From assembly GCF_001307295.1 (NCBI RefSeq), contig NZ_CP012700.1, positions 4,095,001 to 4,159,000 of the forward strand: 64,000 bases of DNA, given 5' to 3'. This DNA comes from Sphingopyxis macrogoltabida (GTDB taxonomy: Bacteria; Pseudomonadota; Alphaproteobacteria; Sphingomonadales; Sphingomonadaceae). Under the pieces are notes generated by a model. That model was not told the origin of the DNA, did not search any database, and saw only the letters and a list, made by a program, of their open reading frames with translations. Positions 1 through 64,000 of this stretch are shown here, piece by piece (the stretch's first letter is position 1; each line of letters opens with the position of its first letter). The position numbers and the translations under genes are program-made.

Positions 1-116
1 ACCGTGCCGTCGATCTGGGCGCGATGGCCCTGCGAGAAATAGAAGAGCCCGCGCGCGAGCGAGAAAAGGACGAAGCCGGCGGCGACCACGACGCCAAGGA
101 CAAGCAGAAGTTCCAT
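1..116 (-). CDS. HIG1-like small membrane protein (3' part missing)
   Basis: The reading frame begins at an ATG at 116 on the minus strand and runs off the left edge of the window, so only the first 38 residues are visible. They form one hydrophobic segment (about residues 2-20, rich in Leu, Val, Ala and Gly), then an RGLFYFSQG stretch and a polar turn ending in IDGT. This helix plus ARG-rich turn resembles the first half of HIG1-type or 'twin transmembrane' proteins of alphaproteobacteria, which are about 60-70 residues and sit in the inner membrane. The gene lies 9 bp downstream of gluQRS on the same strand and may be cotranscribed with it. The family call is tentative because the second helix is not seen. 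Confidence 0.45.
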   Translation of the reverse strand, partial: MELLLVLGVVVAAGFVLFSLARGLFYFSQGHRAQIDGT

Positions 117-125
117 GCCCCCTAT

Positions 126-989
126 TTAGGGCATTTGCAGCGAATAACCAGTGGGAAGCCGCCCGCCGCGCAAATCGGCGGCAAGCGCCCGGCCATCGAT
201 GCCCGCATCGCGAAGCGCCGCGAGCGACGCGGCCGCGTCGCGCTTGGCGAGGCGCCGCCCGTCGGGGCCGCAGACGAGTGCGTGATGGCGATAGACCGGC
301 GTCGGCAAGCCGAGCAGCGCCTGCAGCAGCCGGTGGACGTCGGTCGAGGCGATGAGGTCGGCGCCGCGGATGACGTGCGTCACCCCCATGGCGGCGTCGT
401 CGAGCGTGCTCGCGAGATGATAGCTCGCCGGCGCATCCTTGCGCGCGAGGACGATATCGCCGTGCGTTTGGCTGTCGACGGTGCGCCTGCCTTGTCCCGC
501 TTCCTCCCAGTCGAGGTCGCCCGCCAGCGCGGCGGCAGCCGCCATGTCGAGGCGCCAGCAATGCGCATCCGTCGCCATCCGGCGGTCGCGCGTCGCCGCG
601 TCGAGGTGGCGGCAGGTGCCGGGGTAGATCGCACCCGCCGAGCCGTTCGGCGACCCGTGCGGCGCGGCGAGGCTCGCGGCGATGTCGGCGCGCGTACAGA
701 AACAGGGATAGACAAGACCGCGGCTGCCGAGGTCGTCCAGCGCCGCGGCATAAGTGCCGAGCCGTTCGGACTGGCGCACCGCTTCGCCGTCGTGATCGAT
801 CCCGAGCCAGGCGAGATCGGCGAGCGACGCGGCAACATAATCCTCGCGCGAGCGGCTGCCGTCGATGTCGTCGATGCGAATGCGGAATTGCCCGCTGCCG
901 GCGCGCGCGGCGGCGTGCGCAAGCGCCGCGCTATAGGCGTGACCGAGGTGGAGATCGCCGGTCGGGCTGGGGGCGAAGCGGGTCAGCAT
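126..989 (-). CDS. gluQRS: Glutamyl-Q tRNA(Asp) synthetase
   Basis: This is a truncated glutamyl-tRNA synthetase paralogue that attaches glutamate to the queuosine base at position 34 of tRNA-Asp in the cytoplasm. The class I signature APSPTG followed by HLGH lies at residues 6-17. A zinc site of the GluQ-RS type is visible as Cys96-x-Cys98 and Tyr122-x3-Cys126. A KMSKS-like LAKRD motif lies near the C-terminus. At about 287 residues it has family length and lacks the anticodon-binding domain of GluRS. I chose the ATG at 989 because family members begin a few residues before APSPTG. The frame stays open to 1055, so a longer N-terminus is possible, and the Shine-Dalgarno at 989 is weak. Confidence 0.9.
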   Translation of the reverse strand: MLTRFAPSPTGDLHLGHAYSAALAHAAARAGSGQFRIRIDDIDGSRSREDYVAASLADLAWLGIDHDGEAVRQSERLGTYAAALDDLGSRGLVYPCFCTRADIAASLAAPHGSPNGSAGAIYPGTCRHLDAATRDRRMATDAHCWRLDMAAAAALAGDLDWEEAGQGRRTVDSQTHGDIVLARKDAPASYHLASTLDDAAMGVTHVIRGADLIASTDVHRLLQALLGLPTPVYRHHALVCGPDGRRLAKRDAAASLAALRDAGIDGRALAADLRGGRLPTGYSLQMP

Positions 990-1061
990 CGCCGCGTCAT
1001 GAATCCATATGCTGTGCCGAGTCAAAGGCAATCGATCCATATCTTGCGGGCACAAGCCCCC

Positions 1062-1091
1062 TTGACGTCAGAATCTGATGCGGCATGTAAT
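1062..1091 (+). promoter_or_regulatory. Possible sigma-70-type promoter for the HNH gene
   Basis: TTGACG at 1062-1067 and TGTAAT at 1086-1091 are separated by 18 bp and match the -35 and -10 hexamers well. They face the HNH endonuclease gene, about 70 bp ahead of its start, in the divergent gap after gluQRS. Confidence 0.4.
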
Positions 1092-1158
1092 GATGGTGTC
1101 ATGCAGGAACGGCAGTGGCGCGCCATCCCGCGAACATAGGGGGCAGCGTTACCAAGCC

Positions 1159-1725
1159 ATGTTCCATCCCGATCTTGCCCGGCATCCCGATAGCTGTCCG
1201 GCGCTCGTCCTCAACGCCGATTATACGCCGCTCAGCTACTATCCCCTGAGCCTCTGGCCTTGGCAGACCGCGGTGAAGGCGGTGTTCCTCGACCGCGTCA
1301 CCATCGTCGAAAATTACGAGCGCGAGATCCATTCGCCGACGCGGACGATGGCGATCCCGAGTGTCATTGCGCTGCGCCAATATGTGAAGCCGTCGGAGCA
1401 TCCGGCGTTCACGCGCTTCAACCTGTTCCTGCGCGACCGTTTCGCGTGCCAATATTGCGGGTCGGGCAAGGATTTGACCTTCGATCATGTCGTACCGCGC
1501 CGGCTGGGCGGGCGCACGACCTGGGAAAATGTCACCACCGCCTGCGCGCCGTGCAACCTCAAGAAGGGCGGGCGCACCCCCAAACAGGCGCATATGCCGC
1601 TCTATCGCCAGCCCTGGCGCCCGACGAGCTGGCAGTTGCAGGACAATGGCCGCGCCTTCCCGCCCAATTATCTGCACACGAGCTGGATCGACTGGCTCTA
1701 TTGGGATGTCGAGCTGGAGGGCTGA
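1159..1725 (+). CDS. HNH endonuclease family protein
   Basis: The predicted protein has 188 residues with a C-terminal HNH domain of the zinc-containing type. Cys97-x2-Cys100 and Cys129-x2-Cys132 form the zinc site, the Asp109-His110 pair is the catalytic core, and Asn124 is the central N. Residues 1-90 form the conserved N-terminal region usual in this widespread bacterial family (NADYTPLSYYPLS motif at 19-31). These proteins are common single-copy chromosomal genes in alphaproteobacteria, annotated as HNH endonucleases, and their physiological substrate is not established. The start at 1159 follows a good ribosome-binding site (AGGGGGCAG). The open frame extends upstream to 1078 without support. 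Confidence 0.85.
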   Translation: MFHPDLARHPDSCPALVLNADYTPLSYYPLSLWPWQTAVKAVFLDRVTIVENYEREIHSPTRTMAIPSVIALRQYVKPSEHPAFTRFNLFLRDRFACQYCGSGKDLTFDHVVPRRLGGRTTWENVTTACAPCNLKKGGRTPKQAHMPLYRQPWRPTSWQLQDNGRAFPPNYLHTSWIDWLYWDVELEG

Positions 1726-1803
1726 CGAGCTGCGTTGGGGGGGCGTTCTTGCAGGTCAAGTCGGCGACGGCTTTGGAGTGGAGAGCTGCCGTTCGCTCTT
1801 TGG

Positions 1804-1893
1804 TGCACCCCGGCGAAAGCCGGGGGCCACGGCGTTAGAAGGCCAAGGTTGCGCAATGGCGCTCTGGGCCCCGGCTTTCGCCGGGGTACACCT
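1804..1893. repeat. REP-like double hairpin, GAAA-loop type
   Basis: Two arms at 1808-1825 and 1869-1886 are each self-complementary: CCCCGGC, a four-base GAAA or TTTC loop, then GCCGGGG. They are also inverted relative to each other. The unit fills most of the 269-bp gap after the HNH gene. A copy of the same family lies at 22246-22330. Confidence 0.8.
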
Positions 1894-1994
1894 TGCTTAT
1901 GCCCGTTTTCAACCGCCAGCGGCCTTCCATCTCGCCGCGACGCGCGATACAATCGCCTGCCTCCCGTGAAGAGACCGCTCGAAGGAGAAAGAAG

Positions 1995-2411
1995 ATGGTT
2001 CGCATGCTCGCCCTCGGGCTTTCCGCGCTCGCGCTTTCGGCGTGCGCCACGACCGGCGAGGCCGAGAACCAGCAATTCACGGTCAGCGGCAGCATCGCTT
2101 ATCGCGAGCGCATCGCGCTGCCGCCGACGGCGCAGATCGAGGTGCGGCTCGACGATGTCAGCCTTGCCGACGCGCCGTCGCGGACGATCGCGCGGCAGGC
2201 GTTCGGCGCCGACGGGCGGCAGGTGCCGATCGACTTCCTGCTCCGCTTCGACCGCCGCCAGATCGACCCGCGGCACAGCTATGCCGTGTCGGCGCGGATC
2301 ACCGGCGACGACGGCAAGCTGATGTTCATCACCGACACCCGCAACAGCGTCGATTTCGAAGGCGTGTCCGAAGTCGCGATGGGGACGCTTAATCTGGTGA
2401 TGGTGCGCTAG
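1995..2411 (+). CDS. YbaY/YscW-type lipoprotein
   Basis: This 138-residue protein begins with a lipoprotein signal whose lipobox LSAC ends at Cys17, so it should be lipid-anchored in the cell envelope. The mature part matches the beta-barrel YbaY family, also described as the type III secretion lipoprotein chaperone-like family. It has the typical pattern of a 'YRERIALPP' strand, an 'RLDDVSLADAP' strand and a later 'DPRHSYAVSARI' strand. The biological role is not known; some members are heat-induced or affect outer-membrane protein assembly. The start at 1995 follows GAAGGAGAAAG. The stop codon overlaps the stop of the convergent gene at 2408 through a shared CTAG. Confidence 0.75.
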   Translation: MVRMLALGLSALALSACATTGEAENQQFTVSGSIAYRERIALPPTAQIEVRLDDVSLADAPSRTIARQAFGADGRQVPIDFLLRFDRRQIDPRHSYAVSARITGDDGKLMFITDTRNSVDFEGVSEVAMGTLNLVMVR

Positions 2412-2971
2412 CCGCGTCCCGGGCAATTGATGTCCGTCGGCACATTCATGGCCTTCAGAAGCTTAGCTGCTCCCTCAAAGTCGAACTCCCAGATTTCTCC
2501 TTCGTTCAACTTCTGGTCCGGGGCATAAAGACGGACTTGGCGACAGCAATAACAGACCTCCAGTTCGCCAATCCGTTCTCCCTTCGCGTCGAAATAACGA
2601 AAGAAGTGGTGCGGATCGTAACAAGCAGGTGTCGCATCGCTCTCGGATGGCGACAGGCGATGACGAGTGAGCGAGCGGTCTAGAATTTCGCGCTGGGCCC
2701 TAGAAAGCCGCAGCCCTTCGGTATCGTTCATGAGCGCCTGAACATGTGACGACTCACGGAACGGGAGCCCATCGACAAACAACCTCACCTCAACGGCTTC
2801 GGGGCTGACGACAACCGGTCGACGCTCCCCTGGCTTCAGTTCGTTTTTGGACAGGACAAAAGGGTCCCCCTTCAACGGAGACTTGCTGTCCGGCATGGCA
2901 AGCGAAAGGGTCGCGCCGATAGCGATGAACAACGCGGTCCAGACAGCGACCATGGCATTTCTTTGCTTCAT
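2408..2971 (-). CDS. Hypothetical exported protein with a CYCC motif
   Basis: I do not recognise this 187-residue protein. It starts at an ATG at 2971 behind GAGGGAAACG. Residues 1-24 form a basic then hydrophobic stretch that looks like a signal peptide or signal anchor, and the rest is hydrophilic. A Cys-Tyr-Cys-Cys motif lies about 50 residues from the C-terminus with another Cys near each end of the mature domain, so metal or disulfide chemistry is possible. Hand counts over 2461-2580 give about 52% GC, clearly lower than the flanking genes, which suggests recent acquisition. The start is close to and divergent from ppc; the stop overlaps that of the upstream lipoprotein gene. Confidence 0.6.
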   Translation of the reverse strand: MKQRNAMVAVWTALFIAIGATLSLAMPDSKSPLKGDPFVLSKNELKPGERRPVVVSPEAVEVRLFVDGLPFRESSHVQALMNDTEGLRLSRAQREILDRSLTRHRLSPSESDATPACYDPHHFFRYFDAKGERIGELEVCYCCRQVRLYAPDQKLNEGEIWEFDFEGAAKLLKAMNVPTDINCPGRG

Positions 2972-3080
2972 ATCGTTTCCCTCGGCCCAAGCCATTTCAA
3001 TAGCTTTATCAGACACGCAACAAAGGCATAGCTATGCGCCGCTTGACCCGGCGCCTGTTGCAGTGCAGCAAGCTGCGCCC

Positions 3081-5759
3081 ATGGGCCCGCCTATCCAGAT
3101 CTCGCAAAATCCCGACATCCGCTATCTCGGGCGGATCCTCGGCGATGTCATCCGCGCCTATGGCGGCGACAAATTGTTCCGCCAGACCGAATATATCCGC
3201 TCGTCGAGCGTCGACCGGCACCGCGGCATCGCGGGGGCCGAGGCGATCGATCCGGGGCTCGACGCGCTGAGCCTCGACGACACCATCGCCTTTGTGCGCG
3301 GCTTCATGCTCTTCTCGATGCTCGCGAACCTTGCCGAGGACCGGCAGGGGGTCGCCGCCGAGCCCGAAGCGACGGTCGCGGCGGCGCTCGCGAAGCTCAA
3401 GGCCGACAGGATCGACGGCGATGCCGTCCATGCACTGCTCGGCGCCTCGCTGATCGCCCCCGTCCTCACCGCCCACCCGACCGAGGTGCGCCGCAAGTCG
3501 ATGCTCGACCACAAGAACCGCATCGCCGAGCTGATGCTGCTGCGCGACGCGGGCGCCGAGGAGACGCCGCAGGGCGACGTCGTCGAGGAAGCGATCCGGC
3601 GGCAGATCGTTCTCCTCTGGCAAACGCGGCCGCTGCGCACCGAGAAACTCTTCGTCGCCGACGAGATCGACAATGCGCTGACCTATTTGCGCGACGTCTT
3701 CCTGCCGGTGGTGCCCAAACTCTATGCGCGCTGGGAGGCCGAACTCGGCCAGCGCCCGGCGCCCTTCCTGCGCGTCGGGAGCTGGATCGGCGGCGACCGC
3801 GACGGCAATCCCTTCGTCACCGCCGACACGCTGCAACAGGCGACGGCGCGCAACGCCGCGGCGGTGCTCGGCCATTATGCCGATGCGGTGCATGCGCTCG
3901 GCGCCGAGCTGTCGGTGTCGGCGAGCCTCGCGCCGGTGCCGGGCGCCGTCAGCGCGCTCGCCGAAGCGAGCGGCGACGACGCCCCGAGCCGCCGCGACGA
4001 ACCCTATCGCCGCGCGCTCTCGGGCATCTATGCGCGCGTTTGCGCCACTTACGCGGCGATCGCCGGCAAGGCACCGCCGCGCCCGTCGGCGCTGAAGGGC
4101 GAAGCCTATGCCGCGCCGGGCGATTTCCGCCGCGATCTCGTCACCCTCGCCGACGGGCTGGCAGCGAGCGGCGAGGGCCAGCTCATCGGCATCGGCGCGC
4201 TCGGGCGGCTGATCCGCGCGGTCGAGGTGTTCGGCTTTCACCTCGCGACGCTCGACATGCGGCAGAACAGCGCGGTGCACGAACGCGTGCTCGCCGAGCT
4301 GCTGGCGGTCGCGGGCGTCTGCGCCGATTACACGGCGCTGGGCGAGGAGGAGCGCATCGCGCTGCTCACTGCCGAGCTGCAGAGCGACCGCCCGCTCGCC
4401 GCGCCATGGCACAAATGGAGCGACGAGACCGCGGGCGAACTGGCGATCGTCCACGCCGCCGCCGATATCCGCGAGCGGCTGGGGCAGGATGCGATCTGCC
4501 AGTGGATCATTTCGATGTCGCAGGAATTGTCCGACCTACTCGAAGTCCATCTGCTCGCGCGCGAGGCGGGGCTGTGGCGGAGCGGCGCCGCGGCGGGCAA
4601 GGCCAATCTGATGGTCGTGCCTTTGTTCGAAACGATCGCCGACCTCGATCGCGCGCCGGCGATCATGGCGCGCTATTTCGCGATGCCCGAAATCGGCCCG
4701 CAGATCGGGGTGCGCGGGCATCAGGAAGTGATGATCGGCTATTCGGATTCGAACAAGGACGGCGGCTATCTGACCTCGACCTGGGGGCTGCATCAGGCGT
4801 CGCAGGCGCTGACCCCGGTGTTCGAGGAGGCCGACACCGCGATGCAATTGTTCCACGGCCGCGGCGGCGCGGTCGGGCGCGGCGGCGGCAGCGCCTTCGC
4901 CGCGATCCGCGCGCAGCCGGCGGGCACGGTGCAGGGGCGCATCCGCATCACCGAACAGGGCGAGGTGATCGCTGCCAAATATGGCACCGCCGACAGCGCG
5001 GCGACGAACCTCGAGGCGATGGTCTCGGCGAGCCTGCTCGCGAGCCTCGAGCCCGAAGCGGCGAGCGACGCCGATACCGCACGCTTTACCGCCGCGATGG
5101 ATGCGCTGTCGGACAGCGCCTTCGCCGCCTATCGCGGGCTCGTCTATGACACGCCGGCGTTCAAGGACTTCTTCCGCGCGATGACGCCGATCGCCGAGAT
5201 CGCGACGCTGAAGATCGGATCGCGGCCGTCGAGCCGCACCAAGAGCAACGCGATCGAGGATCTGCGCGCCATCCCGTGGGTGTTCAGCTGGGCACAGTCG
5301 CGCGCGATGCTGCCCGGCTGGTACGGCACCGGCGAGGCCTTTGCGGCGTTCGCCGACAAGGCGCTGCTTGCCGATATGGCGCAGGGCTGGCCCTTCTTCG
5401 CGGCGCTGCTCGGCAATATGGAGATGGTGCTCGCGAAATCGGACATGGGGATCGCGGCGCGCTATGCCGAGCTGGCAAGCGGCGTCGACGGACATGCCGA
5501 GATCTTCGGGCGTATCCGTGATGGCTGGAACCGCGCCCACGACGGGCTGCTGGCGATCACCGGCCAGACGCGGTTGCTCGAAAAAAATCCGGCGCTCGAA
5601 GCGTCGATCCGCCTTCGCCTGCCCTATATCGAGCCGCTCAACCTGCTCCAGATCGAGCTGATGAAGCGCCACCGCGCCGGCGAAACCGACGAACGGATCG
5701 GCGAGGGCATCCAGCTCACGATCAACGCGATCGCGACGGCGCTTCGGAATAGCGGATAG
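3081..5759 (+). CDS. ppc: Phosphoenolpyruvate carboxylase
   Basis: The enzyme carboxylates phosphoenolpyruvate with bicarbonate to give oxaloacetate, refilling the TCA cycle. All expected motifs are visible in 892 residues: LTAHPTEVRRKS with the catalytic His near residue 132, GGDRDGNP, the glycine-rich FHGRGGAVGRGGG loop, QGEVIAAKYG, FSWAQSR followed by PGWYGTG, and a C-terminal RNSG like the usual NTG end. The length fits the family. The chosen ATG at 3081 has no good Shine-Dalgarno. A GTG at 3066 is an alternative, and the frame continues upstream to 2847 into the divergent gene, where homology is not expected. Expression is likely monocistronic. Confidence 0.95.
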   Translation: MGPPIQISQNPDIRYLGRILGDVIRAYGGDKLFRQTEYIRSSSVDRHRGIAGAEAIDPGLDALSLDDTIAFVRGFMLFSMLANLAEDRQGVAAEPEATVAAALAKLKADRIDGDAVHALLGASLIAPVLTAHPTEVRRKSMLDHKNRIAELMLLRDAGAEETPQGDVVEEAIRRQIVLLWQTRPLRTEKLFVADEIDNALTYLRDVFLPVVPKLYARWEAELGQRPAPFLRVGSWIGGDRDGNPFVTADTLQQATARNAAAVLGHYADAVHALGAELSVSASLAPVPGAVSALAEASGDDAPSRRDEPYRRALSGIYARVCATYAAIAGKAPPRPSALKGEAYAAPGDFRRDLVTLADGLAASGEGQLIGIGALGRLIRAVEVFGFHLATLDMRQNSAVHERVLAELLAVAGVCADYTALGEEERIALLTAELQSDRPLAAPWHKWSDETAGELAIVHAAADIRERLGQDAICQWIISMSQELSDLLEVHLLAREAGLWRSGAAAGKANLMVVPLFETIADLDRAPAIMARYFAMPEIGPQIGVRGHQEVMIGYSDSNKDGGYLTSTWGLHQASQALTPVFEEADTAMQLFHGRGGAVGRGGGSAFAAIRAQPAGTVQGRIRITEQGEVIAAKYGTADSAATNLEAMVSASLLASLEPEAASDADTARFTAAMDALSDSAFAAYRGLVYDTPAFKDFFRAMTPIAEIATLKIGSRPSSRTKSNAIEDLRAIPWVFSWAQSRAMLPGWYGTGEAFAAFADKALLADMAQGWPFFAALLGNMEMVLAKSDMGIAARYAELASGVDGHAEIFGRIRDGWNRAHDGLLAITGQTRLLEKNPALEASIRLRLPYIEPLNLLQIELMKRHRAGETDERIGEGIQLTINAIATALRNSG

Positions 5760-5772
5760 AGCTATCTCAGCT

Positions 5773-5845
5773 CGTGTCGAGCGAAGTCGAGACACCCGTC
5801 AGGACAGCGCAAGGCCGAGGGGCATCTCGACTTCGCTCGATGCGA
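5773..5845. repeat. REP-like double hairpin, TCGAGCGAAGTCGA type
   Basis: GTCGAGCGAAGTCGAGAC at 5776-5793 is mirrored by ATCTCGACTTCGCTCGAT at 5824-5841. It fills the 117-bp gap between the convergent ppc gene and the lipoprotein gene and may act as a bidirectional transcription barrier. Confidence 0.7.
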
Positions 5846-5876
5846 ACGGGTTTTCGGGTCGGCGTGCAGCGAAGCC

Positions 5877-6392
5877 CTATTTCGAAACGATCCGCACTTC
5901 GCCCTTCGTATTCGCCCCGTCGGGCGCGAAGTTGATCGTGAAGTCGTCGCCGTCCTTGTCGGTCCCCGCGAGCGCGTCGCCCGAGCGGGTGATCTTGACG
6001 CCCTGCTTCGCGAACTCGCCCGCCATCCAGTCGGCCGCCTTCGCCGGGGCCGCGGGGGCGGTGAAGCCGAGCTGGACCGTCGCCTTGCCCGCGCCGCTGG
6101 TATCGTTCGCATCGACATTGACCGTCGTGACATGGCTGCCGGGATAGAGTTTCACCCCGTCGATATCGAAATCGCCCGAGACGTCGAGATTGACGAAATC
6201 GGGGATCTTCATGTCGATATCGACCCCTTCGCCGCCGATCTTGAGCTTGCCGCCGCCTTCGCCCGCGGTGATCTGCACCCCGCCGTCGGCACCGCCGGCG
6301 TTGATCCTGATCTCCGGGGCGTCCTTCTTGTCCTCGCCCTGCCCGCAGGCGGCGAGGAGCATTAGCGGCGGAATGAGGAACGCGAAACGCAT
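5877..6392 (-). CDS. Hypothetical lipoprotein
   Basis: The 171-residue product has a clear lipoprotein signal (MRFAFLIPPLMLLAAC, Cys16 as the lipidated residue) followed by a charged linker and a domain with repeated short Gly/Asp-rich strands such as GGKLKIGGEGVDIDMKIPDF. That beta-rich pattern suggests a self-associating or adhesin-like fold in the envelope, but I recognise no family with confidence. The start at 6392 follows AAGGAGATG; the frame opens further upstream to 6428 without a ribosome-binding site. It stands alone between ppc and an SDR gene, converging on ppc. Confidence 0.7.
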   Translation of the reverse strand: MRFAFLIPPLMLLAACGQGEDKKDAPEIRINAGGADGGVQITAGEGGGKLKIGGEGVDIDMKIPDFVNLDVSGDFDIDGVKLYPGSHVTTVNVDANDTSGAGKATVQLGFTAPAAPAKAADWMAGEFAKQGVKITRSGDALAGTDKDGDDFTINFAPDGANTKGEVRIVSK

Positions 6393-6458
6393 GGCACATC
6401 TCCTTGGTGCATTAGTTAAATAATACACCTTGGAGTTGGGCGAGTCAACTTATCCACT

Positions 6459-6558
6459 ATCGTCATGCCGGACTTGATCCAGGATCCATTCAACGGCCCT
6501 AGTCATGGGCCCCGGATCGAGTCGAACGAGCCACGTGCCTCGTTCGAGAGTGACGATA
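6459..6558. repeat. Degenerate intergenic palindrome, GTCATGCCGGACTTGATCC type
   Basis: The stretch opens with GTCATGCCGGACTTGATCC and closes with a GAGTGACGATAAC end, with partly inverted CCGGATC and GGATCC pieces inside. A relative with the same opening words lies at 49731-49830. It occupies most of the 175-bp gap before the SDR gene. Confidence 0.55.
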
Positions 6559-6567
6559 ACGGAGAGG

Positions 6568-7371
6568 TCAGGCGTCGATGCTCGTCTTCAGGTCACCGTG
6601 CACCAGTCCGCCGTCGACGGTGATCGTGTCGCCGACGACATAGTCGCCCGCCTTCGATGCGAGAAAGATCGCCGCGCCCGCCATATCCTCGGGCACGCCG
6701 ATGCGCTTGGTCGGGATGCTCTGCGCCACCGCATCGCCATGATCGCGCGCCGCCTTGTTCATGTCCGACTGAAAGGCGCCGGGCGCGATCGCAGTGACGA
6801 GGATATGATCGGTGACCAGCCGCGCCGCCATCCGCTTGGTGAGGTAGAGGATCGCCGCCTTCGACGCATGATAGCTGTAGGTTTCCCACGGGTTCAAACG
6901 CATGCCGTCGATCGAGCCGATGTTGATCACCTTCGCCGGGCGGTCGTGCGAGCCGCCCGCCTTCAGGAGGGCGTGCAGCGCCTGCGTCAGGAAGAAGGGC
7001 GATTTGACGTTGATGTCCATCACCTTGTCCCAGCCCGCCTCGGGGAAGCCCTCGAAAGGCTCGCCCCACGCGGCACCGGCGTTGTTGACGAGGATGTCGA
7101 GGCGTTCTTCGCGCGCTTCGAGTTCCTTGGCGAGCGCGCGGCAGCCCTCGACGGTCGAGAGGTCGACCGGCAGACCGATGACCTTGCCCGGATAGCGCGT
7201 CTCGAAATCGGCGACGGCTTCCTCGATCTGCGCCGTCTTGCGCGCCGAGATATAGACGCGCGCGGCCCCCGCGGCGAGATAGCCCTCGACGATCATCTTG
7301 CCGATGCCGCGCGAGCCGCCGGTGACGAGCGCGATGCGGCCGTCGAGGCCGAACATTTCATTGAGGTTCAT
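6568..7371 (-). CDS. SDR family oxidoreductase, RhlG-like
   Basis: This is a classical short-chain dehydrogenase of 267 residues. The NAD(P)-binding TGGSRGIG motif lies at 17-24, NNAG near 98, a Ser in NIGSIDG, and the catalytic Tyr-x3-Lys in YSYHASK. The overall layout resembles RhlG/FabG-type 3-oxoacyl reductases (MNLNEMFGLDGR opening, C-terminal VDGG). The likely reaction is NAD(P)-dependent reduction or oxidation of a hydroxyacyl or related alcohol; the substrate cannot be read from sequence. The start follows AAAGGACAAAG. It follows two acyl-CoA dehydrogenase genes on the same strand after a hairpin-rich gap, so it probably belongs to the same catabolic region. Confidence 0.85.
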   Translation of the reverse strand: MNLNEMFGLDGRIALVTGGSRGIGKMIVEGYLAAGAARVYISARKTAQIEEAVADFETRYPGKVIGLPVDLSTVEGCRALAKELEAREERLDILVNNAGAAWGEPFEGFPEAGWDKVMDINVKSPFFLTQALHALLKAGGSHDRPAKVINIGSIDGMRLNPWETYSYHASKAAILYLTKRMAARLVTDHILVTAIAPGAFQSDMNKAARDHGDAVAQSIPTKRIGVPEDMAGAAIFLASKAGDYVVGDTITVDGGLVHGDLKTSIDA

Positions 7372-7390
7372 GGCTTTGTCCTTTCGACTC

Positions 7391-7501
7391 CCTCCCCTTC
7401 AGGGGAGGGTTGGGGTGGGGCATGTCGGGCGCAATGCCCTCCCCGCTACGACTAGCGAGCAAGCTCGCAAGTCTCGCTGCCCCTCCCGCAAGCGGGAGGG
7501 G
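7391..7501. repeat. Pair of GC-rich hairpins between SDR and ACAD genes
   Basis: CCTCCCCT-TC-AGGGGAGG at 7391-7408 and CCCCTCCCGC-AA-GCGGGAGGGG at 7480-7501 are perfect hairpins at the two ends of the 135-bp gap. Between them lies a weaker GCGAGC-AA-GCTCGC hairpin. The element could separate expression of the upstream ACAD pair from the SDR. Confidence 0.75.
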
Positions 7502-7506
7502 TGGGA

Positions 7507-8625
7507 TTAGTACCCGTTCATCCGCGCGACCTGGTCGATGTGATAATGCACATCGCCCATAAATTCGGCGAGCGCGCGGTCGCGTTTCATATAGAGGCCG
7601 ATGTCATATTCGTCGGTCATACCGATGCCGCCGTGCATCTGCACGCCTTCGCGCACCGCGAGGTTGGCGGCGCGGCCGGCCTTGGCCTTGGCGACCGAGA
7701 CCATCAGCTTTGCGCCCTCGCTGCCCTCGTCGAGCAGCTGCTGCGCCTTCATCACCGTGGCGCGCGCGACTTCCATTTCGCCATAGAGATGCGCGGCGCG
7801 ATGCTGAAGCCCCTGAAACTCGCCGATCAGCTTGCCAAACTGCTTGCGTTCCTTGAGGTAGTTCACCGTCATGTCCATCGCGCCCTGCCCGACGCCGACC
7901 ATTTCGGCGGCGGCGCCGGTGCGGGTGGCGGCAAGCAGCGCATCGAGGATCTCGCCGCCGGCATCGACCTCGCCGATCACCGCGTCGGCATCGACCTCGA
8001 CGCCGCCCAGCGTAACATGGCTCGCAAGCGAGGAATCGACGAGGCGGCGCGGATCGGCCGTGAGACCCTTTGCGTCCTTCGGCACCGCAAAGAGCGTGAT
8101 GCCACCATCGGTCTTCGCCGCGACGATGCTCATGTCAGCGACATGGCCATGGAGCACGAAGCTCTTCTTGCCGTCGAGACGGAAGCCATTGCCCGCGCGC
8201 GTTGCTGTCGTCGCGATGCGGTCGGGGCGGTGCTTGGCACCCTCGTCGATCGCGAGCGCGACGATCGCCTCACCCGATGCGATCGCAGGGAGCCAGCGGC
8301 CCGCCTGCGCGCCGCCCGCTTTCGCGAGCGCAGCGACGGCGCCGACGCCGGTCGACAGGAAGGGTGACGGGGTCAGGTTGCGGCCGATTTCCTCGAGCAC
8401 GATGCCCGCTTCCATATGCCCCATGCCGAGCCCGCCGTGCGCCTCGGGAACGAGGATCCCGGGCAGGCCCATTTCGGTGAACTGCGCCCAGAGGTCGCGC
8501 GAGAAGCCGGTGGCGTCGGCGCTGTCGCGCAGGCTGCGCAGGTGCGACACCGGCGCCTGTTCGGCCACGAAGGGGGCGACGCTGTCCTTGAGCATCGCCT
8601 GGTCGTCATTGTGATAAAGCGGCAT
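7507..8625 (-). CDS. Acyl-CoA dehydrogenase, probable non-EGT subunit of a pair
   Basis: This 372-residue FAD flavoprotein has the N-terminal helical domain (GLPGILVPEAHGGLGMG), a middle beta domain, and the C-terminal RKQFGKLIGEFQ motif that contacts FAD across the dimer. The usual C-terminal catalytic-glutamate EGT segment is absent; the tail instead reads like GDVHYHIDQVARM. Such a subunit is known from the alpha2beta2 acyl-CoA dehydrogenases (FadE pairs of actinobacterial steroid degradation), where each subunit supplies part of the active site. The companion gene ends 3 bp upstream. The likely reaction is alpha,beta-dehydrogenation of an acyl-CoA side chain, substrate unknown. Confidence 0.85.
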   Translation of the reverse strand: MPLYHNDDQAMLKDSVAPFVAEQAPVSHLRSLRDSADATGFSRDLWAQFTEMGLPGILVPEAHGGLGMGHMEAGIVLEEIGRNLTPSPFLSTGVGAVAALAKAGGAQAGRWLPAIASGEAIVALAIDEGAKHRPDRIATTATRAGNGFRLDGKKSFVLHGHVADMSIVAAKTDGGITLFAVPKDAKGLTADPRRLVDSSLASHVTLGGVEVDADAVIGEVDAGGEILDALLAATRTGAAAEMVGVGQGAMDMTVNYLKERKQFGKLIGEFQGLQHRAAHLYGEMEVARATVMKAQQLLDEGSEGAKLMVSVAKAKAGRAANLAVREGVQMHGGIGMTDEYDIGLYMKRDRALAEFMGDVHYHIDQVARMNGY

Positions 8626-8628
8626 GGG

Positions 8629-9810
8629 TCAGGCTCCGGGCAGGTCGAGGATACGCTTGGCGATGACGTTGAGCATGACTTCGCTCGTCCCGCCTTCGAT
8701 CGAATTGGCCTTGGTCCTGAGCCATCCGCGCGCGCGCGCGCCGCCCTTGGTCTCTTCGCTGTCCCATTCGAGCGCCTCGCTGCCGCCGCCCGACATCACC
8801 AGCTCATGACGGCGCTTGTTGAGCTCGGTCCCGACATATTTCATCATGTTCGAGCTGGCCGGGTGCGCGCGGCCGGTTTTCCACATATCCATGAAACGCT
8901 CGCCCATCGCGCGATAGGCGAAGACGTCGACGTCGAACGCCGCCATTTCGGCGCGCAGGATCGGATCGTCGAGTTCGCCATGGTCGTTCTTGCCGAGCGA
9001 CCTGGCGAAGAGCGTGCCGATGCTGACCATGTCGCCGCCGGCGCCGCCGCCCGAGATCATCTCGCGTTCGTGGCCGAGCAGATATTTGGCGACGTCCCAG
9101 CCGCGGTTGATCTCGCCGACATACTGCCTCTTCGGCACCTCGACATCGTCGAAGAAGGTTTCGCAGAAGGGCGAATTGCCGCTGATCAGCAGGATCGGCT
9201 TGGTGGTGACGCCCTTGCTCGCCATGTCGAAGAGCATGAAGGTGATGCCCTGATATTTGTTCGCCTTGTCGGTGCGGACGAGGCAGAAGATCCAGTCGGC
9301 CTTGTCGGCGTAGCTGGTCCAGATCTTCGATCCGTTGACGACCCAGTGATCGCCCTTGTCTTCACCAAAGGTCTGCAGCGAGACGAGGTCGCTGCCCGAG
9401 CCGGGTTCCGAATAGCCCTGGCACCAGCGGATTTCGCCGCGCGCGATCGGGTTCAGATAATGGACCTTCTGTTCCTCGGTGCCGAATTGCAGCAGCGCGG
9501 GGCCGAGCATCCAGATGCCGAAGCTGTCGAGCGGCGAGCGCGCATTGATCCGCTTCATTTCCTGCTTGAGGATCTTGGTCTCTTCGGGCGAGAGGCCGGC
9601 GCCGCCATAAGGCTTGGGCCAGTCGGGGACGGTATAGCCCTTGGCGACACAGGCTTCGAGCCACTGCTTCTGGGCTTCATTCTTGAATTCCCAGTTGCGG
9701 CCGCCCCAGCAGACGTCGCCTTCCTCGCGCACCGGTTCGCGCATTTCCGGGGGACAATTGGCTTCCAGCCACGCGCGCACTTCGGCGCGGAAGGCGTCCA
9801 GATCGCTCAT
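8629..9810 (-). CDS. Acyl-CoA dehydrogenase, probable catalytic-Glu subunit of a pair
   Basis: The 393-residue protein carries the ACAD motifs CQGYSEPGSGSDL and VNGSKIWTSYADKADW, and ends with NSIEGGTSEVMLNVIAKRIL, where the Glu is the expected catalytic base. It lacks the RKQFG motif seen in the downstream subunit, the complementary pattern expected for a heterotetramer. It is the first gene of a minus-strand unit that continues into the second ACAD 3 bp later. The start at 9810 follows AGGAGCC. A 16-bp operator-like palindrome lies about 47 bp upstream (9857-9872). Assignment to the family is firm; the heteromer idea is inference. Confidence 0.88.
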   Translation of the reverse strand: MSDLDAFRAEVRAWLEANCPPEMREPVREEGDVCWGGRNWEFKNEAQKQWLEACVAKGYTVPDWPKPYGGAGLSPEETKILKQEMKRINARSPLDSFGIWMLGPALLQFGTEEQKVHYLNPIARGEIRWCQGYSEPGSGSDLVSLQTFGEDKGDHWVVNGSKIWTSYADKADWIFCLVRTDKANKYQGITFMLFDMASKGVTTKPILLISGNSPFCETFFDDVEVPKRQYVGEINRGWDVAKYLLGHEREMISGGGAGGDMVSIGTLFARSLGKNDHGELDDPILRAEMAAFDVDVFAYRAMGERFMDMWKTGRAHPASSNMMKYVGTELNKRRHELVMSGGGSEALEWDSEETKGGARARGWLRTKANSIEGGTSEVMLNVIAKRILDLPGA

Positions 9811-9856
9811 CTCAAGGCTCCTCTTCTCTCCCGCAAATCTACGTCCGGTTCGCCAC

Positions 9857-9872
9857 TTTACGCAAGCGTCAA
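9857..9872. promoter_or_regulatory. LiuR-like operator, copy 1
   Basis: TTTACGCAAGCGTCAA is an imperfect inverted repeat of the same 16-bp pattern as the site at 12377-12392 (TTTACGYRARCGTMAA). From memory it resembles the MerR-family LiuR motif of branched-chain and fatty-acid catabolic genes. It sits in the divergent gap between an ACAD unit and an SDR gene. Confidence 0.55.
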
Positions 9873-9892
9873 CTTGGGCGGGCCGACCTGCC

Positions 9893-9908
9893 GCTACGGC
9901 GCCGTAGC
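9893..9908. promoter_or_regulatory. 16-bp perfect palindrome in the divergent promoter
   Basis: GCTACGGCGCCGTAGC is a perfect palindrome 20 bp from the LiuR-like site and 75 bp before the SDR start at 9983. It could be an operator for a TetR-type regulator or a small hairpin; nothing in the sequence decides. Confidence 0.4.
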
Positions 9909-9982
9909 GTCCGTTCGACCGCCGTTGACGCCGCTTTTCGGGCGCCTAAGCTGAGTGGCAAAAGAAAACGGGAGCAGAGGAT

Positions 9983-10840
9983 ATGCGATTCGCAGGCAAG
10001 GTCGCCGTCGTCACCGGCGCGGCGTCGGGCATCGGCAAAGCCACGGTGCTGAAACTGGCGGGCGAAGGCGCGCATGTCTTCGCCGCCGACATCGACGAAG
10101 CGGGCGGCAAGGCGCTTGCCGCCGCGTCGAATGGCAAGATCGATTTCGTCCGCTGCGACGTCACCGTCCCCGCCGACATCGAGGCGCTGATGAACGCCGC
10201 CGCCGAAAAGACGGGCGGCATGGACATCGTTTTCAACAATGCCGCCGCGGGCGGCGACCGCGCGCCGATCGACGAGATTACGCCCGAAGGCTGGGACCGG
10301 ACGATGGACCTTGTCCTTAAATCGGTTGCGATGGGCGTCCGTTACGCGGCGCCGCACATGAAGGGCCGCAAGGGCGCGAGCATCGTCAACACTGCGAGCG
10401 TCGCGGCGCTCGGCGCCGGCTATTCGCCGATCGCCTATGCTGTCGCGAAGGCGGGCGTACTCCACCTCAGCAAGGTCGCGGCGACCGATCTGGCGCAATA
10501 TGGCATCCGCGTGAACGCGATCTGCCCCGGCTTCATCAACACCAATATCTTCACCGCCTCGCTCGACGTGCCCGGCGAACTCAAGACGCAGGCCAATGCA
10601 GTGATCGCCGGGATGAGCGCAAACGCGCAGCCCGTCGCGCGCGGCGGCCAGCCCGAGGACATCGCGAACGCCGTCGCCTATCTGGCGAGCGAGGAGTCGA
10701 GCTTCATGACGGGCACCCATCTGCTCGTCGACGGCGGGCTGACGATCGGCCAGCGGCACGCGTGGGACAAGGAAACGCCGGGCATGTTCGACGCCCTGCT
10801 GGCGATGGAGGAAGCGGCAAAGGCCGGAGCCGCCGCGTGA
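9983..10840 (+). CDS. SDR family oxidoreductase
   Basis: A 285-residue classical SDR with TGAASGIG at 11-18, an NNAA variant of the NNAG motif, Ser in NTASVAAL and the catalytic Tyr-x3-Lys in IAYAVAK. The C-terminus has LLVDGGLTIG followed by an extra 30-residue tail. The enzyme should interconvert an alcohol and a ketone with NAD(P). Its start follows GGGAGCAGAGG. The TGA stop overlaps the GTG start of the following GPH transporter, so the two are translationally coupled, and it diverges from the ACAD pair across a gap that holds two palindromes. The substrate is unknown; a step in the same acyl-CoA or alcohol pathway is plausible. Confidence 0.85.
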   Translation: MRFAGKVAVVTGAASGIGKATVLKLAGEGAHVFAADIDEAGGKALAAASNGKIDFVRCDVTVPADIEALMNAAAEKTGGMDIVFNNAAAGGDRAPIDEITPEGWDRTMDLVLKSVAMGVRYAAPHMKGRKGASIVNTASVAALGAGYSPIAYAVAKAGVLHLSKVAATDLAQYGIRVNAICPGFINTNIFTASLDVPGELKTQANAVIAGMSANAQPVARGGQPEDIANAVAYLASEESSFMTGTHLLVDGGLTIGQRHAWDKETPGMFDALLAMEEAAKAGAAA

Positions 10841-12297
10841 GCGCCGCCGCCACGGCGGTGCCTGCACCCAAACGCCTGCCCCTCTGGCTGAAGGCGACGC
10901 ACGGGCTCGGCAGTATCGCCTACGGCGTCAAGGACAACGGCTTTTCGACCTTCCTGCTGCTCTTCTACAATCAGGTGATCGGCCTCGACGCCGGCATCGT
11001 CGGCGCCGCGATCATGATCGCGCTGATCGCCGATGCCTTTGTCGACCCTGTGATCGGCGAACTCACCGACCGCACGCGCAGCCGCTGGGGCCGCCGCCTG
11101 CCCTGGCTTTACGGCGCGCCGATCCCGCTCGCGATCGCGTGGATGCTGCTGTGGAGCCCGCCCGAAATGAGCGACGCGATGACCGTCGCCTGGCTGATCG
11201 GGCTGGCGATCGTCGTCCGCTCGCTCGTCTCGATGTGCGAGGTGCCGTCGGTCGCGATCGTCCCCGAACTCACCGCCGACTACGACGAGCGCACCGCCGT
11301 CATGCGCTTTCGTTTCCTGTTCGGCTGGGGCGGCGGCCTCGTCATCCTGCTCCTCGCCTATGGCGTGTTTTTCGGCGGCGCCAAGGGGCTCGTCGATCCC
11401 GACGGCTATTTCCCCTATGCGCTCGCCGGAGCGCTGATGATGTCGGGGGCGGTGCTGGTGTCGGCCGCGGGGCAGCACCGGAGGATCGCGGTGTCGAACC
11501 TCGCCGACGTCAAGCCCGCCGCGAGCCTTGCCCATATCGTCCGCGACATGCGCGACACGCTGTCGAACCGTGCCTTCCTGTGGCTCGTGTTCGCGGCGCT
11601 GTTCGGATACGTCAACCAGGGCATCACCTTCTCGATGAACAACTACCTGCTGAGCTTCTTCTGGCGGTTCACGCAGGGCGAAATGATCGCCTATGTCTTC
11701 CTGCTGTTCGGGACGATGATCGCGGCCTTCGTCCTCGTCGCGCCGCTGTCCGCCCGGCTCGGCAAGCGCGACGGCGCGATCGTCGCCGGAGCGATCGCGC
11801 TGCTCGTCAACAGCGGTATCTATTTCGCGTGGATCCAGGGGTTTTTCCCCGGCCTGCCCGGCAAGCCGAGCGTCGCGGCGATGTTCGCGCTGGTCTTTGT
11901 CTCGAACACCTTCTCGATCATCCTGATGATCCTCTCCTCCTCGATGATGGCCGACGTCGTCGAAGCCTCGCAGAGCGAAACCGGCCGCCGGTCGGAGGGG
12001 CTGTTCTTCGCGGGATTTTTCTTCATGCAGAAATGCGCGACCGGCATCGGCATCTTCGCCGCCGGGCTGATCCTGTCCTTCGCCGCCTTTCCGGCCAATG
12101 CAAAGCCGGGCGAAGTCGGCGACGCGGTGCTCGGCAATCTGGCGGCGGGTTATGCACTCGCGATCCTCGTCATCGGCACGCTGGGGCTGCTCGTGATGCG
12201 CAAATTCCCGATCTCGCGCGCTGACCACGAAGCACGGCTGGCGCTGCTCGACGATGCAGCGCGCGCCGAGCCCGACGCGACGGGGGCGCACCCGTAA
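10837..12297 (+). CDS. GPH-family (MelB-like) cation symporter, MFS superfamily
   Basis: The 486-residue membrane protein has about twelve hydrophobic segments and the GPH hallmark near the N-terminus: a YGVKDNGF segment followed by the ADAFVDPVIGELTDRTRSRWGRR loop region. GPH carriers import glycosides, pentosides or hexuronides, and many sphingomonad members sit in degradation clusters with unidentified substrates. I chose the GTG at 10837, which overlaps the stop of the upstream SDR (GTGA); an upstream extension lies inside that gene. The C-terminus is a polar tail. In this context it may bring in the compound that the neighbouring dehydrogenases break down. Confidence 0.85.
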   Translation: MSAAATAVPAPKRLPLWLKATHGLGSIAYGVKDNGFSTFLLLFYNQVIGLDAGIVGAAIMIALIADAFVDPVIGELTDRTRSRWGRRLPWLYGAPIPLAIAWMLLWSPPEMSDAMTVAWLIGLAIVVRSLVSMCEVPSVAIVPELTADYDERTAVMRFRFLFGWGGGLVILLLAYGVFFGGAKGLVDPDGYFPYALAGALMMSGAVLVSAAGQHRRIAVSNLADVKPAASLAHIVRDMRDTLSNRAFLWLVFAALFGYVNQGITFSMNNYLLSFFWRFTQGEMIAYVFLLFGTMIAAFVLVAPLSARLGKRDGAIVAGAIALLVNSGIYFAWIQGFFPGLPGKPSVAAMFALVFVSNTFSIILMILSSSMMADVVEASQSETGRRSEGLFFAGFFFMQKCATGIGIFAAGLILSFAAFPANAKPGEVGDAVLGNLAAGYALAILVIGTLGLLVMRKFPISRADHEARLALLDDAARAEPDATGAHP

Positions 12298-12376
12298 CGG
12301 AAAATGTCGCAGGCCGACCAAATGGGGTAATTTTCGGCCCGCAGGACTTGGCAAGGCCCGCGAATCGGTCCAAAGG

Positions 12377-12392
12377 TTTACGTGAACGTAAA
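12377..12392. promoter_or_regulatory. LiuR-like operator, copy 2
   Basis: TTTACGTGAACGTAAA is a perfect inverted repeat of 7 bp around GA. It matches copy 1 at 9857-9872 and ends 16 bp before the ACAD10/11-like start at 12409, so a bound protein would block transcription or translation initiation. Confidence 0.6.
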
Positions 12393-12408
12393 GGGAAAGG
12401 AAGCGAAG

Positions 12409-13698
12409 ATGGACTTCGATCTCACCGACCGGCAGGTCTATTGGCGCGACCGGGTTCGCGATTTCATCGAGCGCAAGGTCCGCCCCGCGGTGCCGACCTA
12501 CAAGCAGCAGGACGCCGCGGGCGACCGCTGGAAGGTAATCCAGATCGTCGAGGATCTGAAGGCCGAAGCGAAGGAAGCCGGCATCTGGAACCTGTTCATG
12601 CCGCCGCGCAGCGGCGCGCACCATCATGTCGACGAGACGTTCGAGTTCGAAGGGCCCGGCCTTTCCAACCTCGAATATGCGCTGTGCGCCGAGGAAATGG
12701 GCCGCGTCGGTTTCGCGAGCGAGGTGTTCAACTGCTCGGCGCCCGACACCGGCAATATGGAGGTGTTCCACCGCTACGGCACGCGCGCGCAGAAGGAAAA
12801 ATATCTCGGCCGGCTGATGAACGGCGAAATCCGCTCAGCCTTTCTGATGACCGAGCCGCGCGTCGCCTCGTCCGACGCGACGAACATCGAGACGCGCATC
12901 GAGCGCGACGGCGACGACTATGTCATCAACGGCACCAAATGGTGGTCGTCAGGCGCCGGCGATCCGCGCTGCGAAGTCGCGATCGTGATGGGCAAGACCG
13001 ATTTCGCCGCCAAGCGCCATGCGCAGCAGTCGATGGTGCTGATGCCGTTGAACGCGCCGGGCGTGAACATCCTGCGCCACCTGCCCGTCTTCGGTTATGA
13101 CGACGCGCCGCACGGCCATATGGAAATCGAACTGAAGGACGTCCGCGTCAACGCCGAGGAAGCGATGCTGCTCGGCGAAGGCCGCGGCTTCGAGATCGCG
13201 CAGGGGCGCCTCGGGCCGGGACGCATCCACCATTGCATGCGCACCATCGGGGTGGCGGAGGAAGCGATCGCCAAGATGGCGAAGCGGCTGCAGTCGCGCG
13301 TCGCCTTCGGCCGCAAGGTCGCCGAATACAGCATCTGGGAACATCGCCTCGCCCGCGCGCGCATCGACATCGAGATGACGCGCCTCCTCTGCCTGAAGGC
13401 GGCCGACATGATGGACAAGGTCGGCAACAAGTCCGCCGCGGCCGAAATCGCGATGATCAAGGTGCAGGCGCCGAACATGGCGCTGAAGATCATCGACGAT
13501 GCGATCCAGGCGCATGGCGGCGCCGGCGTCTCCGAGGACTTCGGCCTTGCACAGGTCTATGCGCACCAGCGCACCCTGCGGCTTGCCGACGGACCCGACG
13601 AAGTGCACGAACGCGCCATCGCCCGCATCGAATTCGCCAAGCACAGCGAAGCGAGCGACCCGGGCTTCTCGTCGGGCGACATCGGCGCGACGCGTTAA
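12409..13698 (+). CDS. ACAD10/11-like (LvaC-like) acyl-CoA dehydrogenase
   Basis: This 429-residue protein matches the ACAD10/11 branch rather than ordinary beta-oxidation dehydrogenases. Diagnostic stretches are [64 protein letters not shown] and [17 protein letters not shown]. In mammals the C-terminal ACAD domain of ACAD10/11, and in Pseudomonas LvaC, act with a kinase to move a 4-hydroxyl of an acyl-CoA to position 3 through a 4-phospho intermediate. A matching APH-like kinase gene lies three genes on (14959). The start at 12409 follows GGAAAGGAAGCG; the frame opens at 12382. Confidence 0.88.
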
Positions 13699-13721
13699 AC
13701 GCATCGACCTAAGCCGAATAT

Positions 13722-13818
13722 CGTCATTGCGAGGAGCGAAGCGACGAAGCAATCTCCAGCCATCGGCCTTGCGCCATGATCCAGGCTGGAGATTGCTTCG
13801 CTCCGCTCGCAATGACGG
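13722..13818. repeat. REP-like inverted repeat, CGTCATTGCGAGGAGCGAAG type
   Basis: CGTCATTGCGAG...GAAGCAATCTCCAGCC on the left is mirrored by GGCTGGAGATTGCTTC...CTCGCAATGACG on the right, giving a long cruciform of nearly 100 bp in the gap between the ACAD and alcohol dehydrogenase genes. The type is a widespread proteobacterial intergenic repeat. Confidence 0.85.
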
Positions 13819-13870
13819 AATTGGATAAGCGGGTTTTGCCCCGCAAAAATGGGAAAGGTTGCAGTTCCAC

Positions 13871-14962
13871 ATGACCAAGGCCGCGATCCTGATCGAACCC
13901 GGCAAGCCGCTCGTCATCGAAGATGTGGTGGTCGCCGATTGCGGCCCGCACGAGGTGCGCATCCGCACCGCCGCGTGCGGGCTCTGCCATTCGGACCTGC
14001 ACTTCATCGACGGCGCCTATCCGCACCCACTTCCGGCCATTCCCGGCCATGAAGCGGCGGGGATCGTCGAAGCGGTCGGCAGCGAAGTGCGCACGGTGAA
14101 GGTCGGCGACGCGGTCGTCACCTGCCTTTCGGCCTTCTGCGGCCATTGCGAATTCTGCGTATCGGGACGGATGTCGCTGTGCATGGGCGGCGACACGCGG
14201 CGGCCGGCGGGGTCGGCGCCGCGCATCACGCGCCCCGACGGTTCGCCGGTCAACCAGATGCTCAACCTCAGCGCCTTTTCCGAGACGATGCTGGTCCACG
14301 AACATGCCTGCGTCGCGATCGATCCCGACATGCCGCTCGACCGCGCGGCGGTAATCGGCTGCGCGGTGACGACGGGCGCGGGGACGATCTTTAACGCGTG
14401 CAAGGTGACACCGGGCGAGACGGTTGCGGTCGTCGGTTGCGGCGGCGTCGGGCTGGCGACGATCAACGCCGCGAAGATCGCCGGCGCGGGGCGGATCATC
14501 GCTGCCGACCCGGTATCCGAAAAACGCGAACTCGCGAAGAAACTCGGCGCGACCGACGTGGTCGATGCGCTCGCCGACGATGCCGCGAAGCAGATTCTCG
14601 AAATCTCGAAGGGCGGTGTCGACCATGCGATCGAGGCGGTCGGCCGGCCGGCTTCGGCGAGCCTTGCCGTAGCCTCGCTGCGCCGCGGCGGCACCGCGAC
14701 GATCCTCGGCATGATGCCGCTCACTGAAAAGGTCGGGCTCGGCGCGATGGACCTGCTCAGCGGCAAGAAATTGCAGGGCGCGATCATGGGCGGCAACCGC
14801 TTCCCCGTCGATATCCCGCGCCTCGTCGATTTCTACCTGCGCGGGCTGCTCGACCTCGACAGCATCGTCGCCGAGACGATCCCGCTCGAGAAGATCAACG
14901 AAGGGTTCGACAAGATGAAGAAAGGCGATGCCGCGCGGTCGGTGATCGTGTTCGACCAATGA
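13871..14962 (+). CDS. Zinc-dependent alcohol dehydrogenase
   Basis: A 363-residue medium-chain dehydrogenase. CGLCHSD near residue 36 and GHEAAG near 60 supply the catalytic zinc ligands. The structural-zinc lobe has four cysteines in the pattern C-x2-C-x2-C-x7-C within FCGHCEFCVSGRMSLC. The NAD-binding GCGGVG motif follows near 195. It oxidises or reduces an alcohol/aldehyde pair with NAD; the substrate is unknown. The ATG at 13871 has a GGGAAAGG 12 bp away; a TTG four codons earlier is possible. The stop overlaps the start of the APH-like kinase gene (ATGA), so the two are cotranscribed with the SDRs that follow. Confidence 0.88.
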   Translation: MTKAAILIEPGKPLVIEDVVVADCGPHEVRIRTAACGLCHSDLHFIDGAYPHPLPAIPGHEAAGIVEAVGSEVRTVKVGDAVVTCLSAFCGHCEFCVSGRMSLCMGGDTRRPAGSAPRITRPDGSPVNQMLNLSAFSETMLVHEHACVAIDPDMPLDRAAVIGCAVTTGAGTIFNACKVTPGETVAVVGCGGVGLATINAAKIAGAGRIIAADPVSEKRELAKKLGATDVVDALADDAAKQILEISKGGVDHAIEAVGRPASASLAVASLRRGGTATILGMMPLTEKVGLGAMDLLSGKKLQGAIMGGNRFPVDIPRLVDFYLRGLLDLDSIVAETIPLEKINEGFDKMKKGDAARSVIVFDQ

Positions 14963-16026
14963 CGCTCGACGCGCAAAAGGCCTTCAGCGGCACCGTCGCG
15001 CCCGAGGGCGCCGATGTCCTCGACGAGGCGAAGCTGACCGCGTGGATGGCGGCGCATGTCGAGGGGTTCGAAGGCCCGCTGACGCAGGGCAAATTCGCCG
15101 GCGGCCAGTCGAACCCGACCTACAAGATCAGCGCGCCGTCGGGCAACTATGTGCTCCGCCGCAAGCCCTTCGGTCCGCTGCTGCCGTCGGCGCATGCGGT
15201 CGACCGCGAGTATAAGGTGCAGGCGGGCCTTTATAAGGCGGGCTTCCCCGTCGCGCGCCAATATGGCCTGTGCACCGACGACGATGTCGTCGGGAGCTGG
15301 TTTTATGTGATGGGCATGGTCGACGGCCGGACGATCTGGGACGGCGCGATGCCGGGATCGACCCCCGAAAACCGCCGCGCCACCTATGATGCGATGATCG
15401 ACACGCTCGCCGCGCTGCACAGCGTCGATATCGAGGCGGCCGGGCTGTCGGATTTCGGCAAGCCCGGGAATTATTTCGGGCGCCAGGTCGACCGCTGGAC
15501 CAAACAGTACCGGCTTTCCGAAACGGAGACGATGGACGAGATGGAGCGGCTGATCGAATGGCTGCCCGCGACGCTGCCCGAACAGACGCGCACCAGCGTC
15601 GTCCACGGCGACTATCGCATCGACAATATGATCTTCGCGCATGACCGGCCCGAGGTTCTCGCCGTGCTCGACTGGGAGCTGTCGACGCTTGGCGATCCGC
15701 TGGCCGATTTCACCTATGTCGCGATGGCGTGGGTGACCGAGAATGGCGGGCGGTCGGGCGTCATGGACCTCGATCGCAAGGCGCTCGGCATTCCCGAACT
15801 CGACGAGGTCGTCGAACGCTATTGCGCCGCCACCGGCCGCGACGGCGTGCCCGACATGAACTGGTATTTCGCGTACAACTTCTTCCGCCTCGCCGGGATC
15901 ATCCAGGGGATCAAGAAGCGGGTGATCGAGGGCACCGCCTCGTCGCAGCACGCAAGGGACATGTCCGAACGCGTCCGCCCGCTCGCCGAAAAGGCGTGGG
16001 ATTTTGCCAAGAAGGCCGGCGCATGA
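14959..16026 (+). CDS. APH-like phosphotransferase, ACAD10/11 kinase-domain type
   Basis: The 355-residue protein belongs to the aminoglycoside-phosphotransferase fold. It has a GGQSNPTYKI nucleotide-binding segment near 52, VLRRKPFG with the ATP-binding Lys, the Brenner motif VVHGDYRIDNMI near 215, and a metal-binding DWELSTLGDP near 242. These sequences are characteristic of the kinase half of ACAD10/11 and of the bacterial phosphotransferases next to such dehydrogenases, not of antibiotic-resistance APHs. It likely phosphorylates a hydroxyl on an acyl-CoA. The start overlaps the ADH stop and its own stop overlaps the next SDR start, so it is inside a tight operon. Confidence 0.85.
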   Translation: MTLDAQKAFSGTVAPEGADVLDEAKLTAWMAAHVEGFEGPLTQGKFAGGQSNPTYKISAPSGNYVLRRKPFGPLLPSAHAVDREYKVQAGLYKAGFPVARQYGLCTDDDVVGSWFYVMGMVDGRTIWDGAMPGSTPENRRATYDAMIDTLAALHSVDIEAAGLSDFGKPGNYFGRQVDRWTKQYRLSETETMDEMERLIEWLPATLPEQTRTSVVHGDYRIDNMIFAHDRPEVLAVLDWELSTLGDPLADFTYVAMAWVTENGGRSGVMDLDRKALGIPELDEVVERYCAATGRDGVPDMNWYFAYNFFRLAGIIQGIKKRVIEGTASSQHARDMSERVRPLAEKAWDFAKKAGA

Positions 16027-16784
16027 GCCTGTTCGACCTTAGCGGCAAGGTCGCGATCGTCACCGGCTCGTCGCGCGGCATCGGCCGCGCGATTGCCGAG
16101 GAATATGCCGATCATGGCGCAAGGGTGGTGATCACCAGCCGCAATATCGAGCCGTGCGAAGAGGTCGCGGCGGCGATCAACGCCCGGCATCCCGGCCACG
16201 CGATCGCGGTATCGTCGAGCCTGTCGTCGAAGGAATCCTTGCAGGCGATGGTCGATGCCGGGCGCGCGGCGTTCGGCCCGATCGACATCCTCGTCTGCAA
16301 CGCGGCGTCGAACCCGCATTACGGGCCGATGGAGACGATCAGCGACGAGGCACTGCGCAAGACGCTCGACCATAATATTGTCGCGCAGCATTGGCTGATC
16401 ACGATGGTCGTCCCCGACATGCGCGCGCGCGCTTCGGGATCGATCATCCTCGTCTCGTCGATCGGCGGGCTGCGCGGGACGCCGATCATCGGGACTTATG
16501 CGATCACCAAGGCCGCCGACATCCAGATGGTCAAGAATCTGGCGCGCGAGTTCGGCCCCTCCAACATCCGTATCAATGCGATCGCGCCGGGCCTCGTCAA
16601 AACCGATTTTGCCAAGGCGCTGTGGGAAAATCCCGAAAATCTGAAAGCCTCGACCTCGAACGCGTGCCTCGGCCGCATCGGCGAGCCGCGCGAGATTGCG
16701 GGCGCGGCGGTATTCCTGGGGTCGGGTGCGGCAAGTTTCATGACCGGGCAGACGGTCGTGGTCGATGGAGGTGTGGTGGTATGA
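16023..16784 (+). CDS. SDR family oxidoreductase
   Basis: A 253-residue classical SDR: TGSSRGIG at 14-21, CNAAS in place of the NNAG motif, Ser in ILVSSIGG, and Tyr-x3-Lys in GTYAITK. The tail reads FMTGQTVVVDGGVVV. The product is a cytoplasmic NAD(P)-dependent dehydrogenase or reductase. It is translationally coupled at both ends (ATGA with the kinase, ATGA with the next SDR), so it works in the same pathway as the ADH and kinase. One of the two adjacent SDRs may oxidise the 3-hydroxyacyl-CoA that the ACAD10/11-type reaction yields; which one is not decidable here. Confidence 0.85.
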   Translation: MSLFDLSGKVAIVTGSSRGIGRAIAEEYADHGARVVITSRNIEPCEEVAAAINARHPGHAIAVSSSLSSKESLQAMVDAGRAAFGPIDILVCNAASNPHYGPMETISDEALRKTLDHNIVAQHWLITMVVPDMRARASGSIILVSSIGGLRGTPIIGTYAITKAADIQMVKNLAREFGPSNIRINAIAPGLVKTDFAKALWENPENLKASTSNACLGRIGEPREIAGAAVFLGSGAASFMTGQTVVVDGGVVV

Positions 16785-17587
16785 GCGGAGCATTGGACGG
16801 CAAGGTTGCGATCATCACCGGTGCGGGGTCGGGAATCGGCCGCGCGAGCGCGCTGCGTTTCGCCGCCGAGGGCGCGAAGCTCGTCATCGGCGACAAGACG
16901 GCGGCGGTGCACGACACCGCAAAGCTGGTGAAGGACGCCGGCGGCGAGGTCGTCGCGCTGGAGATCGACGCCGGCGTCGAGGCCGATGTCGCCAGCCTCG
17001 TCGCGGCGGCGCAGGAAAGCTATGGCGCGCTCGACGTAGCGTTCGCCAATGCCGGGATCATCGGCGACATGGGCGGCATCTTCGATTTCGACCCCGATGC
17101 CTGGGCCGAGACGCTGCGCGTCAATCTGATCGGCCCCGCGCTGATGGTGAAGCATGCCGGCAAGGCGATGGTCGATCAGGGCCGCGGCGGGGCGATCGTG
17201 CTGACCGCGAGCGTTGCCGGGATCAATTCGGGCGCCGGGCCGGGCGCTTACTCGGCATCGAAAGCGGGTGTCATCAACCTCGCCAAGGTCGCGGCACAGC
17301 AGCTTTCGACGAGCGGCGTGCGCGTCAACGCCGTCTGCCCCGGGCTGACCGAAACCGGGATGACCAAACCGACCTTCGACTATGCAAAGGCCAAGGAGGT
17401 CACGCACAAGCTCGGCCAGCTCAATCCGCTGAAGCGCGCGGCGCAGCCCGAGGAGCTCGCTAATGTCGCGCTGTTCCTGGCGAGCGACCAAGCGAGCTAT
17501 GTCAACGGACAGGCGATCGCGGTCGACGGTGGCCTCACCAGTTCGCATCCGGTAACGCGTCAGTTGCTCGGCCAGACCTCGCACTGA
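16781..17587 (+). CDS. SDR family oxidoreductase
   Basis: A 268-residue SDR with TGAGSGIG at 13-20, an FANAG version of the NNAG motif, Ser in LTASVAG and the catalytic Tyr-x3-Lys in GAYSASK. An extra C-terminal tail follows AIAVDGGLTSSHP. Its ATG overlaps the TGA of the preceding SDR and the aldo/keto reductase starts 11 bp after its stop. The two adjacent SDRs differ in sequence well beyond a recent duplication. The substrate is unknown; oxidation of a hydroxyacyl-CoA or of a secondary alcohol in the same pathway is the natural guess. Confidence 0.85.
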   Translation: MSGALDGKVAIITGAGSGIGRASALRFAAEGAKLVIGDKTAAVHDTAKLVKDAGGEVVALEIDAGVEADVASLVAAAQESYGALDVAFANAGIIGDMGGIFDFDPDAWAETLRVNLIGPALMVKHAGKAMVDQGRGGAIVLTASVAGINSGAGPGAYSASKAGVINLAKVAAQQLSTSGVRVNAVCPGLTETGMTKPTFDYAKAKEVTHKLGQLNPLKRAAQPEELANVALFLASDQASYVNGQAIAVDGGLTSSHPVTRQLLGQTSH

Positions 17588-17598
17588 GGAGACACGAT

Positions 17599-18546
17599 AT
17601 GCAATACCGGCAGCTTGGCGACAGCGGCATCGAGGTTTCGGCGATCTGCCTCGGTAGCTGGCTCACCTACGGAGTCGGGGTCGACGACAGCGCCGGGCGC
17701 GCCTGCGTCGATGCGGCCTTCGATGCCGGGATCAATTTCATCGACACGTCGAACGTCTATGGCCGCGGCGCTGCCGAAAGCTTTCTCGGCGATGTGCTGA
17801 AGGCGCGGCCGCGCGATAGCTATGTACTCGCGACCAAGCTGTTTTTCCCGATGTCGGACAGCGACAGGGGACTGAGCCGGGCGCAGATCGAAAAGCAGAT
17901 CGACGCCAGCCTGACGCGGCTCCAGACCGATTATGTCGATCTCTATCAATGCCATCGCTACGACCCCGAAACGCCGCTCGAAGAGACGATGGCGGCGCTG
18001 TCCGACGTCGTGCGCAGCGGCAAGGCGCGCGCGATCGGCTTTTCCGAATGGTCGCCCGAACAGATCGAGGCGGCGTTGGCGCTCGCGCCGCCGCACGTCA
18101 AATTCGTGTCGAGCCAGCCGCAATACAGCCTGATCTATCGCCGCGCGGAGGCGAAGGTGATCCCGGTCAGCATGGCGAACGGCATCGGCCATATCGTATG
18201 GTCGCCGCTCGCGATGGGCGTGCTCAGCGGCAAATATGCGCCGGGTGCAACGCCGCCCGCCGGCACCCGCGCGGCAGGCGACGATGCGGCGTTCATGAAG
18301 CTCTATATGACCGACCCGGTGCTCGAAGCCGTGCAACGGCTGCGGCCGGTCGCCGACAAGACGGGCTGCAGCGTGGCGCAGCTCGCGATCGGCTGGGTCC
18401 TCGCGCAGCCGGGCATCACCAGCGCAATCGTCGGCGCAAGTCGCCCCGAGCAGCTCCGCGAGACTGCCGCCGCGGCAGACCTCGATATCGACCCCGCCTT
18501 GCTCGCCGAGGCTGCCGCCATCCTCGAAGGAGTTCGCGTTTCGTGA
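17599..18546 (+). CDS. Aldo/keto reductase
   Basis: The 315-residue protein is an AKR TIM barrel of the type near YghZ and the potassium-channel beta subunits. The catalytic tetrad can be read as Asp and Tyr in FIDTSNVYG, Lys in VLATKLF and His in YQCHRYD. The C-terminal cofactor loop [12 protein letters not shown] is typical of NADPH binding. It should reduce an aldehyde or ketone with NADPH. The start at 17599 follows GAGGAGACACG. Its TGA overlaps the GTG start of the serine hydrolase gene. It may remove reactive aldehydes from the pathway of the surrounding operon; that role is inference. Confidence 0.85.
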
Positions 18547-19757
18547 GCCGCAAAGTGATTCAGGGTTTCGACACCGCGCGGCTGGACCGCATCCCCGCCT
18601 TCCTCGCCACCCGATATGTCGACACCGGACGGCTGCCGCACGCGGCGACGCTCGTCTCGCGGCGCGGCGAGATCGCGCATCGCTCGTGCATCGGCGAAGC
18701 ACGTCCCGGCGAGGCGCTGAAAGACGACGCGATCTATCGCATCGCGAGCATGACCAAGCCGATCACCAGCGTCGCCTTCATGATGCTGGTCGAGGAGGGC
18801 AAGGTCGCGCTGTCGGACCCGCTGGTGAAGTTCTGCCCCGAATTCGCCGACACCGGCGTCTTCGTCGCCGGCGGCGGCAACGTCCCCTTTCTCACTCGCC
18901 CGCCGACGCAGCCGATCCGCATGGTCGACCTGCTGCGCCACACTGCCGGGCTGACCTACGGCTTTCAGGAAAGAACTCCGGTCGATGCCGCGTATCGCAA
19001 GGCGCGGATCGACGATTTCGACGCCGATTATACGATGGACAGCTTCATCGCAGGTCTCGCGAAAATTCCGCTCCAGTTCGATCCCGGCGCGCACTGGAAT
19101 TATTCGATGGCGACCGACGTGCTCGGCGCGGTGATCGAGCGGATCGAAGGCAAGCCGTTCGGCGCGGTGCTGCAGGAGCGCATCTTCGGCCCGCTCGGCA
19201 TGGTCGATACCGGCTTCAAGGTGCCCGCCGAGCAGCAGCACCGGCTGACCGACGCTTATGCCTTTCACCAAAAGGACAAGATGCAGGGTTTCGACGGCGG
19301 CGCGCGCAGCCGCTGGGCGAAGGACCGCAGCTTCGAATCGGGCGGCGGCGGGCTCGCCTCGACGGTCGACGATTATCACCGCTTCTGCCTGATGCTGCTC
19401 GGCGGCGGCAAGCTCGGCGACACGCGGATCATCAGCCGCAAGACATTGGACCTGATGACGTCGAACCACCTCGTCGGCGGTGGCGACCTGACGCAGCACA
19501 GCGTCGGCATCTTTTCCGAGGACGAAAATGCCGGGGTCGGCTTCGGGCTCGGCTTTGCGGTCACGCTTGATCCGGCGGCCGCCGGCATTCCCGGCTCGGC
19601 GGGCGATTATTATTGGGGCGGCATGTTCTCGACCGGTTTCTTCGTCGATCCGGTCGAGGAAATCTGCATGGTCTTCATGACCCAGCTCATGCCCTCCTCC
19701 ACCTATCCCGTGCGGCGCGAGGTCAAGACCCTCGTCCATGCCGCGATCGATGACTGA
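18543..19757 (+). CDS. Serine hydrolase, class C beta-lactamase/EstB family
   Basis: A 404-residue protein of the beta-lactamase-related esterase group. The catalytic Ser-x2-Lys is in [10 protein letters not shown], and the Tyr of the second motif lies in HWNYSMATD. The third motif is a WGG-type element near DYYWGGMFS rather than KTG. There is no signal peptide, so it is probably a cytoplasmic esterase or lactonase rather than an antibiotic-resistance enzyme. The GTG start at 18543 overlaps the AKR stop. In this operon it may hydrolyse a lactone or ester to free the hydroxy acid that feeds the acyl-CoA enzymes, but no residue proves this. Confidence 0.8.
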
Positions 19758-19779
19758 CAGCTAAACCAAGGAGTCTCCC

Positions 19780-21813
19780 ATGTCCGAAGAAACCCCCAAC
19801 AGCGTTACGATGGAAAAGGACGGCGAAGTCGCCGTCGTCATCGTCAACAACCCGCCGGTCAATGCGCTGAGCTGGCATGTCCGTGAAGGGCTGGCCAATC
19901 ATTTCGCCGCCGCGCTCGCTGACGATGGCGTCAAGGCGATCGTCCTGCGCTGCGACGGCAGCACCTTCATCGCCGGCGCCGATATCAGCGAGTTCGGCAA
20001 GGCGCCGCGCGGCCCCGATTTCAACGCGGTGCTGAACAGCATCGAAGCCGCGACCAAGCCGGTCGTCGCCGCGATCCACGGAACGGCGCTCGGCGGCGGG
20101 CTCGAAACCGCGCTCGTCTGCCATTATCGCGTCGCCGTGCCCTCGGCGAAGCTTGGCGTCCCCGAAGTCAAGCTCGGCCTGCTACCCGGTGCCGGCGGCA
20201 CCCAGCGCCTGCCGCGCGTCGTCGGCGTCGAGGCGGCGGCGACGATGACCTCGCTCGGCGAGCCGATTCCGGCCGCCAAGGCGAAGGACCTCGGCCTCGT
20301 CGACGCCCTCGCGGGCGAGGACAGCCTGGCCGCCGATGCGATCGCCTTTGCCCGCACCAAGATCGCCGACGGGCCGCGTCCGACGCGCGAACGCAAGGTG
20401 TTCGGCGACGTCGCGGTGATCGAACAGCTCAAGACCGCCAATGCCAAGCGCTGGCGCGGGTTCGAGGCGCCCTATGCGAACCTCGCCTGCGTCGAGGCGG
20501 CGACCCGGCTGCCGTTCGACGAGGGCCTCGCCTTCGAGCGCGAGCAATTCACCAAGCTGATGTTCGGCAGCCAGTCGGCGGCGCAGCGCCACATCTTCTT
20601 CGCCGAGCGGCAGGCCGCGAAGATCGACGGTCTGCCCAAGGATATCAAGCTGCGCGACATCAAACGCGTCGGCATCATCGGCGCCGGCACGATGGGCGGC
20701 GGCATCATGATGAACTTCCTGCAGAAAGGCATCCCCTGCACGATCGTCGAGATGCAGCAGGACGCGCTCGACCGCGGCCTCGGCGTCATTCGCAAGAATT
20801 ACGACGCGTCCGCGGCAAAGGGCCGTTTCAAGCCCGAACAGGTCGACCAGATGATGGGGCTGATCACCCCGTCGCTCGAACTCGAAGCGCTCGCCGACTG
20901 CGATCTGATCATCGAGGCGGTCTATGAGGATATGGGCGTCAAGAAGGAGATCTTCGGCAAGCTCGACAAGATCGCCAAGCCCGGCGCGATCCTCGCGTCG
21001 AACACCAGCTATCTCGACGTCAACGAGATCGCGGCGGCGACGAGCCGCCCGGGCGACGTGCTGGGCATGCACTTCTTCTCGCCCGCGAACGTCATGAAGC
21101 TGCTCGAGGTCGTGCGCGGCGACAAGACCGCCGACGATGTCCTCGCCACCGCGATGGCCATCGGCAAGAAGATCGGCAAGGTCGCGGTCGTCGCGGGCGT
21201 CTGCCACGGCTTCATCGGCAACCGCATGCTCTCGCCGCGCCAGATCGAGGCGCAGAAACTGTTGCTCGAAGGCGCGACCCCGGCGCAGGTCGACAAGGTC
21301 CACACCGATTTCGGCATGCCGATGGGCCCGTTCCAGATGAGCGACCTTGCCGGCGTCGACATCGGCTGGCACCGCGACCCGAACCGGATCGAAAGCATCC
21401 GCGACGCGCTGTGCGCCGAAGGGCGCTGGGGCCAGAAGAAGCAGGCGGGCTTCTACGACTATGACGACAAGCGCAATCCGTCGGAAAGCGCGCGCGTCGC
21501 CGAGATCATTGACGAATTCCGCAACAAGGCGGGGATCGAAAAGCGCGAGGTGACCGATCAGGAAATCGTCGAGCGCACGCTCTATCCGATGGTCAACGAG
21601 GGCGCCCTGATCCTCGCCGAGGGCAAGGCGCAGCGGGCTTCGGACATCGATGTCGTGTGGATCTATGGCTATGGCTGGCCGGTCTATCGCGGCGGTCCGA
21701 TGTTCTGGGCCGGGCTGGAAGGCACCGACAAGATCGCCGCGGCGCTCGAAAGCCACGGCTTCGAGGTTGCACCGCTGCTCAAGGAAAAGGCGGCGGCGAA
21801 GGCCGGTTTCTGA
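19780..21813 (+). CDS. Bifunctional enoyl-CoA hydratase/3-hydroxyacyl-CoA dehydrogenase
   Basis: The 677-residue protein joins an N-terminal crotonase domain to a 3-hydroxyacyl-CoA dehydrogenase, like FadJ and peroxisomal L-bifunctional enzyme. The crotonase part has the oxyanion-hole [10 protein letters not shown] and both catalytic Glu regions ([12 protein letters not shown] and [13 protein letters not shown]). The dehydrogenase half starts near residue 292 with [14 protein letters not shown] and has [26 protein letters not shown] and [16 protein letters not shown], with two C-terminal helical domains. It carries out hydration and NAD-dependent oxidation in beta-oxidation. The start follows AAGGAGTCTCCC. 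A strong terminator follows, so it closes this catabolic unit. Confidence 0.93.
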
Positions 21814-21837
21814 ACCACCCGCGGATAAACAAGACGA

Positions 21838-21873
21838 GGCCGCCTGTCCCGGCGTGGGGCAGGCGGCCTTTTC
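21838..21873 (+). terminator. Rho-independent terminator after the bifunctional gene
   Basis: GGCCGCCTG pairs with CAGGCGGCC and is extended by TCCC/GGGG around a GGCGT loop, followed by TTTTCTTT. It is 24 bp past the stop at 21813 and ends the plus-strand catabolic operon. Confidence 0.9.
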
Positions 21874-21957
21874 TTTGTCAAAGTTCCACCGCCAGTGCTG
21901 CGGAAATATTGCGATTCAGGGTTAAAGGACTGGCAAGACCTGCCGTCAGGGCAGAGC

Positions 21958-22188
21958 ATGAACGCCATGCCCGTTACCGCCATCCTGCTCCTCTCCGCGA
22001 GCGCCCCGGCCGCCACCCCGACGCCGCAGCCGACCGCCATCGCCGTGGCGCGCGCGCGGATCGTGTCGCCCGCCGAGGTGCGGCGGGTGGACGGCCGGAT
22101 CGAGATCCGCACCGGTGAGAAGAGCGCACCGACACAGGTGCACCGCACGCCACGCCGCGACGGCGGCGAGACAGCGGATTTTTACTGA
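21958..22188 (+). CDS. Small exported protein, unknown function
   Basis: A 76-residue frame begins at an ATG at 21958 behind AGGGCAGAG. Residues 1-20 are Ala/Leu/Pro-rich and look like a signal peptide with a cleavage site after APA or ATP. The rest is basic and hydrophilic (VDGRIEIRTGEK) with no motif I recognise. It lies after the terminator at 21838 with no obvious partner, and is followed by an intergenic hairpin. Small proteins of this type are common in sphingomonads. Real coding is likely from the signal-like start and good ribosome-binding site, but the evidence is modest. Confidence 0.5.
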   Translation: MNAMPVTAILLLSASAPAATPTPQPTAIAVARARIVSPAEVRRVDGRIEIRTGEKSAPTQVHRTPRRDGGETADFY

Positions 22189-22245
22189 GTGGCTCGGATG
22201 CACGCGTGACGGCGAGTTTTGGCCGTTTGCTGCCGTAACTGGCAT

Positions 22246-22330
22246 GTACCCCGGCGAAGGCCGGGGTCTAGGGCGTAAGCGCGCGGCGCTGGCTTTCCAA
22301 CGCTCTGGACCCCGGCCTTCGCCGGGGTAC
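22246..22330. repeat. REP-like double hairpin, GAAG-loop type
   Basis: GTACCCCGGCGAAGGCCGGGGT at 22246-22267 is mirrored by its inverse at 22309-22330, each arm itself a hairpin. It is the same family as 1804-1893 and lies in the 205-bp gap before the convergent mmsB gene. Confidence 0.8.
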
Positions 22331-22393
22331 ACAAAACGGGCGAACGTCCGCTCCACCCTAAAGCCGCTACGCCTTCCTGCGCGAGGGCAGCGA

Positions 22394-23269
22394 TCAGCCC
22401 TGCAAAGTCTGGATAATCGCCGAAAAGTCGCGGCCATCCTTGTCGGCTTCGACAAACGCCTCATACAATTCGCGTGCCTTCGATCCCATCGGGACATCGG
22501 CGTCGACGCTCGCCGCCGCTTCCATCGCGAGACGCAAATCCTTGAGCATCAGCGCTGCTGCGAAACCGCCCTTGTAACCATTGTCGGCGGGGGTCGCCGG
22601 TCCGACGCCGGGGAGCGGCGCATAGCTGGTGAGCGACCAGCACTGGCCCGAGCTGACCGAGGCGATGTCGAAGAATTTCTGCGGATCGAGCCCGAGCTTC
22701 TGCGCGAGCGCGAGCGTCTCGCATGTCGCGACCATCGAGGCGCCGAGCAGCATATTGTTGCAGATCTTCGCGCCCTGCCCAGCGCCCGCGTCGCCGGCGT
22801 GGATCACCGCCTTGCCCATCTTGGCGAGGATCGGTTCGGCGCGCGCGAAGCCGTCATCGGTGCCGCCGACCATGAAGGTCAGCGTCCCCGCATTGGCCGC
22901 GGCGATGCCGCCCGAAACGGGCGCATCGATCGCAACGAGGCCTTTGGCGGTCGCGGCCTCGATATTGGCGCGCGCGGTGGCGACGTCGATTGTCGAGCAG
23001 TCGAGCAGCAAGGTGCCGGGCGCCGCGTTCGGGAAGACGTCGGCTTCGTAGACCGACGCGACATGCTTGCCCGCCGGGAGCATGGTGACGACGGCTTCGG
23101 CGCCGGTCACCGCCTCGGCAGCCGATGCAGCGCGGGTGCAGCCGGCCTCGACCGCGCGCGCCAGCGCTTCTTCGCTAAGGTCGAAGGCGCGGACGTCGTG
23201 CCCCGCCTTCGCGAGGTTCGCGGCCATCCCGCCGCCCATATTGCCGAGTCCGATAAAGGCGATTTTCAT
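22394..23269 (-). CDS. mmsB: 3-hydroxyisobutyrate dehydrogenase
   Basis: The enzyme oxidises 3-hydroxyisobutyrate to methylmalonate semialdehyde with NAD in valine catabolism. In 291 residues the Rossmann motif IGLGNMGGGMAANL is at 5-18, the substrate-binding DAPVSGGIAAAN near 118, the catalytic Lys in GQGAKICNNMLL near 171, and the C-terminal LKDLRLAMEAA. It is the last gene of the minus-strand operon whose first gene is mmsA. Its ATG overlaps the stop of the small membrane protein gene (ATGA). The pathway assignment rests on both motifs and neighbours (acyl-CoA dehydrogenase, HIBCH, crotonase, MmsA). Confidence 0.93.
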   Translation of the reverse strand: MKIAFIGLGNMGGGMAANLAKAGHDVRAFDLSEEALARAVEAGCTRAASAAEAVTGAEAVVTMLPAGKHVASVYEADVFPNAAPGTLLLDCSTIDVATARANIEAATAKGLVAIDAPVSGGIAAANAGTLTFMVGGTDDGFARAEPILAKMGKAVIHAGDAGAGQGAKICNNMLLGASMVATCETLALAQKLGLDPQKFFDIASVSSGQCWSLTSYAPLPGVGPATPADNGYKGGFAAALMLKDLRLAMEAAASVDADVPMGSKARELYEAFVEADKDGRDFSAIIQTLQG

Positions 23270-23535
23270 AGCAGTTCCAATTCACCCAGAATGATGGACA
23301 CCCCCACGAGAATGAAGAGAGGTCCAAGAATGAACCCGAGGATGGCCTGAAGATATTTGAGAAACCAATCGAGCTTCGTGAGCGGCAGCGGCGCTTCGCC
23401 GGTCGGTCGCAGAATAGCCGCTTCCAGAATGTTGATCGTTTCCTGTTTGCGGTATCGCCAGTGATTCCAGCCGGCCAAAAGGGCGACAACCCCGATGGCC
23501 AGCGAAATCAGGCCGGCGATCACCGCCCCTTCCAC
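23266..23535 (-). CDS. Small two-helix membrane protein in the valine operon
   Basis: This 89-residue frame has two strongly hydrophobic segments (about residues 5-24 and 63-85) with a basic, hydrophilic loop between, so it should be an inner-membrane protein with both ends on the same side. I recognise no family. It overlaps the end of the crotonase gene and its stop overlaps the mmsB start, so it is translated from the same mRNA. A GTG at 23535 or a later GTG at 23523 (GTGA overlap with the crotonase stop, behind GGAAGGGG) could be the start. Hand counts give about 54% GC over 23281-23400, below its neighbours, suggesting insertion into the operon. Confidence 0.6.
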
Positions 23536-24302
23536 ACGCCTTCGCGCTTCTCGATGAAGGCGGCCATGCCTTCGGCCTTGTCCTCAGTCGCCGCGAGAAT
23601 CTGGAACAGGCGGCGTTCGTAGATCAGGCCCTGATCGAGCGTCGTTTCGAACGCGGCGTTGACCATATCCTTGTTCACCATCGCCGCCATCGGCGGCATC
23701 GATGCGATCGTGGTCGCGGTCTTCACCGCTTCATCGACCAGCGTCGCATGCTCGACGACGCGGGCGACGAGGCCCGAGCGCTCGGCCTCGGCGGCGTCCA
23801 TCATCCGGCCGGTGAGGCACATTTCCATCGCCTTCGCCTTGCCGATCGCGCGCGTCAGCCGCTGCGACCCGCCCATCCCCGGCGCGACGCCGAGCTTGAT
23901 TTCGGGCTGGCCGAATTTCGCCTTGTCGCTGGCGATGATGAAGTCGGCCATCATCGCCAGTTCGCAGCCGCCGCCCAAGGCGAAACCGTTGACCGCCGCG
24001 ATCCACGGCTTGCGCACCTTCTTCACGAAGTCGCTCGTCCATTTCGAGAAAAAGTCCTCGAGATAGAAATCGGCCGCCGACTTGTCGGCCATCTCCTTGA
24101 TGTCGGCGCCCGCGGCGAACGCCTTGTCGCCCGATCCGGTGAGCACGGCGCAGCGCTGGCTGCCGTCGGCCTCATAGGCCGCAAAGGCCGCGATCAGGTC
24201 TTCGAGCACGCCCGAATTGAGCGCGTTCAGCGCCTGCGGGCGGTTCAATGTCACCAAGGTGACGGCGCCGCGCGTTTCGACGAGGAGGGTTTCGTAGGTC
24301 AT
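23520..24302 (-). CDS. Enoyl-CoA hydratase (methacrylyl-CoA hydratase)
   Basis: A 260-residue crotonase with the oxyanion-hole motif [10 protein letters not shown], the first catalytic Glu in GGGCELAMM and the second in [13 protein letters not shown], like mitochondrial short-chain enoyl-CoA hydratase. In this operon it likely hydrates methacrylyl-CoA to 3-hydroxyisobutyryl-CoA in valine degradation and may also serve crotonyl-CoA. The start at 24302 follows GACGGAGAAAAG. The frame opens to 24344 without support. A short hairpin pair separates it from the HIBCH gene upstream and it overlaps the small membrane protein gene downstream. Confidence 0.9.
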
Positions 24303-24314
24303 TCTTTTCTCCGT

Positions 24315-24378
24315 CGCCCCCGCGAAGGCGGGGGCCGTTGGCATTCTGACTGCGACCGATCCCAGCTTTCGCTGGGAT
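24315..24378. repeat. Two adjacent hairpins within the valine operon
   Basis: GCCCCCGC-GAAG-GCGGGGGC-like (24315-24334) and ATCCCAGC-TTTC-GCTGGGAT (24359-24378) hairpins fill the 81-bp gap between two operon genes. They could cause partial attenuation or mRNA processing inside the operon. Confidence 0.7.
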
Positions 24379-24383
24379 GACGA

Positions 24384-25442
24384 TCAAGTGAGCGGGGTCC
24401 ATTTCTCGTTTTCGGGGAGCGGCGCGAAGATCGCGTCGATCCAGTCGTCGGTGACCGCCTCGGGCGTCGGCGGGTCCCATTTCGGGCTGTTGTCCTTGTC
24501 GATAATCAGCGCGCGGACGCCCTCGATGAAATCGTGCATCGCGACGACGCGGCTGCCGATCGCATATTCCTGCGTCATCTGCGCGGCGAAATCGTGCATC
24601 TCGCCGCCTTCCTTCAATTGGCGCAGCGCCACCTTGCAGGTCTGCGGACTCTTGCCGCGCAGCGCATCGAGCTCCTTCGCCGCCCATTCGCCGCCATCGG
24701 CTTCGAGCGCGGCGAGGATGTCCTCATAGGTGTCGCTCGCAAACAGGCGGTTGATCTTGTCGATCTGCCCGGTGATCGCGGCGGGCGGCGCGGTGACCGC
24801 GAGGTCGCCGAGGATGCCGCCGATGCGGTCGGGATGCGCGGCGATGCGGTCCTTGGCCTCGGCGAGCTTCTCCGACGGCAGATAATGCGTCGCGAGGCCG
24901 AGCGCGAGGCAATCGGCGCCGTCGAGCCGCGCGCCGGTGAGCGCGAGGAACACGCCGACGCGGCCTTCGAGGCGCGGCAGGTACCAGCCGCCGCCGACGT
25001 CGGGGAACAGGCCGATCCCGGTCTCGGGCATCGCGAAGCGCGTATGTTCGGTCGCGACGCGATATTTCGCCGGCTGCGAAATGCCGACCCCGCCGCCCAT
25101 CGTGATGCCGTCCATGAAGGCGACGACGGGCTTCGCATAGGTGAAGAGCAGATGGTTGAGGCGATATTCGGTGTGGAAGAAGAAACGCGCCTCCTCGCTG
25201 TCCTTCGCGCCGCTTTCGGCGAGCATGCGGATGTCGCCGCCGGCGCAGAAGCCGCGCCCTTCGCTATGGTCGATGATCACCGCCTCGACGCTATCGTCGC
25301 CCTGCCACTTCAGCAGCGCGTCGATCATCGCCTGACACATCGGCAGGTTGAGCGCGTGGATCGCCTTGGGGCGGTTGAGCGACAGGCGGCCGACGCGGCC
25401 GTCGGTCGAGATCAAGACATCGTTTGTAGATTCTGGGGTCAT
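24384..25442 (-). CDS. 3-hydroxyisobutyryl-CoA hydrolase
   Basis: This 352-residue crotonase-superfamily protein is the HIBCH type, which hydrolyses 3-hydroxyisobutyryl-CoA to free 3-hydroxyisobutyrate in valine catabolism. Diagnostic parts are FCAGGDIRMLA, the GITMGGGVGIS loop, AMPETGIGLFPDVGGGWYL and the C-terminal extension beyond an ordinary crotonase (about 350 rather than 260 residues). The ATG overlaps the stop of the acyl-CoA dehydrogenase gene (ATGA). Its product feeds mmsB at the end of the same operon. Confidence is high for family and, from context, for the reaction. Confidence 0.92.
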   Translation of the reverse strand: MTPESTNDVLISTDGRVGRLSLNRPKAIHALNLPMCQAMIDALLKWQGDDSVEAVIIDHSEGRGFCAGGDIRMLAESGAKDSEEARFFFHTEYRLNHLLFTYAKPVVAFMDGITMGGGVGISQPAKYRVATEHTRFAMPETGIGLFPDVGGGWYLPRLEGRVGVFLALTGARLDGADCLALGLATHYLPSEKLAEAKDRIAAHPDRIGGILGDLAVTAPPAAITGQIDKINRLFASDTYEDILAALEADGGEWAAKELDALRGKSPQTCKVALRQLKEGGEMHDFAAQMTQEYAIGSRVVAMHDFIEGVRALIIDKDNSPKWDPPTPEAVTDDWIDAIFAPLPENEKWTPLT

Positions 25443-26584
25443 TGGCGCAGCAGGTCCCTTCCGACAATCATCCGCATCACCTGGTTGGTGCCTTCGAGGA
25501 TCGAATGGACGCGCAGGTCGCGCCAGAAACGCTCGATCGGATAGTCGCGCAGATAGCCGTAGCCGCCGAACAGCTGCAGCGCGTCGTTGACGATCTTGCT
25601 GCCATTATCGGTCGCGAGCCGCTTCGCCATCGCCGAGAAGCGCGACTTGTCGGGGGCGTTGGCGGTAACCTTGGCTGCGGCGAGATAGAGCAGCGCGCGC
25701 GAGGCCTCGAGGTCGGTCGCCATGTCGGCGAGCATGAACTGGGTGTTCTGGAAATCGGCGATCGGCTGCCCGAACTGCTGGCGGTCCTTGCTATAGGCGA
25801 TCGCCTCGTCGAGGCAGCGCTGCGCACCGCCGAGCGAGCAGGCACCGATGTTGAGGCGGCCGCCGTCGAGCCCCGCCATCGCGAAGCGGAAACCATCGCC
25901 CTCCGCGCCGACCAGATTTTCGACCGGCACGCGGCAATCCTCGAAGATCACCTGCGCGGTCGGGGAGGCGTTCCAGCCGAGCTTTTTCTCGGGCGCACCG
26001 AAGCTCAGACCCGGCGTATCCTTTTCGATGACGAGGCAGCTAATGCCCTTCGACTTCTCGTCGCCGGTGCGGACCATGCAGACATAGATGTCGTTGTAGC
26101 CGGCGCCCGAGATAAACTGCTTGGTGCCGTTGAGGACATAATGGTCGCCGTCCTTCTTCGCCGTCGTCTTGAGCGCCGCGGCGTCCGAGCCCGAGCCCGG
26201 TTCGGTCAGACAATAGCTCGCGATCTTTTCCATGCTGACGAGTTCGGGCAGGAAGCGCGCCTTGACCTCGGCGCCGCCGAAGCGATCGATCATCCATGTC
26301 GCCATATTATGGATCGAGACATAGGCGCTGGTCGCGGGACAGCCATAAGCCATCGCCTCCATGATCAGCGCCGCCTCCAGCCGGCCGAGCCCGATGCCAC
26401 CCGATTCCTCGGCGACGTAAATGGCGCCGAAGCCGAGCTCGCCCGCCGCTTTCCACACCTCGACGGGATAATGGCTTTTCTCGTCCCACTCGGCCGCGAA
26501 GGGCGTGATGCGGTCGGCAGTGAATTTGCGCGCCATATCCTGGATGGCGAGCTGGTCGTCGGTAAGCTGGAACTGGTCGGTCAT
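25439..26584 (-). CDS. Acyl-CoA dehydrogenase, probably isobutyryl-CoA dehydrogenase
   Basis: The 381-residue flavoprotein has ACAD signatures YCLTEPGSGSDAAAL and LNGTKQFISGAGY, the FAD-contact RQQFGQPIADFQ and the C-terminal catalytic-Glu segment ILEGTNQVMRMIVGRDLL. The sequence and operon place fit isobutyryl-CoA dehydrogenase, making methacrylyl-CoA, with the crotonase, HIBCH, MmsB and MmsA in sequence. The start at 26584 lies 2 bp from the RidA-like stop. The extended open frame to 26629 is unsupported. The chain-length preference is inferred from context. Confidence 0.9.
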   Translation of the reverse strand: MTDQFQLTDDQLAIQDMARKFTADRITPFAAEWDEKSHYPVEVWKAAGELGFGAIYVAEESGGIGLGRLEAALIMEAMAYGCPATSAYVSIHNMATWMIDRFGGAEVKARFLPELVSMEKIASYCLTEPGSGSDAAALKTTAKKDGDHYVLNGTKQFISGAGYNDIYVCMVRTGDEKSKGISCLVIEKDTPGLSFGAPEKKLGWNASPTAQVIFEDCRVPVENLVGAEGDGFRFAMAGLDGGRLNIGACSLGGAQRCLDEAIAYSKDRQQFGQPIADFQNTQFMLADMATDLEASRALLYLAAAKVTANAPDKSRFSAMAKRLATDNGSKIVNDALQLFGGYGYLRDYPIERFWRDLRVHSILEGTNQVMRMIVGRDLLRQ

Positions 26585-26586
26585 GG

Positions 26587-26982
26587 TCACTTCTCTAAAA
26601 TGGCTTCGGCTTCGATTTCGACTTTCCATTCGGGGCGGATCAGCGCCGGCACAACCAGCATTGTCGATGCCGGTCGGACATTTTTGAATGCCGATCCATG
26701 CGCCCGCCCCACCAGATCGGCATCCGCAGCGTCGGTAATGTACATGCGCGTGCGCACGACGTCTGCGGGCGAGCCGCCTAGCGCTTCGAGCGCTTCGCTT
26801 ATGATCGTCAGGCAGCGCGCCGCCTGCGCTCCCGCATCACCGGGGGTCGACGAACCGTCGGGCTCGATCGGCGCGCAGCCCGCGACGTCGATGCGATTCC
26901 CCACCCGAACCGCCCGGCTGTAGCCATAGACGGGTTCGAAGGGGGATGCGGAGCTATGGTTACGTCGGCTGGATTCAGCCAC
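26587..26982 (-). CDS. RidA-like protein lacking the deaminase arginine
   Basis: A 131-residue YjgF/YER057c/UK114-family protein with the usual trimer-forming fold. In active RidA the enamine/imine deaminase Arg lies in a PARSCVEV-like strand; here the aligned stretch is PASTMLVV, with Ser instead of Arg. It may therefore have a different activity or none of that kind, as in Rid subfamilies without that Arg. The GTG start at 26982 overlaps the I78-family gene's stop. It sits between that lipoprotein and the acyl-CoA dehydrogenase of the valine operon, and could handle reactive by-products, but that is inference. Confidence 0.75.
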   Translation of the reverse strand: MAESSRRNHSSASPFEPVYGYSRAVRVGNRIDVAGCAPIEPDGSSTPGDAGAQAARCLTIISEALEALGGSPADVVRTRMYITDAADADLVGRAHGSAFKNVRPASTMLVVPALIRPEWKVEIEAEAILEK

Positions 26983-27277
26983 AGGTGACCTGCGTGATCT
27001 TCGAGGCGTCGTCGTACATGATGTTCACACGGTCGACGCGATAATCCATCGTCATCGCGGTGCGCGGCGGGCCCCAGCGCAGCGTGCGCGCACCCGATGC
27101 CTTGAGGATCGCCGCGCCGAGTTCGGGCGAAACGCTCTGGCCGACATAGCTTTGCACCGCGTCGGCCTTGCACGTCATTTCGGCTTCGGGCGGCGGCGGA
27201 GTCGATTCGGGCGGCCGTTCCTGCGTGCAGGCGGCGAGCGGCAGAACGGCGGCGATTGCCATGATGCGAATGTCCAT
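26975..27277 (-). CDS. I78-family peptidase-inhibitor-like lipoprotein
   Basis: The 100-residue product has a lipobox ending at Cys17 (LPLAAC), a Pro-rich linker and a compact domain with CKADAVQSYVGQ at its start and RVDRVNIMYDD followed by a terminal ITQVTCG. This pattern, with one Cys at each end of the domain, matches the potato-inhibitor-like I78 family, small bacterial envelope proteins found as lipoproteins in alphaproteobacteria. The start follows AAGGGAGAC at 27277. It overlaps the RidA-like gene at its 3' end. Whether it inhibits any protease is not established for most family members. Confidence 0.75.
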   Translation of the reverse strand: MDIRIMAIAAVLPLAACTQERPPESTPPPPEAEMTCKADAVQSYVGQSVSPELGAAILKASGARTLRWGPPRTAMTMDYRVDRVNIMYDDASKITQVTCG

Positions 27278-27300
27278 CGTGAGTCTCCCTTGCAAAGCCG

Positions 27301-27828
27301 TCATCCGGCACAGCGCGTATAGCGTATCGGCTCGGCCGCGGCACCCTCGCCGCTATCGCGACGAACGAGCGTCTTGCCGCCGTCGGCGAGTTCGAGCTGC
27401 ATCCGGCGATCCCATTCCTCGCCCTCGCCGCTGAAGCGGTAGTCGGCGACGATCCGCTCGGCACCGCTTTCGCGAACCCGGGCGAGTTCGCCGTGTGATT
27501 CGAAGAAGCGCAGGTTGGCGGAGTCGATGACCAGCGCGGTGAGGTCGGTTCCCCGTTTCGCCGCACAATCGGCGGCTTTCAGCGCCCAGCGACCACGGAT
27601 CGCGGCGGGGATCGACTTGCCGTCGCCGACAGTCTCCGCCGTTTCCTTCGTGGGCGCCGGCTCGGCGGCAGCTTCGGGCAGGTCCCCGTCCACCGCCGTT
27701 TCGGGCGCCGGGCGGTCGGCCTTTTGCAACGGCGAAATCTCGGCCGTGTCTTCCGGTCCGGACTTGTCCTCGCCGCCGCTGCACGCGGCGAGAAGCAGCA
27801 CCATGGCGGGAAGCATGAAGCGGGTCAT
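27301..27828 (-). CDS. Hypothetical lipoprotein
   Basis: A 175-residue protein with a lipobox ending at Cys16 (LLLAAC), an acidic Glu/Pro/Ala-rich linker to about residue 70, and a C-terminal domain that includes RGRWALKAADCAAKRG and ends with RYTRCAG, with two conserved-looking Cys that could pair. I recognise no named family. The start at 27828 follows GAAGGAGACG. It lies 98 bp downstream of mmsA and 24 bp before the I78-like lipoprotein, on the same strand, so it is likely cotranscribed with the valine genes although its role there is not evident. Confidence 0.65.
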   Translation of the reverse strand: MTRFMLPAMVLLLAACSGGEDKSGPEDTAEISPLQKADRPAPETAVDGDLPEAAAEPAPTKETAETVGDGKSIPAAIRGRWALKAADCAAKRGTDLTALVIDSANLRFFESHGELARVRESGAERIVADYRFSGEGEEWDRRMQLELADGGKTLVRRDSGEGAAAEPIRYTRCAG

Positions 27829-27926
27829 TTCTCGTCTCCTTCGGAAGGAGAAATGCCCGGTGCGGCGCGCGGGTTTCATTGCGCGCCGCTTTCGCCGGAC
27901 AGGGTCGGACGCCGCCGCAACCGGCG

Positions 27927-29420
27927 TTACCCCATCGTCGGGATGACGAAGGCGTTGCCGCCATCGGGCGACCCGTCGGGCCAGCGCGCAGTGATCGTCT
28001 TGACCTTGGTCCAGAATTTCACGCCTTCCATGCCGTGCTGGTTGGTGTCGCCGAACGCCGAGCGCTTCCAGCCGCCGAAGCTGTGATAGGCGACCGGCAC
28101 CGGGATCGGCACGTTGATGCCGACCATGCCGACATTGACCCGCGCGGCGAATTCGCGCGCCGCGTGGCCGTTGCGCGTGAAGATCGCGACGCCGTTACCG
28201 TACTGATGCTTCGACGGCAGTTCGAGCGCGCTTTCGAAATCGGCGGCGCGGACGATCTGCAGCACGGGGCCGAAGATTTCTTCCTTGTAGCTTTCCATGT
28301 CGGGGGTGACATGGTCGAACAGGGTCGGGCCGACGAAGAAGCCCTTTTCGTGGCCCTGCAGGGTGAAACCGCGGCCGTCGATGACCAGTTCGGCGCCTTC
28401 GTCCGCACATTTCTGGATCCAGCCTTCAACCTTGTCCTTGTGCGCCTGCGTCACGACGGGGCCGTAATGCGCTTCGTCGTCGGTCGACACGCCGACGCGC
28501 AGCGCCTCGATCGCCGGGACGAGCTTTTCGCGCAGGCGGTTCGCGGTGTCCTCGCCGACGGGGACGACCACGGGCAGTGCCATGCAGCGCTCGCCCGCCG
28601 AGCCGAAAGCGGCGCCGGTCAGGTCGTTGACGACCTGATCGAGGTCGGCGTCGGGCATCACGATGCCGTGATTCTTCGCGCCGCCCATCGCCTGCACGCG
28701 CTTGCCGTTGGCGACGCCGCGATTGTAGACATAATGCGCGATGTCGGACGAGCCGACGAAGCTGATCGCGCCGATATCGGGATGGTCGAGGATCGCGTCG
28801 ACCATTTCCTTGTCACCATGGACGGTCTGGAAGATGCCTTCGGGCATGCCCGCTTCGAGGAACAGCTCGGCCAGCCGCACCGGCACGCTGGGGTCGCGCT
28901 CGCTGGGCTTGAGGATGAAGGCGTTGCCGACGACGGTCGCGATCGCACCCATCCACAGCGGGATCATCGCCGGAAAGTTGAACGGGGTGATGCCGGCGCC
29001 GATACCGATCGGCTGGCGCATCGAATAGACGTCGATGCCCGGGCCCGCGCCGACGGTATATTCGCCCTTCAGGATATGCGGCGCCGCGCAGGCGAATTCG
29101 ACGACGTCGAGGCCACGCTGGATGTCGCCCTTGGCATCGGCGATCACCTTGCCATGTTCGGCCGACAGGATTTGCGCGAGCTCGTTCATATTGGCTTCGA
29201 CGAGACGCTTGAAGTCGAACATCACCCGCGCGCGGCGCTGCGGATTGGTCGCCGCCCAGGCGGGCTGCGCGGCCTTTGCGGCCGCGACGGCGCGGTCGAG
29301 GACGGCGCGGTCGCCGAGCGCGACCTGCGCCTGGACGCCGCCATTGTTCGGGTCGAGCACATCGGCGAAGCGGCTGCTGCCGCCGGCACCGCCGACGATG
29401 TGATGGTCAATCTGTCGCAT
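27927..29420 (-). CDS. mmsA: CoA-acylating methylmalonate-semialdehyde dehydrogenase
   Basis: The 497-residue aldehyde dehydrogenase converts methylmalonate semialdehyde plus CoA and NAD to propionyl-CoA, CO2 and NADH in valine and myo-inositol catabolism. The active-site Cys lies in GERCMALPVVVPVGE, preceded by the NAD-site FVGSSD and the Asn in FNFPAMIPLW. The start at 29420 follows GACGGGAG; the frame opens to 29564 across the intergenic region without support. It is the first gene of the operon and diverges from a LysR gene, the usual arrangement for a catabolic operon under LysR control. Confidence 0.95.
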   Translation of the reverse strand: MRQIDHHIVGGAGGSSRFADVLDPNNGGVQAQVALGDRAVLDRAVAAAKAAQPAWAATNPQRRARVMFDFKRLVEANMNELAQILSAEHGKVIADAKGDIQRGLDVVEFACAAPHILKGEYTVGAGPGIDVYSMRQPIGIGAGITPFNFPAMIPLWMGAIATVVGNAFILKPSERDPSVPVRLAELFLEAGMPEGIFQTVHGDKEMVDAILDHPDIGAISFVGSSDIAHYVYNRGVANGKRVQAMGGAKNHGIVMPDADLDQVVNDLTGAAFGSAGERCMALPVVVPVGEDTANRLREKLVPAIEALRVGVSTDDEAHYGPVVTQAHKDKVEGWIQKCADEGAELVIDGRGFTLQGHEKGFFVGPTLFDHVTPDMESYKEEIFGPVLQIVRAADFESALELPSKHQYGNGVAIFTRNGHAAREFAARVNVGMVGINVPIPVPVAYHSFGGWKRSAFGDTNQHGMEGVKFWTKVKTITARWPDGSPDGGNAFVIPTMG

Positions 29421-29490
29421 GGGTCGAATCTCCCGTCTGTGATTGCTCGCTGCAACAGACGAATCGCGCGCTGAAAGCAAGGGATAGACT

Positions 29491-29507
29491 TGCAGTTTGA
29501 TCCTGCA
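29491..29507. promoter_or_regulatory. Probable LysR-type operator between mmsA and the regulator
   Basis: TGCAG-N7-CTGCA forms an inverted repeat in the 99-bp divergent gap between mmsA and the LysR gene, 12 bp before the LysR start. A further TTGCAG lies at 29511-29516. The position fits autoregulation plus control of the mmsA operon. Confidence 0.55.
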
Positions 29508-29519
29508 TATTTGCAGCAT

Positions 29520-30407
29520 ATGGATTGGGACAGGCTGCAATATTTCCTGCTCGTCGCGCGGCACGGCACGCTCGCACGCGCCGGCGCGGCGCTAAATGTC
29601 GATGCGACGACGGTCAGCCGGCGGGTCAGCGCGCTCGAAGCCGCGCTCGGCCAGACGCTTTTCGAACGGGCGCCGACCGGTTTCGTGCTGACCGCAGCGG
29701 GACGCGCCTTGGTCCCGCATGCCGAGGCGATGGCCGCAGCAGCGGCGCGCGTCAATATGGCACCGGGCGGCCGGGCGGGATTGTCGGGGCAGCTCCGCCT
29801 CAGCGTGACCGAGGGGTTCGGCAACAGCTTCATCGCGCCGCGGCTCGCGACCTTCGTCGCCGCGCATCCCGAGCTCGAGATCGACCTTGTCGCCTCGTCG
29901 GGTTTCCTCAATCCCTCACGGCGCGAGGCCGATATGGCGGTGCTGCTCGCGCGGCCCAGAAAAGGCCCGCTGATCACGCGCAAGCTGTCGGACTACAGCC
30001 TCGGCCTTTATGCGCCCGCGAGCCGGCCCGACTGGCAAAAGGCGGTCGGGGCGGCGCCGCTGTCGCGCGCGGGGATTCCGGTGATCGGTTATATGCCCGA
30101 TATCCTTTACGCGCCCGAACTCGATTATCTCGACGAGATCGAACCGGGGCTGCGCGCCAGCGTGCGGTCGTCGTCGATCCTCGCGCAGCGGCGGATGATC
30201 GCGGGCGGCGCCGGGGTCGGCGTGCTCCCCTGCTTCATCGCCGCCGGCGATCCCGGGCTGGTGCGGGTGCGGCCCGAACAGGTCATAGCGCGCGCCTTCT
30301 GGCTCGCACTTCACCGCGACGTCGCGCCGCAACCGCGCATCCGGGCGTTCATCGACTGGCTCGACGCCGAGGTGCGCGAGAGCCGGGGACTGCTCGTTCC
30401 GGCCTAA
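29520..30407 (+). CDS. LysR-family transcriptional regulator
   Basis: A 295-residue LysR-type regulator with an N-terminal winged helix-turn-helix (about residues 1-60: MDWDRLQYFLLVARHGT and VSRRVSALEAALGQ) followed by a LysR substrate-binding domain. It is divergent from mmsA, so it most likely controls the valine operon in response to a pathway acyl-CoA or acid; that is inference. The ATG at 29520 fits the family N-terminus. A longer frame opens at 29490. Its stop shares a 4-bp palindrome with the stop of the convergent uxuB gene (30404). Confidence 0.88.
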   Translation: MDWDRLQYFLLVARHGTLARAGAALNVDATTVSRRVSALEAALGQTLFERAPTGFVLTAAGRALVPHAEAMAAAAARVNMAPGGRAGLSGQLRLSVTEGFGNSFIAPRLATFVAAHPELEIDLVASSGFLNPSRREADMAVLLARPRKGPLITRKLSDYSLGLYAPASRPDWQKAVGAAPLSRAGIPVIGYMPDILYAPELDYLDEIEPGLRASVRSSSILAQRRMIAGGAGVGVLPCFIAAGDPGLVRVRPEQVIARAFWLALHRDVAPQPRIRAFIDWLDAEVRESRGLLVPA

Positions 30408-31720
30408 GGCCGCCAGTCCGACGCGATCAGGCCGCCCTCCCCGAACAGCCTTGCCATCGCATCCGGCCCGGCTACGGCGGCGCGCAAGTGGTCGGCGAGC
30501 GGGTCGTCGACGGGCTCGCCGCTGCGCAGGAAAGCGATCCACGCCGCCACGCCAGCTTCGAGCGAAGGGCAAGGCGCCCCGCGCCGCTGGTGCCAGGCCA
30601 GCGTTTCAAGCCAACGCTGCGGGATCTTCTGGCTGCCGTCCATCGCGATCTGGGCGAGCCGGTGGTCGAGCGCCGGATTGGCAAAGCGATCGAGCAGCGC
30701 GTCGGCATAGGCGGCAAGGTCCTGACCCGGCGCGGCGGCGATGGTCGGGGCTGCTTCCTCGCGCATCAGCCGTTCGATGACCGGGCGGATATCGGGATCG
30801 GCGATCGCCTGATGGACGAACTCATATCCTCGTCCGAGCCCGATATAGGCAAGCGCCGAATGCGCGCCGTTGAGCAGCCGCAGCTTCGCGGTTTCATAGG
30901 GCGTGACGTCGGCGACCAGTTCGGCGCCGGCCTCTTCCCAGCACGGGCGCGCGCCGGCGAAATCGTCCTCGATCACCCATTGGCTGAAGGCTTCGGTCAC
31001 CACCGCGCCCTCGTCGCGGGCGCCGAGCGCGGTTTCGACAGCAGCGCGGTCGGCGTCGGTCGTGGCGGGAACGATCCGGTCGACCATCGTCGCGGGGCAG
31101 GTGCATTCGCCGTCGAACCAAGACGCGATACCGGGATGATAAGCGGCGAGATATTCGCGCATCAACCGGCGCAGCACCGCGCCGTTGCCGGCAAGATTGT
31201 CGCAGCTGAGCAGGGTGAGCCCGCCCAGCCCCGCCGCCTTGCGTGCCGCGAGCCCGGCCGCGACGAAGCGATAGAGGCTCGATCCGCCGACCGCGGCCGC
31301 GAGGTCGAGCGATCCGTCGGAGCGGCGCGAATAGCCTTTCTCGGTCACGGTAAGGCTGACGATATGCGTCGTCGGCGCAGCGATGGCGTCGATCACCGCC
31401 TGCGGATGCTCCGCCGCAACGAGCGATTTCTGCACCGCACCGATCAGGCGCAGCCGCGTGCCCGCAGCGCCGCGGGCGCTCACCGTATAGAGCCCGTCCT
31501 GCGGGCCGAGCTGTGCAGCGACGTCGGGAGAGCGCAGCGACACCCCGACGATGCGCCAGTCGCGCTCGCCCGCGTTCATCGCATCGTCGGTGTAGACCGC
31601 CTGATGCGCGCGGTGGAACGCGCCGATGCCGAGATGGACGATCCCCGTCGCCTGCGCGTGCCGGTCATAGGCCGGGCGCTGCACCGCCGCGGGAAGCGGC
31701 GTATCGGGCGACAGCCTCAC
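30404..31720 (-). CDS. uxuB: Fructuronate reductase (mannitol-dehydrogenase family)
   Basis: The 438-residue polyol dehydrogenase matches E. coli UxuB across its length: VHLGIGAFHRAHQAVYT at the N-terminal NAD site, VSLTVTEKGY, FTVMSCDN-like LTLLSCDNLAGNG, MVDRIVPATTDAD, QWVIEDDF and MDGSQKIPQRWL. It reduces fructuronate to mannonate with NADH after UxaC. UxaB-type tagaturonate reductase is less likely from these stretches. The ATG overlaps the uxaC stop (ATGA). It is the last gene of the hydratase-exuT-uxaC-uxuB unit. The mannonate dehydratase it needs is not in the window. Confidence 0.88.
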   Translation of the reverse strand: MRLSPDTPLPAAVQRPAYDRHAQATGIVHLGIGAFHRAHQAVYTDDAMNAGERDWRIVGVSLRSPDVAAQLGPQDGLYTVSARGAAGTRLRLIGAVQKSLVAAEHPQAVIDAIAAPTTHIVSLTVTEKGYSRRSDGSLDLAAAVGGSSLYRFVAAGLAARKAAGLGGLTLLSCDNLAGNGAVLRRLMREYLAAYHPGIASWFDGECTCPATMVDRIVPATTDADRAAVETALGARDEGAVVTEAFSQWVIEDDFAGARPCWEEAGAELVADVTPYETAKLRLLNGAHSALAYIGLGRGYEFVHQAIADPDIRPVIERLMREEAAPTIAAAPGQDLAAYADALLDRFANPALDHRLAQIAMDGSQKIPQRWLETLAWHQRRGAPCPSLEAGVAAWIAFLRSGEPVDDPLADHLRAAVAGPDAMARLFGEGGLIASDWRP

Positions 31721-33129
31721 AGCCGATATGCCTTTCTGGCGAGGTTACAGGCAAGGTCGGCCGCGAGTTCGGCGGCCTCCCATTCCTCCATGCGATGTTC
31801 GGCGACGAGCCCGGCGAGGAAGCCGCAGTCGATCCGCCGCGCGACGTCGTGGCGCGCGGGGATCGACAGGAAGGCGCGCGTGTCGTCGTTGAAACCGACG
31901 GTGTTGTAGAAGCCCGCCGTCTCGGTGACCTGCGCCCGGAAACGGCGCATCCCCTCCGGGCTGTCGTGGAACCACCAGGCCGGGCCGAGCCACAGCGCCG
32001 GATAATGGCCGGCGAGCGGCGCGAGTTCGCGCGCATAACTCGTCTCGTCGAGCGTGAAGAGGATGATCGTCAGCCCCGCCTCGTTGCCATAGCGCGCGAG
32101 CAGCGGGCGCAGCGCATGAACATAGTCGGTGCGCATCGGAATATCGGCGCCCTTGTCGCGGCCGTGGCGCGCGAACAGCCCAGGGTTGTGGTTACGGAAA
32201 CTGCCGGGGTGGATCTGCATCACCAGTCCGTCGTCGAGGCTCATCCCCGCCATCACCGTCAGCATGTGCGCGCGGAACAATTCGGCATCGGCGGCGCTGA
32301 CCTGGTCGCCGGTGACCCGCGCGAACAGTGCTTCGGCCTCGACGTCCGACAGGTCGGCGGTCGCGGCGGTCGGATGCCCGTGGTCGGTGGAGGTCGCGCC
32401 CATGCTTGCAAAGAACTCACGGCGATTGCGATGGGCGGCGAGGTAACCGGTATAGCTGAACGCGTCCTCGCCCGACAATTCGGCGAAGCGCCGGAGATTG
32501 TCGCGGAAGCCTTCATATTCGGGATCGACGACGGGGTCGGGGCGATAGGCGGTGATTACGCGCCCGCCCCATTCCCCGCTTTCGTTCGCGGCGCGGATCG
32601 CGGCGTGATGCACCAGCGTGTCGAGCGGGCTTTCGGTCGTCGCGATCACCTCGATCCCGAAGCGGTCGAACAAGGCACGCGGGCGGAAGGCATCGCTCGT
32701 CAGCGCTTCGCCGATGCGGTCGTAATAGAGGTCGGACATTCCGGCGGAAAATTGAACATCGAATCCGAACACCGCGGCAAACACCCAGTCCATCCACATC
32801 CGCGTCGGGGTCCCGCGAAAGAGATGATAGTTTTGCGCGAACAGCCGCCAGCTTTCCCGGGGATCGGCCTGTGCGTTGCCGATGCCGAGCGCATCGAGCG
32901 GCACGCCCTGCGAATAGAGCATCCGGAAGACATAATGATCGGGGTGAAGCAGCAGTTCAGCGGCATTGCCGAACGGCGCGTTGCCCGCGAACCAGGCCGG
33001 ATCGGTGTGGCCGTGCGGGCTGACGATCGGCAGGTCCGCGACCTCGCGATAGAGGCGCCGTGCGATGGCGCGTTGGCCCGGATCGGATGGAAACAACCGG
33101 TCGGCATGCAGGATCAACGGGCGCGTCAT
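31717..33129 (-). CDS. uxaC: Glucuronate isomerase
   Basis: A 470-residue uronate isomerase with the amidohydrolase-like barrel: PIVSPHGHTDP with the metal-binding His-x-His near residue 39, WMDWVFAAVFG, ATTESPLDT, QIHPGSFRNHN and the C-terminal VGFNDDTRAFLSIPARHD. It converts glucuronate to fructuronate or galacturonate to tagaturonate; with UxuB next to it, the glucuronate route is more likely. The start at 33129 overlaps the stop of the hexuronate transporter (ATGA); an open frame extends to 33429 inside that gene. It is central to the locus. Confidence 0.93.
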   Translation of the reverse strand: MTRPLILHADRLFPSDPGQRAIARRLYREVADLPIVSPHGHTDPAWFAGNAPFGNAAELLLHPDHYVFRMLYSQGVPLDALGIGNAQADPRESWRLFAQNYHLFRGTPTRMWMDWVFAAVFGFDVQFSAGMSDLYYDRIGEALTSDAFRPRALFDRFGIEVIATTESPLDTLVHHAAIRAANESGEWGGRVITAYRPDPVVDPEYEGFRDNLRRFAELSGEDAFSYTGYLAAHRNRREFFASMGATSTDHGHPTAATADLSDVEAEALFARVTGDQVSAADAELFRAHMLTVMAGMSLDDGLVMQIHPGSFRNHNPGLFARHGRDKGADIPMRTDYVHALRPLLARYGNEAGLTIILFTLDETSYARELAPLAGHYPALWLGPAWWFHDSPEGMRRFRAQVTETAGFYNTVGFNDDTRAFLSIPARHDVARRIDCGFLAGLVAEHRMEEWEAAELAADLACNLARKAYRL

Positions 33130-34433
33130 GTGCCTTCGACGGTGACCGGCGCGAGGCGCGGGCTCAAGAGATGGACCGCGAGCACCGCGAGGAAATAGAC
33201 GATCGTACACGCCGCAAAGATAAGGGTGTAATTGCCGCCGGTGGCATCGAGTACGAGCCCGGTCGATTTTGCCATGATCATCCCGCCCACGCCGCCCATG
33301 AAGCCGCCGAGCCCGATCACCGACCCGACCGCGCGTTTCGGGAACATGTCGGGCGGGACCGAGAGGATCGTCGACGAAAAGGCCTGATGACCCGCGAGCG
33401 CGATGCCGATCAGCAGCACCGCAAGCCACATATTGTCGAGCCCGGTGACGAACAGCAAAGGCAGCACGCAGCAGCCGGCGCCGAGCATTGTCGCCTTACG
33501 CGCGAAATTGACGCTGCGGCCACGCTCGATCAGTTTCGACGACACCCAGCCGCCGGCGATGCTGCCGACATCGGACAGCAGATACATGACGACCATCGGC
33601 AGCAGCACGACCTTGAGGTCGACATCGTAGGTGGCGCTGAAATATTTGGGCAGCCAGAACAGCATCAGGAACCAGACCGGGTCGGTGAGGAACTTGGCCA
33701 TCGCAAAGGCCCACGCCTCGCGTTTGGTGACGATCCGGCTCCAGCCGAGGCGCGCGACCTTTTCGGGCGGGTCGTGCTCGATCCAGGCGAGTTCGGCCTC
33801 GCTGACCTTCCCGCTCTCGCGCGGGTTGCTGTAGAGCCAGAGCCAGAGCAGCAGCAGGACGACGCCGAAGGCGCCGGTATAGATAAATGTCTCGCGCCAG
33901 TCGAAACCAAGCACCCGCATGAACAACGCGATCGTCGGCGCGGTCAATATGACGCCGATGGTGGTCGCGCTGTTGACCCAGCCGATCGCATAAGCGCGTT
34001 CCTTTTGCGGGAACCACTCGCTCGAGGCGCGGACGACCGAGGGAAAATGCCCCGCCTCGCCCACCCCGAGCACGACGCGCGCAAGCATGAAGGAGACGAC
34101 CGACGACGCGAAACCATGCGCGACATGGCCGATCGTCCAGATCGCGATCGCGATGCTGTAGCCGACCTTGGGGCCGAAGCGATCGATCAGCCAGCCCATG
34201 AGCAGAAAGCCCAGCGCATAGGCGGCCTGGAAAGCGGAGACGATATTGCCATAATCATTCTCGGACCAGCGCAGCTCGTCGCCGAGGACCGGCGCGAGCA
34301 GGCCGAGCATCGTGCGGTCGATATAATTGACCGTCGTCGCCGCGAACAGCAGCGCGACGATCAGCCAGCGATAGCGTCCCGCCCTGGGCACCGGCGCCGC
34401 TGCTGCCTCCTCGCCCGCGATTGCCTGTGCCAT
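33126..34433 (-). CDS. exuT: MFS transporter, ACS family, probable hexuronate importer (ExuT type)
   Basis: A 435-residue carrier with twelve predicted helices. The first loop has NYIDRTMLGLLAPV and the helix-2/3 loop has GWLIDRFGPKVGYS, as in the anion:cation symporter branch that includes E. coli ExuT. Another characteristic stretch is GVGEAGHFPSVVRASSEWFP. It likely brings hexuronates released in the periplasm across the inner membrane with a proton. The start at 34433 follows AAGGGCGGGAG. It lies between the hydratase-like gene (20 bp) and uxaC (overlap), inside a unit with an upstream LacI-type operator. Confidence 0.88.
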   Translation of the reverse strand: MAQAIAGEEAAAAPVPRAGRYRWLIVALLFAATTVNYIDRTMLGLLAPVLGDELRWSENDYGNIVSAFQAAYALGFLLMGWLIDRFGPKVGYSIAIAIWTIGHVAHGFASSVVSFMLARVVLGVGEAGHFPSVVRASSEWFPQKERAYAIGWVNSATTIGVILTAPTIALFMRVLGFDWRETFIYTGAFGVVLLLLWLWLYSNPRESGKVSEAELAWIEHDPPEKVARLGWSRIVTKREAWAFAMAKFLTDPVWFLMLFWLPKYFSATYDVDLKVVLLPMVVMYLLSDVGSIAGGWVSSKLIERGRSVNFARKATMLGAGCCVLPLLFVTGLDNMWLAVLLIGIALAGHQAFSSTILSVPPDMFPKRAVGSVIGLGGFMGGVGGMIMAKSTGLVLDATGGNYTLIFAACTIVYFLAVLAVHLLSPRLAPVTVEGT

Positions 34434-34453
34434 GATTCTCTCCCGCCCTTCCG

Positions 34454-35239
34454 TTAGCTTGTAATCGTGCAACCGACGCGGATTTTTCCGTCGAACAGCG
34501 CTTCGCCGCGCTCACCGGGGCGAATTTCGTGGATGCCGGTGATCGCGCCGGCCGACAGCCACGTCCCGGGCGGGATCGCGATGCCGCGCGCGCGCAGCGT
34601 GCGAATGAGGAACAGCGCCGATCCGAACGGGCCGTCGAGCATCGTTTCCATCGTCGCCGCACCGACGGTTTCGCCATCGATGGCGAACTCGACCGGCATA
34701 TGGATCAGGTCCCTGTCCTGCCAGCCGGCGAGCGGCGGCCCGAGCACCAGTCCCCTGTTGTTGCCGAAGTCCGAGGCGGTGACCGCAGGGCCGTGGCGGT
34801 TGATGCCCTGAAAGGGCGAGCTGGCGATTTCGATGCCGGGCCGCACCTCCGCAATGCAGTCGCGCACCGACGCGATGTCATAGTCACGCTCGGCGACCGT
34901 CCCGAAGCACAGCACGACTTCGGCTTCGGCCGCCGCGAAGCCGCCTGCATAGACGGGCATGGCGGGGCGGATCCCACCGGAGTCCCCGACAATTTCGTCG
35001 GCGAAGATCGGCCCGGTCAGCCGGTTCCCGCCATAGCGGCCGACGAGGTCGGCAGCGATGCGCCCGACCTTCCAGCCGCCGACGCGGCGTCCGTCGAGCG
35101 CGATCGCCGCATCCTGGATCGCATAGGCATCGGCCATCGTTTCGGGCATCGCGCCGGGATACAAGGTAAGCGGTGTCTTTTCTGCGCGCGCGGCGAGGAA
35201 CGCTGCGGCGATATTTTTCTGTTCGGTGGTCGCTGCCAT
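34454..35239 (-). CDS. MhpD-type 2-keto-4-pentenoate hydratase family protein
   Basis: The 261-residue protein is of the MhpD/2-oxopent-4-enoate hydratase group of the fumarylacetoacetase fold. Characteristic parts are the N-terminal MADAYAIQDA, GWKVGRI, the acidic metal-site EAEVVLCFG and EVRPGIEIASS, and ASDFGNNRGLVLG. It would hydrate or cleave a 2-keto acid with a divalent metal. No step of the known hexuronate pathways needs such an enzyme, so its role in this locus is unclear. It begins the hydratase-exuT-uxaC-uxuB unit; a perfect operator palindrome lies 38 bp upstream. The start at 35239 follows GGAAGAGG. Confidence 0.75.
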   Translation of the reverse strand: MAATTEQKNIAAAFLAARAEKTPLTLYPGAMPETMADAYAIQDAAIALDGRRVGGWKVGRIAADLVGRYGGNRLTGPIFADEIVGDSGGIRPAMPVYAGGFAAAEAEVVLCFGTVAERDYDIASVRDCIAEVRPGIEIASSPFQGINRHGPAVTASDFGNNRGLVLGPPLAGWQDRDLIHMPVEFAIDGETVGAATMETMLDGPFGSALFLIRTLRARGIAIPPGTWLSAGAITGIHEIRPGERGEALFDGKIRVGCTITS

Positions 35240-35276
35240 GGGCCTGCTTTTTCCTCTTCCGCGACGAGGCTTAAAA

Positions 35277-35288
35277 GACACCGGTGTC
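35277..35288. promoter_or_regulatory. LacI-type operator, site A
   Basis: GACACCGGTGTC is a perfect 12-bp palindrome in the divergent gap between the hydratase-exuT-uxaC-uxuB unit and the lacI gene. It matches the related sites at 40871, 41008 and 43760. It lies 38 bp before the hydratase start, so it may govern that unit and lacI. Confidence 0.75.
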
Positions 35289-35417
35289 AAAAGCAAGCAA
35301 ATAGCCGTTGTTGCGGTTGATTTTGCCCAACCGAGCGCCCATCAGGGAAGGGACAGGCCAAAGTGGTGGGACACGGTGCGGCGCGCCGGGCAAGGCCTGT
35401 GGAGGAAAGCTGGAGTC

Positions 35418-36461
35418 ATGGTGGGACAAGCGGGCGGCAAACAACCGACGATCAATGATGTGGCGGCGCTCGCCGGAGTATCGAAAAAAACCGTCAGCCG
35501 CGTCATCAACCGGTCCGAATTCATCAGCGAAAAGACCCGCAAGGCCGTTCAGGGTGCGATCGAGACACTGGGGTTCGTCCCCAACCCGCAGGCGCGGGCG
35601 CTCGCCTTTCGCCGCAATTTCCTGATCGCGCTGCTCCACGACAACCCCAATGCGCAGACGGTGCTCAATTTCCAGCAGGGCGTGCTCGACGCGATCAAGG
35701 ACAGCGACCTCGCGCTGCTCGTCCGCCCGGTCGACCGGGGATCGGACCGGATGCTCGACGACGTCCGCACCTTCCTCGAAAAACAGCGCCCGATCGGCGC
35801 GATGCTGCTGCCGCCGATTTCGGAGAATGACGATCTTGCCTCGCTCTGCGCGACGCTCGGCGTACGCTATGTCCGCGTCGGCTCGGCGCCGCTCGACGAT
35901 CCGCAGCATTGCGTCTCGTCGAACGACCATGACGTCGTCAAGGAAGCGGTGCGGCGGCTCGTCGACCTTGGCCACCGTCGCATCGGCTTCGTGCGCGGGC
36001 CCGAGGGGTTCCGTTCGGCGGCCGAGCGCGAAAAGGGCTTCCGCGAGGCGCTCGCCGACGCCGGGCTGAGCCTTGCCGACGATCATTATGCGCCCGGCAA
36101 TTACCGCTATGCCGCCGGGGTCGAGGCCGGCGAAAAATTGCTGGCGCTCGCCGAACCGCCCACGGCGATCTTCTGTTCGAACGACGAAATGGCGGCCGGC
36201 GTAATGAGCGTTGCGCATGGCAAAGGGATCGCGGTGCCGGGCGCGCTGTCGATCATCGGCTTCGACGATTCGCCGACCGCGACGCATATCTGGCCGGCGC
36301 TGAGCACGGTGCGCTGGCCGATCCGCCAGATGGGGGTGCGCGCGGCGCAGCTCCTTGTCCCCGACTTCCTCGGCGCGGGCGCCAAGGCCATCGACCCCGA
36401 TCCTGCCGCGCTCACCTCGACCTTCGTCGAACGCCAGTCGGTCGCCCCGCCCGGGCGGTGA
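35418..36461 (+). CDS. LacI-family transcriptional regulator of the uronate locus
   Basis: A 347-residue LacI/GalR repressor. Residues 8-55 hold the helix-turn-helix TINDVAALAGVSKKTVSRVI plus the hinge region (NPQARALAFRR). The effector-binding domain has GFVRGPEGF, AIFCSNDEMAAGV and SIIGFDDSP. It likely binds the CCGG-centred palindromes before the three catabolic units and is released by a uronate intermediate such as KDG; that is inference from position and family. The ATG at 35418 follows GGAGGAAAG, with an open frame upstream to 35226 lacking support. It is divergent from the hydratase gene and convergent with the beta-helix gene. Confidence 0.9.
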   Translation: MVGQAGGKQPTINDVAALAGVSKKTVSRVINRSEFISEKTRKAVQGAIETLGFVPNPQARALAFRRNFLIALLHDNPNAQTVLNFQQGVLDAIKDSDLALLVRPVDRGSDRMLDDVRTFLEKQRPIGAMLLPPISENDDLASLCATLGVRYVRVGSAPLDDPQHCVSSNDHDVVKEAVRRLVDLGHRRIGFVRGPEGFRSAAEREKGFREALADAGLSLADDHYAPGNYRYAAGVEAGEKLLALAEPPTAIFCSNDEMAAGVMSVAHGKGIAVPGALSIIGFDDSPTATHIWPALSTVRWPIRQMGVRAAQLLVPDFLGAGAKAIDPDPAALTSTFVERQSVAPPGR

Positions 36462-36464
36462 GGA

Positions 36465-38147
36465 TCAGCGCCGCCGCCGCGCAAGCTGATAATCGTAGAG
36501 CGACGGCACCGCATCGACTGCCATGCCCTTCGCCTCGATATAGGGGGCGGGGTCGTAGCTGACCGTGATCCGGCGGTTCGCGTGCAGCCCGACGATCCGC
36601 TCGCCCGGCCCCTCGATCCCGCTGACGATCGCAACCTCGGCATCTGCCGGAACCGCGTCGGCGATCACCAGCCGCGCGTTCCACAGTGTGTTGTAGAGCC
36701 CGTGCCCCGGCTTCCAGTAAGGCGCGCCGCCGCCCATCCACAGCCGGTAACGCCACGCGCCCTTGTCCTGCTTCGGATCGATATGCAGCGTCACCTGGTC
36801 GAACAGATTCTGGTGGTTCGATCCGCTGTGCTGGTCGATCACGCCGTCCTGCGCGACGGTGGAGCGAAGGAAGACCGAGCGCGTCGAGCGCGTGTTGACG
36901 CTGAGCGGGTGGATCACCGGATTCTCGACCTTCAGGTCCCGGACCAGCACATTGTGCACCGCGCCGACATGGACCGAATAATGCGCGGCGCGATCGCCCG
37001 TCGTCGTCACATCGGCGATCGTCAGGCTGGCGGCATTGTCGGTCAATATGCCGCTGTCCGACCGGTCGATGACTAGGTTGCGAATCCAGCCGTCGAAGAC
37101 CCCGGTCATATAGATGCCGTTATAGCCTTGTTCGAGATGATGGCCGAACGCCGGCGCTGCGGGGAATTGCAGCCGCAAATTCTGGATGCCGACCTGTTCG
37201 AGATGCCGCCAGTTCGCGAGCACCGCGGGCTGGTCGGTGCGCACGTCGTGGAGCAGCGGATCGCCCAGCGTCACCGTCTTGCCGCGTACCGACGCGATGC
37301 GTGTCGCCTGCACGACGACCGGGCGGTCGGGCGACGACCAGTGATGCGATCCGATCGGCAGGTCGGTGTCGCCATAGAGCGACTTCAATATCGCGCTGTT
37401 GGGCCCGTCGACCGAAAACCATTGCAACTGAACGACGTCGCCGGCCTTGAGCTTCGTGGCGTCGTCGACGGTGAGCGTACGGCCAAACTGTTTTCCCGCG
37501 ACGCCGCGCGCCAGCACCGGGTCGCGCGCATCCTTGCTGCCATCGTAGGAGACGGCGCGCGTCTTTTCCGGCCCGACGGTGATCATCCCGCCGGCCCAGC
37601 TATATTCGGTGAACAGATAGTCGATGTTGTTCTCGGGCTCGACCTGATATTTCTTCTCGCGCACCAGATAAGCGCGCAGTTCGTCATAATCGTCGCTCTT
37701 GTCGATGAGCTTCAGTGGCCGCGGGAACCAGAGTTCGCTGCCGCCGGGGCCATCGCCGGCGCCGTCGAGGGCGATATCGCTGCGCGTGATGCGCAGCACT
37801 TCGGTGATCTGCGTTCGCCCCTTGGGGAAGCGTAGTGTGACCTTGCCCTTGACCGCATTGGCGGCGGCAAGCGCGCGCAGCACCGCCTTCGTATCGTCGA
37901 GCCCGTCGTCGGGCATCGCGCCATGGTCGGTAACCTCGATGACCGTTCCCGCATCGGCGGGGAGCGGCGCGAGGCCGAAACCATAGCCGGCGTAGGAGAA
38001 ATCGGGGAGCGGATTGGCCGTCACCGTCGCGGGGTCGGAGAGGATTTTGGGCAGTTTTGCCGGTTCGGCCTGCACCGGCGCGCTCAGCATCGCCACCAGC
38101 GCTGCGCCGAAAGCAAAACGCGCCTGCCAATTACGCTGTATCTTCAC
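36465..38147 (-). CDS. Secreted right-handed beta-helix protein, probable polyuronate lyase
   Basis: The 560-residue protein starts at a GTG at 38147 behind GGAGATTTGG and carries a clear signal peptide (residues 1-26, cut after PVQA). Residues 50-130 match the opening of a pectate-lyase/GH28-type beta-helix (VIEVTDHGAMPDDGLDDTKA and GKVTLRFPKG). Repeated coils with Asn/Asp ladders (RNLVIDRSDSGILTDNA) follow, then a C-terminal module with GAWRYRLWMGGGAPYW like DUF4955-bearing proteins. Catalytic residues cannot be fixed by eye. It sits after the TonB receptor gene on the same strand; in a locus that processes glucuronate and unsaturated uronates it is the best candidate to cut the polymer. 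Confidence 0.75.
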   Translation of the reverse strand: MKIQRNWQARFAFGAALVAMLSAPVQAEPAKLPKILSDPATVTANPLPDFSYAGYGFGLAPLPADAGTVIEVTDHGAMPDDGLDDTKAVLRALAAANAVKGKVTLRFPKGRTQITEVLRITRSDIALDGAGDGPGGSELWFPRPLKLIDKSDDYDELRAYLVREKKYQVEPENNIDYLFTEYSWAGGMITVGPEKTRAVSYDGSKDARDPVLARGVAGKQFGRTLTVDDATKLKAGDVVQLQWFSVDGPNSAILKSLYGDTDLPIGSHHWSSPDRPVVVQATRIASVRGKTVTLGDPLLHDVRTDQPAVLANWRHLEQVGIQNLRLQFPAAPAFGHHLEQGYNGIYMTGVFDGWIRNLVIDRSDSGILTDNAASLTIADVTTTGDRAAHYSVHVGAVHNVLVRDLKVENPVIHPLSVNTRSTRSVFLRSTVAQDGVIDQHSGSNHQNLFDQVTLHIDPKQDKGAWRYRLWMGGGAPYWKPGHGLYNTLWNARLVIADAVPADAEVAIVSGIEGPGERIVGLHANRRITVSYDPAPYIEAKGMAVDAVPSLYDYQLARRRR

Positions 38148-38172
38148 TATCCAAATCTCCTGACGATCCGGT

Positions 38173-38206
38173 TCCGGTGGCGGCGTGGACGGCGGCCACC
38201 ACCGGA
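38173..38206 (-). promoter_or_regulatory. Hairpin between TonB receptor and beta-helix genes
   Basis: TCCGGTGG at 38173-38180 pairs with CCACCGGA at 38199-38206, with no T-run. It fills most of the 67-bp gap. It may stabilise or attenuate the mRNA so that the receptor and the enzyme are made in different amounts. Confidence 0.45.
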
Positions 38207-38214
38207 GTGGGGGA

Positions 38215-40827
38215 TCAGAATTTCGCCCGCACGCCGACCGAGAAGCGCCGCTCCGACAGGGCATAGCTATTGAGCGCGGTCGGGTTGAAATTGCTATATT
38301 CGCTCGTCGCCGATTTTTTCGGCATCAGGTTTTGCGCCTGCAGCGACAGGGCGAAATTCTCGGTCAGGTCGAAGCCGAGCTGCGCGTCGAGTTGCGAGCG
38401 CGCGCCGATGAAGCTCGGCCGGCCTTCGGAAAATTCGAACACCGCCTCGTCGCGGTAATTATAGGCGATGCGCGCCGAGAAAGGACCTTTTTCATAGAGG
38501 CCGACGAGGTTGTAGCTGTTCTTCGACACCGCAACGAGCGGGAAGCCGGCATTATCCTCCGAATCCGAATAGGTGTAATTGGCGATGATGCCGAGGCCGT
38601 CGAACGGTGCGGGCAGGAAGTCGGCGAACTGCTGGATGCCGATCTCGAAGCCCTTGATCCGGGCGCTGGCGAGATTTTCGGGTCGCGAGAAGGTAAGCTC
38701 GCGCCCTTGGTCGTCGAGGTCGAGATCGACGCCGGTGGTCACGAAGCTGGCGATGAAATCCTGCACATCCTTGTAGAAGACCGCGCCCGAGATCAGCGAG
38801 CTCTTGCCCGTATAATATTCGAAGCTGACATCGGCCTGCGTCGAGATCGGCGGCTTGAGGTTCACATTGCCGCCGGTGACCGACAGGTTCGTCGCGTTGA
38901 AAAAGGTCGACGGCGCAAGGTCGGCGATCGACGCGCGCTGCATCGTCTGCGATCCCGAGACGCGGATCAGGAAATTGTCGGTGACGTTGAAGGCGATGTT
39001 CGCGCTGGGCAGGACGTTCGTATAGCGGTTCTTGTCGTTGCGCAGCGTGCTGACCGTGCCGACGTTGACGTAGCTATCGACCGACAGCCGGGTGCTGGCG
39101 ATACGCACCCCGGCATTCGCCTTGTACGGCATGCCGAGGATCTCGCCCTCGCCCGATACCATCAGATAGGCGGCAAGCGTGCGTTCGCTGAAGTCATAAT
39201 CGCGCTGGAGGTTGGGCAGCAGCGTCGACTGGCCGTTCGCGTCGGGATTGGGTTCGGCCGCCTGCGCGCGAGTGAAGACATAGTCGAAGGTCGGCGCGGT
39301 GCTGAGAAAGCCGCGCGGGAAGCTTCCGGCGATGTCGGGCAGGAAATTCTTCGCGTCGATCAGCTTCAGATAGGGTTCGATTTCGGCGCGGGTCGGGGTC
39401 ACCTGGCTGCGATAGGCGTTCGACCGCGCGTGCAGGTCGGTATAGCGCACCCCGGCGGCGATGGTGACCCCGCCGGCGGTTTCGTAGCTGACGTCTAGCT
39501 TGCCGGTCCATTCCTCGAGCAGCCCGATCAACCGGTTGCTGCGCACGCCGTTGTTCGCGGGATTGTACGACGCATAATCGGCGGGGTCGAAAGTGCCGCC
39601 GAGCGTCAACGACGGGATGGTGTCGTCGCGGAAATCGAAGGCGCCGGGGACGGGCGCGGCCGCCTGCAGCGTGATGATCTGGATTGTCTGGTCGATCGTG
39701 CCCTTGCTGTAATAGCCGTCGGCCTCGATCGTCAGCCCGCCGCTCTCATATTTGCCGTTGAGCCCGTAGAGGAAGCTTTCGGTCGGCTCGTTGCGGATCT
39801 GCCCCGCGGTGGTGACGGTGCCGTTGGCGCTGCCCGCGACGACCATGCCGTCCTCTACCACCGCACCGGTCACCGGATTGGCGCCGGTCGGCAGGCGGAA
39901 TGCGAAAAAGTCCTGTCGGCGCCCGGTCTTGAGCTTCGAATAGAGCGCGTCGGCGGTGACGGTGAATTCGGGCGTCACCTCGAACTGGATCGCGCCATTG
40001 AGGCCGAGCCGCGAGCGGTCGACCGTGAACTGTTCATATTGCAGCAGCGCCGGGGTCGGCTGGGCGGTCGTAACGCCGTTCGCGGTATAGTTGCGATTGA
40101 GAAAATTGTTGCGCTCGAACGCCTGCGTCGTCGAGGTGCGCTTCTGATATTCGCCCGCGATCATGATGCCGATGCGGTCGTCGGCAAACTTCGTCGTTGC
40201 AAAGCCGGTGATCGCGGGTTCGAACTTGTCGCTGTTCTCCGAATAGACGCCCTGCACCCGCAGCGAGGCGGTCGGCTCCTTGAACGAGAGCGGTTTCGGG
40301 GTGACGAGGTTGACCGTGCCGCCTAGTCCGCCCTCGGCCTGGCTGGCGAGCGGCGACTTGCGCACCTCAAGGCGGCCGAACAGGCTCGATGGTACCGAAT
40401 CGAGCCCCGACGAGCGGCCGAGCTGGTCGTTCTCGGGTGGCGACAGCCGCGCCGACCAGCCGAGCAGGGTGCGCCCGTCGACCTCGACGCGGACCTGCTG
40501 CAACCCGCGCACCGACACCGACTGGCCCTCACCGAAAACGCGGGTGATCTGGACGCCGGTAACGCGCTGCAGCGCCTCGGCGACATTGGCGTCGGGAAGT
40601 TTGCCGACATCCTCGGCGGTGATGACGTCCATCACCTGCCCTGCCTCGCGCTTGATATCGGCCGCCCGCTCGAGCGACGCGCGAATGCCGGTCACGATGA
40701 TTTCGCCTTCGGGCGTGTCCGCGCCCGCTTCCTGCGCATAGGCAGGTGCCGCCATCAGCACCGCGAGCGACACGCCGCTCGCAAGTTTCACCGTCAAGGC
40801 GCCGCCCCGCTTCATCCGAATAGCCAT
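38215..40827 (-). CDS. TonB-dependent receptor
   Basis: An 870-residue outer-membrane receptor with a signal peptide (cut near AYAQ), an N-terminal plug with EIIVTGIRASLERA and KLPDANVAEALQRVTGVQI, the GLGGTVNLVTPKP motif, and a 22-strand barrel ending in RAKF, with the final Phe usual for outer-membrane insertion. It is the TonB-Xanth-Caul type used for carbohydrate uptake. Its place in the locus indicates import of oligo-uronides. The start at 40827 follows AAAGGGAGGGCC. Operator sites lie 44 and 181 bp upstream. The beta-helix protein follows on the same strand. Confidence 0.93.
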   Translation of the reverse strand: MAIRMKRGGALTVKLASGVSLAVLMAAPAYAQEAGADTPEGEIIVTGIRASLERAADIKREAGQVMDVITAEDVGKLPDANVAEALQRVTGVQITRVFGEGQSVSVRGLQQVRVEVDGRTLLGWSARLSPPENDQLGRSSGLDSVPSSLFGRLEVRKSPLASQAEGGLGGTVNLVTPKPLSFKEPTASLRVQGVYSENSDKFEPAITGFATTKFADDRIGIMIAGEYQKRTSTTQAFERNNFLNRNYTANGVTTAQPTPALLQYEQFTVDRSRLGLNGAIQFEVTPEFTVTADALYSKLKTGRRQDFFAFRLPTGANPVTGAVVEDGMVVAGSANGTVTTAGQIRNEPTESFLYGLNGKYESGGLTIEADGYYSKGTIDQTIQIITLQAAAPVPGAFDFRDDTIPSLTLGGTFDPADYASYNPANNGVRSNRLIGLLEEWTGKLDVSYETAGGVTIAAGVRYTDLHARSNAYRSQVTPTRAEIEPYLKLIDAKNFLPDIAGSFPRGFLSTAPTFDYVFTRAQAAEPNPDANGQSTLLPNLQRDYDFSERTLAAYLMVSGEGEILGMPYKANAGVRIASTRLSVDSYVNVGTVSTLRNDKNRYTNVLPSANIAFNVTDNFLIRVSGSQTMQRASIADLAPSTFFNATNLSVTGGNVNLKPPISTQADVSFEYYTGKSSLISGAVFYKDVQDFIASFVTTGVDLDLDDQGRELTFSRPENLASARIKGFEIGIQQFADFLPAPFDGLGIIANYTYSDSEDNAGFPLVAVSKNSYNLVGLYEKGPFSARIAYNYRDEAVFEFSEGRPSFIGARSQLDAQLGFDLTENFALSLQAQNLMPKKSATSEYSNFNPTALNSYALSERRFSVGVRAKF

Positions 40828-40870
40828 ATGGCCCTCCCTTTCGCAGCGCATCTCCGCCAAAGCAAGAAAT

Positions 40871-40882
40871 GACACCGGTTAC
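40871..40882. promoter_or_regulatory. LacI-type operator, site B
   Basis: GACACCGGTTAC is the reverse complement of sites C and D and lies 44 bp before the TonB receptor start. A GCAAGA/TCTTGC pair flanks it at 40862-40867 and 40883-40888. Confidence 0.72.
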
Positions 40883-41007
40883 TCTTGCAGGCAAAAAAAC
40901 GGATCGACGCGCTTTTGCCATCCTTTTCCGAGAGCAAGCGGGAGGCCGCCGTTTTCGGCGGGCCGGACGCCCTCTCCCCATCGATATCGTTTCGTTGACC
41001 GATTCAG

Positions 41008-41032
41008 GTAACCGGTGTCAGTAACTGGTGAC
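41008..41032. promoter_or_regulatory. LacI-type operator, site C, plus a degenerate tandem copy
   Basis: GTAACCGGTGTC at 41008-41019 is followed one base later by GTAACTGGTGAC (41021-41032), a copy with two changes. Both lie in the 273-bp gap upstream of the TonB receptor. They could form a second operator for looping or cooperative binding. I see nothing else in the rest of the gap. Confidence 0.65.
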
Positions 41033-41100
41033 CTATCGGATGATCTATGTCAAGCGAGATTGTCGTACAACTTTGATCGCGCGGGCCGGCGCCGGTGCGA

Positions 41101-42111
41101 TCAGCGCCGGACGTCGAGCCCGCCGGCGTGGAACGCCGCAATATCGGCGGCGCCGAAGCGGCTGGCATCGCCGGGCAGCGAATGTTTGAGGCAGGTCAGC
41201 GCAAGGCCGGTTTCGGCCATCGCGCGCGCATCGCCGCCCGCGCGCCAAGCGTGGAGCACCCCGGCGGCGAAGGCGTCGCCGGCGCCGATGCGATCAACGA
41301 TACCGGTCACGTCGACCTCGCCGGTCTGGTGGGCGCTGTCCCGGCGGTCGACGCGCGCCGCGACGCGGTGATGGTCGGCGGTAAGGACATGCCGCGCGGT
41401 CGAGGCGATGATCCGCAGGTCGGGGAACGCAGCAAAGCCCGCCTCCGCCGCCTCGCGCCGCCGGTCTTCGCCCTCGCCGCCGAAATCCTTGCCAAGGACG
41501 AGCGACAGGTCGCGGTGGTTGCCGAAGAGAATTTCGGCGAGGCCGATCAGTTCGCCGAGGATCGCGCGCGGATCGCTGTCCCACGCCTGCCACAGCATCG
41601 CGCGGTAATTGCCGTCGAAGCTGACCGGCACGCTGAGCCGCTTTGCCGCGCGCGCCGCCGCCAGCGCCGCTTCGGCCGGGCGCGGCCCGAGCGCGGGGGT
41701 GATCCCCGACAGGTGCAGCAGTCCCGCTCCGGCGAGCAGCGCGTCCCAGTCATAATCCTCCGCACCGCGCGCGGCGAAGCTCGATCCGGCGCGGTCGTAG
41801 ACGATCTCGGAGGCGCGCAGCCCGGCGCCGACGCTGAGGAAATAGAGCCCCATGCGCCCCGCGCCGGTCGCGACGGCGCCGCAATCGACGCCTGCGCCGC
41901 GCGCCGCCGCCACCGCCCCGCGCCCGAGTGCATTGCCGGGAACCGCACTCACCATCGCACAGTCGTGGCCGAGATGGGCGAGCCCGATCGCGACATTCGC
42001 CTCGGCCCCACCGACATGGAGCGCCAGCGCCGGCGACTGCATCAGCAGCTCGTTGCCCGGTGCGGTGAGGCGGATCAGCAGTTCGCCGAAGAAGACGAGA
42101 CGGTCCGGCAT
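41101..42111 (-). CDS. kdgK: 2-dehydro-3-deoxygluconokinase
   Basis: A 336-residue PfkB-family sugar kinase with the substrate-side LVFFGELLIRL start, LLHLSGITPALG, and the C-terminal signature DRIGAGDAFAAGVL with the catalytic Asp. With KduI and KduD upstream on the same strand, it should phosphorylate 2-keto-3-deoxygluconate to KDPG with ATP. It starts at 42111, 9 bp after the kduD stop, and ends the kduI-kduD-kdgK unit. The next enzyme, KDPG aldolase, is not in the window. Confidence 0.88.
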   Translation of the reverse strand: MPDRLVFFGELLIRLTAPGNELLMQSPALALHVGGAEANVAIGLAHLGHDCAMVSAVPGNALGRGAVAAARGAGVDCGAVATGAGRMGLYFLSVGAGLRASEIVYDRAGSSFAARGAEDYDWDALLAGAGLLHLSGITPALGPRPAEAALAAARAAKRLSVPVSFDGNYRAMLWQAWDSDPRAILGELIGLAEILFGNHRDLSLVLGKDFGGEGEDRRREAAEAGFAAFPDLRIIASTARHVLTADHHRVAARVDRRDSAHQTGEVDVTGIVDRIGAGDAFAAGVLHAWRAGGDARAMAETGLALTCLKHSLPGDASRFGAADIAAFHAGGLDVRR

Positions 42112-42120
42112 GGCGCGATG

Positions 42121-42876
42121 CTAGCGTGCGAGCCAGCCGCCGTCGACGGCGAGGATATGGCCCTGCACATAGTCCGAGGCCGACGACGCGAGGAACACGG
42201 CAGCGCCGCCGATATCCTCGGGGCCGCCCCAGCGGCCGGCGGGGATGCGCTCGACGATCTGGCGATTGCGCGTTTCGTCGCCCTGCAACGCCGCGGTGTT
42301 GTTCGTCGCGATATAGCCGGGGGCGATCGCGTTGACGTTGACGCCCTTCGCCGCCCATTCGTTCGCGAGCAGCTTGGTCAGCCCGCCGACCCCCGATTTC
42401 GACGCGGTGTAGCTCGGCACGCGGATGCCGCCCTGAAAGGTCAGCATCGAGGCGATGTTGATGATCTTGCCGCTGCCGCGCGCGATCATGTGGCGCCCGA
42501 CGCTCTGGCAGAGGAAAAAGAGCGTCTTGAGATTGGTGTCCATCACTGCGTCCCAGTCGGCTTCGGTAAAGTCGACCGCATCGGCGCGGCGGATGATCCC
42601 GGCATTGTTGACGAGAATGTCGATCCGCCCGAATTCGGCGAGCACCGCATCGACGAGCGGCTGCACTGCGCCGACGCCCGACAGGTCGGCGGCGAAGTTG
42701 TCGCCGCGACGGCCGAGCGCGCGCACCTTGCCAACGGTCTCGTCGGCAGGCGAGCGGCCAGCGGCGGCGATGTCGGCGCCCGCTTCGGCAAGCGCGAGCG
42801 CAATGCCTTGCCCGATACCGGTATTGGCGCCGGTGACCAGCGCGACCTTGCCCGAAAGATCGAAGAGGCCGGGCAT
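42121..42876 (-). CDS. kduD: 2-deoxy-D-gluconate 3-dehydrogenase (KduD)
   Basis: A 251-residue SDR with TGANTGIG at 15-22, NNAGIIRRAD, Ser in NIASMLTFQGG, and YTASKSG with the catalytic Tyr-x3-Lys. It reads like KduD throughout (GLFDLSGKVALVTG and PAGRWGGPEDI). It reduces 3-deoxy-D-glycero-2,5-hexodiulosonate made by KduI to 2-keto-3-deoxygluconate. The ATG at 42876 shares one base with the kduI stop (TGATG). A GTG just before it is an alternative start. It is followed 9 bp later by kdgK. Confidence 0.92.
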   Translation of the reverse strand: MPGLFDLSGKVALVTGANTGIGQGIALALAEAGADIAAAGRSPADETVGKVRALGRRGDNFAADLSGVGAVQPLVDAVLAEFGRIDILVNNAGIIRRADAVDFTEADWDAVMDTNLKTLFFLCQSVGRHMIARGSGKIINIASMLTFQGGIRVPSYTASKSGVGGLTKLLANEWAAKGVNVNAIAPGYIATNNTAALQGDETRNRQIVERIPAGRWGGPEDIGGAAVFLASSASDYVQGHILAVDGGWLAR

Positions 42877-43712
42877 CACTTGAGCTGGCAGATGTCGAGG
42901 ACGTTCATGTCGGTATAGTCGAGATTCTCGCCGCCCATCGCCCAGATGAAAGCATATTTCTTCGTCCCCGACCCCATGTGGATCGACCAGGGTGGGCTGA
43001 TCACCGCTTCCTCGTTTGCGATCACGATGTGCCGCATGCTGTCGGGCTCGCCCATATAATGGAAGATGCGGTCATTCTCTTCGGGCAGGTCGAAATAGAG
43101 ATAGATTTCGCTGCGCCGGTCGTGGAGGTGCGGCGGCATCGTGTTCCACACGCTGCCCTCCTCGAGCACGGTGAGCCCGAGCAGCAATTGCGCGCTTTCG
43201 CATACGCCGGGGATCACGAGCTGATAGATCGTCCGCTGGTTCGAATTGGCAAGGTCGCCGCGGGCGAGCGGGTTCGCCTGATCGAGCGTGATGTGCCGGA
43301 TCGGGCAGACCTTGTGCGCCGGGAGCGACGCCAGATAGAAGCGCGCGCCGTCGCCTTCGAAGACCACCTCCTTTGATCCCATCGGGATATAGAGGCATTC
43401 CTTGTTCTTCATCGCAAAGCGCTGGCCATCGACGCTGATCGTGCCGTCGGTGCCGATATTGACCGCCGCCATCTCGCGCCGTTCGAGGAAGGGATGCCCC
43501 GCGGCCGAGGCCGGCTCGCTCTGGTCGGGAAGCCGCAGCGCGCCGCCCTTCGGCACCGCACCGCCGATGACGAAGCGCTCATTGTGCGAATAGTTGAGGT
43601 TGATCCTGCCGTCGGCGAACATGCCGGGGACAAGATAGCGATCGCGCAGCGCGTCATTGTCCACGCATTCCATCATGTCGGGGTGGGTCGCGTGGTAGGT
43701 TTTGGCAAACAT
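42876..43712 (-). CDS. kduI: 5-dehydro-4-deoxy-D-glucuronate isomerase
   Basis: A 278-residue cupin isomerase that converts 5-keto-4-deoxyuronate, released when unsaturated uronates open, to 3-deoxy-hexodiulosonate. The metal-binding motif is in [18 protein letters not shown] (His-x-His with a Glu five residues on), and a further His is in PPWSIHMG. The family opening [14 protein letters not shown] is present. It leads the kduI-kduD-kdgK unit; a LacI-type operator lies 48 bp upstream (43760). Its presence shows that the locus expects lyase products (4,5-unsaturated uronates). Confidence 0.95.
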
Positions 43713-43759
43713 GATGATCCTCGTCCCGGCTTCGTCGTGTCCATCTGCTAAACCCGACG

Positions 43760-43771
43760 GTAACCGGTGTC
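43760..43771. promoter_or_regulatory. LacI-type operator, site D
   Basis: GTAACCGGTGTC is identical to site C. It lies 48 bp before the kduI start, in the same relative place as sites A and B for their units, in the gap between kduI and the divergent efflux operon. Confidence 0.72.
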
Positions 43772-43800
43772 AATGCGAGTGCGGCGATGCACGGGTAAAA

Positions 43801-43838
43801 TTGTCGCACTTTGTCGCAAAGCCCTGAAAGCGCTTGCA
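43801..43838. promoter_or_regulatory. Direct repeat and palindrome before the RND efflux operon
   Basis: TTGTCGCA occurs twice at 43801-43808 and 43811-43818, exactly one helical turn apart. It is followed by TGAAAGCGCTTGCA (43825-43838), a LacI-type palindrome centred on CG. They lie 72 to 109 bp before the adaptor gene and could bind two regulators. No regulator gene is adjacent. Confidence 0.45.
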
Positions 43839-43909
43839 TGGCGCCTTCCAAATGGTGGAATAGGCATCATTCCTCCCCCGCCGTCGGCGGACCGACACGA
43901 GATAATATT

Positions 43910-45094
43910 ATGCAGGACAACAGGCCGCTGCTCCGCGCGGGAGCCTTGTGTGCCATGATGCTGTCGCTGGGCGCTTGCGCCGGCAAGGACGACGAGGGCG
44001 GACGCGGGCGCGGCGCCCCCGAGGTCGGCTATGTCACGGCTGTGGTGCAGGCGGTTCCGGTCACCACCCAACTCGGCGGCCGCACCGTCGCGTTCGAGAC
44101 CAGCGAGGTGCGTCCGCAGGTGAACGGCCTGATCCGCCGCCGCCTGTTCGCCGAAGGCAGCTTCGTGCGCGCCGGGCAGCCGCTCTACCAGATCGACGCC
44201 AGCCTGTATCAGGCGGCGGCGGATCAGGCGGCGGCGAATCTGGCGAGTGCGCGGGCAAGCGCGCAGGCCGCTGACGAAAAGGCAAAGCGCTTCGAGCCGC
44301 TCGCGAAGATGCAGGCGGTTGCCGAGCAGGATTATACCGACGCGCTGGCGCAGGCGCGCGTCGCGCGCGCGACGGTGGCGCAAAATGCCGCGGCGCTCGA
44401 AACCGCGCGGATCAACCTGCGCTACACGACGCTGTCCGCGCCGATCAGCGGGCGGATCGGGCGCAGCCTTGCCACCCCCGGCGCGCTCGTCAGCGCGAGC
44501 CAGTCGGAACCGCTGGCGATGATCCAGCGGACCGATCCCATCTATGTCGACATGCAGCAGTCGAGCGCCGAACTCATACGGCTGCGCCAGGCGCTGGCGA
44601 GCGGCGGCACCCAGCCCGGCAGCACGACGGTGCGGCTGAAGCTGGAGGACGGCAGCGATTACGGGTTCGCCGGGACGGTCCAGTTTTCGGAGATCGCGGT
44701 CAGCGAAGCGACGGGCACGGTGACGCTGCGCGCGCGCTTCCCCAATCCCAAGGGGCTGCTGCTGCCCGGCATGTTCGTCACCGCGCTGTTCGACCAGTCG
44801 GTCAACCCCGCCGCGATGCTGGTGCCGCAGGCCGCGGTGCAGCGCGATTTTGACGGATCGGCGTTCGTCTACCTCGTAGGCAAGGACAATAAGGCGGTGC
44901 GGCGCAAGGTCACCGCCGAGCGTACGGTCGGCGCCAACTGGGTCGTCACCGCGGGGCTGAAGTCCGGCGAAAAAATCATCACGCAGGGGATCGGCAATCT
45001 CAAGGCCGGAGCGCCGATCAAGCCGGTTCCGGCGAGCACGCCGCAGCGGGTCGGGGCGCCCGCGGCCAAGGGCGCGGCAGCGAAAGGAAATTAA
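43910..45094 (+). CDS. RND efflux periplasmic adaptor lipoprotein (MexA/AcrA type)
   Basis: A 394-residue membrane-fusion protein with a lipobox ending at Cys23 (SLGAC), a beta-barrel/lipoyl part (FETSEVRPQVNGLIRRR and GQPLYQIDASLYQ), a long alpha-helical hairpin (about 100-165, Ala-rich with AAADQAAANLASA), the second lipoyl half (INLRYTTLSAPISGRIG) and a C-terminal beta domain. It bridges the inner-membrane pump and the outer-membrane channel in the periplasm. The ATG at 43910 has a weak ribosome-binding site. The pump gene follows 6 bp after its stop. Confidence 0.9.
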   Translation: MQDNRPLLRAGALCAMMLSLGACAGKDDEGGRGRGAPEVGYVTAVVQAVPVTTQLGGRTVAFETSEVRPQVNGLIRRRLFAEGSFVRAGQPLYQIDASLYQAAADQAAANLASARASAQAADEKAKRFEPLAKMQAVAEQDYTDALAQARVARATVAQNAAALETARINLRYTTLSAPISGRIGRSLATPGALVSASQSEPLAMIQRTDPIYVDMQQSSAELIRLRQALASGGTQPGSTTVRLKLEDGSDYGFAGTVQFSEIAVSEATGTVTLRARFPNPKGLLLPGMFVTALFDQSVNPAAMLVPQAAVQRDFDGSAFVYLVGKDNKAVRRKVTAERTVGANWVVTAGLKSGEKIITQGIGNLKAGAPIKPVPASTPQRVGAPAAKGAAAKGN

Positions 45095-45100
45095 GGGCCC

Positions 45101-48100
45101 ATGTCGCGCCTTTTCATCGACCGGCCGATCTTTGCCTGGGTGCTGGCGATCATCGTCATGCTCGGCGGGCTGGGCGCGCTCTTTTCGCTGCCGATCGAGC
45201 AATATCCCGATATCGCCCCGGCGCAGGTCAATATCCGCGCCAACTATCCCGGCGCATCGGCCGAGACGATCGAGAACAGCGTCACGCAGGTGCTCGAACA
45301 GCAACTGACCGGGATCGACGGCCTGCTCTATTTCAGCTCGCAATCGAGCTCGCGCGGGCAGGCGAGCATCACCGCGATCTTCGAGAAGGGCACCGACCCC
45401 GACATCGCGCAGGTCCAGGTCCAGAACAAGATCCAGACCGCGATTTCGCGCCTGCCGCAGCAGGTGCAGCAACAGGGCATCCGCGTCACCAAGTCGAACG
45501 CCGATACGCTGCTCCTCGTCGCCGTCTATGATTCGACGAACACCCGGTCGAACCAGGACGTGTCGGACTATATGGCGTCGAACATCCAGGACCCGCTGTC
45601 GCGCGTCGAGGGGGTCGGCGACGTCAACATCTTCGGCGCGCCGCACGCGATGCGCATCTGGCTGAACCCGCAGCGGCTAGCGGCGATGTCGCTAATGCCG
45701 AGCGACGTCATTTCGGCGATCACCGCGCAGAACAGCGAGGTCGCCGCCGGCGACGTCGGCGGCCTCCCCGCGCCGCAGGGCCAGATGCTCAACGCGACGG
45801 TCACCGCGCAGTCGCGGATGCAGACGGTCGAGGAGTTCGAGAATATCGTCCTCAAGACGCTTCCCGACGGGTCGAGCGTGCGCATCAAGGATATCGCGCG
45901 GGTCGAGGTCGGCGCCGAAAGCTATGCCGTCATCAGCCGCATCAACGGCCATCCCGGCGCGGGCATGTCGATCTCGCTGTCGCCGGGGTCCGACGCGCTC
46001 GAAACCGCCGACCGGGTCAAGACACGGATGGCGGAACTCGCCGCCGACTTCCCCGACGGCGTGACCTACAGCTATGCCAACGATGCGACCGCCTTCATCA
46101 AGCTGTCGGTGAGCGAGGTGCAGAAATCGCTGTTCGAGGCGATCCTGCTCGTCATCCTCGTCATGTTCGTTTTTCTGCAAAGCTGGCGCGCGGTGCTGAT
46201 CCCGGCAATCGCGGTGCCGGTGGTGCTGCTCGGCACCTTCGGCATTTTCTATATGGCGGGGTTCAGCATCAACACGATGACGCTGTTCGGGCTGACGCTC
46301 GCGATCGGCCTGCTCGTCGACGATGCGATCGTCGTCGTCGAGAATGTCGAGCGATTGATGGAAGAGAATCCCGGCATGTCGGCGCGCGAAGCGACGATCC
46401 AGTCGATGCAGGAATTGCAGGTCGCGCTAATCGCGATCGCGCTCGTGCTGTCGGCGGTGTTCATGCCGATGGCCTTTTTCGGCGGCTCGACCGGCGTCAT
46501 CTATCGGCAATTCTCGATCACCATCGTCTCGGCGATGGCGCTGTCGGTGCTCGTCGCGCTGATCCTCAGCCCCGCGCTGACGTCGAGCCTGCTCAAGCCC
46601 AAGACGCATGGCGAGACGGCGGAGACACACCGCTTTCCGCGCCTGCACGCGCTTGGCGAACGGCTGAAGAACGGCTTCAACACCCGTTTCGACCGCACCG
46701 TGAACCGCTATGTCGGCAGTGTCGGCGCGGTGGTCGACCGCAAATGGCTCTTCCTCGGCATCTATGCCGTCATCCTCGTCCTGCTCGCGGTGCTGTTCCT
46801 GCGCCTGCCGAGCGGCTTCCTGCCCAACGAGGATCAGGGCCGCGTCCAGGTCCAGTTCCGTCTGCCCGCCGGCGCCACCCAGGAGCGCACGCTCGAAGTG
46901 CGCAATGCGGTCGAGGATTATTTCCTGACCCACGAAAAGGCGAACACCGGCGCACTGTTCCTGATCGCCGGCGGCGGCGGCGGGGCCGCGGCAGGCCAGA
47001 ACACCGGGCAAGGCTATGTCAATCTTGTCGACTGGGACGACCGGCCGGGCGACGAGAACACCGCCGATGCGATCACCGAGCGCGCGCGCAAGGCCTTGAG
47101 CGGGCTGCGCGACGCACAGGTCTTCGCGCTCGTCCCCGGCGCGGTCCGCGGGCTCGGCGACACGTCGGGTTTCACGATGCAGTTCCAGAATCGCGGCGGG
47201 CTCAGCCGCGAACAATTCTCCGCCGCGCGCGACCGGCTGCTCGCGATGGCGAACGCCAATCCCAAGCTGACCTCGGTGCGCCTCAGCGACCTTCCCGACG
47301 TTGCGACGCTCAAGGTCGATATCGATACCCAGCGGCTGACCGCCTACGGGCTGACCAACAGCGACGTGAACAACACCCTCGCGACCGCCTGGGGTGGCCG
47401 CTACGTCAATGATTTCATCGACAAGGGCCGCGTCAAACGCGTCTATGTCCAGGGCGACGCCCCTTATCGCGCCAAGCCCGAAGACCTCGGCCAATGGTAT
47501 GTCCGCTCGGCCGACGGCGAGATGTCGCCCTTCTCGGCCTTTTCGCGGATCGGCTGGGCGACCACGCCCGCGACCACGTCGCGCTTCCAGGGCGTTTCGG
47601 CGTTCGAGATTTCGGGCCAGCCTTCCGCGGGGGTCAGCTCGGGCGAGGCAATGGACGAAATGGAAGCGATGGCGGCGCAGATTCCCGGAACCAGCGTCGC
47701 CTGGTCGGGGTCCTCCTATCAGGAGCGGCTGTCGTCGGGACAGGCCCCCTTCCTTTATGCGATTTCGCTGCTCGTCGTCTTCCTCTGCCTCGCGGCGCTC
47801 TATGAAAGCTGGTCGATCCCGCTCGCGGTGATCCTGATCGTCCCGCTCGGGCTTATCGGCGCGGTGTTCGCGGTGACGCTGCGCGGGCTGGAGAACGACG
47901 TCTATCTCCAGATCGGGCTGCTCACGACGATGGGGCTCGCGGCGAAGAATGCGATCCTGATGATCGAGTTCGCCGAGCAGGAGGAACGCAAGGGCAAGCG
48001 CGTGATCGAGGCGGCGATCGAGGCGGCGCGCATCCGCCTGCGCCCGATCCTGATGACCAGCTTCGCCTTCATCTTCGGCGTGCTGCCGCTGGCGATCGCG

Positions 48101-48316
48101 ACCGGCGCGGGCGCGAACAGCCGCGTCGCGATCGGCACCGCGGTGATCGGCGGCATGCTGACCGCCGCCTTCCTCGCCATCTTCTTCATTCCGCTCTTCT
48201 TCGTCCTCGTCAGAAGGGGCGTCCGCGACGGCCTCGCCGCGCTGCGCCGCCGCTTCGGCAAGGACAAGGATGGGGACAAGGACACGGGTTCCGGCGGGGC
48301 GGAGGTTCCGGCATGA
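45101..48316 (+). CDS. RND efflux permease (HAE1 family, AcrB/MexB type)
   Basis: A 1071-residue inner-membrane pump of the hydrophobe/amphiphile efflux class, twelve helices with two large periplasmic loops. Visible marks are the amphipathic start MSRLFIDRPIFAWVLAI, YPGASAETIENSVTQVLEQ, the proton-relay VDDAIVVVENVERLMEENP with the Asp pair, and the second-half TTMGLAAKNAILMIEFAEQ with the Lys that completes the relay. It exports drugs, detergents or similar compounds by proton antiport; the substrate cannot be read. It overlaps the outer-membrane channel gene (ATGA). Confidence 0.95.
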   Translation: MSRLFIDRPIFAWVLAIIVMLGGLGALFSLPIEQYPDIAPAQVNIRANYPGASAETIENSVTQVLEQQLTGIDGLLYFSSQSSSRGQASITAIFEKGTDPDIAQVQVQNKIQTAISRLPQQVQQQGIRVTKSNADTLLLVAVYDSTNTRSNQDVSDYMASNIQDPLSRVEGVGDVNIFGAPHAMRIWLNPQRLAAMSLMPSDVISAITAQNSEVAAGDVGGLPAPQGQMLNATVTAQSRMQTVEEFENIVLKTLPDGSSVRIKDIARVEVGAESYAVISRINGHPGAGMSISLSPGSDALETADRVKTRMAELAADFPDGVTYSYANDATAFIKLSVSEVQKSLFEAILLVILVMFVFLQSWRAVLIPAIAVPVVLLGTFGIFYMAGFSINTMTLFGLTLAIGLLVDDAIVVVENVERLMEENPGMSAREATIQSMQELQVALIAIALVLSAVFMPMAFFGGSTGVIYRQFSITIVSAMALSVLVALILSPALTSSLLKPKTHGETAETHRFPRLHALGERLKNGFNTRFDRTVNRYVGSVGAVVDRKWLFLGIYAVILVLLAVLFLRLPSGFLPNEDQGRVQVQFRLPAGATQERTLEVRNAVEDYFLTHEKANTGALFLIAGGGGGAAAGQNTGQGYVNLVDWDDRPGDENTADAITERARKALSGLRDAQVFALVPGAVRGLGDTSGFTMQFQNRGGLSREQFSAARDRLLAMANANPKLTSVRLSDLPDVATLKVDIDTQRLTAYGLTNSDVNNTLATAWGGRYVNDFIDKGRVKRVYVQGDAPYRAKPEDLGQWYVRSADGEMSPFSAFSRIGWATTPATTSRFQGVSAFEISGQPSAGVSSGEAMDEMEAMAAQIPGTSVAWSGSSYQERLSSGQAPFLYAISLLVVFLCLAALYESWSIPLAVILIVPLGLIGAVFAVTLRGLENDVYLQIGLLTTMGLAAKNAILMIEFAEQEERKGKRVIEAAIEAARIRLRPILMTSFAFIFGVLPLAIATGAGANSRVAIGTAVIGGMLTAAFLAIFFIPLFFVLVRRGVRDGLAALRRRFGKDKDGDKDTGSGGAEVPA

Positions 48317-49722
48317 CGGCCCTCCGCCCCCTCCTGCTCGCGGGGACGCTGGCGCTGGCGGGCTGCTCGCTCGCGCCGAAGACGGTGCTGCCCGCGCCGC
48401 CGGTGCCACAGAGCTGGCCGGTCGGCGACGCCTATCTGCTGCAGAGCGAAGCGGCGCTGCCGATCCTTTCCTATCGCAGCGTCTTCACCGACCCGCGGTT
48501 GCAGGCGCTCGCCGAACAGGCGCTCGCGAACAACCGCGACCTGCGCGTCGCCTATGCCAATGTCGCCACGGCGCGCGCGCAGGCGCGCGTCAGCCGCGCG
48601 GGACAGTTCCCCGAAATCGGGATCAGCGCCGGCGCCGGCTATGCGGATAGCGGAAGTAATAGCGCAGGGAATGGCGGCGGCGGCGATTTCTCGCTGCGCG
48701 GCGGCATCACCGCGTTCGAACTCGACCTGTTCGGCCGCCTCGCCAATGCCGCTGAAGCCGATCGCAACAGCGCGCTCGCGACCGAAGCCGCATCGCGGAC
48801 CGTCCGCATCGCGCTGATCTCTGACCTTGCGCAGGCGTGGGCGACCTATGGCGCCGACCGCGACCTGCTGGCGATCGCACAGGACACCGCAACCAATGCG
48901 CGCGAGAATGTCCGGTTGACCAAAGCGCGGCTCGACGGCGGCGTCGCGCCGCGCACCGACCTCAGGCAGGCCGAACAGATTCTCGCGACCGCCGAAGATG
49001 CGATCGCGGCGCAGACGAGCGCGATCGCGCAGGACGAAAATCTGATCCGCCTGCTCGTCGGCGGCGATGTCGACCGCGCACTGCTGCCCGCCGGGCTCGC
49101 CGAGGTGACGCCGGCGATCGTATCGCTGCCCGCCGGGGTCAGCTCGCAGATTCTGCTGCGCCGGCCCGACGTGATCGAGGCCGAATATCGCCTCCGCGCC
49201 GCCAACGCCGACATCGGCGTCGCCCGGGCGCGGCTGTTCCCGACGATCTCGCTCACCGGCCTGCTCGGTTTCGCCAGCGACGCGCTCGGCAGCCTGTTCG
49301 ACAGCGGTTCGTTCGGCTGGTCGGCGGGCGGCGATGCCGCCGCGACGATCTTCGACGCCGGCGGCCGCCGCGCGGGGGTCGCGGTGACCGAAGCGCAGCG
49401 CGACGCCGCGCTCGCCGGCTATGAAGGCGCGATCCAGACTGCGTTCCGCGAAGTCGCCGACGCGCTTGCGGTGCAGGGCACGATATCCGAACGCGTCCGC
49501 GCCGCCGCCGCGAATACCGAAGCCGCCGCCGACACCGCGCGGCTGACCGACGCGCGCTACAAGGGCGGGGTCGACAGCTTCCTCGCCAGCCTCGATGCGC
49601 AGCGCAGCCTCTATACGGCGCGGCGAAGCGAGATCACGACGCAGCTCCTGCTCGTCAACACGCGAATCGCGCTGTTCCGCGCCCTCGGCGGCGACAGCGG
49701 TTCGGGAAACAGCACGCCCTGA
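48313..49722 (+). CDS. RND outer-membrane channel lipoprotein (OprM/NodT type)
   Basis: A 469-residue outer-membrane factor with a lipobox at residues 15-18 (LAGC), an inner ELDLFGRL motif near 137, a repeated pair of alpha-helical hairpins, and the characteristic RRPDVIEAEYRLRAANADIGVARARLFP-type region split between two halves of the trimeric channel. It is translationally coupled to the permease and completes the tripartite system, so no distant channel is needed. A repeat then separates it from the mutasome operon. Confidence 0.92.
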   Translation: MTALRPLLLAGTLALAGCSLAPKTVLPAPPVPQSWPVGDAYLLQSEAALPILSYRSVFTDPRLQALAEQALANNRDLRVAYANVATARAQARVSRAGQFPEIGISAGAGYADSGSNSAGNGGGGDFSLRGGITAFELDLFGRLANAAEADRNSALATEAASRTVRIALISDLAQAWATYGADRDLLAIAQDTATNARENVRLTKARLDGGVAPRTDLRQAEQILATAEDAIAAQTSAIAQDENLIRLLVGGDVDRALLPAGLAEVTPAIVSLPAGVSSQILLRRPDVIEAEYRLRAANADIGVARARLFPTISLTGLLGFASDALGSLFDSGSFGWSAGGDAAATIFDAGGRRAGVAVTEAQRDAALAGYEGAIQTAFREVADALAVQGTISERVRAAAANTEAAADTARLTDARYKGGVDSFLASLDAQRSLYTARRSEITTQLLLVNTRIALFRALGGDSGSGNSTP

Positions 49723-49730
49723 CGACCTTC

Positions 49731-49830
49731 ATCGTCACCCCGGACTTGATCCGGGGTCCATGCTTCGGTCGTGAAATGGATGCCGGATCAAGCCTGTCCG
49801 GAGCATGTCGAAGGGTCCGGCATAACGATG
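49731..49830. repeat. Degenerate intergenic palindrome, CCCCGGACTTGATCCGGGG type
   Basis: ATCGTCACCCCGGACTTGATCCGGGGTCCA opens it and a GGGTCCGGCATAACGAT end closes it. The inner CCCCGGACTTGATCCGGGG is nearly palindromic. It lies in the 177-bp gap before imuA and is related to the copy at 6459-6558. Confidence 0.6.
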
Positions 49831-49880
49831 AAGGTCGATACCGACTCATCTTGACAATCGCCCCCGCTCGCGCGCTAATA

Positions 49881-49895
49881 GAACATATCAGGAAC
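49881..49895. promoter_or_regulatory. LexA box of the mutasome operon
   Basis: GAAC-N7-GAAC, equal to GTTC-N7-GTTC on the other strand, is the alphaproteobacterial LexA motif. It ends 4 bp before the imuA start and overlaps its ribosome-binding site, so the operon should be repressed until DNA damage. Confidence 0.85.
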
Positions 49896-49899
49896 AAAC

Positions 49900-50685
49900 A
49901 TGCGCGAGTCGTCTTCCCAACTCGCCGGGCTGCGCCGACGCGTCGCCCGGCTGGCCGCCAGCGGCCATGAAAACCGTCCGGCCGAAGGCTGGTTGGCCAG
50001 CGGCGATGCGCGCTTCGACGGCGCGCTCGGCGGCGGGCTCGCGATCGGACGGGTCCATGAATTTTTTGCCGCCGACGCGCTCGACGCGACGAGCGCGGCC
50101 GCTTTCGCGGCGCTCCTCGCCCTGCGCACCCCCGGCCCGGCGCCGCTCCTCTGGCTGCGCACCGCCGACGCCGGGCGCCGCACCGGGCATATCTATGCCC
50201 CCGGGATTGCCGAACTCGGCGGCGACCCCGACCGGCTGCTCCTCGTCGAGGCGGCCGACCCCAAGCTGCTGCTTGCCTGCGCCAACGATGCGATCCGCTG
50301 CGCGGGTTCGGCGGCGGTGATCGTCGAAAGCTGGGGCAAATTCCCCTTGCTCGACCTGACCGCGGGCCGCCGCCTCGCGCTCGGCGCGCGCGACGCGGGG
50401 ACGACGCTGCTGATGCTGCGCCTGAACGCGATCCCCGCACCGAGTGTCGCCGAAACGCGCTGGAGCGTCGCCGCGGCGGCGTCGCACGCCCTCGCCGCCA
50501 ATGCACCCGGCGCGCCCGCCTTCGACCTCGAACTGCTGCGCTGGCGCGGCGGCCCTGCGGGGACGCGCTGGCGACTGGACTGGAACCATGACGAACATAG
50601 TTTCGGGGACTCGCCGCTATCTGGCGCTCTTCTTCCCCTTCCTGCCCGCCGAGCGATGGCTGCGCACGGCACCGCGGCCGCCTGA
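49900..50685 (+). CDS. imuA: ImuA, RecA/SulA-like mutasome protein
   Basis: A 261-residue RecA-like protein of the ImuA family. The region near residue 27 (GWLASGDARFDGALGGGLAIGRVHEFF) resembles the RecA/SulA core with no clear Walker A Lys, which is typical. It acts with ImuB and DnaE2 in mutagenic DNA repair in the cytoplasm. Its start lies under the LexA box, and imuB overlaps its 3' end by 98 bp in another frame. The AGGA ribosome-binding site is within the operator. Confidence 0.88.
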   Translation: MRESSSQLAGLRRRVARLAASGHENRPAEGWLASGDARFDGALGGGLAIGRVHEFFAADALDATSAAAFAALLALRTPGPAPLLWLRTADAGRRTGHIYAPGIAELGGDPDRLLLVEAADPKLLLACANDAIRCAGSAAVIVESWGKFPLLDLTAGRRLALGARDAGTTLLMLRLNAIPAPSVAETRWSVAAAASHALAANAPGAPAFDLELLRWRGGPAGTRWRLDWNHDEHSFGDSPLSGALLPLPARRAMAAHGTAAA

Positions 50686-52126
50686 GGCCCCGCTCGTCTT
50701 CGCCGAGAAGCAGCGCGGCGCGATGCGTCTCGCGAGCGTCGATGCGGCGGCGCTGGCGGCCGGGCTGCGTCCCGGCATGCCGCTCGCCGACGCACGCGCG
50801 CAGGTCGGCGAACTCGCGGTCCTCGCGCACGATCCGTTGCTCGACCATGCATGGCTCGACCGGCTCGCGCAGGGGTGCGCGCGCTATACGCCGCTCGTCG
50901 CGCTCGACGCCCCCGACGGGCTGATCCTCGACATCGCGGGTGCCGCTCATCTCCATGACGGCGAAGCGGGGGTGATCGCCGATGTCGAAAACCGCCTCGC
51001 GCGGCTCGGTATGACGATGCGCCATGCGCTCGGCCCCACCGCCGACGCCGCGCGCGCACTCGCGCGTTATCAGGCGCGGCCCGCGCCCGACGAGGCGCAG
51101 GCGATCCGCCGCCTGCCCGTCGCTGCGCTCGAACTCGACGCCGAGGCGACGACCGCGCTCGTCCGCGCGGGGCTCAAGACGATCGGCGACCTCGCGAGCC
51201 GCCCGATGGCGAACCTTGCCGCGCGCTTCGGCGCCGAGGCCGCAATGGCGCTGCGCCGCCTGCTCGGCGATGCGCCGAGCCCGCTCGACCCGCGCGTCGC
51301 CCCGCCGCCGGTCGCCGCCGAACGCCGCTTCGCCGAGCCGCTGGGGAGCACCGCGCACGCCGCCAAAGTGCTGGCCGAACTCGCCGCCGAAGCGATGGAA
51401 GAGCTGGGCGAACGCGGCAAGGGCGGGCGTCATTTCCGCGCCACCTTCTTTCGCAGCGATGGCCTTGCGCGGACGATCGCGATCGAAACCGGCCACCCGA
51501 CGCGCGACACCGGTCTCGTCATGCGCCTGTTCGCCGAACGGATGGACGGCCTCGCCGACCCGCTCGACCCCGGCTTCGGCTTCGACATGATCCGCCTCGC
51601 GGTGCCGCGGCTCGAGGCGCTCGGTGCGAGCCAGCTCAAGCTCGAAGGCGGAGCGGTGAAAGTCGCCGCCATCGACGAGCTTGCCGACCGGCTGGCGACG
51701 CGGCTCGGGCGCGGCCGGGTGCGGCGTCTTCGTCCGGCCGACACCCATATCCCCGAACAGGCGCAGCTCGAACTGCCCGCGATCGACGCGCCCGCGCCGC
51801 TGCCCTGGCAGGCGCCCGATGCCGGCGAGCCGCCGACGCGTCCCTTCCATATCTTCGACCCGCCGCAGCCGATCGAGGTGATCGCCGAAGTCCCCGACGG
51901 CCCGCCGCAGCGCTTTCGCTGGCGCCGCGCCTTCCATGCCGTGCGCCGCTACGAAGGCCCCGAACGCATCGCCGCCGAATGGTGGCGGCGCCGCGACAAT
52001 GGCGGGCTGACGCGCGACTATTACCGTGTCGAGGACGCGCAGGGCCGCCGCTTCTGGCTGTTCCGACACGGGCTTTACGACGAAAAGCCCGACCCGCGCT
52101 GGTATATCCACGGGGTCTTCGCATGA
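50588..52126 (+). CDS. imuB: ImuB, catalytically inactive Y-family polymerase-like protein
   Basis: A 512-residue Y-family polymerase relative. The start RRYLALFFPFLPAERWL occupies the place of the active-site DxD stretch of DinB without its Asp, in line with ImuB being a non-catalytic bridge. The later part has GMTMRHALGPTADAARALARY, fingers/thumb features and a C-terminal region with QAQLELPAI that may serve as a beta-clamp motif. It recruits DnaE2 to the replisome. The ATG at 50588 lies 98 bp inside imuA; dnaE2 overlaps its stop (ATGA). Confidence 0.9.
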   Translation: MTNIVSGTRRYLALFFPFLPAERWLRTAPRPPEAPLVFAEKQRGAMRLASVDAAALAAGLRPGMPLADARAQVGELAVLAHDPLLDHAWLDRLAQGCARYTPLVALDAPDGLILDIAGAAHLHDGEAGVIADVENRLARLGMTMRHALGPTADAARALARYQARPAPDEAQAIRRLPVAALELDAEATTALVRAGLKTIGDLASRPMANLAARFGAEAAMALRRLLGDAPSPLDPRVAPPPVAAERRFAEPLGSTAHAAKVLAELAAEAMEELGERGKGGRHFRATFFRSDGLARTIAIETGHPTRDTGLVMRLFAERMDGLADPLDPGFGFDMIRLAVPRLEALGASQLKLEGGAVKVAAIDELADRLATRLGRGRVRRLRPADTHIPEQAQLELPAIDAPAPLPWQAPDAGEPPTRPFHIFDPPQPIEVIAEVPDGPPQRFRWRRAFHAVRRYEGPERIAAEWWRRRDNGGLTRDYYRVEDAQGRRFWLFRHGLYDEKPDPRWYIHGVFA

Positions 52127-55100
52127 GCGATGCGTCCGAGACCATCCCCGAAACCCGCTTCGCCGAACTGGTCGCCGCGACCAACTACAGCTTCCTGCGC
52201 GGCGCCTCGCACCCCGCCGAGATGGTCGCCGAGGCGCTCGCGCTCGGCATGACCGGCATCGGCATCGCCGACCGCAACAGCGTCGCGGGGGTGGTGCGGG
52301 CGTGGGCGTTCCTGAAAGATCTGCAGGTCAGACAGCCCGAAGCCGTCGCCCACTTCCGGCTGGTAGTCGGCGCGCGGCTCGTCTTCGCCGACGAAACGCC
52401 CGACATCGTTGCCTATCCGGTCAGCCGCCATGGCTGGGGGCGGCTGACCCGCCTGCTCTCGACCGGCAATCTGCGCGCGGAGAAGGGCGGCTGCATCCTC
52501 TACCTCGCAGATCTGCTCGACCATTGCGACGACCTGCTATTGATCGCGATGGAGGGCGACGACCTCCTGCTCCGCACCCTCAAGCGCGCGCGGCCGAAAT
52601 CGGTGTGGCTGGCAGCTACGATGCCCCAATCGGGCACCGATGCGCGGCGATTGGTCGAACTTCAGCGCCTGTCCGTAGCAACCAGTGTCCCCCTGCTCGC
52701 AACCAATGACGCGCTTTATGCGACCGCCGCCCAGCGCCCGCTACACGACATCATCACCTGCATCCGCGAGGGCACGACGATCTCGAAGGCGGGCAAACTA
52801 CTCCGCGCCAATGGCGAGCGGTATCTGAAGGCGCCTGCCGAGATGCAACGCCTGTTCGATGGCTATCCGAAGGCGTTCGAGCAAAGCACAAAGCTGCTCG
52901 CCCGTATCAACTTTCGCTTAGACGACCTGCGCTACGAATACCCGCACGAGCCGGTGCCGCCGGGCTGGAAACCGTTCAACTATCTTCATCATCTGGTGAA
53001 GACAGCGGCGGAGAAGCGCTACGGCATCCCCCTCGCCAAAAAAGTCCGCAAGCTTGTCGGTAACGAACTTTGGCTGATCAGGAAGCGCCGCTACGTCTAT
53101 TATTTCCTGACCGTCCATGACCTCGTCCGCTTCGCCCGCACGCGCGAACCGCCGATCCTGTGTCAGGGACGCGGATCGGCTGCCAATTCGATCGTCTGTT
53201 TCCTGCTCGGCGTAACCTCGGTCGATCCGATGGAGCATAAATTGCTCTTCTCACGCTTCCTCTCGGCCGAACGCGACGAGCCCCCCGACATCGACGTCGA
53301 TTTCGAGCATGAACGACGCGAGGAAGTGATCCAGTATATCTATGATCGCTACACACGCGATCGAGCCGCGATCGCCGCGACCGTCATCCACTATCGCCCG
53401 CGCAGCACGATCCGCGAGGTCGGCAAGGCGCTGGGTTTCAGCGAGGATGTGACGGCCCGGCTCGCCGACACCAGTTGGGGAAGCTGGGGCGACGAGGTGC
53501 CCGTCGAACGGCTGGTCGAGGCGGGTCTCAATCCGCACAATGGCGAAATCGAACGCCTGCACCGGTTCGTCGGCGAACTGCTCAAGGCACCGCGCCATTT
53601 GTCGCAGCATGTCGGCGGCTTCGTCCTCACCGAAGGACGGCTCGACGAACTCGTCCCGATCCACAATGCCGCGATGGAAGATCGCACCTTCATCGAATGG
53701 GACAAGGACGACATCGACGCGCTCGGGCTGATGAAGGTCGACGTTCTCGCGCTCGGCATGCTGACCTGCATCCGCAAATGCTATGACCTGATGCGCGAGC
53801 ACGGGCTAGGAGATCACACGCTCGAACTCGATATCGATTCTAAGGATCCGGCGGTTTACGACATGCTGTGCAAGGGCGACAGCATCGGCGTCTTTCAGGT
53901 CGAAAGCCGCGCGCAGATTAACATGCTGCCGCGCCTCCGTCCTCGAAAACTATATGATCTGGTCGTGCAGGTTGCGATCGTGCGTCCGGGACCAATCGAA
54001 GGCGACATGGTGCATCCCTATCTCCGCCGTCGGAATGGGGAAGAGCCGGTCGAATACCCGTCACCCGCCCCTCAATATCCCCAAGACGAACTGTTCGACG
54101 TCTTGGGCAACACTTTCGGCGTACCGCTCTTTCAAGAGCAGGCAATGAATCTGGCGATCACTGCTGCCGGCTTTACTCCTGAAGAAGCAAATGGCCTGCG
54201 GCGCGCGATGGCAACCTTCCGCAACGTCGGAACAATCGACAATTTCGAAGAGAAGATGGTCGAGGGGATGGTGGCGCGAGGATATGAACGTAGCTTCGCG
54301 CAACGCTGCTACAGCCAGATCGAAGGCTTCGGCAGCTACGGCTTTCCCGAGAGCCATGCGCAATCCTTTGCGCGGCTCGTCTACGTCTCCTCATGGATCA
54401 AGCATTATCACCCCGCCGTCTTCGCCTGCGGCATCCTCAATTCGCAGCCGATGGGTTTTTATGCCCCCGCCCAGCTTGTCCGCGACGCGCGCGAACATGG
54501 GGTCGAGGTGCGCGCGGTCGATGTGAATGCGAGCGGCTGGGACAACAGCCTCGAACGGCGGGCCGACGGCGCGCTCGCGCTGCGGCTCGGCTTCCGGCAG
54601 GTCGACGGGTTTCGCGAGGCGTGGGCTGCGCAGATCGCCGACGCACGGACCGCGGCGCCTTTCGCCTCGGTCGAGGAACTCGCGCGCCGCGCCGACCTGC
54701 CCTCGCGCGCGCTGCGCCTCGTCGCCGATGCCGATGCGTGCCGGTCGATGGGGCTCGACCGGCGGCCGGCGCTGTGGGACGCCCGCCGCGTGCGGCAGGG
54801 GGTGTTGCCGCTGTTCGACGCCGCCGGAGCGGATGAACTGGGGGCCGAGGAAGATGCCATCCTGCCGCCGACCCCGATGGTCGAGCATGTGCTCACCGAC
54901 TATCAGACGACGCGGCTGTCGCTGAAAGGCCATCCGATGGCGTTCCTCCGCCGCGATTTCGAACGCGAGGGGGTGCTGAGCGCCGCCGGGGTCGCGGCGG
55001 CGAAGAACGGGGCACTCGTCCGCACCGCAGGCGTCGTGCTGATCCGCCAGCGCCCCGGCAAGGGCAATGCGATCTTCATCACGCTCGAGGACGAGAGCGG

Positions 55101-55404
55101 GATCGTCAACATCCTGCTGTGGGCGCGGCAGTTCGAACGCTATCGCCGCGCCGTCATGGCGTCGCGGCTGATGCTCGCCGAGGGCGAGGTACAGCGGAGC
55201 AAGGAGGGGGTCATCCACCTGATGGCGAACCGCATCGTCGACCGCACGGCGATGCTCGATGCGCTGGGAAGCGACCGGCGCTTCGACCCCGAGGTCTGCC
55301 GGGCCGACGAGGTCAGGCACCCGCAGATCCCGCGCGGCCATGCCCAGCGCCACGGCCATCCGCGCAACGTCCGCATCCTACCCAAATCGCGCGATTTTCA
55401 TTGA
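52123..55404 (+). CDS. dnaE2: Error-prone DNA polymerase DnaE2
   Basis: A 1093-residue C-family polymerase. It opens with the PHP-domain TNYSFLRGASHPAEMV near residue 19 and has GIADRNSVAG. The palm acidic site is in PDIDVDFEHERREEVI, followed by FQVESRAQINMLPRL and FPESHAQSFARLVYVSSWIKHYHP, with an OB-fold near 980-1060 and the end typical of DnaE2. It copies past lesions when SOS is induced. GC falls to about 55% over 54061-54180 but is near 77% at 54541-54600, so the central part (about 52600-54400) looks recombined. Translation is coupled to imuB. Confidence 0.94.
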   Translation: MSDASETIPETRFAELVAATNYSFLRGASHPAEMVAEALALGMTGIGIADRNSVAGVVRAWAFLKDLQVRQPEAVAHFRLVVGARLVFADETPDIVAYPVSRHGWGRLTRLLSTGNLRAEKGGCILYLADLLDHCDDLLLIAMEGDDLLLRTLKRARPKSVWLAATMPQSGTDARRLVELQRLSVATSVPLLATNDALYATAAQRPLHDIITCIREGTTISKAGKLLRANGERYLKAPAEMQRLFDGYPKAFEQSTKLLARINFRLDDLRYEYPHEPVPPGWKPFNYLHHLVKTAAEKRYGIPLAKKVRKLVGNELWLIRKRRYVYYFLTVHDLVRFARTREPPILCQGRGSAANSIVCFLLGVTSVDPMEHKLLFSRFLSAERDEPPDIDVDFEHERREEVIQYIYDRYTRDRAAIAATVIHYRPRSTIREVGKALGFSEDVTARLADTSWGSWGDEVPVERLVEAGLNPHNGEIERLHRFVGELLKAPRHLSQHVGGFVLTEGRLDELVPIHNAAMEDRTFIEWDKDDIDALGLMKVDVLALGMLTCIRKCYDLMREHGLGDHTLELDIDSKDPAVYDMLCKGDSIGVFQVESRAQINMLPRLRPRKLYDLVVQVAIVRPGPIEGDMVHPYLRRRNGEEPVEYPSPAPQYPQDELFDVLGNTFGVPLFQEQAMNLAITAAGFTPEEANGLRRAMATFRNVGTIDNFEEKMVEGMVARGYERSFAQRCYSQIEGFGSYGFPESHAQSFARLVYVSSWIKHYHPAVFACGILNSQPMGFYAPAQLVRDAREHGVEVRAVDVNASGWDNSLERRADGALALRLGFRQVDGFREAWAAQIADARTAAPFASVEELARRADLPSRALRLVADADACRSMGLDRRPALWDARRVRQGVLPLFDAAGADELGAEEDAILPPTPMVEHVLTDYQTTRLSLKGHPMAFLRRDFEREGVLSAAGVAAAKNGALVRTAGVVLIRQRPGKGNAIFITLEDESGIVNILLWARQFERYRRAVMASRLMLAEGEVQRSKEGVIHLMANRIVDRTAMLDALGSDRRFDPEVCRADEVRHPQIPRGHAQRHGHPRNVRILPKSRDFH

Positions 55405-55458
55405 GGGGGTGTGAGGGGCACCGAACAGCCGTTTTGGGGTGGGAAGCGGACGTAAAAT

Positions 55459-55590
55459 CCTCCCTGCGGCGCAGCCGTGGGAGGGGGACCGTCGCCGAAG
55501 GCGATGGTGGAGGGGCCGCGACGTCGCGCCATAGGCCCCTCCGTTAGCGCTTCGCGCTGCCACCTCCCCATCGCTGCGCGACAGGGAGGA
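55459..55590. repeat. Composite intergenic repeat after dnaE2
   Basis: TCCTCCCTGCGGCGCAGC...GGTGGAGGGGCC is mirrored by AGGCCCCTCC...CACCTCCCC...GGGAGGA with a GTTAGCGCTTCGCGCT hairpin inside, a large imperfect cruciform. It fills the middle of the 333-bp gap between dnaE2 and fliC. The start of the gap (55405-55458) shows nothing else I can support. Confidence 0.65.
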
Positions 55591-55643
55591 GCGAACGACC
55601 GCAACCGGCCGAAAACGGCCGTCCCGCGCAGAAGTCTTACGCC

Positions 55644-55682
55644 ACAAAAGAGGATGCCCCGGCTGTGGGGGCCGGGGCATCC
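55644..55682 (-). terminator. Rho-independent terminator of fliC
   Basis: Read on the minus strand, GGATGCCCCGGC and GCCGGGGCATCC form a perfect 12-bp stem with a 7-base loop, followed by CTTTTGT. It lies 56 bp past the fliC stop at 55738. Confidence 0.85.
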
Positions 55683-55737
55683 GATCAGGCTATCAAGGGA
55701 CCAACCAACATAGCCTGAATTTTTCGAGAGCTTCCGC

Positions 55738-56550
55738 TTAGCGGAGCAGGTTCATCACGCCCTGCTGGCTCTGGTTCGCCTGGGCGAGCATCGCCGTCGA
55801 CGCCTGGGCCAGGATGCCGGCCGCGGCGAGCTTCGTCGATTCCGCCGAGAAGTCGGTGTCTTCGATGCGCGACTTCGAGTCCGCCAGATTCACGACAGTC
55901 GACGTCAAATTGTCGACAGTGGCTTCGAGACGGTTCTGCTGCGCACCGAGGTTGGCGCGTTCGGTGGCCACCGTCTGGATCGCCGTGTCGAGCGTCGCCA
56001 AGGCACCCGAGGCGCCGGCAGCGGTCGAGAAGTCGAGGCCATCGACGCCAAGACCAGCGGCCTGCATGTCGGCGATGGCGATGTTCACGACTTCGCCGTC
56101 GTTGAGGCCGGTCTGGATGTCGAGGTCGGCGGTGCCGTCGAGCAGCGCGGTGCCGTTGAAGGTCGTGCGCGTCGCAACGTCGTCGATCTGCGCGATCAGC
56201 GCGGTGACTTCGGTCTGGATCGCTTCGCGGTCGTCGTCGCCCAGCGTGCCCGTCGAGGCCTGAACGGCCAGTTCACGCATACGGACGAGCATGTTCGAAA
56301 TGCCGCCCATCGCGCCTTCGGCGGTCTGCGACAGCGAAATGCCGTCGTTGGCGTTGCGGACGGCTTGGTTCAGGCCGCGGACGCTGGCGTCCATGCGGGT
56401 CGCGATGGCGAGACCGGCTGCGTCGTCCTTGGCGCTGTTGATACGCTTGCCGCTCGACAGGCGCTCCATGGCTTCGGACTGCATGCGGCCCGCAACACGC
56501 GAGTTGTTCTGGGCGCGAAGCGCGCTCACATTGGTGTTGATGACAGTCAT
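55738..56550 (-). CDS. fliC: Flagellin
   Basis: A 270-residue flagellin. The N-terminal D0/D1 region has [37 protein letters not shown] and [22 protein letters not shown]; the C-terminal D1/D0 has [15 protein letters not shown] and [15 protein letters not shown] ending in MNLLR. The hypervariable D2/D3 part is nearly absent, giving a short filament subunit usual in alphaproteobacteria. It is exported by the flagellar apparatus. The start follows GGAAAGGAAC. It is divergent from fliE and has its own terminator; I could not identify its promoter with confidence. Confidence 0.95.
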
Positions 56551-56730
56551 AATGTTCCTTTCCGGCCCCTATGGCCATTCCCGTGGTGTGAGGGCTCGGC
56601 GAGCGGTCACGAAAAGCAGTAACGGCGGGCGGCAGCGGCGATTAAGCCGGTCCGTCAAAAAAACGCCGAAACGGCATCGGGTGGGCGGATTATTCAAACT
56701 ATCTAACTGAATTATTTGAAATAAAATTTT

Positions 56731-56746
56731 TGGCACGCGCTTTGCA
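56731..56746 (+). promoter_or_regulatory. Sigma-54 promoter of the fli operon
   Basis: TGGCAC-N5-TTGCA is a near-perfect -24/-12 element facing fliE 50 bp downstream. It indicates that the class II basal-body genes depend on RpoN and an enhancer-binding activator such as FleQ or FlbD. An A/T-rich stretch precedes it. Confidence 0.88.
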
Positions 56747-56795
56747 TTACTCTTTGCGTGCGGCACACCGCCGCGCCCAGGACGGATGAGATGCA

Positions 56796-57140
56796 ATGAG
56801 CATGATTGACCAGAGCCGGCTGCTGCAGATGCGCAGTTCGATCCTCAATCAGAACCAGGCGCTGCAACGCGCCGCGGGGCGCGGCAGCGAAGGCGCCGGC
56901 GTCGATGCGGCCGGCGGCACGCCCGACTTCGGCACTGCGATCAACAATGCGCTGCAACAGGTCAACGCCCAGCAGACGAAGGCGAGCGAACTCAGCGAAG
57001 CCTATGAGCGCGGCGACACCCACGACATCGTCAGCGTGATGATCGAACGGCAGAAGGCCTCGCTCGGCTTCGAAACGACGTTGCAGGTCCGCAACAAGCT
57101 GCTCTCCGCCTATCGCGACATCATGAACATGCCGGTGTAA
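56796..57140 (+). CDS. fliE: Flagellar hook-basal body protein FliE
   Basis: A 114-residue rod/MS-ring junction protein, exported early. The C-terminal half has the family pattern: FGTAINNALQQVNAQQTKA, then DIVSVMIERQKASLGFETTLQVRNKLLSAYRDIM-type helix ending MNMPV (seen in pieces along residues 45-114). It links the MS ring to the rod. The gene is first in the operon behind the sigma-54 promoter, with fliF starting 3 bp after its stop. Confidence 0.92.
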   Translation: MSMIDQSRLLQMRSSILNQNQALQRAAGRGSEGAGVDAAGGTPDFGTAINNALQQVNAQQTKASELSEAYERGDTHDIVSVMIERQKASLGFETTLQVRNKLLSAYRDIMNMPV

Positions 57141-57143
57141 CCC

Positions 57144-58805
57144 ATGGCCGACGCACAGACCCTCACCCCAATCGACAGCGCGCAGGCGAACCGCCTGCCC
57201 GTTCCCGCATTCGGCAATCGCTTCGCACCGATCCAGCAATTCGTCCGCCAGCCCGCCGTCCAGCGCGCGCTGCCCGCGATCGCCACGACGACCGCGATCG
57301 GCCTCGCCGCGCTCGCCTATTTCACCATGCAGTCGGCGCCGCAGGCGCAGCTCTTCGCCGGGCTGGCCGACGCCGACAAGTCGGCGGTCGCCGATGCGCT
57401 GCAGACCGCGGGCATCGCGCACAGCATCGACCCGGTGACCGGCGCGCTGACTGTGGACGCCGACAAGATGCATGCCGCGCGCATCGCGCTCGCGGGACAG
57501 GGACTGCCCAAGGCGGCCCCCGACGGCGACAATCTGATCGCATCGCTGCCGATGGGCGCGAGCCGCGCGATCGAGGGCGAGACGCTGCGCGCCGCGCGCG
57601 AGGCCGACCTCGCCCGCACGATCGAGGCGATCGACGCGGTCAAGAGCGCCCGCATCCATATCGCCGCCGCCGAACCCAGCCTGTTCGTGCGCGAAGACAA
57701 GCCCGCAACCGCATCGGTCATGCTGACGCTGCAGAACGGCCGTTCGCTGTCCGATGGACAGGTGCAGGCGATCCGTTTCCTCGTCGCCTCGTCGGTGCCC
57801 GGCATGAACGCCGACCAGGTATCGGTGATCGACCAGCGCGGCGCGCTGCTGTCCGACAGCGCGACCTCGAGCGACATGAAGGCCTTCCAGCTCCAGACGC
57901 AGATCGAGGATCGTTTCCGCCGCGCGCTCGACAGCTTGCTCGGCCCGATGCTCGGCAACGGCAATTATACCGTCGAAGTGCATGCCGATGTCGACATGTC
58001 GGAAAGCCAGGCGACGCGCGAAAGCTTTCCCAAGGACGACCGCGCGCTGCGCAGCGAACAGATCACTCGCCAGGTCAGCGGTCAAGGCCCCGCTCCCGCG
58101 GTCGGCATCCCCGGCGCGCTGTCGAACCAGCCGCCGCAGGCGACGACGGTGACCGGCGAAGCGCCCGTTGCCGCCCCCGCCACCGCCGGTGCGCCTGAAA
58201 CGCAGAGCAACGAAAATGCCGCTCGCGCCTATGAGGTCGGCCGCGAGATTTCGGTTACCCACCAGCCGCAGGGCCAGCTTCGCCGCGTGTCGGTCGCGGT
58301 CGCGCTCAATCAGGGCAAGAAGGCGCTGACGCAAGCCGACATGGCCAAGATCGACGGCCTGGTGAAAGGCGCCGTCGGCTTCGACGCGACGCGCGGCGAT
58401 CAGGTCGCGATCAGCCAGCGCCCCTTCGTCAAGGTCGAGGACGAAAGCCCCGCCTTTTACGATCAAGGCTGGTTCCTGCCGCTGGTCAAGCAGATCGGCG
58501 CAATCGTCGCCGCGCTGCTCGCCTTCTTCTTCATCGGCCGCCCGCTGATCCGGGCCGCGAAGGAACGCGCCGCCGCACGCGCCGAGCAGAGCGCTTCGCT
58601 CGAAGCCTCGCTGCTCGCCGCCACCGACGGCCAGCCCGCGCTGCCCGGCGGCGGTTCCAACCGCCGCGAAATCACGCTCGAGATGATCGAACAGGCGCCG
58701 AGCTACGAAGCGCGCGCCAACCTCGTCCGCGCCTTCGTCCGTCAGGATTCGGCGCGCGCCGCGCTTGTCGTCCGCCAGCTAATGCAGGAGGGCGCCCGTG
58801 GCTGA
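57144..58805 (+). CDS. fliF: Flagellar M-ring protein FliF
   Basis: A 553-residue inner-membrane ring protein. A first transmembrane segment lies at about 50-70, the periplasmic ring-building motifs include AQLFAGLADADKSAVADAL and AGQGLPKA, and the second transmembrane helix is at about 452-473 (IGAIVAALLAFFFIGRPLI). The C-terminal cytoplasmic tail (LEMIEQAPSYEARANLVRAFV) contacts FliG. It forms the MS ring at the base of the motor. The stop is overlapped by the fliG start by 8 bp. Confidence 0.94.
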   Translation: MADAQTLTPIDSAQANRLPVPAFGNRFAPIQQFVRQPAVQRALPAIATTTAIGLAALAYFTMQSAPQAQLFAGLADADKSAVADALQTAGIAHSIDPVTGALTVDADKMHAARIALAGQGLPKAAPDGDNLIASLPMGASRAIEGETLRAAREADLARTIEAIDAVKSARIHIAAAEPSLFVREDKPATASVMLTLQNGRSLSDGQVQAIRFLVASSVPGMNADQVSVIDQRGALLSDSATSSDMKAFQLQTQIEDRFRRALDSLLGPMLGNGNYTVEVHADVDMSESQATRESFPKDDRALRSEQITRQVSGQGPAPAVGIPGALSNQPPQATTVTGEAPVAAPATAGAPETQSNENAARAYEVGREISVTHQPQGQLRRVSVAVALNQGKKALTQADMAKIDGLVKGAVGFDATRGDQVAISQRPFVKVEDESPAFYDQGWFLPLVKQIGAIVAALLAFFFIGRPLIRAAKERAAARAEQSASLEASLLAATDGQPALPGGGSNRREITLEMIEQAPSYEARANLVRAFVRQDSARAALVVRQLMQEGARG

Positions 58806-59835
58806 TACCGACAATATGACGCTCGACGCCCCGGCACCCAAAGCCGCGATCGACGGATCGTCCGCCGCCGCGATCCTGCTGATGCTGCTCGACGAGAGCG
58901 AAGCCGCGACGATCCTCAAGCATCTCGGCCCCGATGAAGTGCGCGGGCTCGCCAAGGCGATGTTCGACACCGCGAACGCCAGCGAAGCGCAGATCGAACA
59001 GGCGCTCGACCGCTTCGTCGTGCGCAGCCGCGACGTCAGCGCACTGGCGATCGGCGCCGACACGCGCATCCGCACCGTGATCAACCAGGCCGTCGGCAAT
59101 GTCCGTGCGGACAATATCCTCGCCGCCGTCGCACCGCAGCGGAGCGCCGCGTCGCTCGAGATGCTGCGCTGGATGGACGTCGACGCGATCAGCGGCCTGC
59201 TCGCCAGCGAACATCCGCAGGTCGGCGCGCTGATCCTCTCGGTGCTCGTCCCCGACGTCGCGGCGCGCGCGATCGAAACGCTCGACGAACTGCTGCAGGC
59301 CGACCTCGTGCTCCGCGCCGCGCAGCTCACCTCGGTTCCCGCCGCAGCGATCGAGGATCTCGAATCGGTCCTCGCCAGCGCCAATGTCGACGGCCAGCGG
59401 GTCGCCAAGCAGGCGATCGGCGGGCCGAGCGATGTCGCGAAGATCATGAAGAAGATGCCGAAGCAGCTTTCCGAACGCACGATCCGCGCGCTCAAGAAGA
59501 CCGACAAGCTGCTCGCGCAGGCGATCGAGGAAGAAATGTTCATCTTCGAGAATCTCCGCGATCTCGACAAGAAGAGCCTCGGCACCGTGCTGCGCTCGGT
59601 CGACGCCGCCGAACTCGCGATCGCACTCAAGGGCACCGACGAGGAAATGGTCGACCTCTGCCTCGCCACCATGTCGAAGCGCGCATCGGAAACGATCCGC
59701 GACGAAATGGCCGAAATGACGATGGTCAAGCGCACCGATGTCGACGAAGCGCAGAAGGCGGTCATGCTCGTGGTACGCCAGATGGCGGCATCGGGCGAGA
59801 TCATGATCGCGGGCGCGGGCGACGATTATGTCTGA
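58798..59835 (+). CDS. fliG: Flagellar motor switch protein FliG
   Basis: A 345-residue rotor protein with FliG-N, middle and C-terminal domains. ASEHPQVGALILSVL near residue 140 is the EHPQ motif, and the C-terminal charged helix with LKGTDEEMVDLCLATMSKRA carries residues that interact with the stator. It couples ion flow at the stator to rotation and switches direction with FliM/FliN. It starts at a GTG 8 bp before the fliF stop, and fliH overlaps its end by 8 bp. Confidence 0.94.
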   Translation: MADTDNMTLDAPAPKAAIDGSSAAAILLMLLDESEAATILKHLGPDEVRGLAKAMFDTANASEAQIEQALDRFVVRSRDVSALAIGADTRIRTVINQAVGNVRADNILAAVAPQRSAASLEMLRWMDVDAISGLLASEHPQVGALILSVLVPDVAARAIETLDELLQADLVLRAAQLTSVPAAAIEDLESVLASANVDGQRVAKQAIGGPSDVAKIMKKMPKQLSERTIRALKKTDKLLAQAIEEEMFIFENLRDLDKKSLGTVLRSVDAAELAIALKGTDEEMVDLCLATMSKRASETIRDEMAEMTMVKRTDVDEAQKAVMLVVRQMAASGEIMIAGAGDDYV

Positions 59836-60436
59836 TCGCACCACCGAAACCGGCTTTGCGCCCGTCGCGCTCGCCGCCGCCATGGCGCGCGGCAGCGGCT
59901 TTCGCCCGCTGTCCTTCGCGCCGGCGGTCCGCGATGCCGATGTTGCCGTCGCCGGCGCGCCGGTCGAGGCCGAACTCGCCGACGACCCGTTCGCGCGCGG
60001 CCTCGCCGAAGGCCAGCGCCTCGCCGAAAGCGCCTACACCGCCGAACGCCACCAGCTTCTCGCGCTGATCGCCGGCGCCGAGGCGCTGCAGGACGAACCC
60101 AGCGAAGAACTGGCGCAGCTCATCGCGGAAACGGTCGAGCGGCTCGTCCGCCAGATCGTCGCCGAAGCGCCGATCGACGCCGCATGGCTGAAGGATCAGG
60201 CCGAAGCCGCCGCAGCGCTGGTCGCCGAAGCCGACAAGGCCCGCACCCTTTGGGTCCACCCGCTCGACGCCGCACTGCTCGTCGACGCCGAGCTTCGCCT
60301 GCCCGTCGAGGCCGACGCCGCGATGGTTCGCGGCACCGTCCGCGTCGAAAGCTCCGCCGGCTGGATCGAGCACGGCCGCGCTGTCTATCTGAACGAACTC
60401 ACTGCCGCCCTTGGCCGCGCGGGGGAAGCCGCGTGA
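59828..60436 (+). CDS. fliH: Flagellar assembly protein FliH
   Basis: A 202-residue protein in the fliG-fliI position. An Ala/Gly-rich N-terminus is followed by ADDPFARGLAEGQRLAESAY with helical GxxxG-like character and a C-terminal V-type stalk-like domain with LAQLIAETVERLVRQIVAEAP and LWVHPLDAALL. It regulates the FliI ATPase at the export gate. The family is divergent, so the call rests on these C-terminal features and position between fliG and fliI. Confidence 0.85.
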   Translation: MSDRTTETGFAPVALAAAMARGSGFRPLSFAPAVRDADVAVAGAPVEAELADDPFARGLAEGQRLAESAYTAERHQLLALIAGAEALQDEPSEELAQLIAETVERLVRQIVAEAPIDAAWLKDQAEAAAALVAEADKARTLWVHPLDAALLVDAELRLPVEADAAMVRGTVRVESSAGWIEHGRAVYLNELTAALGRAGEAA

Positions 60437-61764
60437 CACGCCGCCTCGCCATCACCGCGCAGCAACTGCTCGCGCCGGTCGATCTCGCCAAGGCGAGCCC
60501 GCGCCGCATCGGCACGCTCGTCGCGCACGAGGGGATCATGCTCGAAGTGTCGGGCTTCCCGCAGCCGCTCGGCAGCAATGTCCGCATCAAGTCGGCCGAC
60601 AACGACTATGTCTATGGCGAGGTCGTCGGCTTTCGCGGTCACCGCAGCCTTGTCCTGCCCTTCGACACGAACAAGCCGCTGGTCACCGGCGCGCCGGTCG
60701 AACCGCATGGCGCCAGCTCGATGGTTCCCGTCGGCAAGGCGCTGCTCGGCCGCATCATGGACGCGCAGGGCAACCCGCTCGACGGCCGCTCGCCGATCAA
60801 ATCGCAATTCCAGTGGCCGCTCGCCGGACGCAAGGTCAATCCGCTGCGCCGCGGCCGCGTCACCAAGCCACTCGGCATGGGCGTGCGCGCGATCAACGGC
60901 CTGCTCACCGTCGGCGAAGGCCAGCGCGTCGCGATCATCGCGGGCTCGGGCGTCGGCAAGTCGGTGCTGATGGGCCAGATGATCGCCGGTACCGAATGCG
61001 ACGTCATCGTCGTCGGGCTGATCGGCGAGCGCAGCCGCGAGGTCAGCGACTTCGTCGAAACCAAGCTGCCGCCCGAAGTCCGCAAGAAATCGGTGGTCGT
61101 CGCGGTCCCCGCCGACCACCCGCCGCTGCTCCGCCTCCGCGCCGCGATGCGCGCGACCGCGATCGCCGAAGCCTTCCGCGACGAGGGCAAGAAGGTGCTG
61201 CTGCTGATCGACAGCCTGACCCGCGTCGCGCATGCGCAGCGCGAGATCGGGCTGACGCTGGGCGAACCGCCGACGATGAAGGGCTATCCGCCCTCGGTCT
61301 TCGCGCTCATTCCCTCGCTGTGCGAACGCGCCGGCATCGACAAGGCGACCGGCGGATCGGTCACCGCGCTTTACACCGTGCTCGCCGACGGCGGCGATAT
61401 CGAAGACCCGGTCGTCGACAGCGCCCGCGCGATCGTCGACGGGCATATCATCCTGTCGCGCCAGCTCGCCGAACAGGGCGTCTACCCCGCGATCGACGTC
61501 GCACGCTCGCTGTCGCGCACCATGGCCGATTCGGTCGATCCGGTGCACGCCGCCGCCGCCGCGCGCTTTCGCAAGCTGTGGTCGGCCTATGAAGAGAATC
61601 GCGATCTGATGCTGATGGGCGCTTACGTCGCCGGCAACGATCCGGTGCTCGACGAAGCCATTGCCGCGCGCGCCGACCAGCTTGCCTTCGTTTCCCAGCC
61701 TGCCGCCGCGCAGGTCGACTTTCCCACCTCGCGCCAGACGCTTATCGAAGGATTTTCTGCATGA
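60433..61764 (+). CDS. fliI: Flagellum-specific ATP synthase FliI
   Basis: A 443-residue export ATPase of the F1-beta/type III secretion family. The Walker A is IIAGSGVGKSVLM near residue 176, Walker B VLLLIDSLTRVAHAQREI, with LGEPPTMKGYPPSVFALIPSLCERAG following. It forms a hexamer that powers or primes export of rod, hook and filament subunits. The start is a GTG at 60433 that overlaps the fliH TGA. The fliJ-like gene overlaps its stop (ATGA). Confidence 0.94.
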   Translation: MTRRLAITAQQLLAPVDLAKASPRRIGTLVAHEGIMLEVSGFPQPLGSNVRIKSADNDYVYGEVVGFRGHRSLVLPFDTNKPLVTGAPVEPHGASSMVPVGKALLGRIMDAQGNPLDGRSPIKSQFQWPLAGRKVNPLRRGRVTKPLGMGVRAINGLLTVGEGQRVAIIAGSGVGKSVLMGQMIAGTECDVIVVGLIGERSREVSDFVETKLPPEVRKKSVVVAVPADHPPLLRLRAAMRATAIAEAFRDEGKKVLLLIDSLTRVAHAQREIGLTLGEPPTMKGYPPSVFALIPSLCERAGIDKATGGSVTALYTVLADGGDIEDPVVDSARAIVDGHIILSRQLAEQGVYPAIDVARSLSRTMADSVDPVHAAAAARFRKLWSAYEENRDLMLMGAYVAGNDPVLDEAIAARADQLAFVSQPAAAQVDFPTSRQTLIEGFSA

Positions 61765-62204
61765 ATGCTCGCATCGCACGCCGCAAACGGATCATTCGCG
61801 TGCGCACCGTCGAACATCAGATGGCGGAGGCGAACCTTGCCCGCGCCAACGGCGAACTGGCGAGCCTCGTCGAACTGGCGAAGCGGCTCGAAACGCTGCG
61901 CACCGACCTTGCGATGGCAAAGGGTGCCGTCGCCGGGCGCGCGCTGAACACGATGGGCGAACTCGCCATGCGGCTCGACATGGCGAAGGAAAATCTCGCC
62001 GCACCGCTCGCGGGTGCGAGCGCCCGCCGCGACCAGATGGGCGCGCTTGCGCAGAGCGCGTTGATCAAGGAGGAATCGGCGGTGCGCCTTTACGAGCGCA
62101 GCCGCAAGTCGGCCGAGCAAGAAGCCGAACGCCGCAACGACGCCAACCGTCCGCATCGCCGCCGCACGATGAGCCTGCGCCTGATCGAAGGCGGGATTTC
62201 ATGA
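61761..62204 (+). CDS. fliJ: FliJ-like flagellar export protein
   Basis: A 147-residue, highly charged helical protein in the fliJ slot between fliI and fliK. It is nearly all coiled coil (residues 10-125) with basic N- and C-termini (RIARRKRIIRVR and HRRRTMSLRLIEGG). FliJ proteins are poorly conserved and form the central stalk that interacts with the FliI ring and FlhA. The name rests on length, helix content and position; no sequence motif proves it. It overlaps fliI and fliK start codons. Confidence 0.7.
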   Translation: MNARIARRKRIIRVRTVEHQMAEANLARANGELASLVELAKRLETLRTDLAMAKGAVAGRALNTMGELAMRLDMAKENLAAPLAGASARRDQMGALAQSALIKEESAVRLYERSRKSAEQEAERRNDANRPHRRRTMSLRLIEGGIS

Positions 62205-63403
62205 TGGCCGCGCTGACCCAAAGTCCGGCGCCCGCCAGCCTGCTGCCCGCATTTGCGGCGCTCGGCGCGCCCGGCTCGGCCGGGGGCGAAATGCCCGCGT
62301 TCGACCAGCTCGTTGCTGCGGCGCCGGTGGCCGGGGCCGGCAAAGCCCCGCTCACCACCATCTTGCCGCCTGCGGCTGCGATGCCGTTGCAACCGGCCGA
62401 CGGCAAAGCCGTCGCCATAGTGCCGGACGCCAAATCCGAAACCGTGACGGCGGCCGAAGCTCTCGCAGCACCCGATGACGCCGCCGCGAAGGCCGTAACG
62501 CTGCTGCTCGCCGCGACCGGTCGCATCGCCGCGCCGGTGACGGATCAGGTCGCCGCGTCCCCCGCTTTGCCCAGCGCGATCATGGTCTCCAAGCCCGTCG
62601 CAGCGATCCGGATCGAGGGCGAAGGCGATAGCGATGGCGGAACCGAAGCGGTCGAGACCGGCGACGCCGCCGCACCCGCCGCCGTGTGGATGCCGCCCGT
62701 TCCTACCAGCACGGCGCCGGCCGACAAGCCGGAAAAAGCGGCGAACGCCGCGATTACCGCCGACAAGGGCGACGCCCCCGCGCTTCCCGCCGCTGCCAAG
62801 CCGCGCGAAGCGGCGCAGCCAGCAGCGATGCCGGTCGATCCCTCGCTTCCCAAGGCAAAGATCGTCGATGCCGGCCCGTCGATGACCGTCGCCTTCACCC
62901 AGCCTGCCGCGCCGGCAGCGGGCGCGATCGCCGAAGCCGCCCCGATGGCGCCGGTCGCCGAACGCGTGCTCGACCTGACCAGCGACGACGCATGGATCGA
63001 GCAGCTCGCGCGCGACATCGCCGCGACCAAGTCGCAAAGCGGCGACATCAGCTTTCGCCTGATGCCGCGCCACCTCGGCCGCCTCGACGTCGCGATGCGG
63101 CAGGACGAGGGCGGCGTGTCGCTGAAGCTCGACACCCAGCACGAAGCGACCGCGGCCGTCGTCCACGCCGCGCAGGGCCGCCTCGTCGAGGATCTCCGCC
63201 AGCAGGGCGTCCGCGTCGCGGGCGCCGAAGTAACCTGCACCCCGGGCGAAACCGGCCGCCAGTCGCAGTCCCAGCAGGGAACGCATCAGGGTCAGGGCCG
63301 CGGCGGCGCCCATGATGCCGCCCATCTCATCGAAACCGCCCCCGAGCGTGCCGAGGCGCGCGACGAAGAGCGCGCCGCGACACGCGGCGGCCGCTTTGCC
63401 TGA
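62201..63403 (+). CDS. fliK: Flagellar hook-length control protein FliK
   Basis: A 400-residue protein. An N-terminal two-thirds of low complexity rich in Ala, Pro and Lys, as usual for a molecular ruler, precedes a Flg_hook-type C-terminal domain: SGDISFRLMPRHLGRLDVAM near residue 278, KLDTQHEATAAVVHAAQG and DLRQQGVRVAGAEVT. It measures the hook and switches FlhB export to filament proteins. The ATG at 62201 overlaps the fliJ stop; 62204 is also possible. fliL begins 14 bp after its stop. Confidence 0.88.
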   Translation: MMAALTQSPAPASLLPAFAALGAPGSAGGEMPAFDQLVAAAPVAGAGKAPLTTILPPAAAMPLQPADGKAVAIVPDAKSETVTAAEALAAPDDAAAKAVTLLLAATGRIAAPVTDQVAASPALPSAIMVSKPVAAIRIEGEGDSDGGTEAVETGDAAAPAAVWMPPVPTSTAPADKPEKAANAAITADKGDAPALPAAAKPREAAQPAAMPVDPSLPKAKIVDAGPSMTVAFTQPAAPAAGAIAEAAPMAPVAERVLDLTSDDAWIEQLARDIAATKSQSGDISFRLMPRHLGRLDVAMRQDEGGVSLKLDTQHEATAAVVHAAQGRLVEDLRQQGVRVAGAEVTCTPGETGRQSQSQQGTHQGQGRGGAHDAAHLIETAPERAEARDEERAATRGGRFA

Positions 63404-63417
63404 TCAGGAGCCAAGCC

Positions 63418-64000
63418 ATGTCCAAGGATAAAGTCGAAACCGAAGCCAAGCCGAAGGGCAAGCTGAAGAAGCTGCTGATCATCGGCGTCGGGGCCCTTGC
63501 GCTGATCGGCGCGGGCGCGGGCGCGGGCATATATTTCGGCGCACTGTCGGCGCACGAGGCCAAGCCCGAGGATAATTTCCCGAAGCTCGTCCTGCGCAGC
63601 AAGGGTGAAGCCGAACCGGCCGCCGAAGGCGAAAGCGGCGAGGCCCCGCCCAAGGTCGGGACCGTATCGGTGCCCAACGACCGGTACAAGGTCGACCCGC
63701 GCAAATATGAAATCACCTATTATCCGATCACCGACGCGTTCACGACGAACCTCGCCGACGGATCGGGCTTCCTGCAGGTCGGTATCAGCCTTTCGACCTT
63801 CTACGACGGCAAGGTTATCAATAATATCAAACGACAGGCAGTGCCGATCCGTTCGGTCGTGCTTATGGTGCTCGCCGAACAGGACCCGGCGTTGCTCTCC
63901 ACATCACAGGGCAAACAGCGGCTGCAACGTCAGTTGACCGCCGCGATCAACGATGTGCTGCGCGACAAGGAAGGGTTCGGGGGGATCGATAATGTCTATT
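63418..64000 (+). CDS. fliL: Flagellar basal-body protein FliL (3' end missing)
   Basis: The frame starts at an ATG at 63418 behind CAGGAG and is open to the end of the window (194 codons plus one base). A basic N-terminus (KPKGKLKKLL) leads into one transmembrane helix at about 18-40, then a periplasmic domain with FLQVGISLSTFY near 119 and the usual LRDKEGFGGIDNVY-type end close to the cut. FliL surrounds stators and supports torque. The gene follows fliK 14 bp later, as in many alphaproteobacterial fli operons. The last residues lie beyond the window. Confidence 0.9.
   Translation, partial: MSKDKVETEAKPKGKLKKLLIIGVGALALIGAGAGAGIYFGALSAHEAKPEDNFPKLVLRSKGEAEPAAEGESGEAPPKVGTVSVPNDRYKVDPRKYEITYYPITDAFTTNLADGSGFLQVGISLSTFYDGKVINNIKRQAVPIRSVVLMVLAEQDPALLSTSQGKQRLQRQLTAAINDVLRDKEGFGGIDNVY

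Follow-up and report, generated by a model that had tools for sequence, protein, structure and literature searches.

The uronate locus and its candidate operators

The window (the whole stretch of DNA that was analysed, 64,000 nucleotides long) contains a uronate locus in which three minus-strand units are accompanied by a divergent regulator gene, lacI. Gene boundaries come from a codon-based gene finder, which replaced a crude GC-based one; from the run with the latter we kept the motif counts and discarded the orientation table. The features, in the order of their coordinates, are as follows.

30404..31720, minus strand: uxuB-like mannitol-dehydrogenase-family oxidoreductase, unit 1 (PF01232, PF08125)
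31717..33129, minus strand: uxaC, glucuronate isomerase, unit 1 (PF02614)
33126..34433, minus strand: MFS transporter, galactonate-transporter-like, unit 1 (TIGR00893, below the curated cut-off)
34454..35239, minus strand: fah, 2-keto-4-pentenoate-hydratase-like, first gene of unit 1 (weak matches below curated cut-offs; no Pfam match)
35277..35288, no strand: O1, perfect palindrome GACACCGGTGTC, between the fah unit (minus) and lacI (plus)
35418..36461, plus strand: lacI, LacI/GalR-family regulator of 347 aa, divergent from unit 1 (PF00356, PF13377)
36465..38147, minus strand: putative beta-helix polysaccharide lyase, unit 2 (BT3328-family hyaluronate lyase match weak, far below cut-off; PF12708, PF16315 just below cut-off)
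38215..40827, minus strand: TonB-dependent receptor, unit 2 (TIGR01782 above cut-off; PF00593, PF07715)
40871..40882, plus strand: O2, GACACCGGTTAC, with the TonB receptor 43 bp on and the GACACC half towards the receptor gene
41008..41019, minus strand: O3, GTAACCGGTGTC, 180 bp upstream of the TonB receptor and aligned with its transcription
41021..41032, minus strand: degenerate overlapping copy GTAACTGGTGAC, 13 bp from O3
41101..42111, minus strand: kdgK-like 2-keto-3-deoxygluconate kinase, unit 3 (PF00294, PfkB; NF041633 and NF041332 below cut-offs)
42121..42876, minus strand: kduD, 2-dehydro-3-deoxygluconate 5-dehydrogenase, unit 3 (TIGR01832 above cut-off)
42876..43712, minus strand: kduI, 5-dehydro-4-deoxyglucuronate isomerase, unit 3 (NF002091 above cut-off)
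43760..43771, minus strand: O4, GTAACCGGTGTC, with the kduI start 47 bp on

Neighbouring genes in fah/MFS/uxaC/uxuB and in kduI/kduD/kdgK overlap or lie at most 20 bp apart, and 67 bp separate the TonB receptor from the putative lyase; this spacing is consistent with the three units that had been predicted, within each of which the genes are presumably co-transcribed. The 4-deoxy-uronate (Kdu) pathway is represented by kduI and kduD, both above curated cut-offs, and by a KDG kinase recognized through PfkB only, while the name uxuB is suggested by gene context. In this pathway unsaturated uronate is converted to KDG and then to KDPG, and glucuronate enters through uxaC. The predicted structure of the putative lyase is poor (mean pLDDT 48), and a profile search against solved structures aligned about 50 N-terminal residues with beta-helix enzymes, namely GH110 alpha-galactosidases and a polygalacturonase (E 1.7e-4 and weaker), the other rows being at chance level. 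The lacI product carries PF00356 and PF13377 over their cut-offs, as members of the LacI/GalR family do, and matches the CcpA, PurR and LacI chains over most of its length.

The original prediction had listed palindromes at 35277, 40871, 41008 and 43760 and a degenerate tandem copy at 41021, and all five sequences lie exactly there. The four exact palindromes share the centre ACC|GGT, and the window sites thus have the form reported for LacI-family operators, which are even palindromes with a central CG, mostly 30-140 bp before start codons (PMC4052901). Site-to-start gaps had been given as 38, 44 and 48 bp; our gene calls give 37 bp for fah (ATG 35239), 43 bp for the TonB receptor (ATG 40827) and 47 bp for kduI (ATG 43712), a one-base difference in counting. 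These three gaps fit the usual LacI-family range and the site at 41008, at 180 bp, falls outside it. O1 also lies 129 bp upstream of the lacI start, a position from which lacI may be autoregulated. The degenerate copy at 41021 is present as GTAACAGGTGAC in a close neighbour (G311, with a 99% identical lacI) and absent from G312 and L017, and therefore looks recent; G312 and L017 are probably one record, as are L176 and L017.

The motif in the source genome

All four exact matches to GWMACCGGTKWC in the window fall inside the uronate locus, and with at most one mismatch the window holds 10 matches, compared with a mean of 1.06 and a maximum of 4 in 100 dinucleotide shuffles. The exact form has nine occurrences across the six contigs of the 5.1-Mb genome, four in the locus and five elsewhere, the latter all being GAAACCGGTGAC or GAAACCGGTTTC within predicted genes. 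Hence, the genome-wide search returned no intergenic exact match outside the locus, and many unrelated occurrences, which would have spoken against the prediction, did not appear. TGACACCGGTTWC occurs three times in the genome, and the three copies of GACACCGGTTAC are all in the uronate locus. A looser pattern, GACACCGGTNNC, has 11 matches, of which 4 belong to the locus, 3 fall within genes and 4 are intergenic elsewhere; because its reversed-pattern control matched 4 times on each strand, compared with 8 and 4 times for the true pattern, it is not significant by itself. Its matches at 894344, 2981036 and 4146506 were set aside as lying inside genes, and those at 4015333 and 4074131 as intergenic yet unsupported.

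The genome has seven LacI helix-turn-helix (HTH) matches, among which the lacI of the locus scores best. For each of the six remaining LacI genes, the surrounding 12 kb lacks GACACCGGT, and several of these six loci have other CG-centred palindromes: GTCAGC|GCTGAC adjoins a pair of GH3 and TonB-receptor genes, and CAATC|GATTG adjoins another receptor.

Conservation in relatives

Relatives of lacI were collected from one genome per species, and the best 80 of 165 were kept as named loci. L017-L055, 39 loci that almost all bear a Sphingopyxis title, match lacI at 80-95%, and the other 41, from other Sphingomonadales, at 56-67%, which suggests that the source genome is itself a Sphingopyxis. An exact intergenic site is present in 77 of the 80, so that the conservation expected of true operators is indeed seen, and the three loci without one are all below full length. 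In the named loci and the window together, 239 sites are intergenic and 9 lie in genes, although intergenic DNA makes up 9.8% of the bases. The sites precede kduI, fah, uxaC, altronate-dehydratase-like, rpiB-like and TonB-receptor genes despite changes in gene order, with 18 symmetric sites before fah and 28 oriented as at 41008 before kduI. Of the 77 sources with a called lacI, 69 have a site no more than 260 bp upstream of that gene, and 68 of those 69 have a divergent gene opposite; the divergent partner changes among the sources while the site persists. Within the HTH, every position from residue 21 to 31 (VSKKTVSRVIN) shows at least 97% conservation across the 77 lacI sequences. Some relatives also encode a 457-residue protein without a Pfam match, divergent from receptors.

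We then counted TGACACCGGTTWC in 298 genomes of the family, drawn evenly from a larger group, taking matches of 53% identity and 360 bits or more as orthologues of lacI. The motif is present in 83 of 85 genomes with an orthologue and in 36 of 213 without (Fisher P = 5e-42), it occurs at least twice in 74 of 85 as against 8 of 213, and the mean number per genome is 3.4 as against 0.24. Among the matches listed, 129 of 150 places belong to 38 lacI genomes, and for 111 of the 129 the distance to lacI is no more than 20 kb. Within the group counted as lacking an orthologue, G052 has the highest number of sites (8) and a partial lacI match. In G072, 15 sites are spread over the whole genome; like the count in G052, this speaks against the operator reading. 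The two orthologue genomes without TGACACCGGTTWC are G091 and G235, and the locus of the latter (L111) has the symmetric GACACCGGTGTC. The motif is thus kept before target genes in genomes with an orthologous regulator, as in a local regulon. The motif by itself is not proof of the regulator, since it occurs in 36 of 213 genomes without an orthologue, and at least twice in 8 of them.

Orientation and pairing of the sites

At least one GACACC half is found in 244 of the 248 exact sites, the partner half being GTAACC, GAAACC or GACACC. The pattern would also permit the symmetric GTAACCGGTTAC, of which the 248 sites include no example. Where a site has a single possible target, the GACACC half is upstream in 52 cases and downstream in 9, and the site is symmetric in 6; counted by distinct genus and gene family, the numbers are 27, 7 and 5 (binomial P = 0.0008 for 27 vs 7). 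The nine reversed sites precede four receptors, four TRAP-transporter binding-protein genes and one lacI, and because of these exceptions the direction of the operator along transcription is a bias rather than a rule. A scan with the sigma-70 consensus found no promoter across the operators. An overlap with the -35 element was considered and dropped: by eye, kduI and the rpiB-like gene of Sphingopyxis can be read as preceded by TTGACA-N17-TAGC, but the -10/-35 score profile has no common register. Given this and the result of the consensus scan, we claim the directional bias only.

Neighbouring intergenic sites less than 250 bp apart form 39 pairs, and in 38 of these both GACACC halves point outward; the spacings are 67-69 bp (6 pairs), 133-149 bp (32 pairs) and 163 bp (1 pair), and many of the paired sites are at receptors. 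The pair at 40871 and 41008 in the window is 137 bp apart. Double sites at the TonB receptor, as originally proposed, are therefore real in the window and pairs recur in relatives, but the near site is seldom kept at orthologues of this particular receptor, which have 16 sites oriented as at 41008 and 2 as at 40871 (the window and L017). Fourteen of the 16 lie 124-180 bp before the called start. O2 also occurs in L017 and in L175, a close neighbour that has both O2 and O3. In relatives the outward pair is often flanked on one side by another receptor, of about 25-35% identity, and on the other by a divergent gene that lacks a Pfam match, and 40871 may accordingly be the remnant of such a divergent-receptor arrangement. 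Third copies 13 bp downstream of sites at receptors give a weak signal, from which we claim nothing.

A second receptor beyond the locus

Two further sites, TGACACCGGTATCA and TGACACCGGTAGCA, 31 bp apart (genome positions 4188329 and 4188360) and 52 kb from 41008, precede a distal TonB receptor with alginate-lyase-family and GH88 genes and a GntR/FCD regulator beside it. This receptor (at least 81% identity) is present in 30 of 80 genomes of the genus, with TGACACCGGT kept upstream in all 30 and doubled at a spacing of 31 bp in six. TGACACCGGTATCA has 30 occurrences in 29 of the 80 genomes, each at most 100 bp upstream of the distal receptor (coordinates compared by eye). All 29 have a lacI orthologue, compared with 64 of 80 overall, a difference (P = 2.7e-4) that is not independent proof because the distal receptor and lacI are linked: in the 21 genomes for which the distance was measured within a single contig, 27-59 kb separate the two.

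We consider it probable, from the sequences compared, that this alginate-locus receptor belongs to the LacI regulon. That its sites belong instead to another regulator, for example the adjoining FCD-GntR, with the uronate regulon strictly local, is a weaker but serious possibility: the GntR/FCD gene is there in the receptor locus, the linkage weakens the co-occurrence test, and the second half in the 30 distal promoters is mostly GGTATCA, also GGTAGCA or GGTGGCA, and never GGTTACC. Against it, the core TGACACCGGT is identical at the distal receptor and in the uronate locus, and by eye the AAGTTGT..ACA repeats at the distal locus, together with the AAGTTGTCTGACAACC in front of the GH88 gene, resemble a distinct site type for GntR. 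The single local regulon originally proposed is probably too narrow, given the core shared with the distal receptor.

A model for the regulon and its alternatives

We are confident that the LacI-family repressor whose gene occupies 35418-36461 has its operators in these palindromes and would control the three uronate units through them; the original reading of LacI-type operators recognized by the LacI of the locus is thus supported. In the absence of inducer, a LacI dimer would occupy the CCGG-centred sites, shutting off the promoters of kduI-kduD-kdgK, of the TonB receptor and putative lyase, and of fah-MFS-uxaC-uxuB, and possibly also repressing its own divergent gene. An intermediate of the uronate pathway would release it, KDG or 4-deoxy-5-keto uronate being natural guesses. 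The position of the TGACACC half, mostly upstream, with GGTTACC downstream, would suit operators on or beside the core promoter, the paired sites at the receptor would place the outer-membrane gate under stricter control, and the same regulator probably acts on the receptor of the neighbouring alginate-lyase locus. Binding, repression, inducer and promoter positions are in this model our reading of sequence patterns.

The sites, their conservation, their co-occurrence with lacI and their geometry were observed directly. The shortness of the motif is the sole point for regarding the sites as chance or as a non-regulatory repeat, a reading that is practically eliminated by the shuffle, genome-wide and co-occurrence counts, by the intergenic enrichment and by conservation before non-homologous genes. 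LacI-family motifs resemble one another, the lacI of the locus is one of seven LacI HTH matches in the genome, and the site occurs in genomes without an orthologue, so one might ask whether the operators answer to a regulator encoded elsewhere, with the local lacI a bystander; we think this very improbable, as the sites co-occur with and lie close to orthologues of this lacI, and the other LacI loci have different palindromes and lack GACACCGGT in their 12-kb stretches. Somewhat less improbable, though still unlikely, is that the protein is a dual regulator or an activator at some promoters, above all that of the receptor, with the far sites as upstream activator sites. At the receptor, the site that is conserved mostly stands 124-180 bp upstream of the start codon, and a plain symmetric repressor has no need of a preferred direction; a long 5' leader would account for that distance equally well, however, and many sites at kduI, fah and uxaC lie 30-55 bp from start codons, the usual position for a repressor. 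Repression by the LacI of the locus therefore remains our preferred reading. On a wider proposal our judgement is evenly balanced: that one LacI-type regulator coordinates poly-uronate use across Sphingomonadales through a direction-tied asymmetric operator and outward pairs at divergent TonB receptors, reaching an alginate-lyase locus where it would share a promoter with a GntR-type regulator.

Comparison with known systems

Our literature search found no described Sphingomonadales uronate or polyuronate regulon and no such motif, although an entry in RegPrecise may exist; 'sphingomonad' and 'ACCGGT' do not appear in the main text of PMC4052901. The present results supply a ready motif for uronate and polyuronate use in this order, TGACACCGGTTWCC or the form with GGTGTCA as second half, together with a list of targets. 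They point to targets of obscure role (the fah-like first gene, the putative lyase and the 457-residue protein of relatives) and offer a simple system in which one sugar-acid signal would gate separate outer-membrane receptors.

The LacI-family local sugar regulons catalogued in PMC4052901 are likewise described with even CG-centred palindromes, comparable start-codon distances and site spacing; autoregulation is frequent among them. The spacing of neighbouring sites is reported there to peak at 13 and 32 bp; the 13 bp between 41008 and 41021 matches the first peak, with the copy seen only in the window and G311. Overlapping operators about 13 bp apart are also reported for gntKU, under the LacI-family GntR of E. 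coli (PMC4052901), whereas in the window the second copy is degenerate and confined to this genome and one close neighbour. KdgR, UxuR and UxaR of Bacteroides, LacI-family proteins too, control KDG, glucuronate and galacturonate catabolism; they are described as a Bacteroides branch, and their likeness to the LacI studied here is one of function as described (PMC4052901). In the sux locus of Xanthomonas campestris, the LacI/GalR-family repressor SuxR adjoins a TonB-dependent receptor and an MFS transporter, as here, and transport is reported to be higher in the regulator mutant; that system serves sucrose, whereas the locus in the window serves uronates (PMC1790865). LacI-family control of uronate genes is thus of a known kind, and the circuit in the window is real but conventional.

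The operator core outside the uronate locus

Beyond the window, the source genome (contig G000:C1) carries the core TGACACCGGT in the TonB-receptor promoter of a second polyuronate locus, where it lies within a near-perfect 36-bp palindrome, TGCATCGAAATTGACACCGGTATCAATTTCGATGCA; among the seven other promoters compared with it, only that of locus L146 comes close. This second locus encodes a GntR/FCD regulator, a DUF4861 protein, a GH88 protein, an alginate-lyase-family protein and the TonB receptor. Two further sites are intergenic.

G000:C1:4183000-4194000 (L097), second polyuronate locus, 29 kb past the window end
G000:C1:4015333 (L099:2334), GACACCGGTAGC, candidate site, intergenic, 33 bp upstream of a ThuA-like gene
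G000:C1:4074131 (L134:2132), minus strand, GACACCGGTAAC, intergenic

The site at 4015333, which also adjoins a rifampin ADP-ribosyltransferase-family gene, is an unsupported candidate. That at 4074131 lies about 230 bp upstream of a TonB-family gene, after which comes a TolQ/ExbB-like gene; on the other side of the site is a gene of no known kind. The site could be due to chance or mark a connection with TonB energising. In the sampled family genome G072, TGACACCGGTTWC occurs 15 times, spread genome-wide, with 4 of the 13 copies listed less than 10 kb from lacI, and these scattered copies represent either a repeat or an expanded regulon.

Genes of the uronate loci

Window 34454-35239, fah-like gene, the first after the one operator in the locus that has perfect symmetry
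L033:2734-4107, 457-aa protein without a Pfam match, cluster of 44 members
Window 36465-38147, putative secreted beta-helix lyase

The fah-like gene has 52 members across the loci. The 457-aa cluster is absent from the window's uronate locus; in relatives, its gene stands divergent from receptors with paired operators. For the putative lyase, 1537 homologues were found among 7993 candidates scored. The protein itself falls under the Pfam cut-offs, but PF12708 is present in many of the homologues and PF16315 in some; the protein possibly represents an uncharacterised polysaccharide-lyase family.
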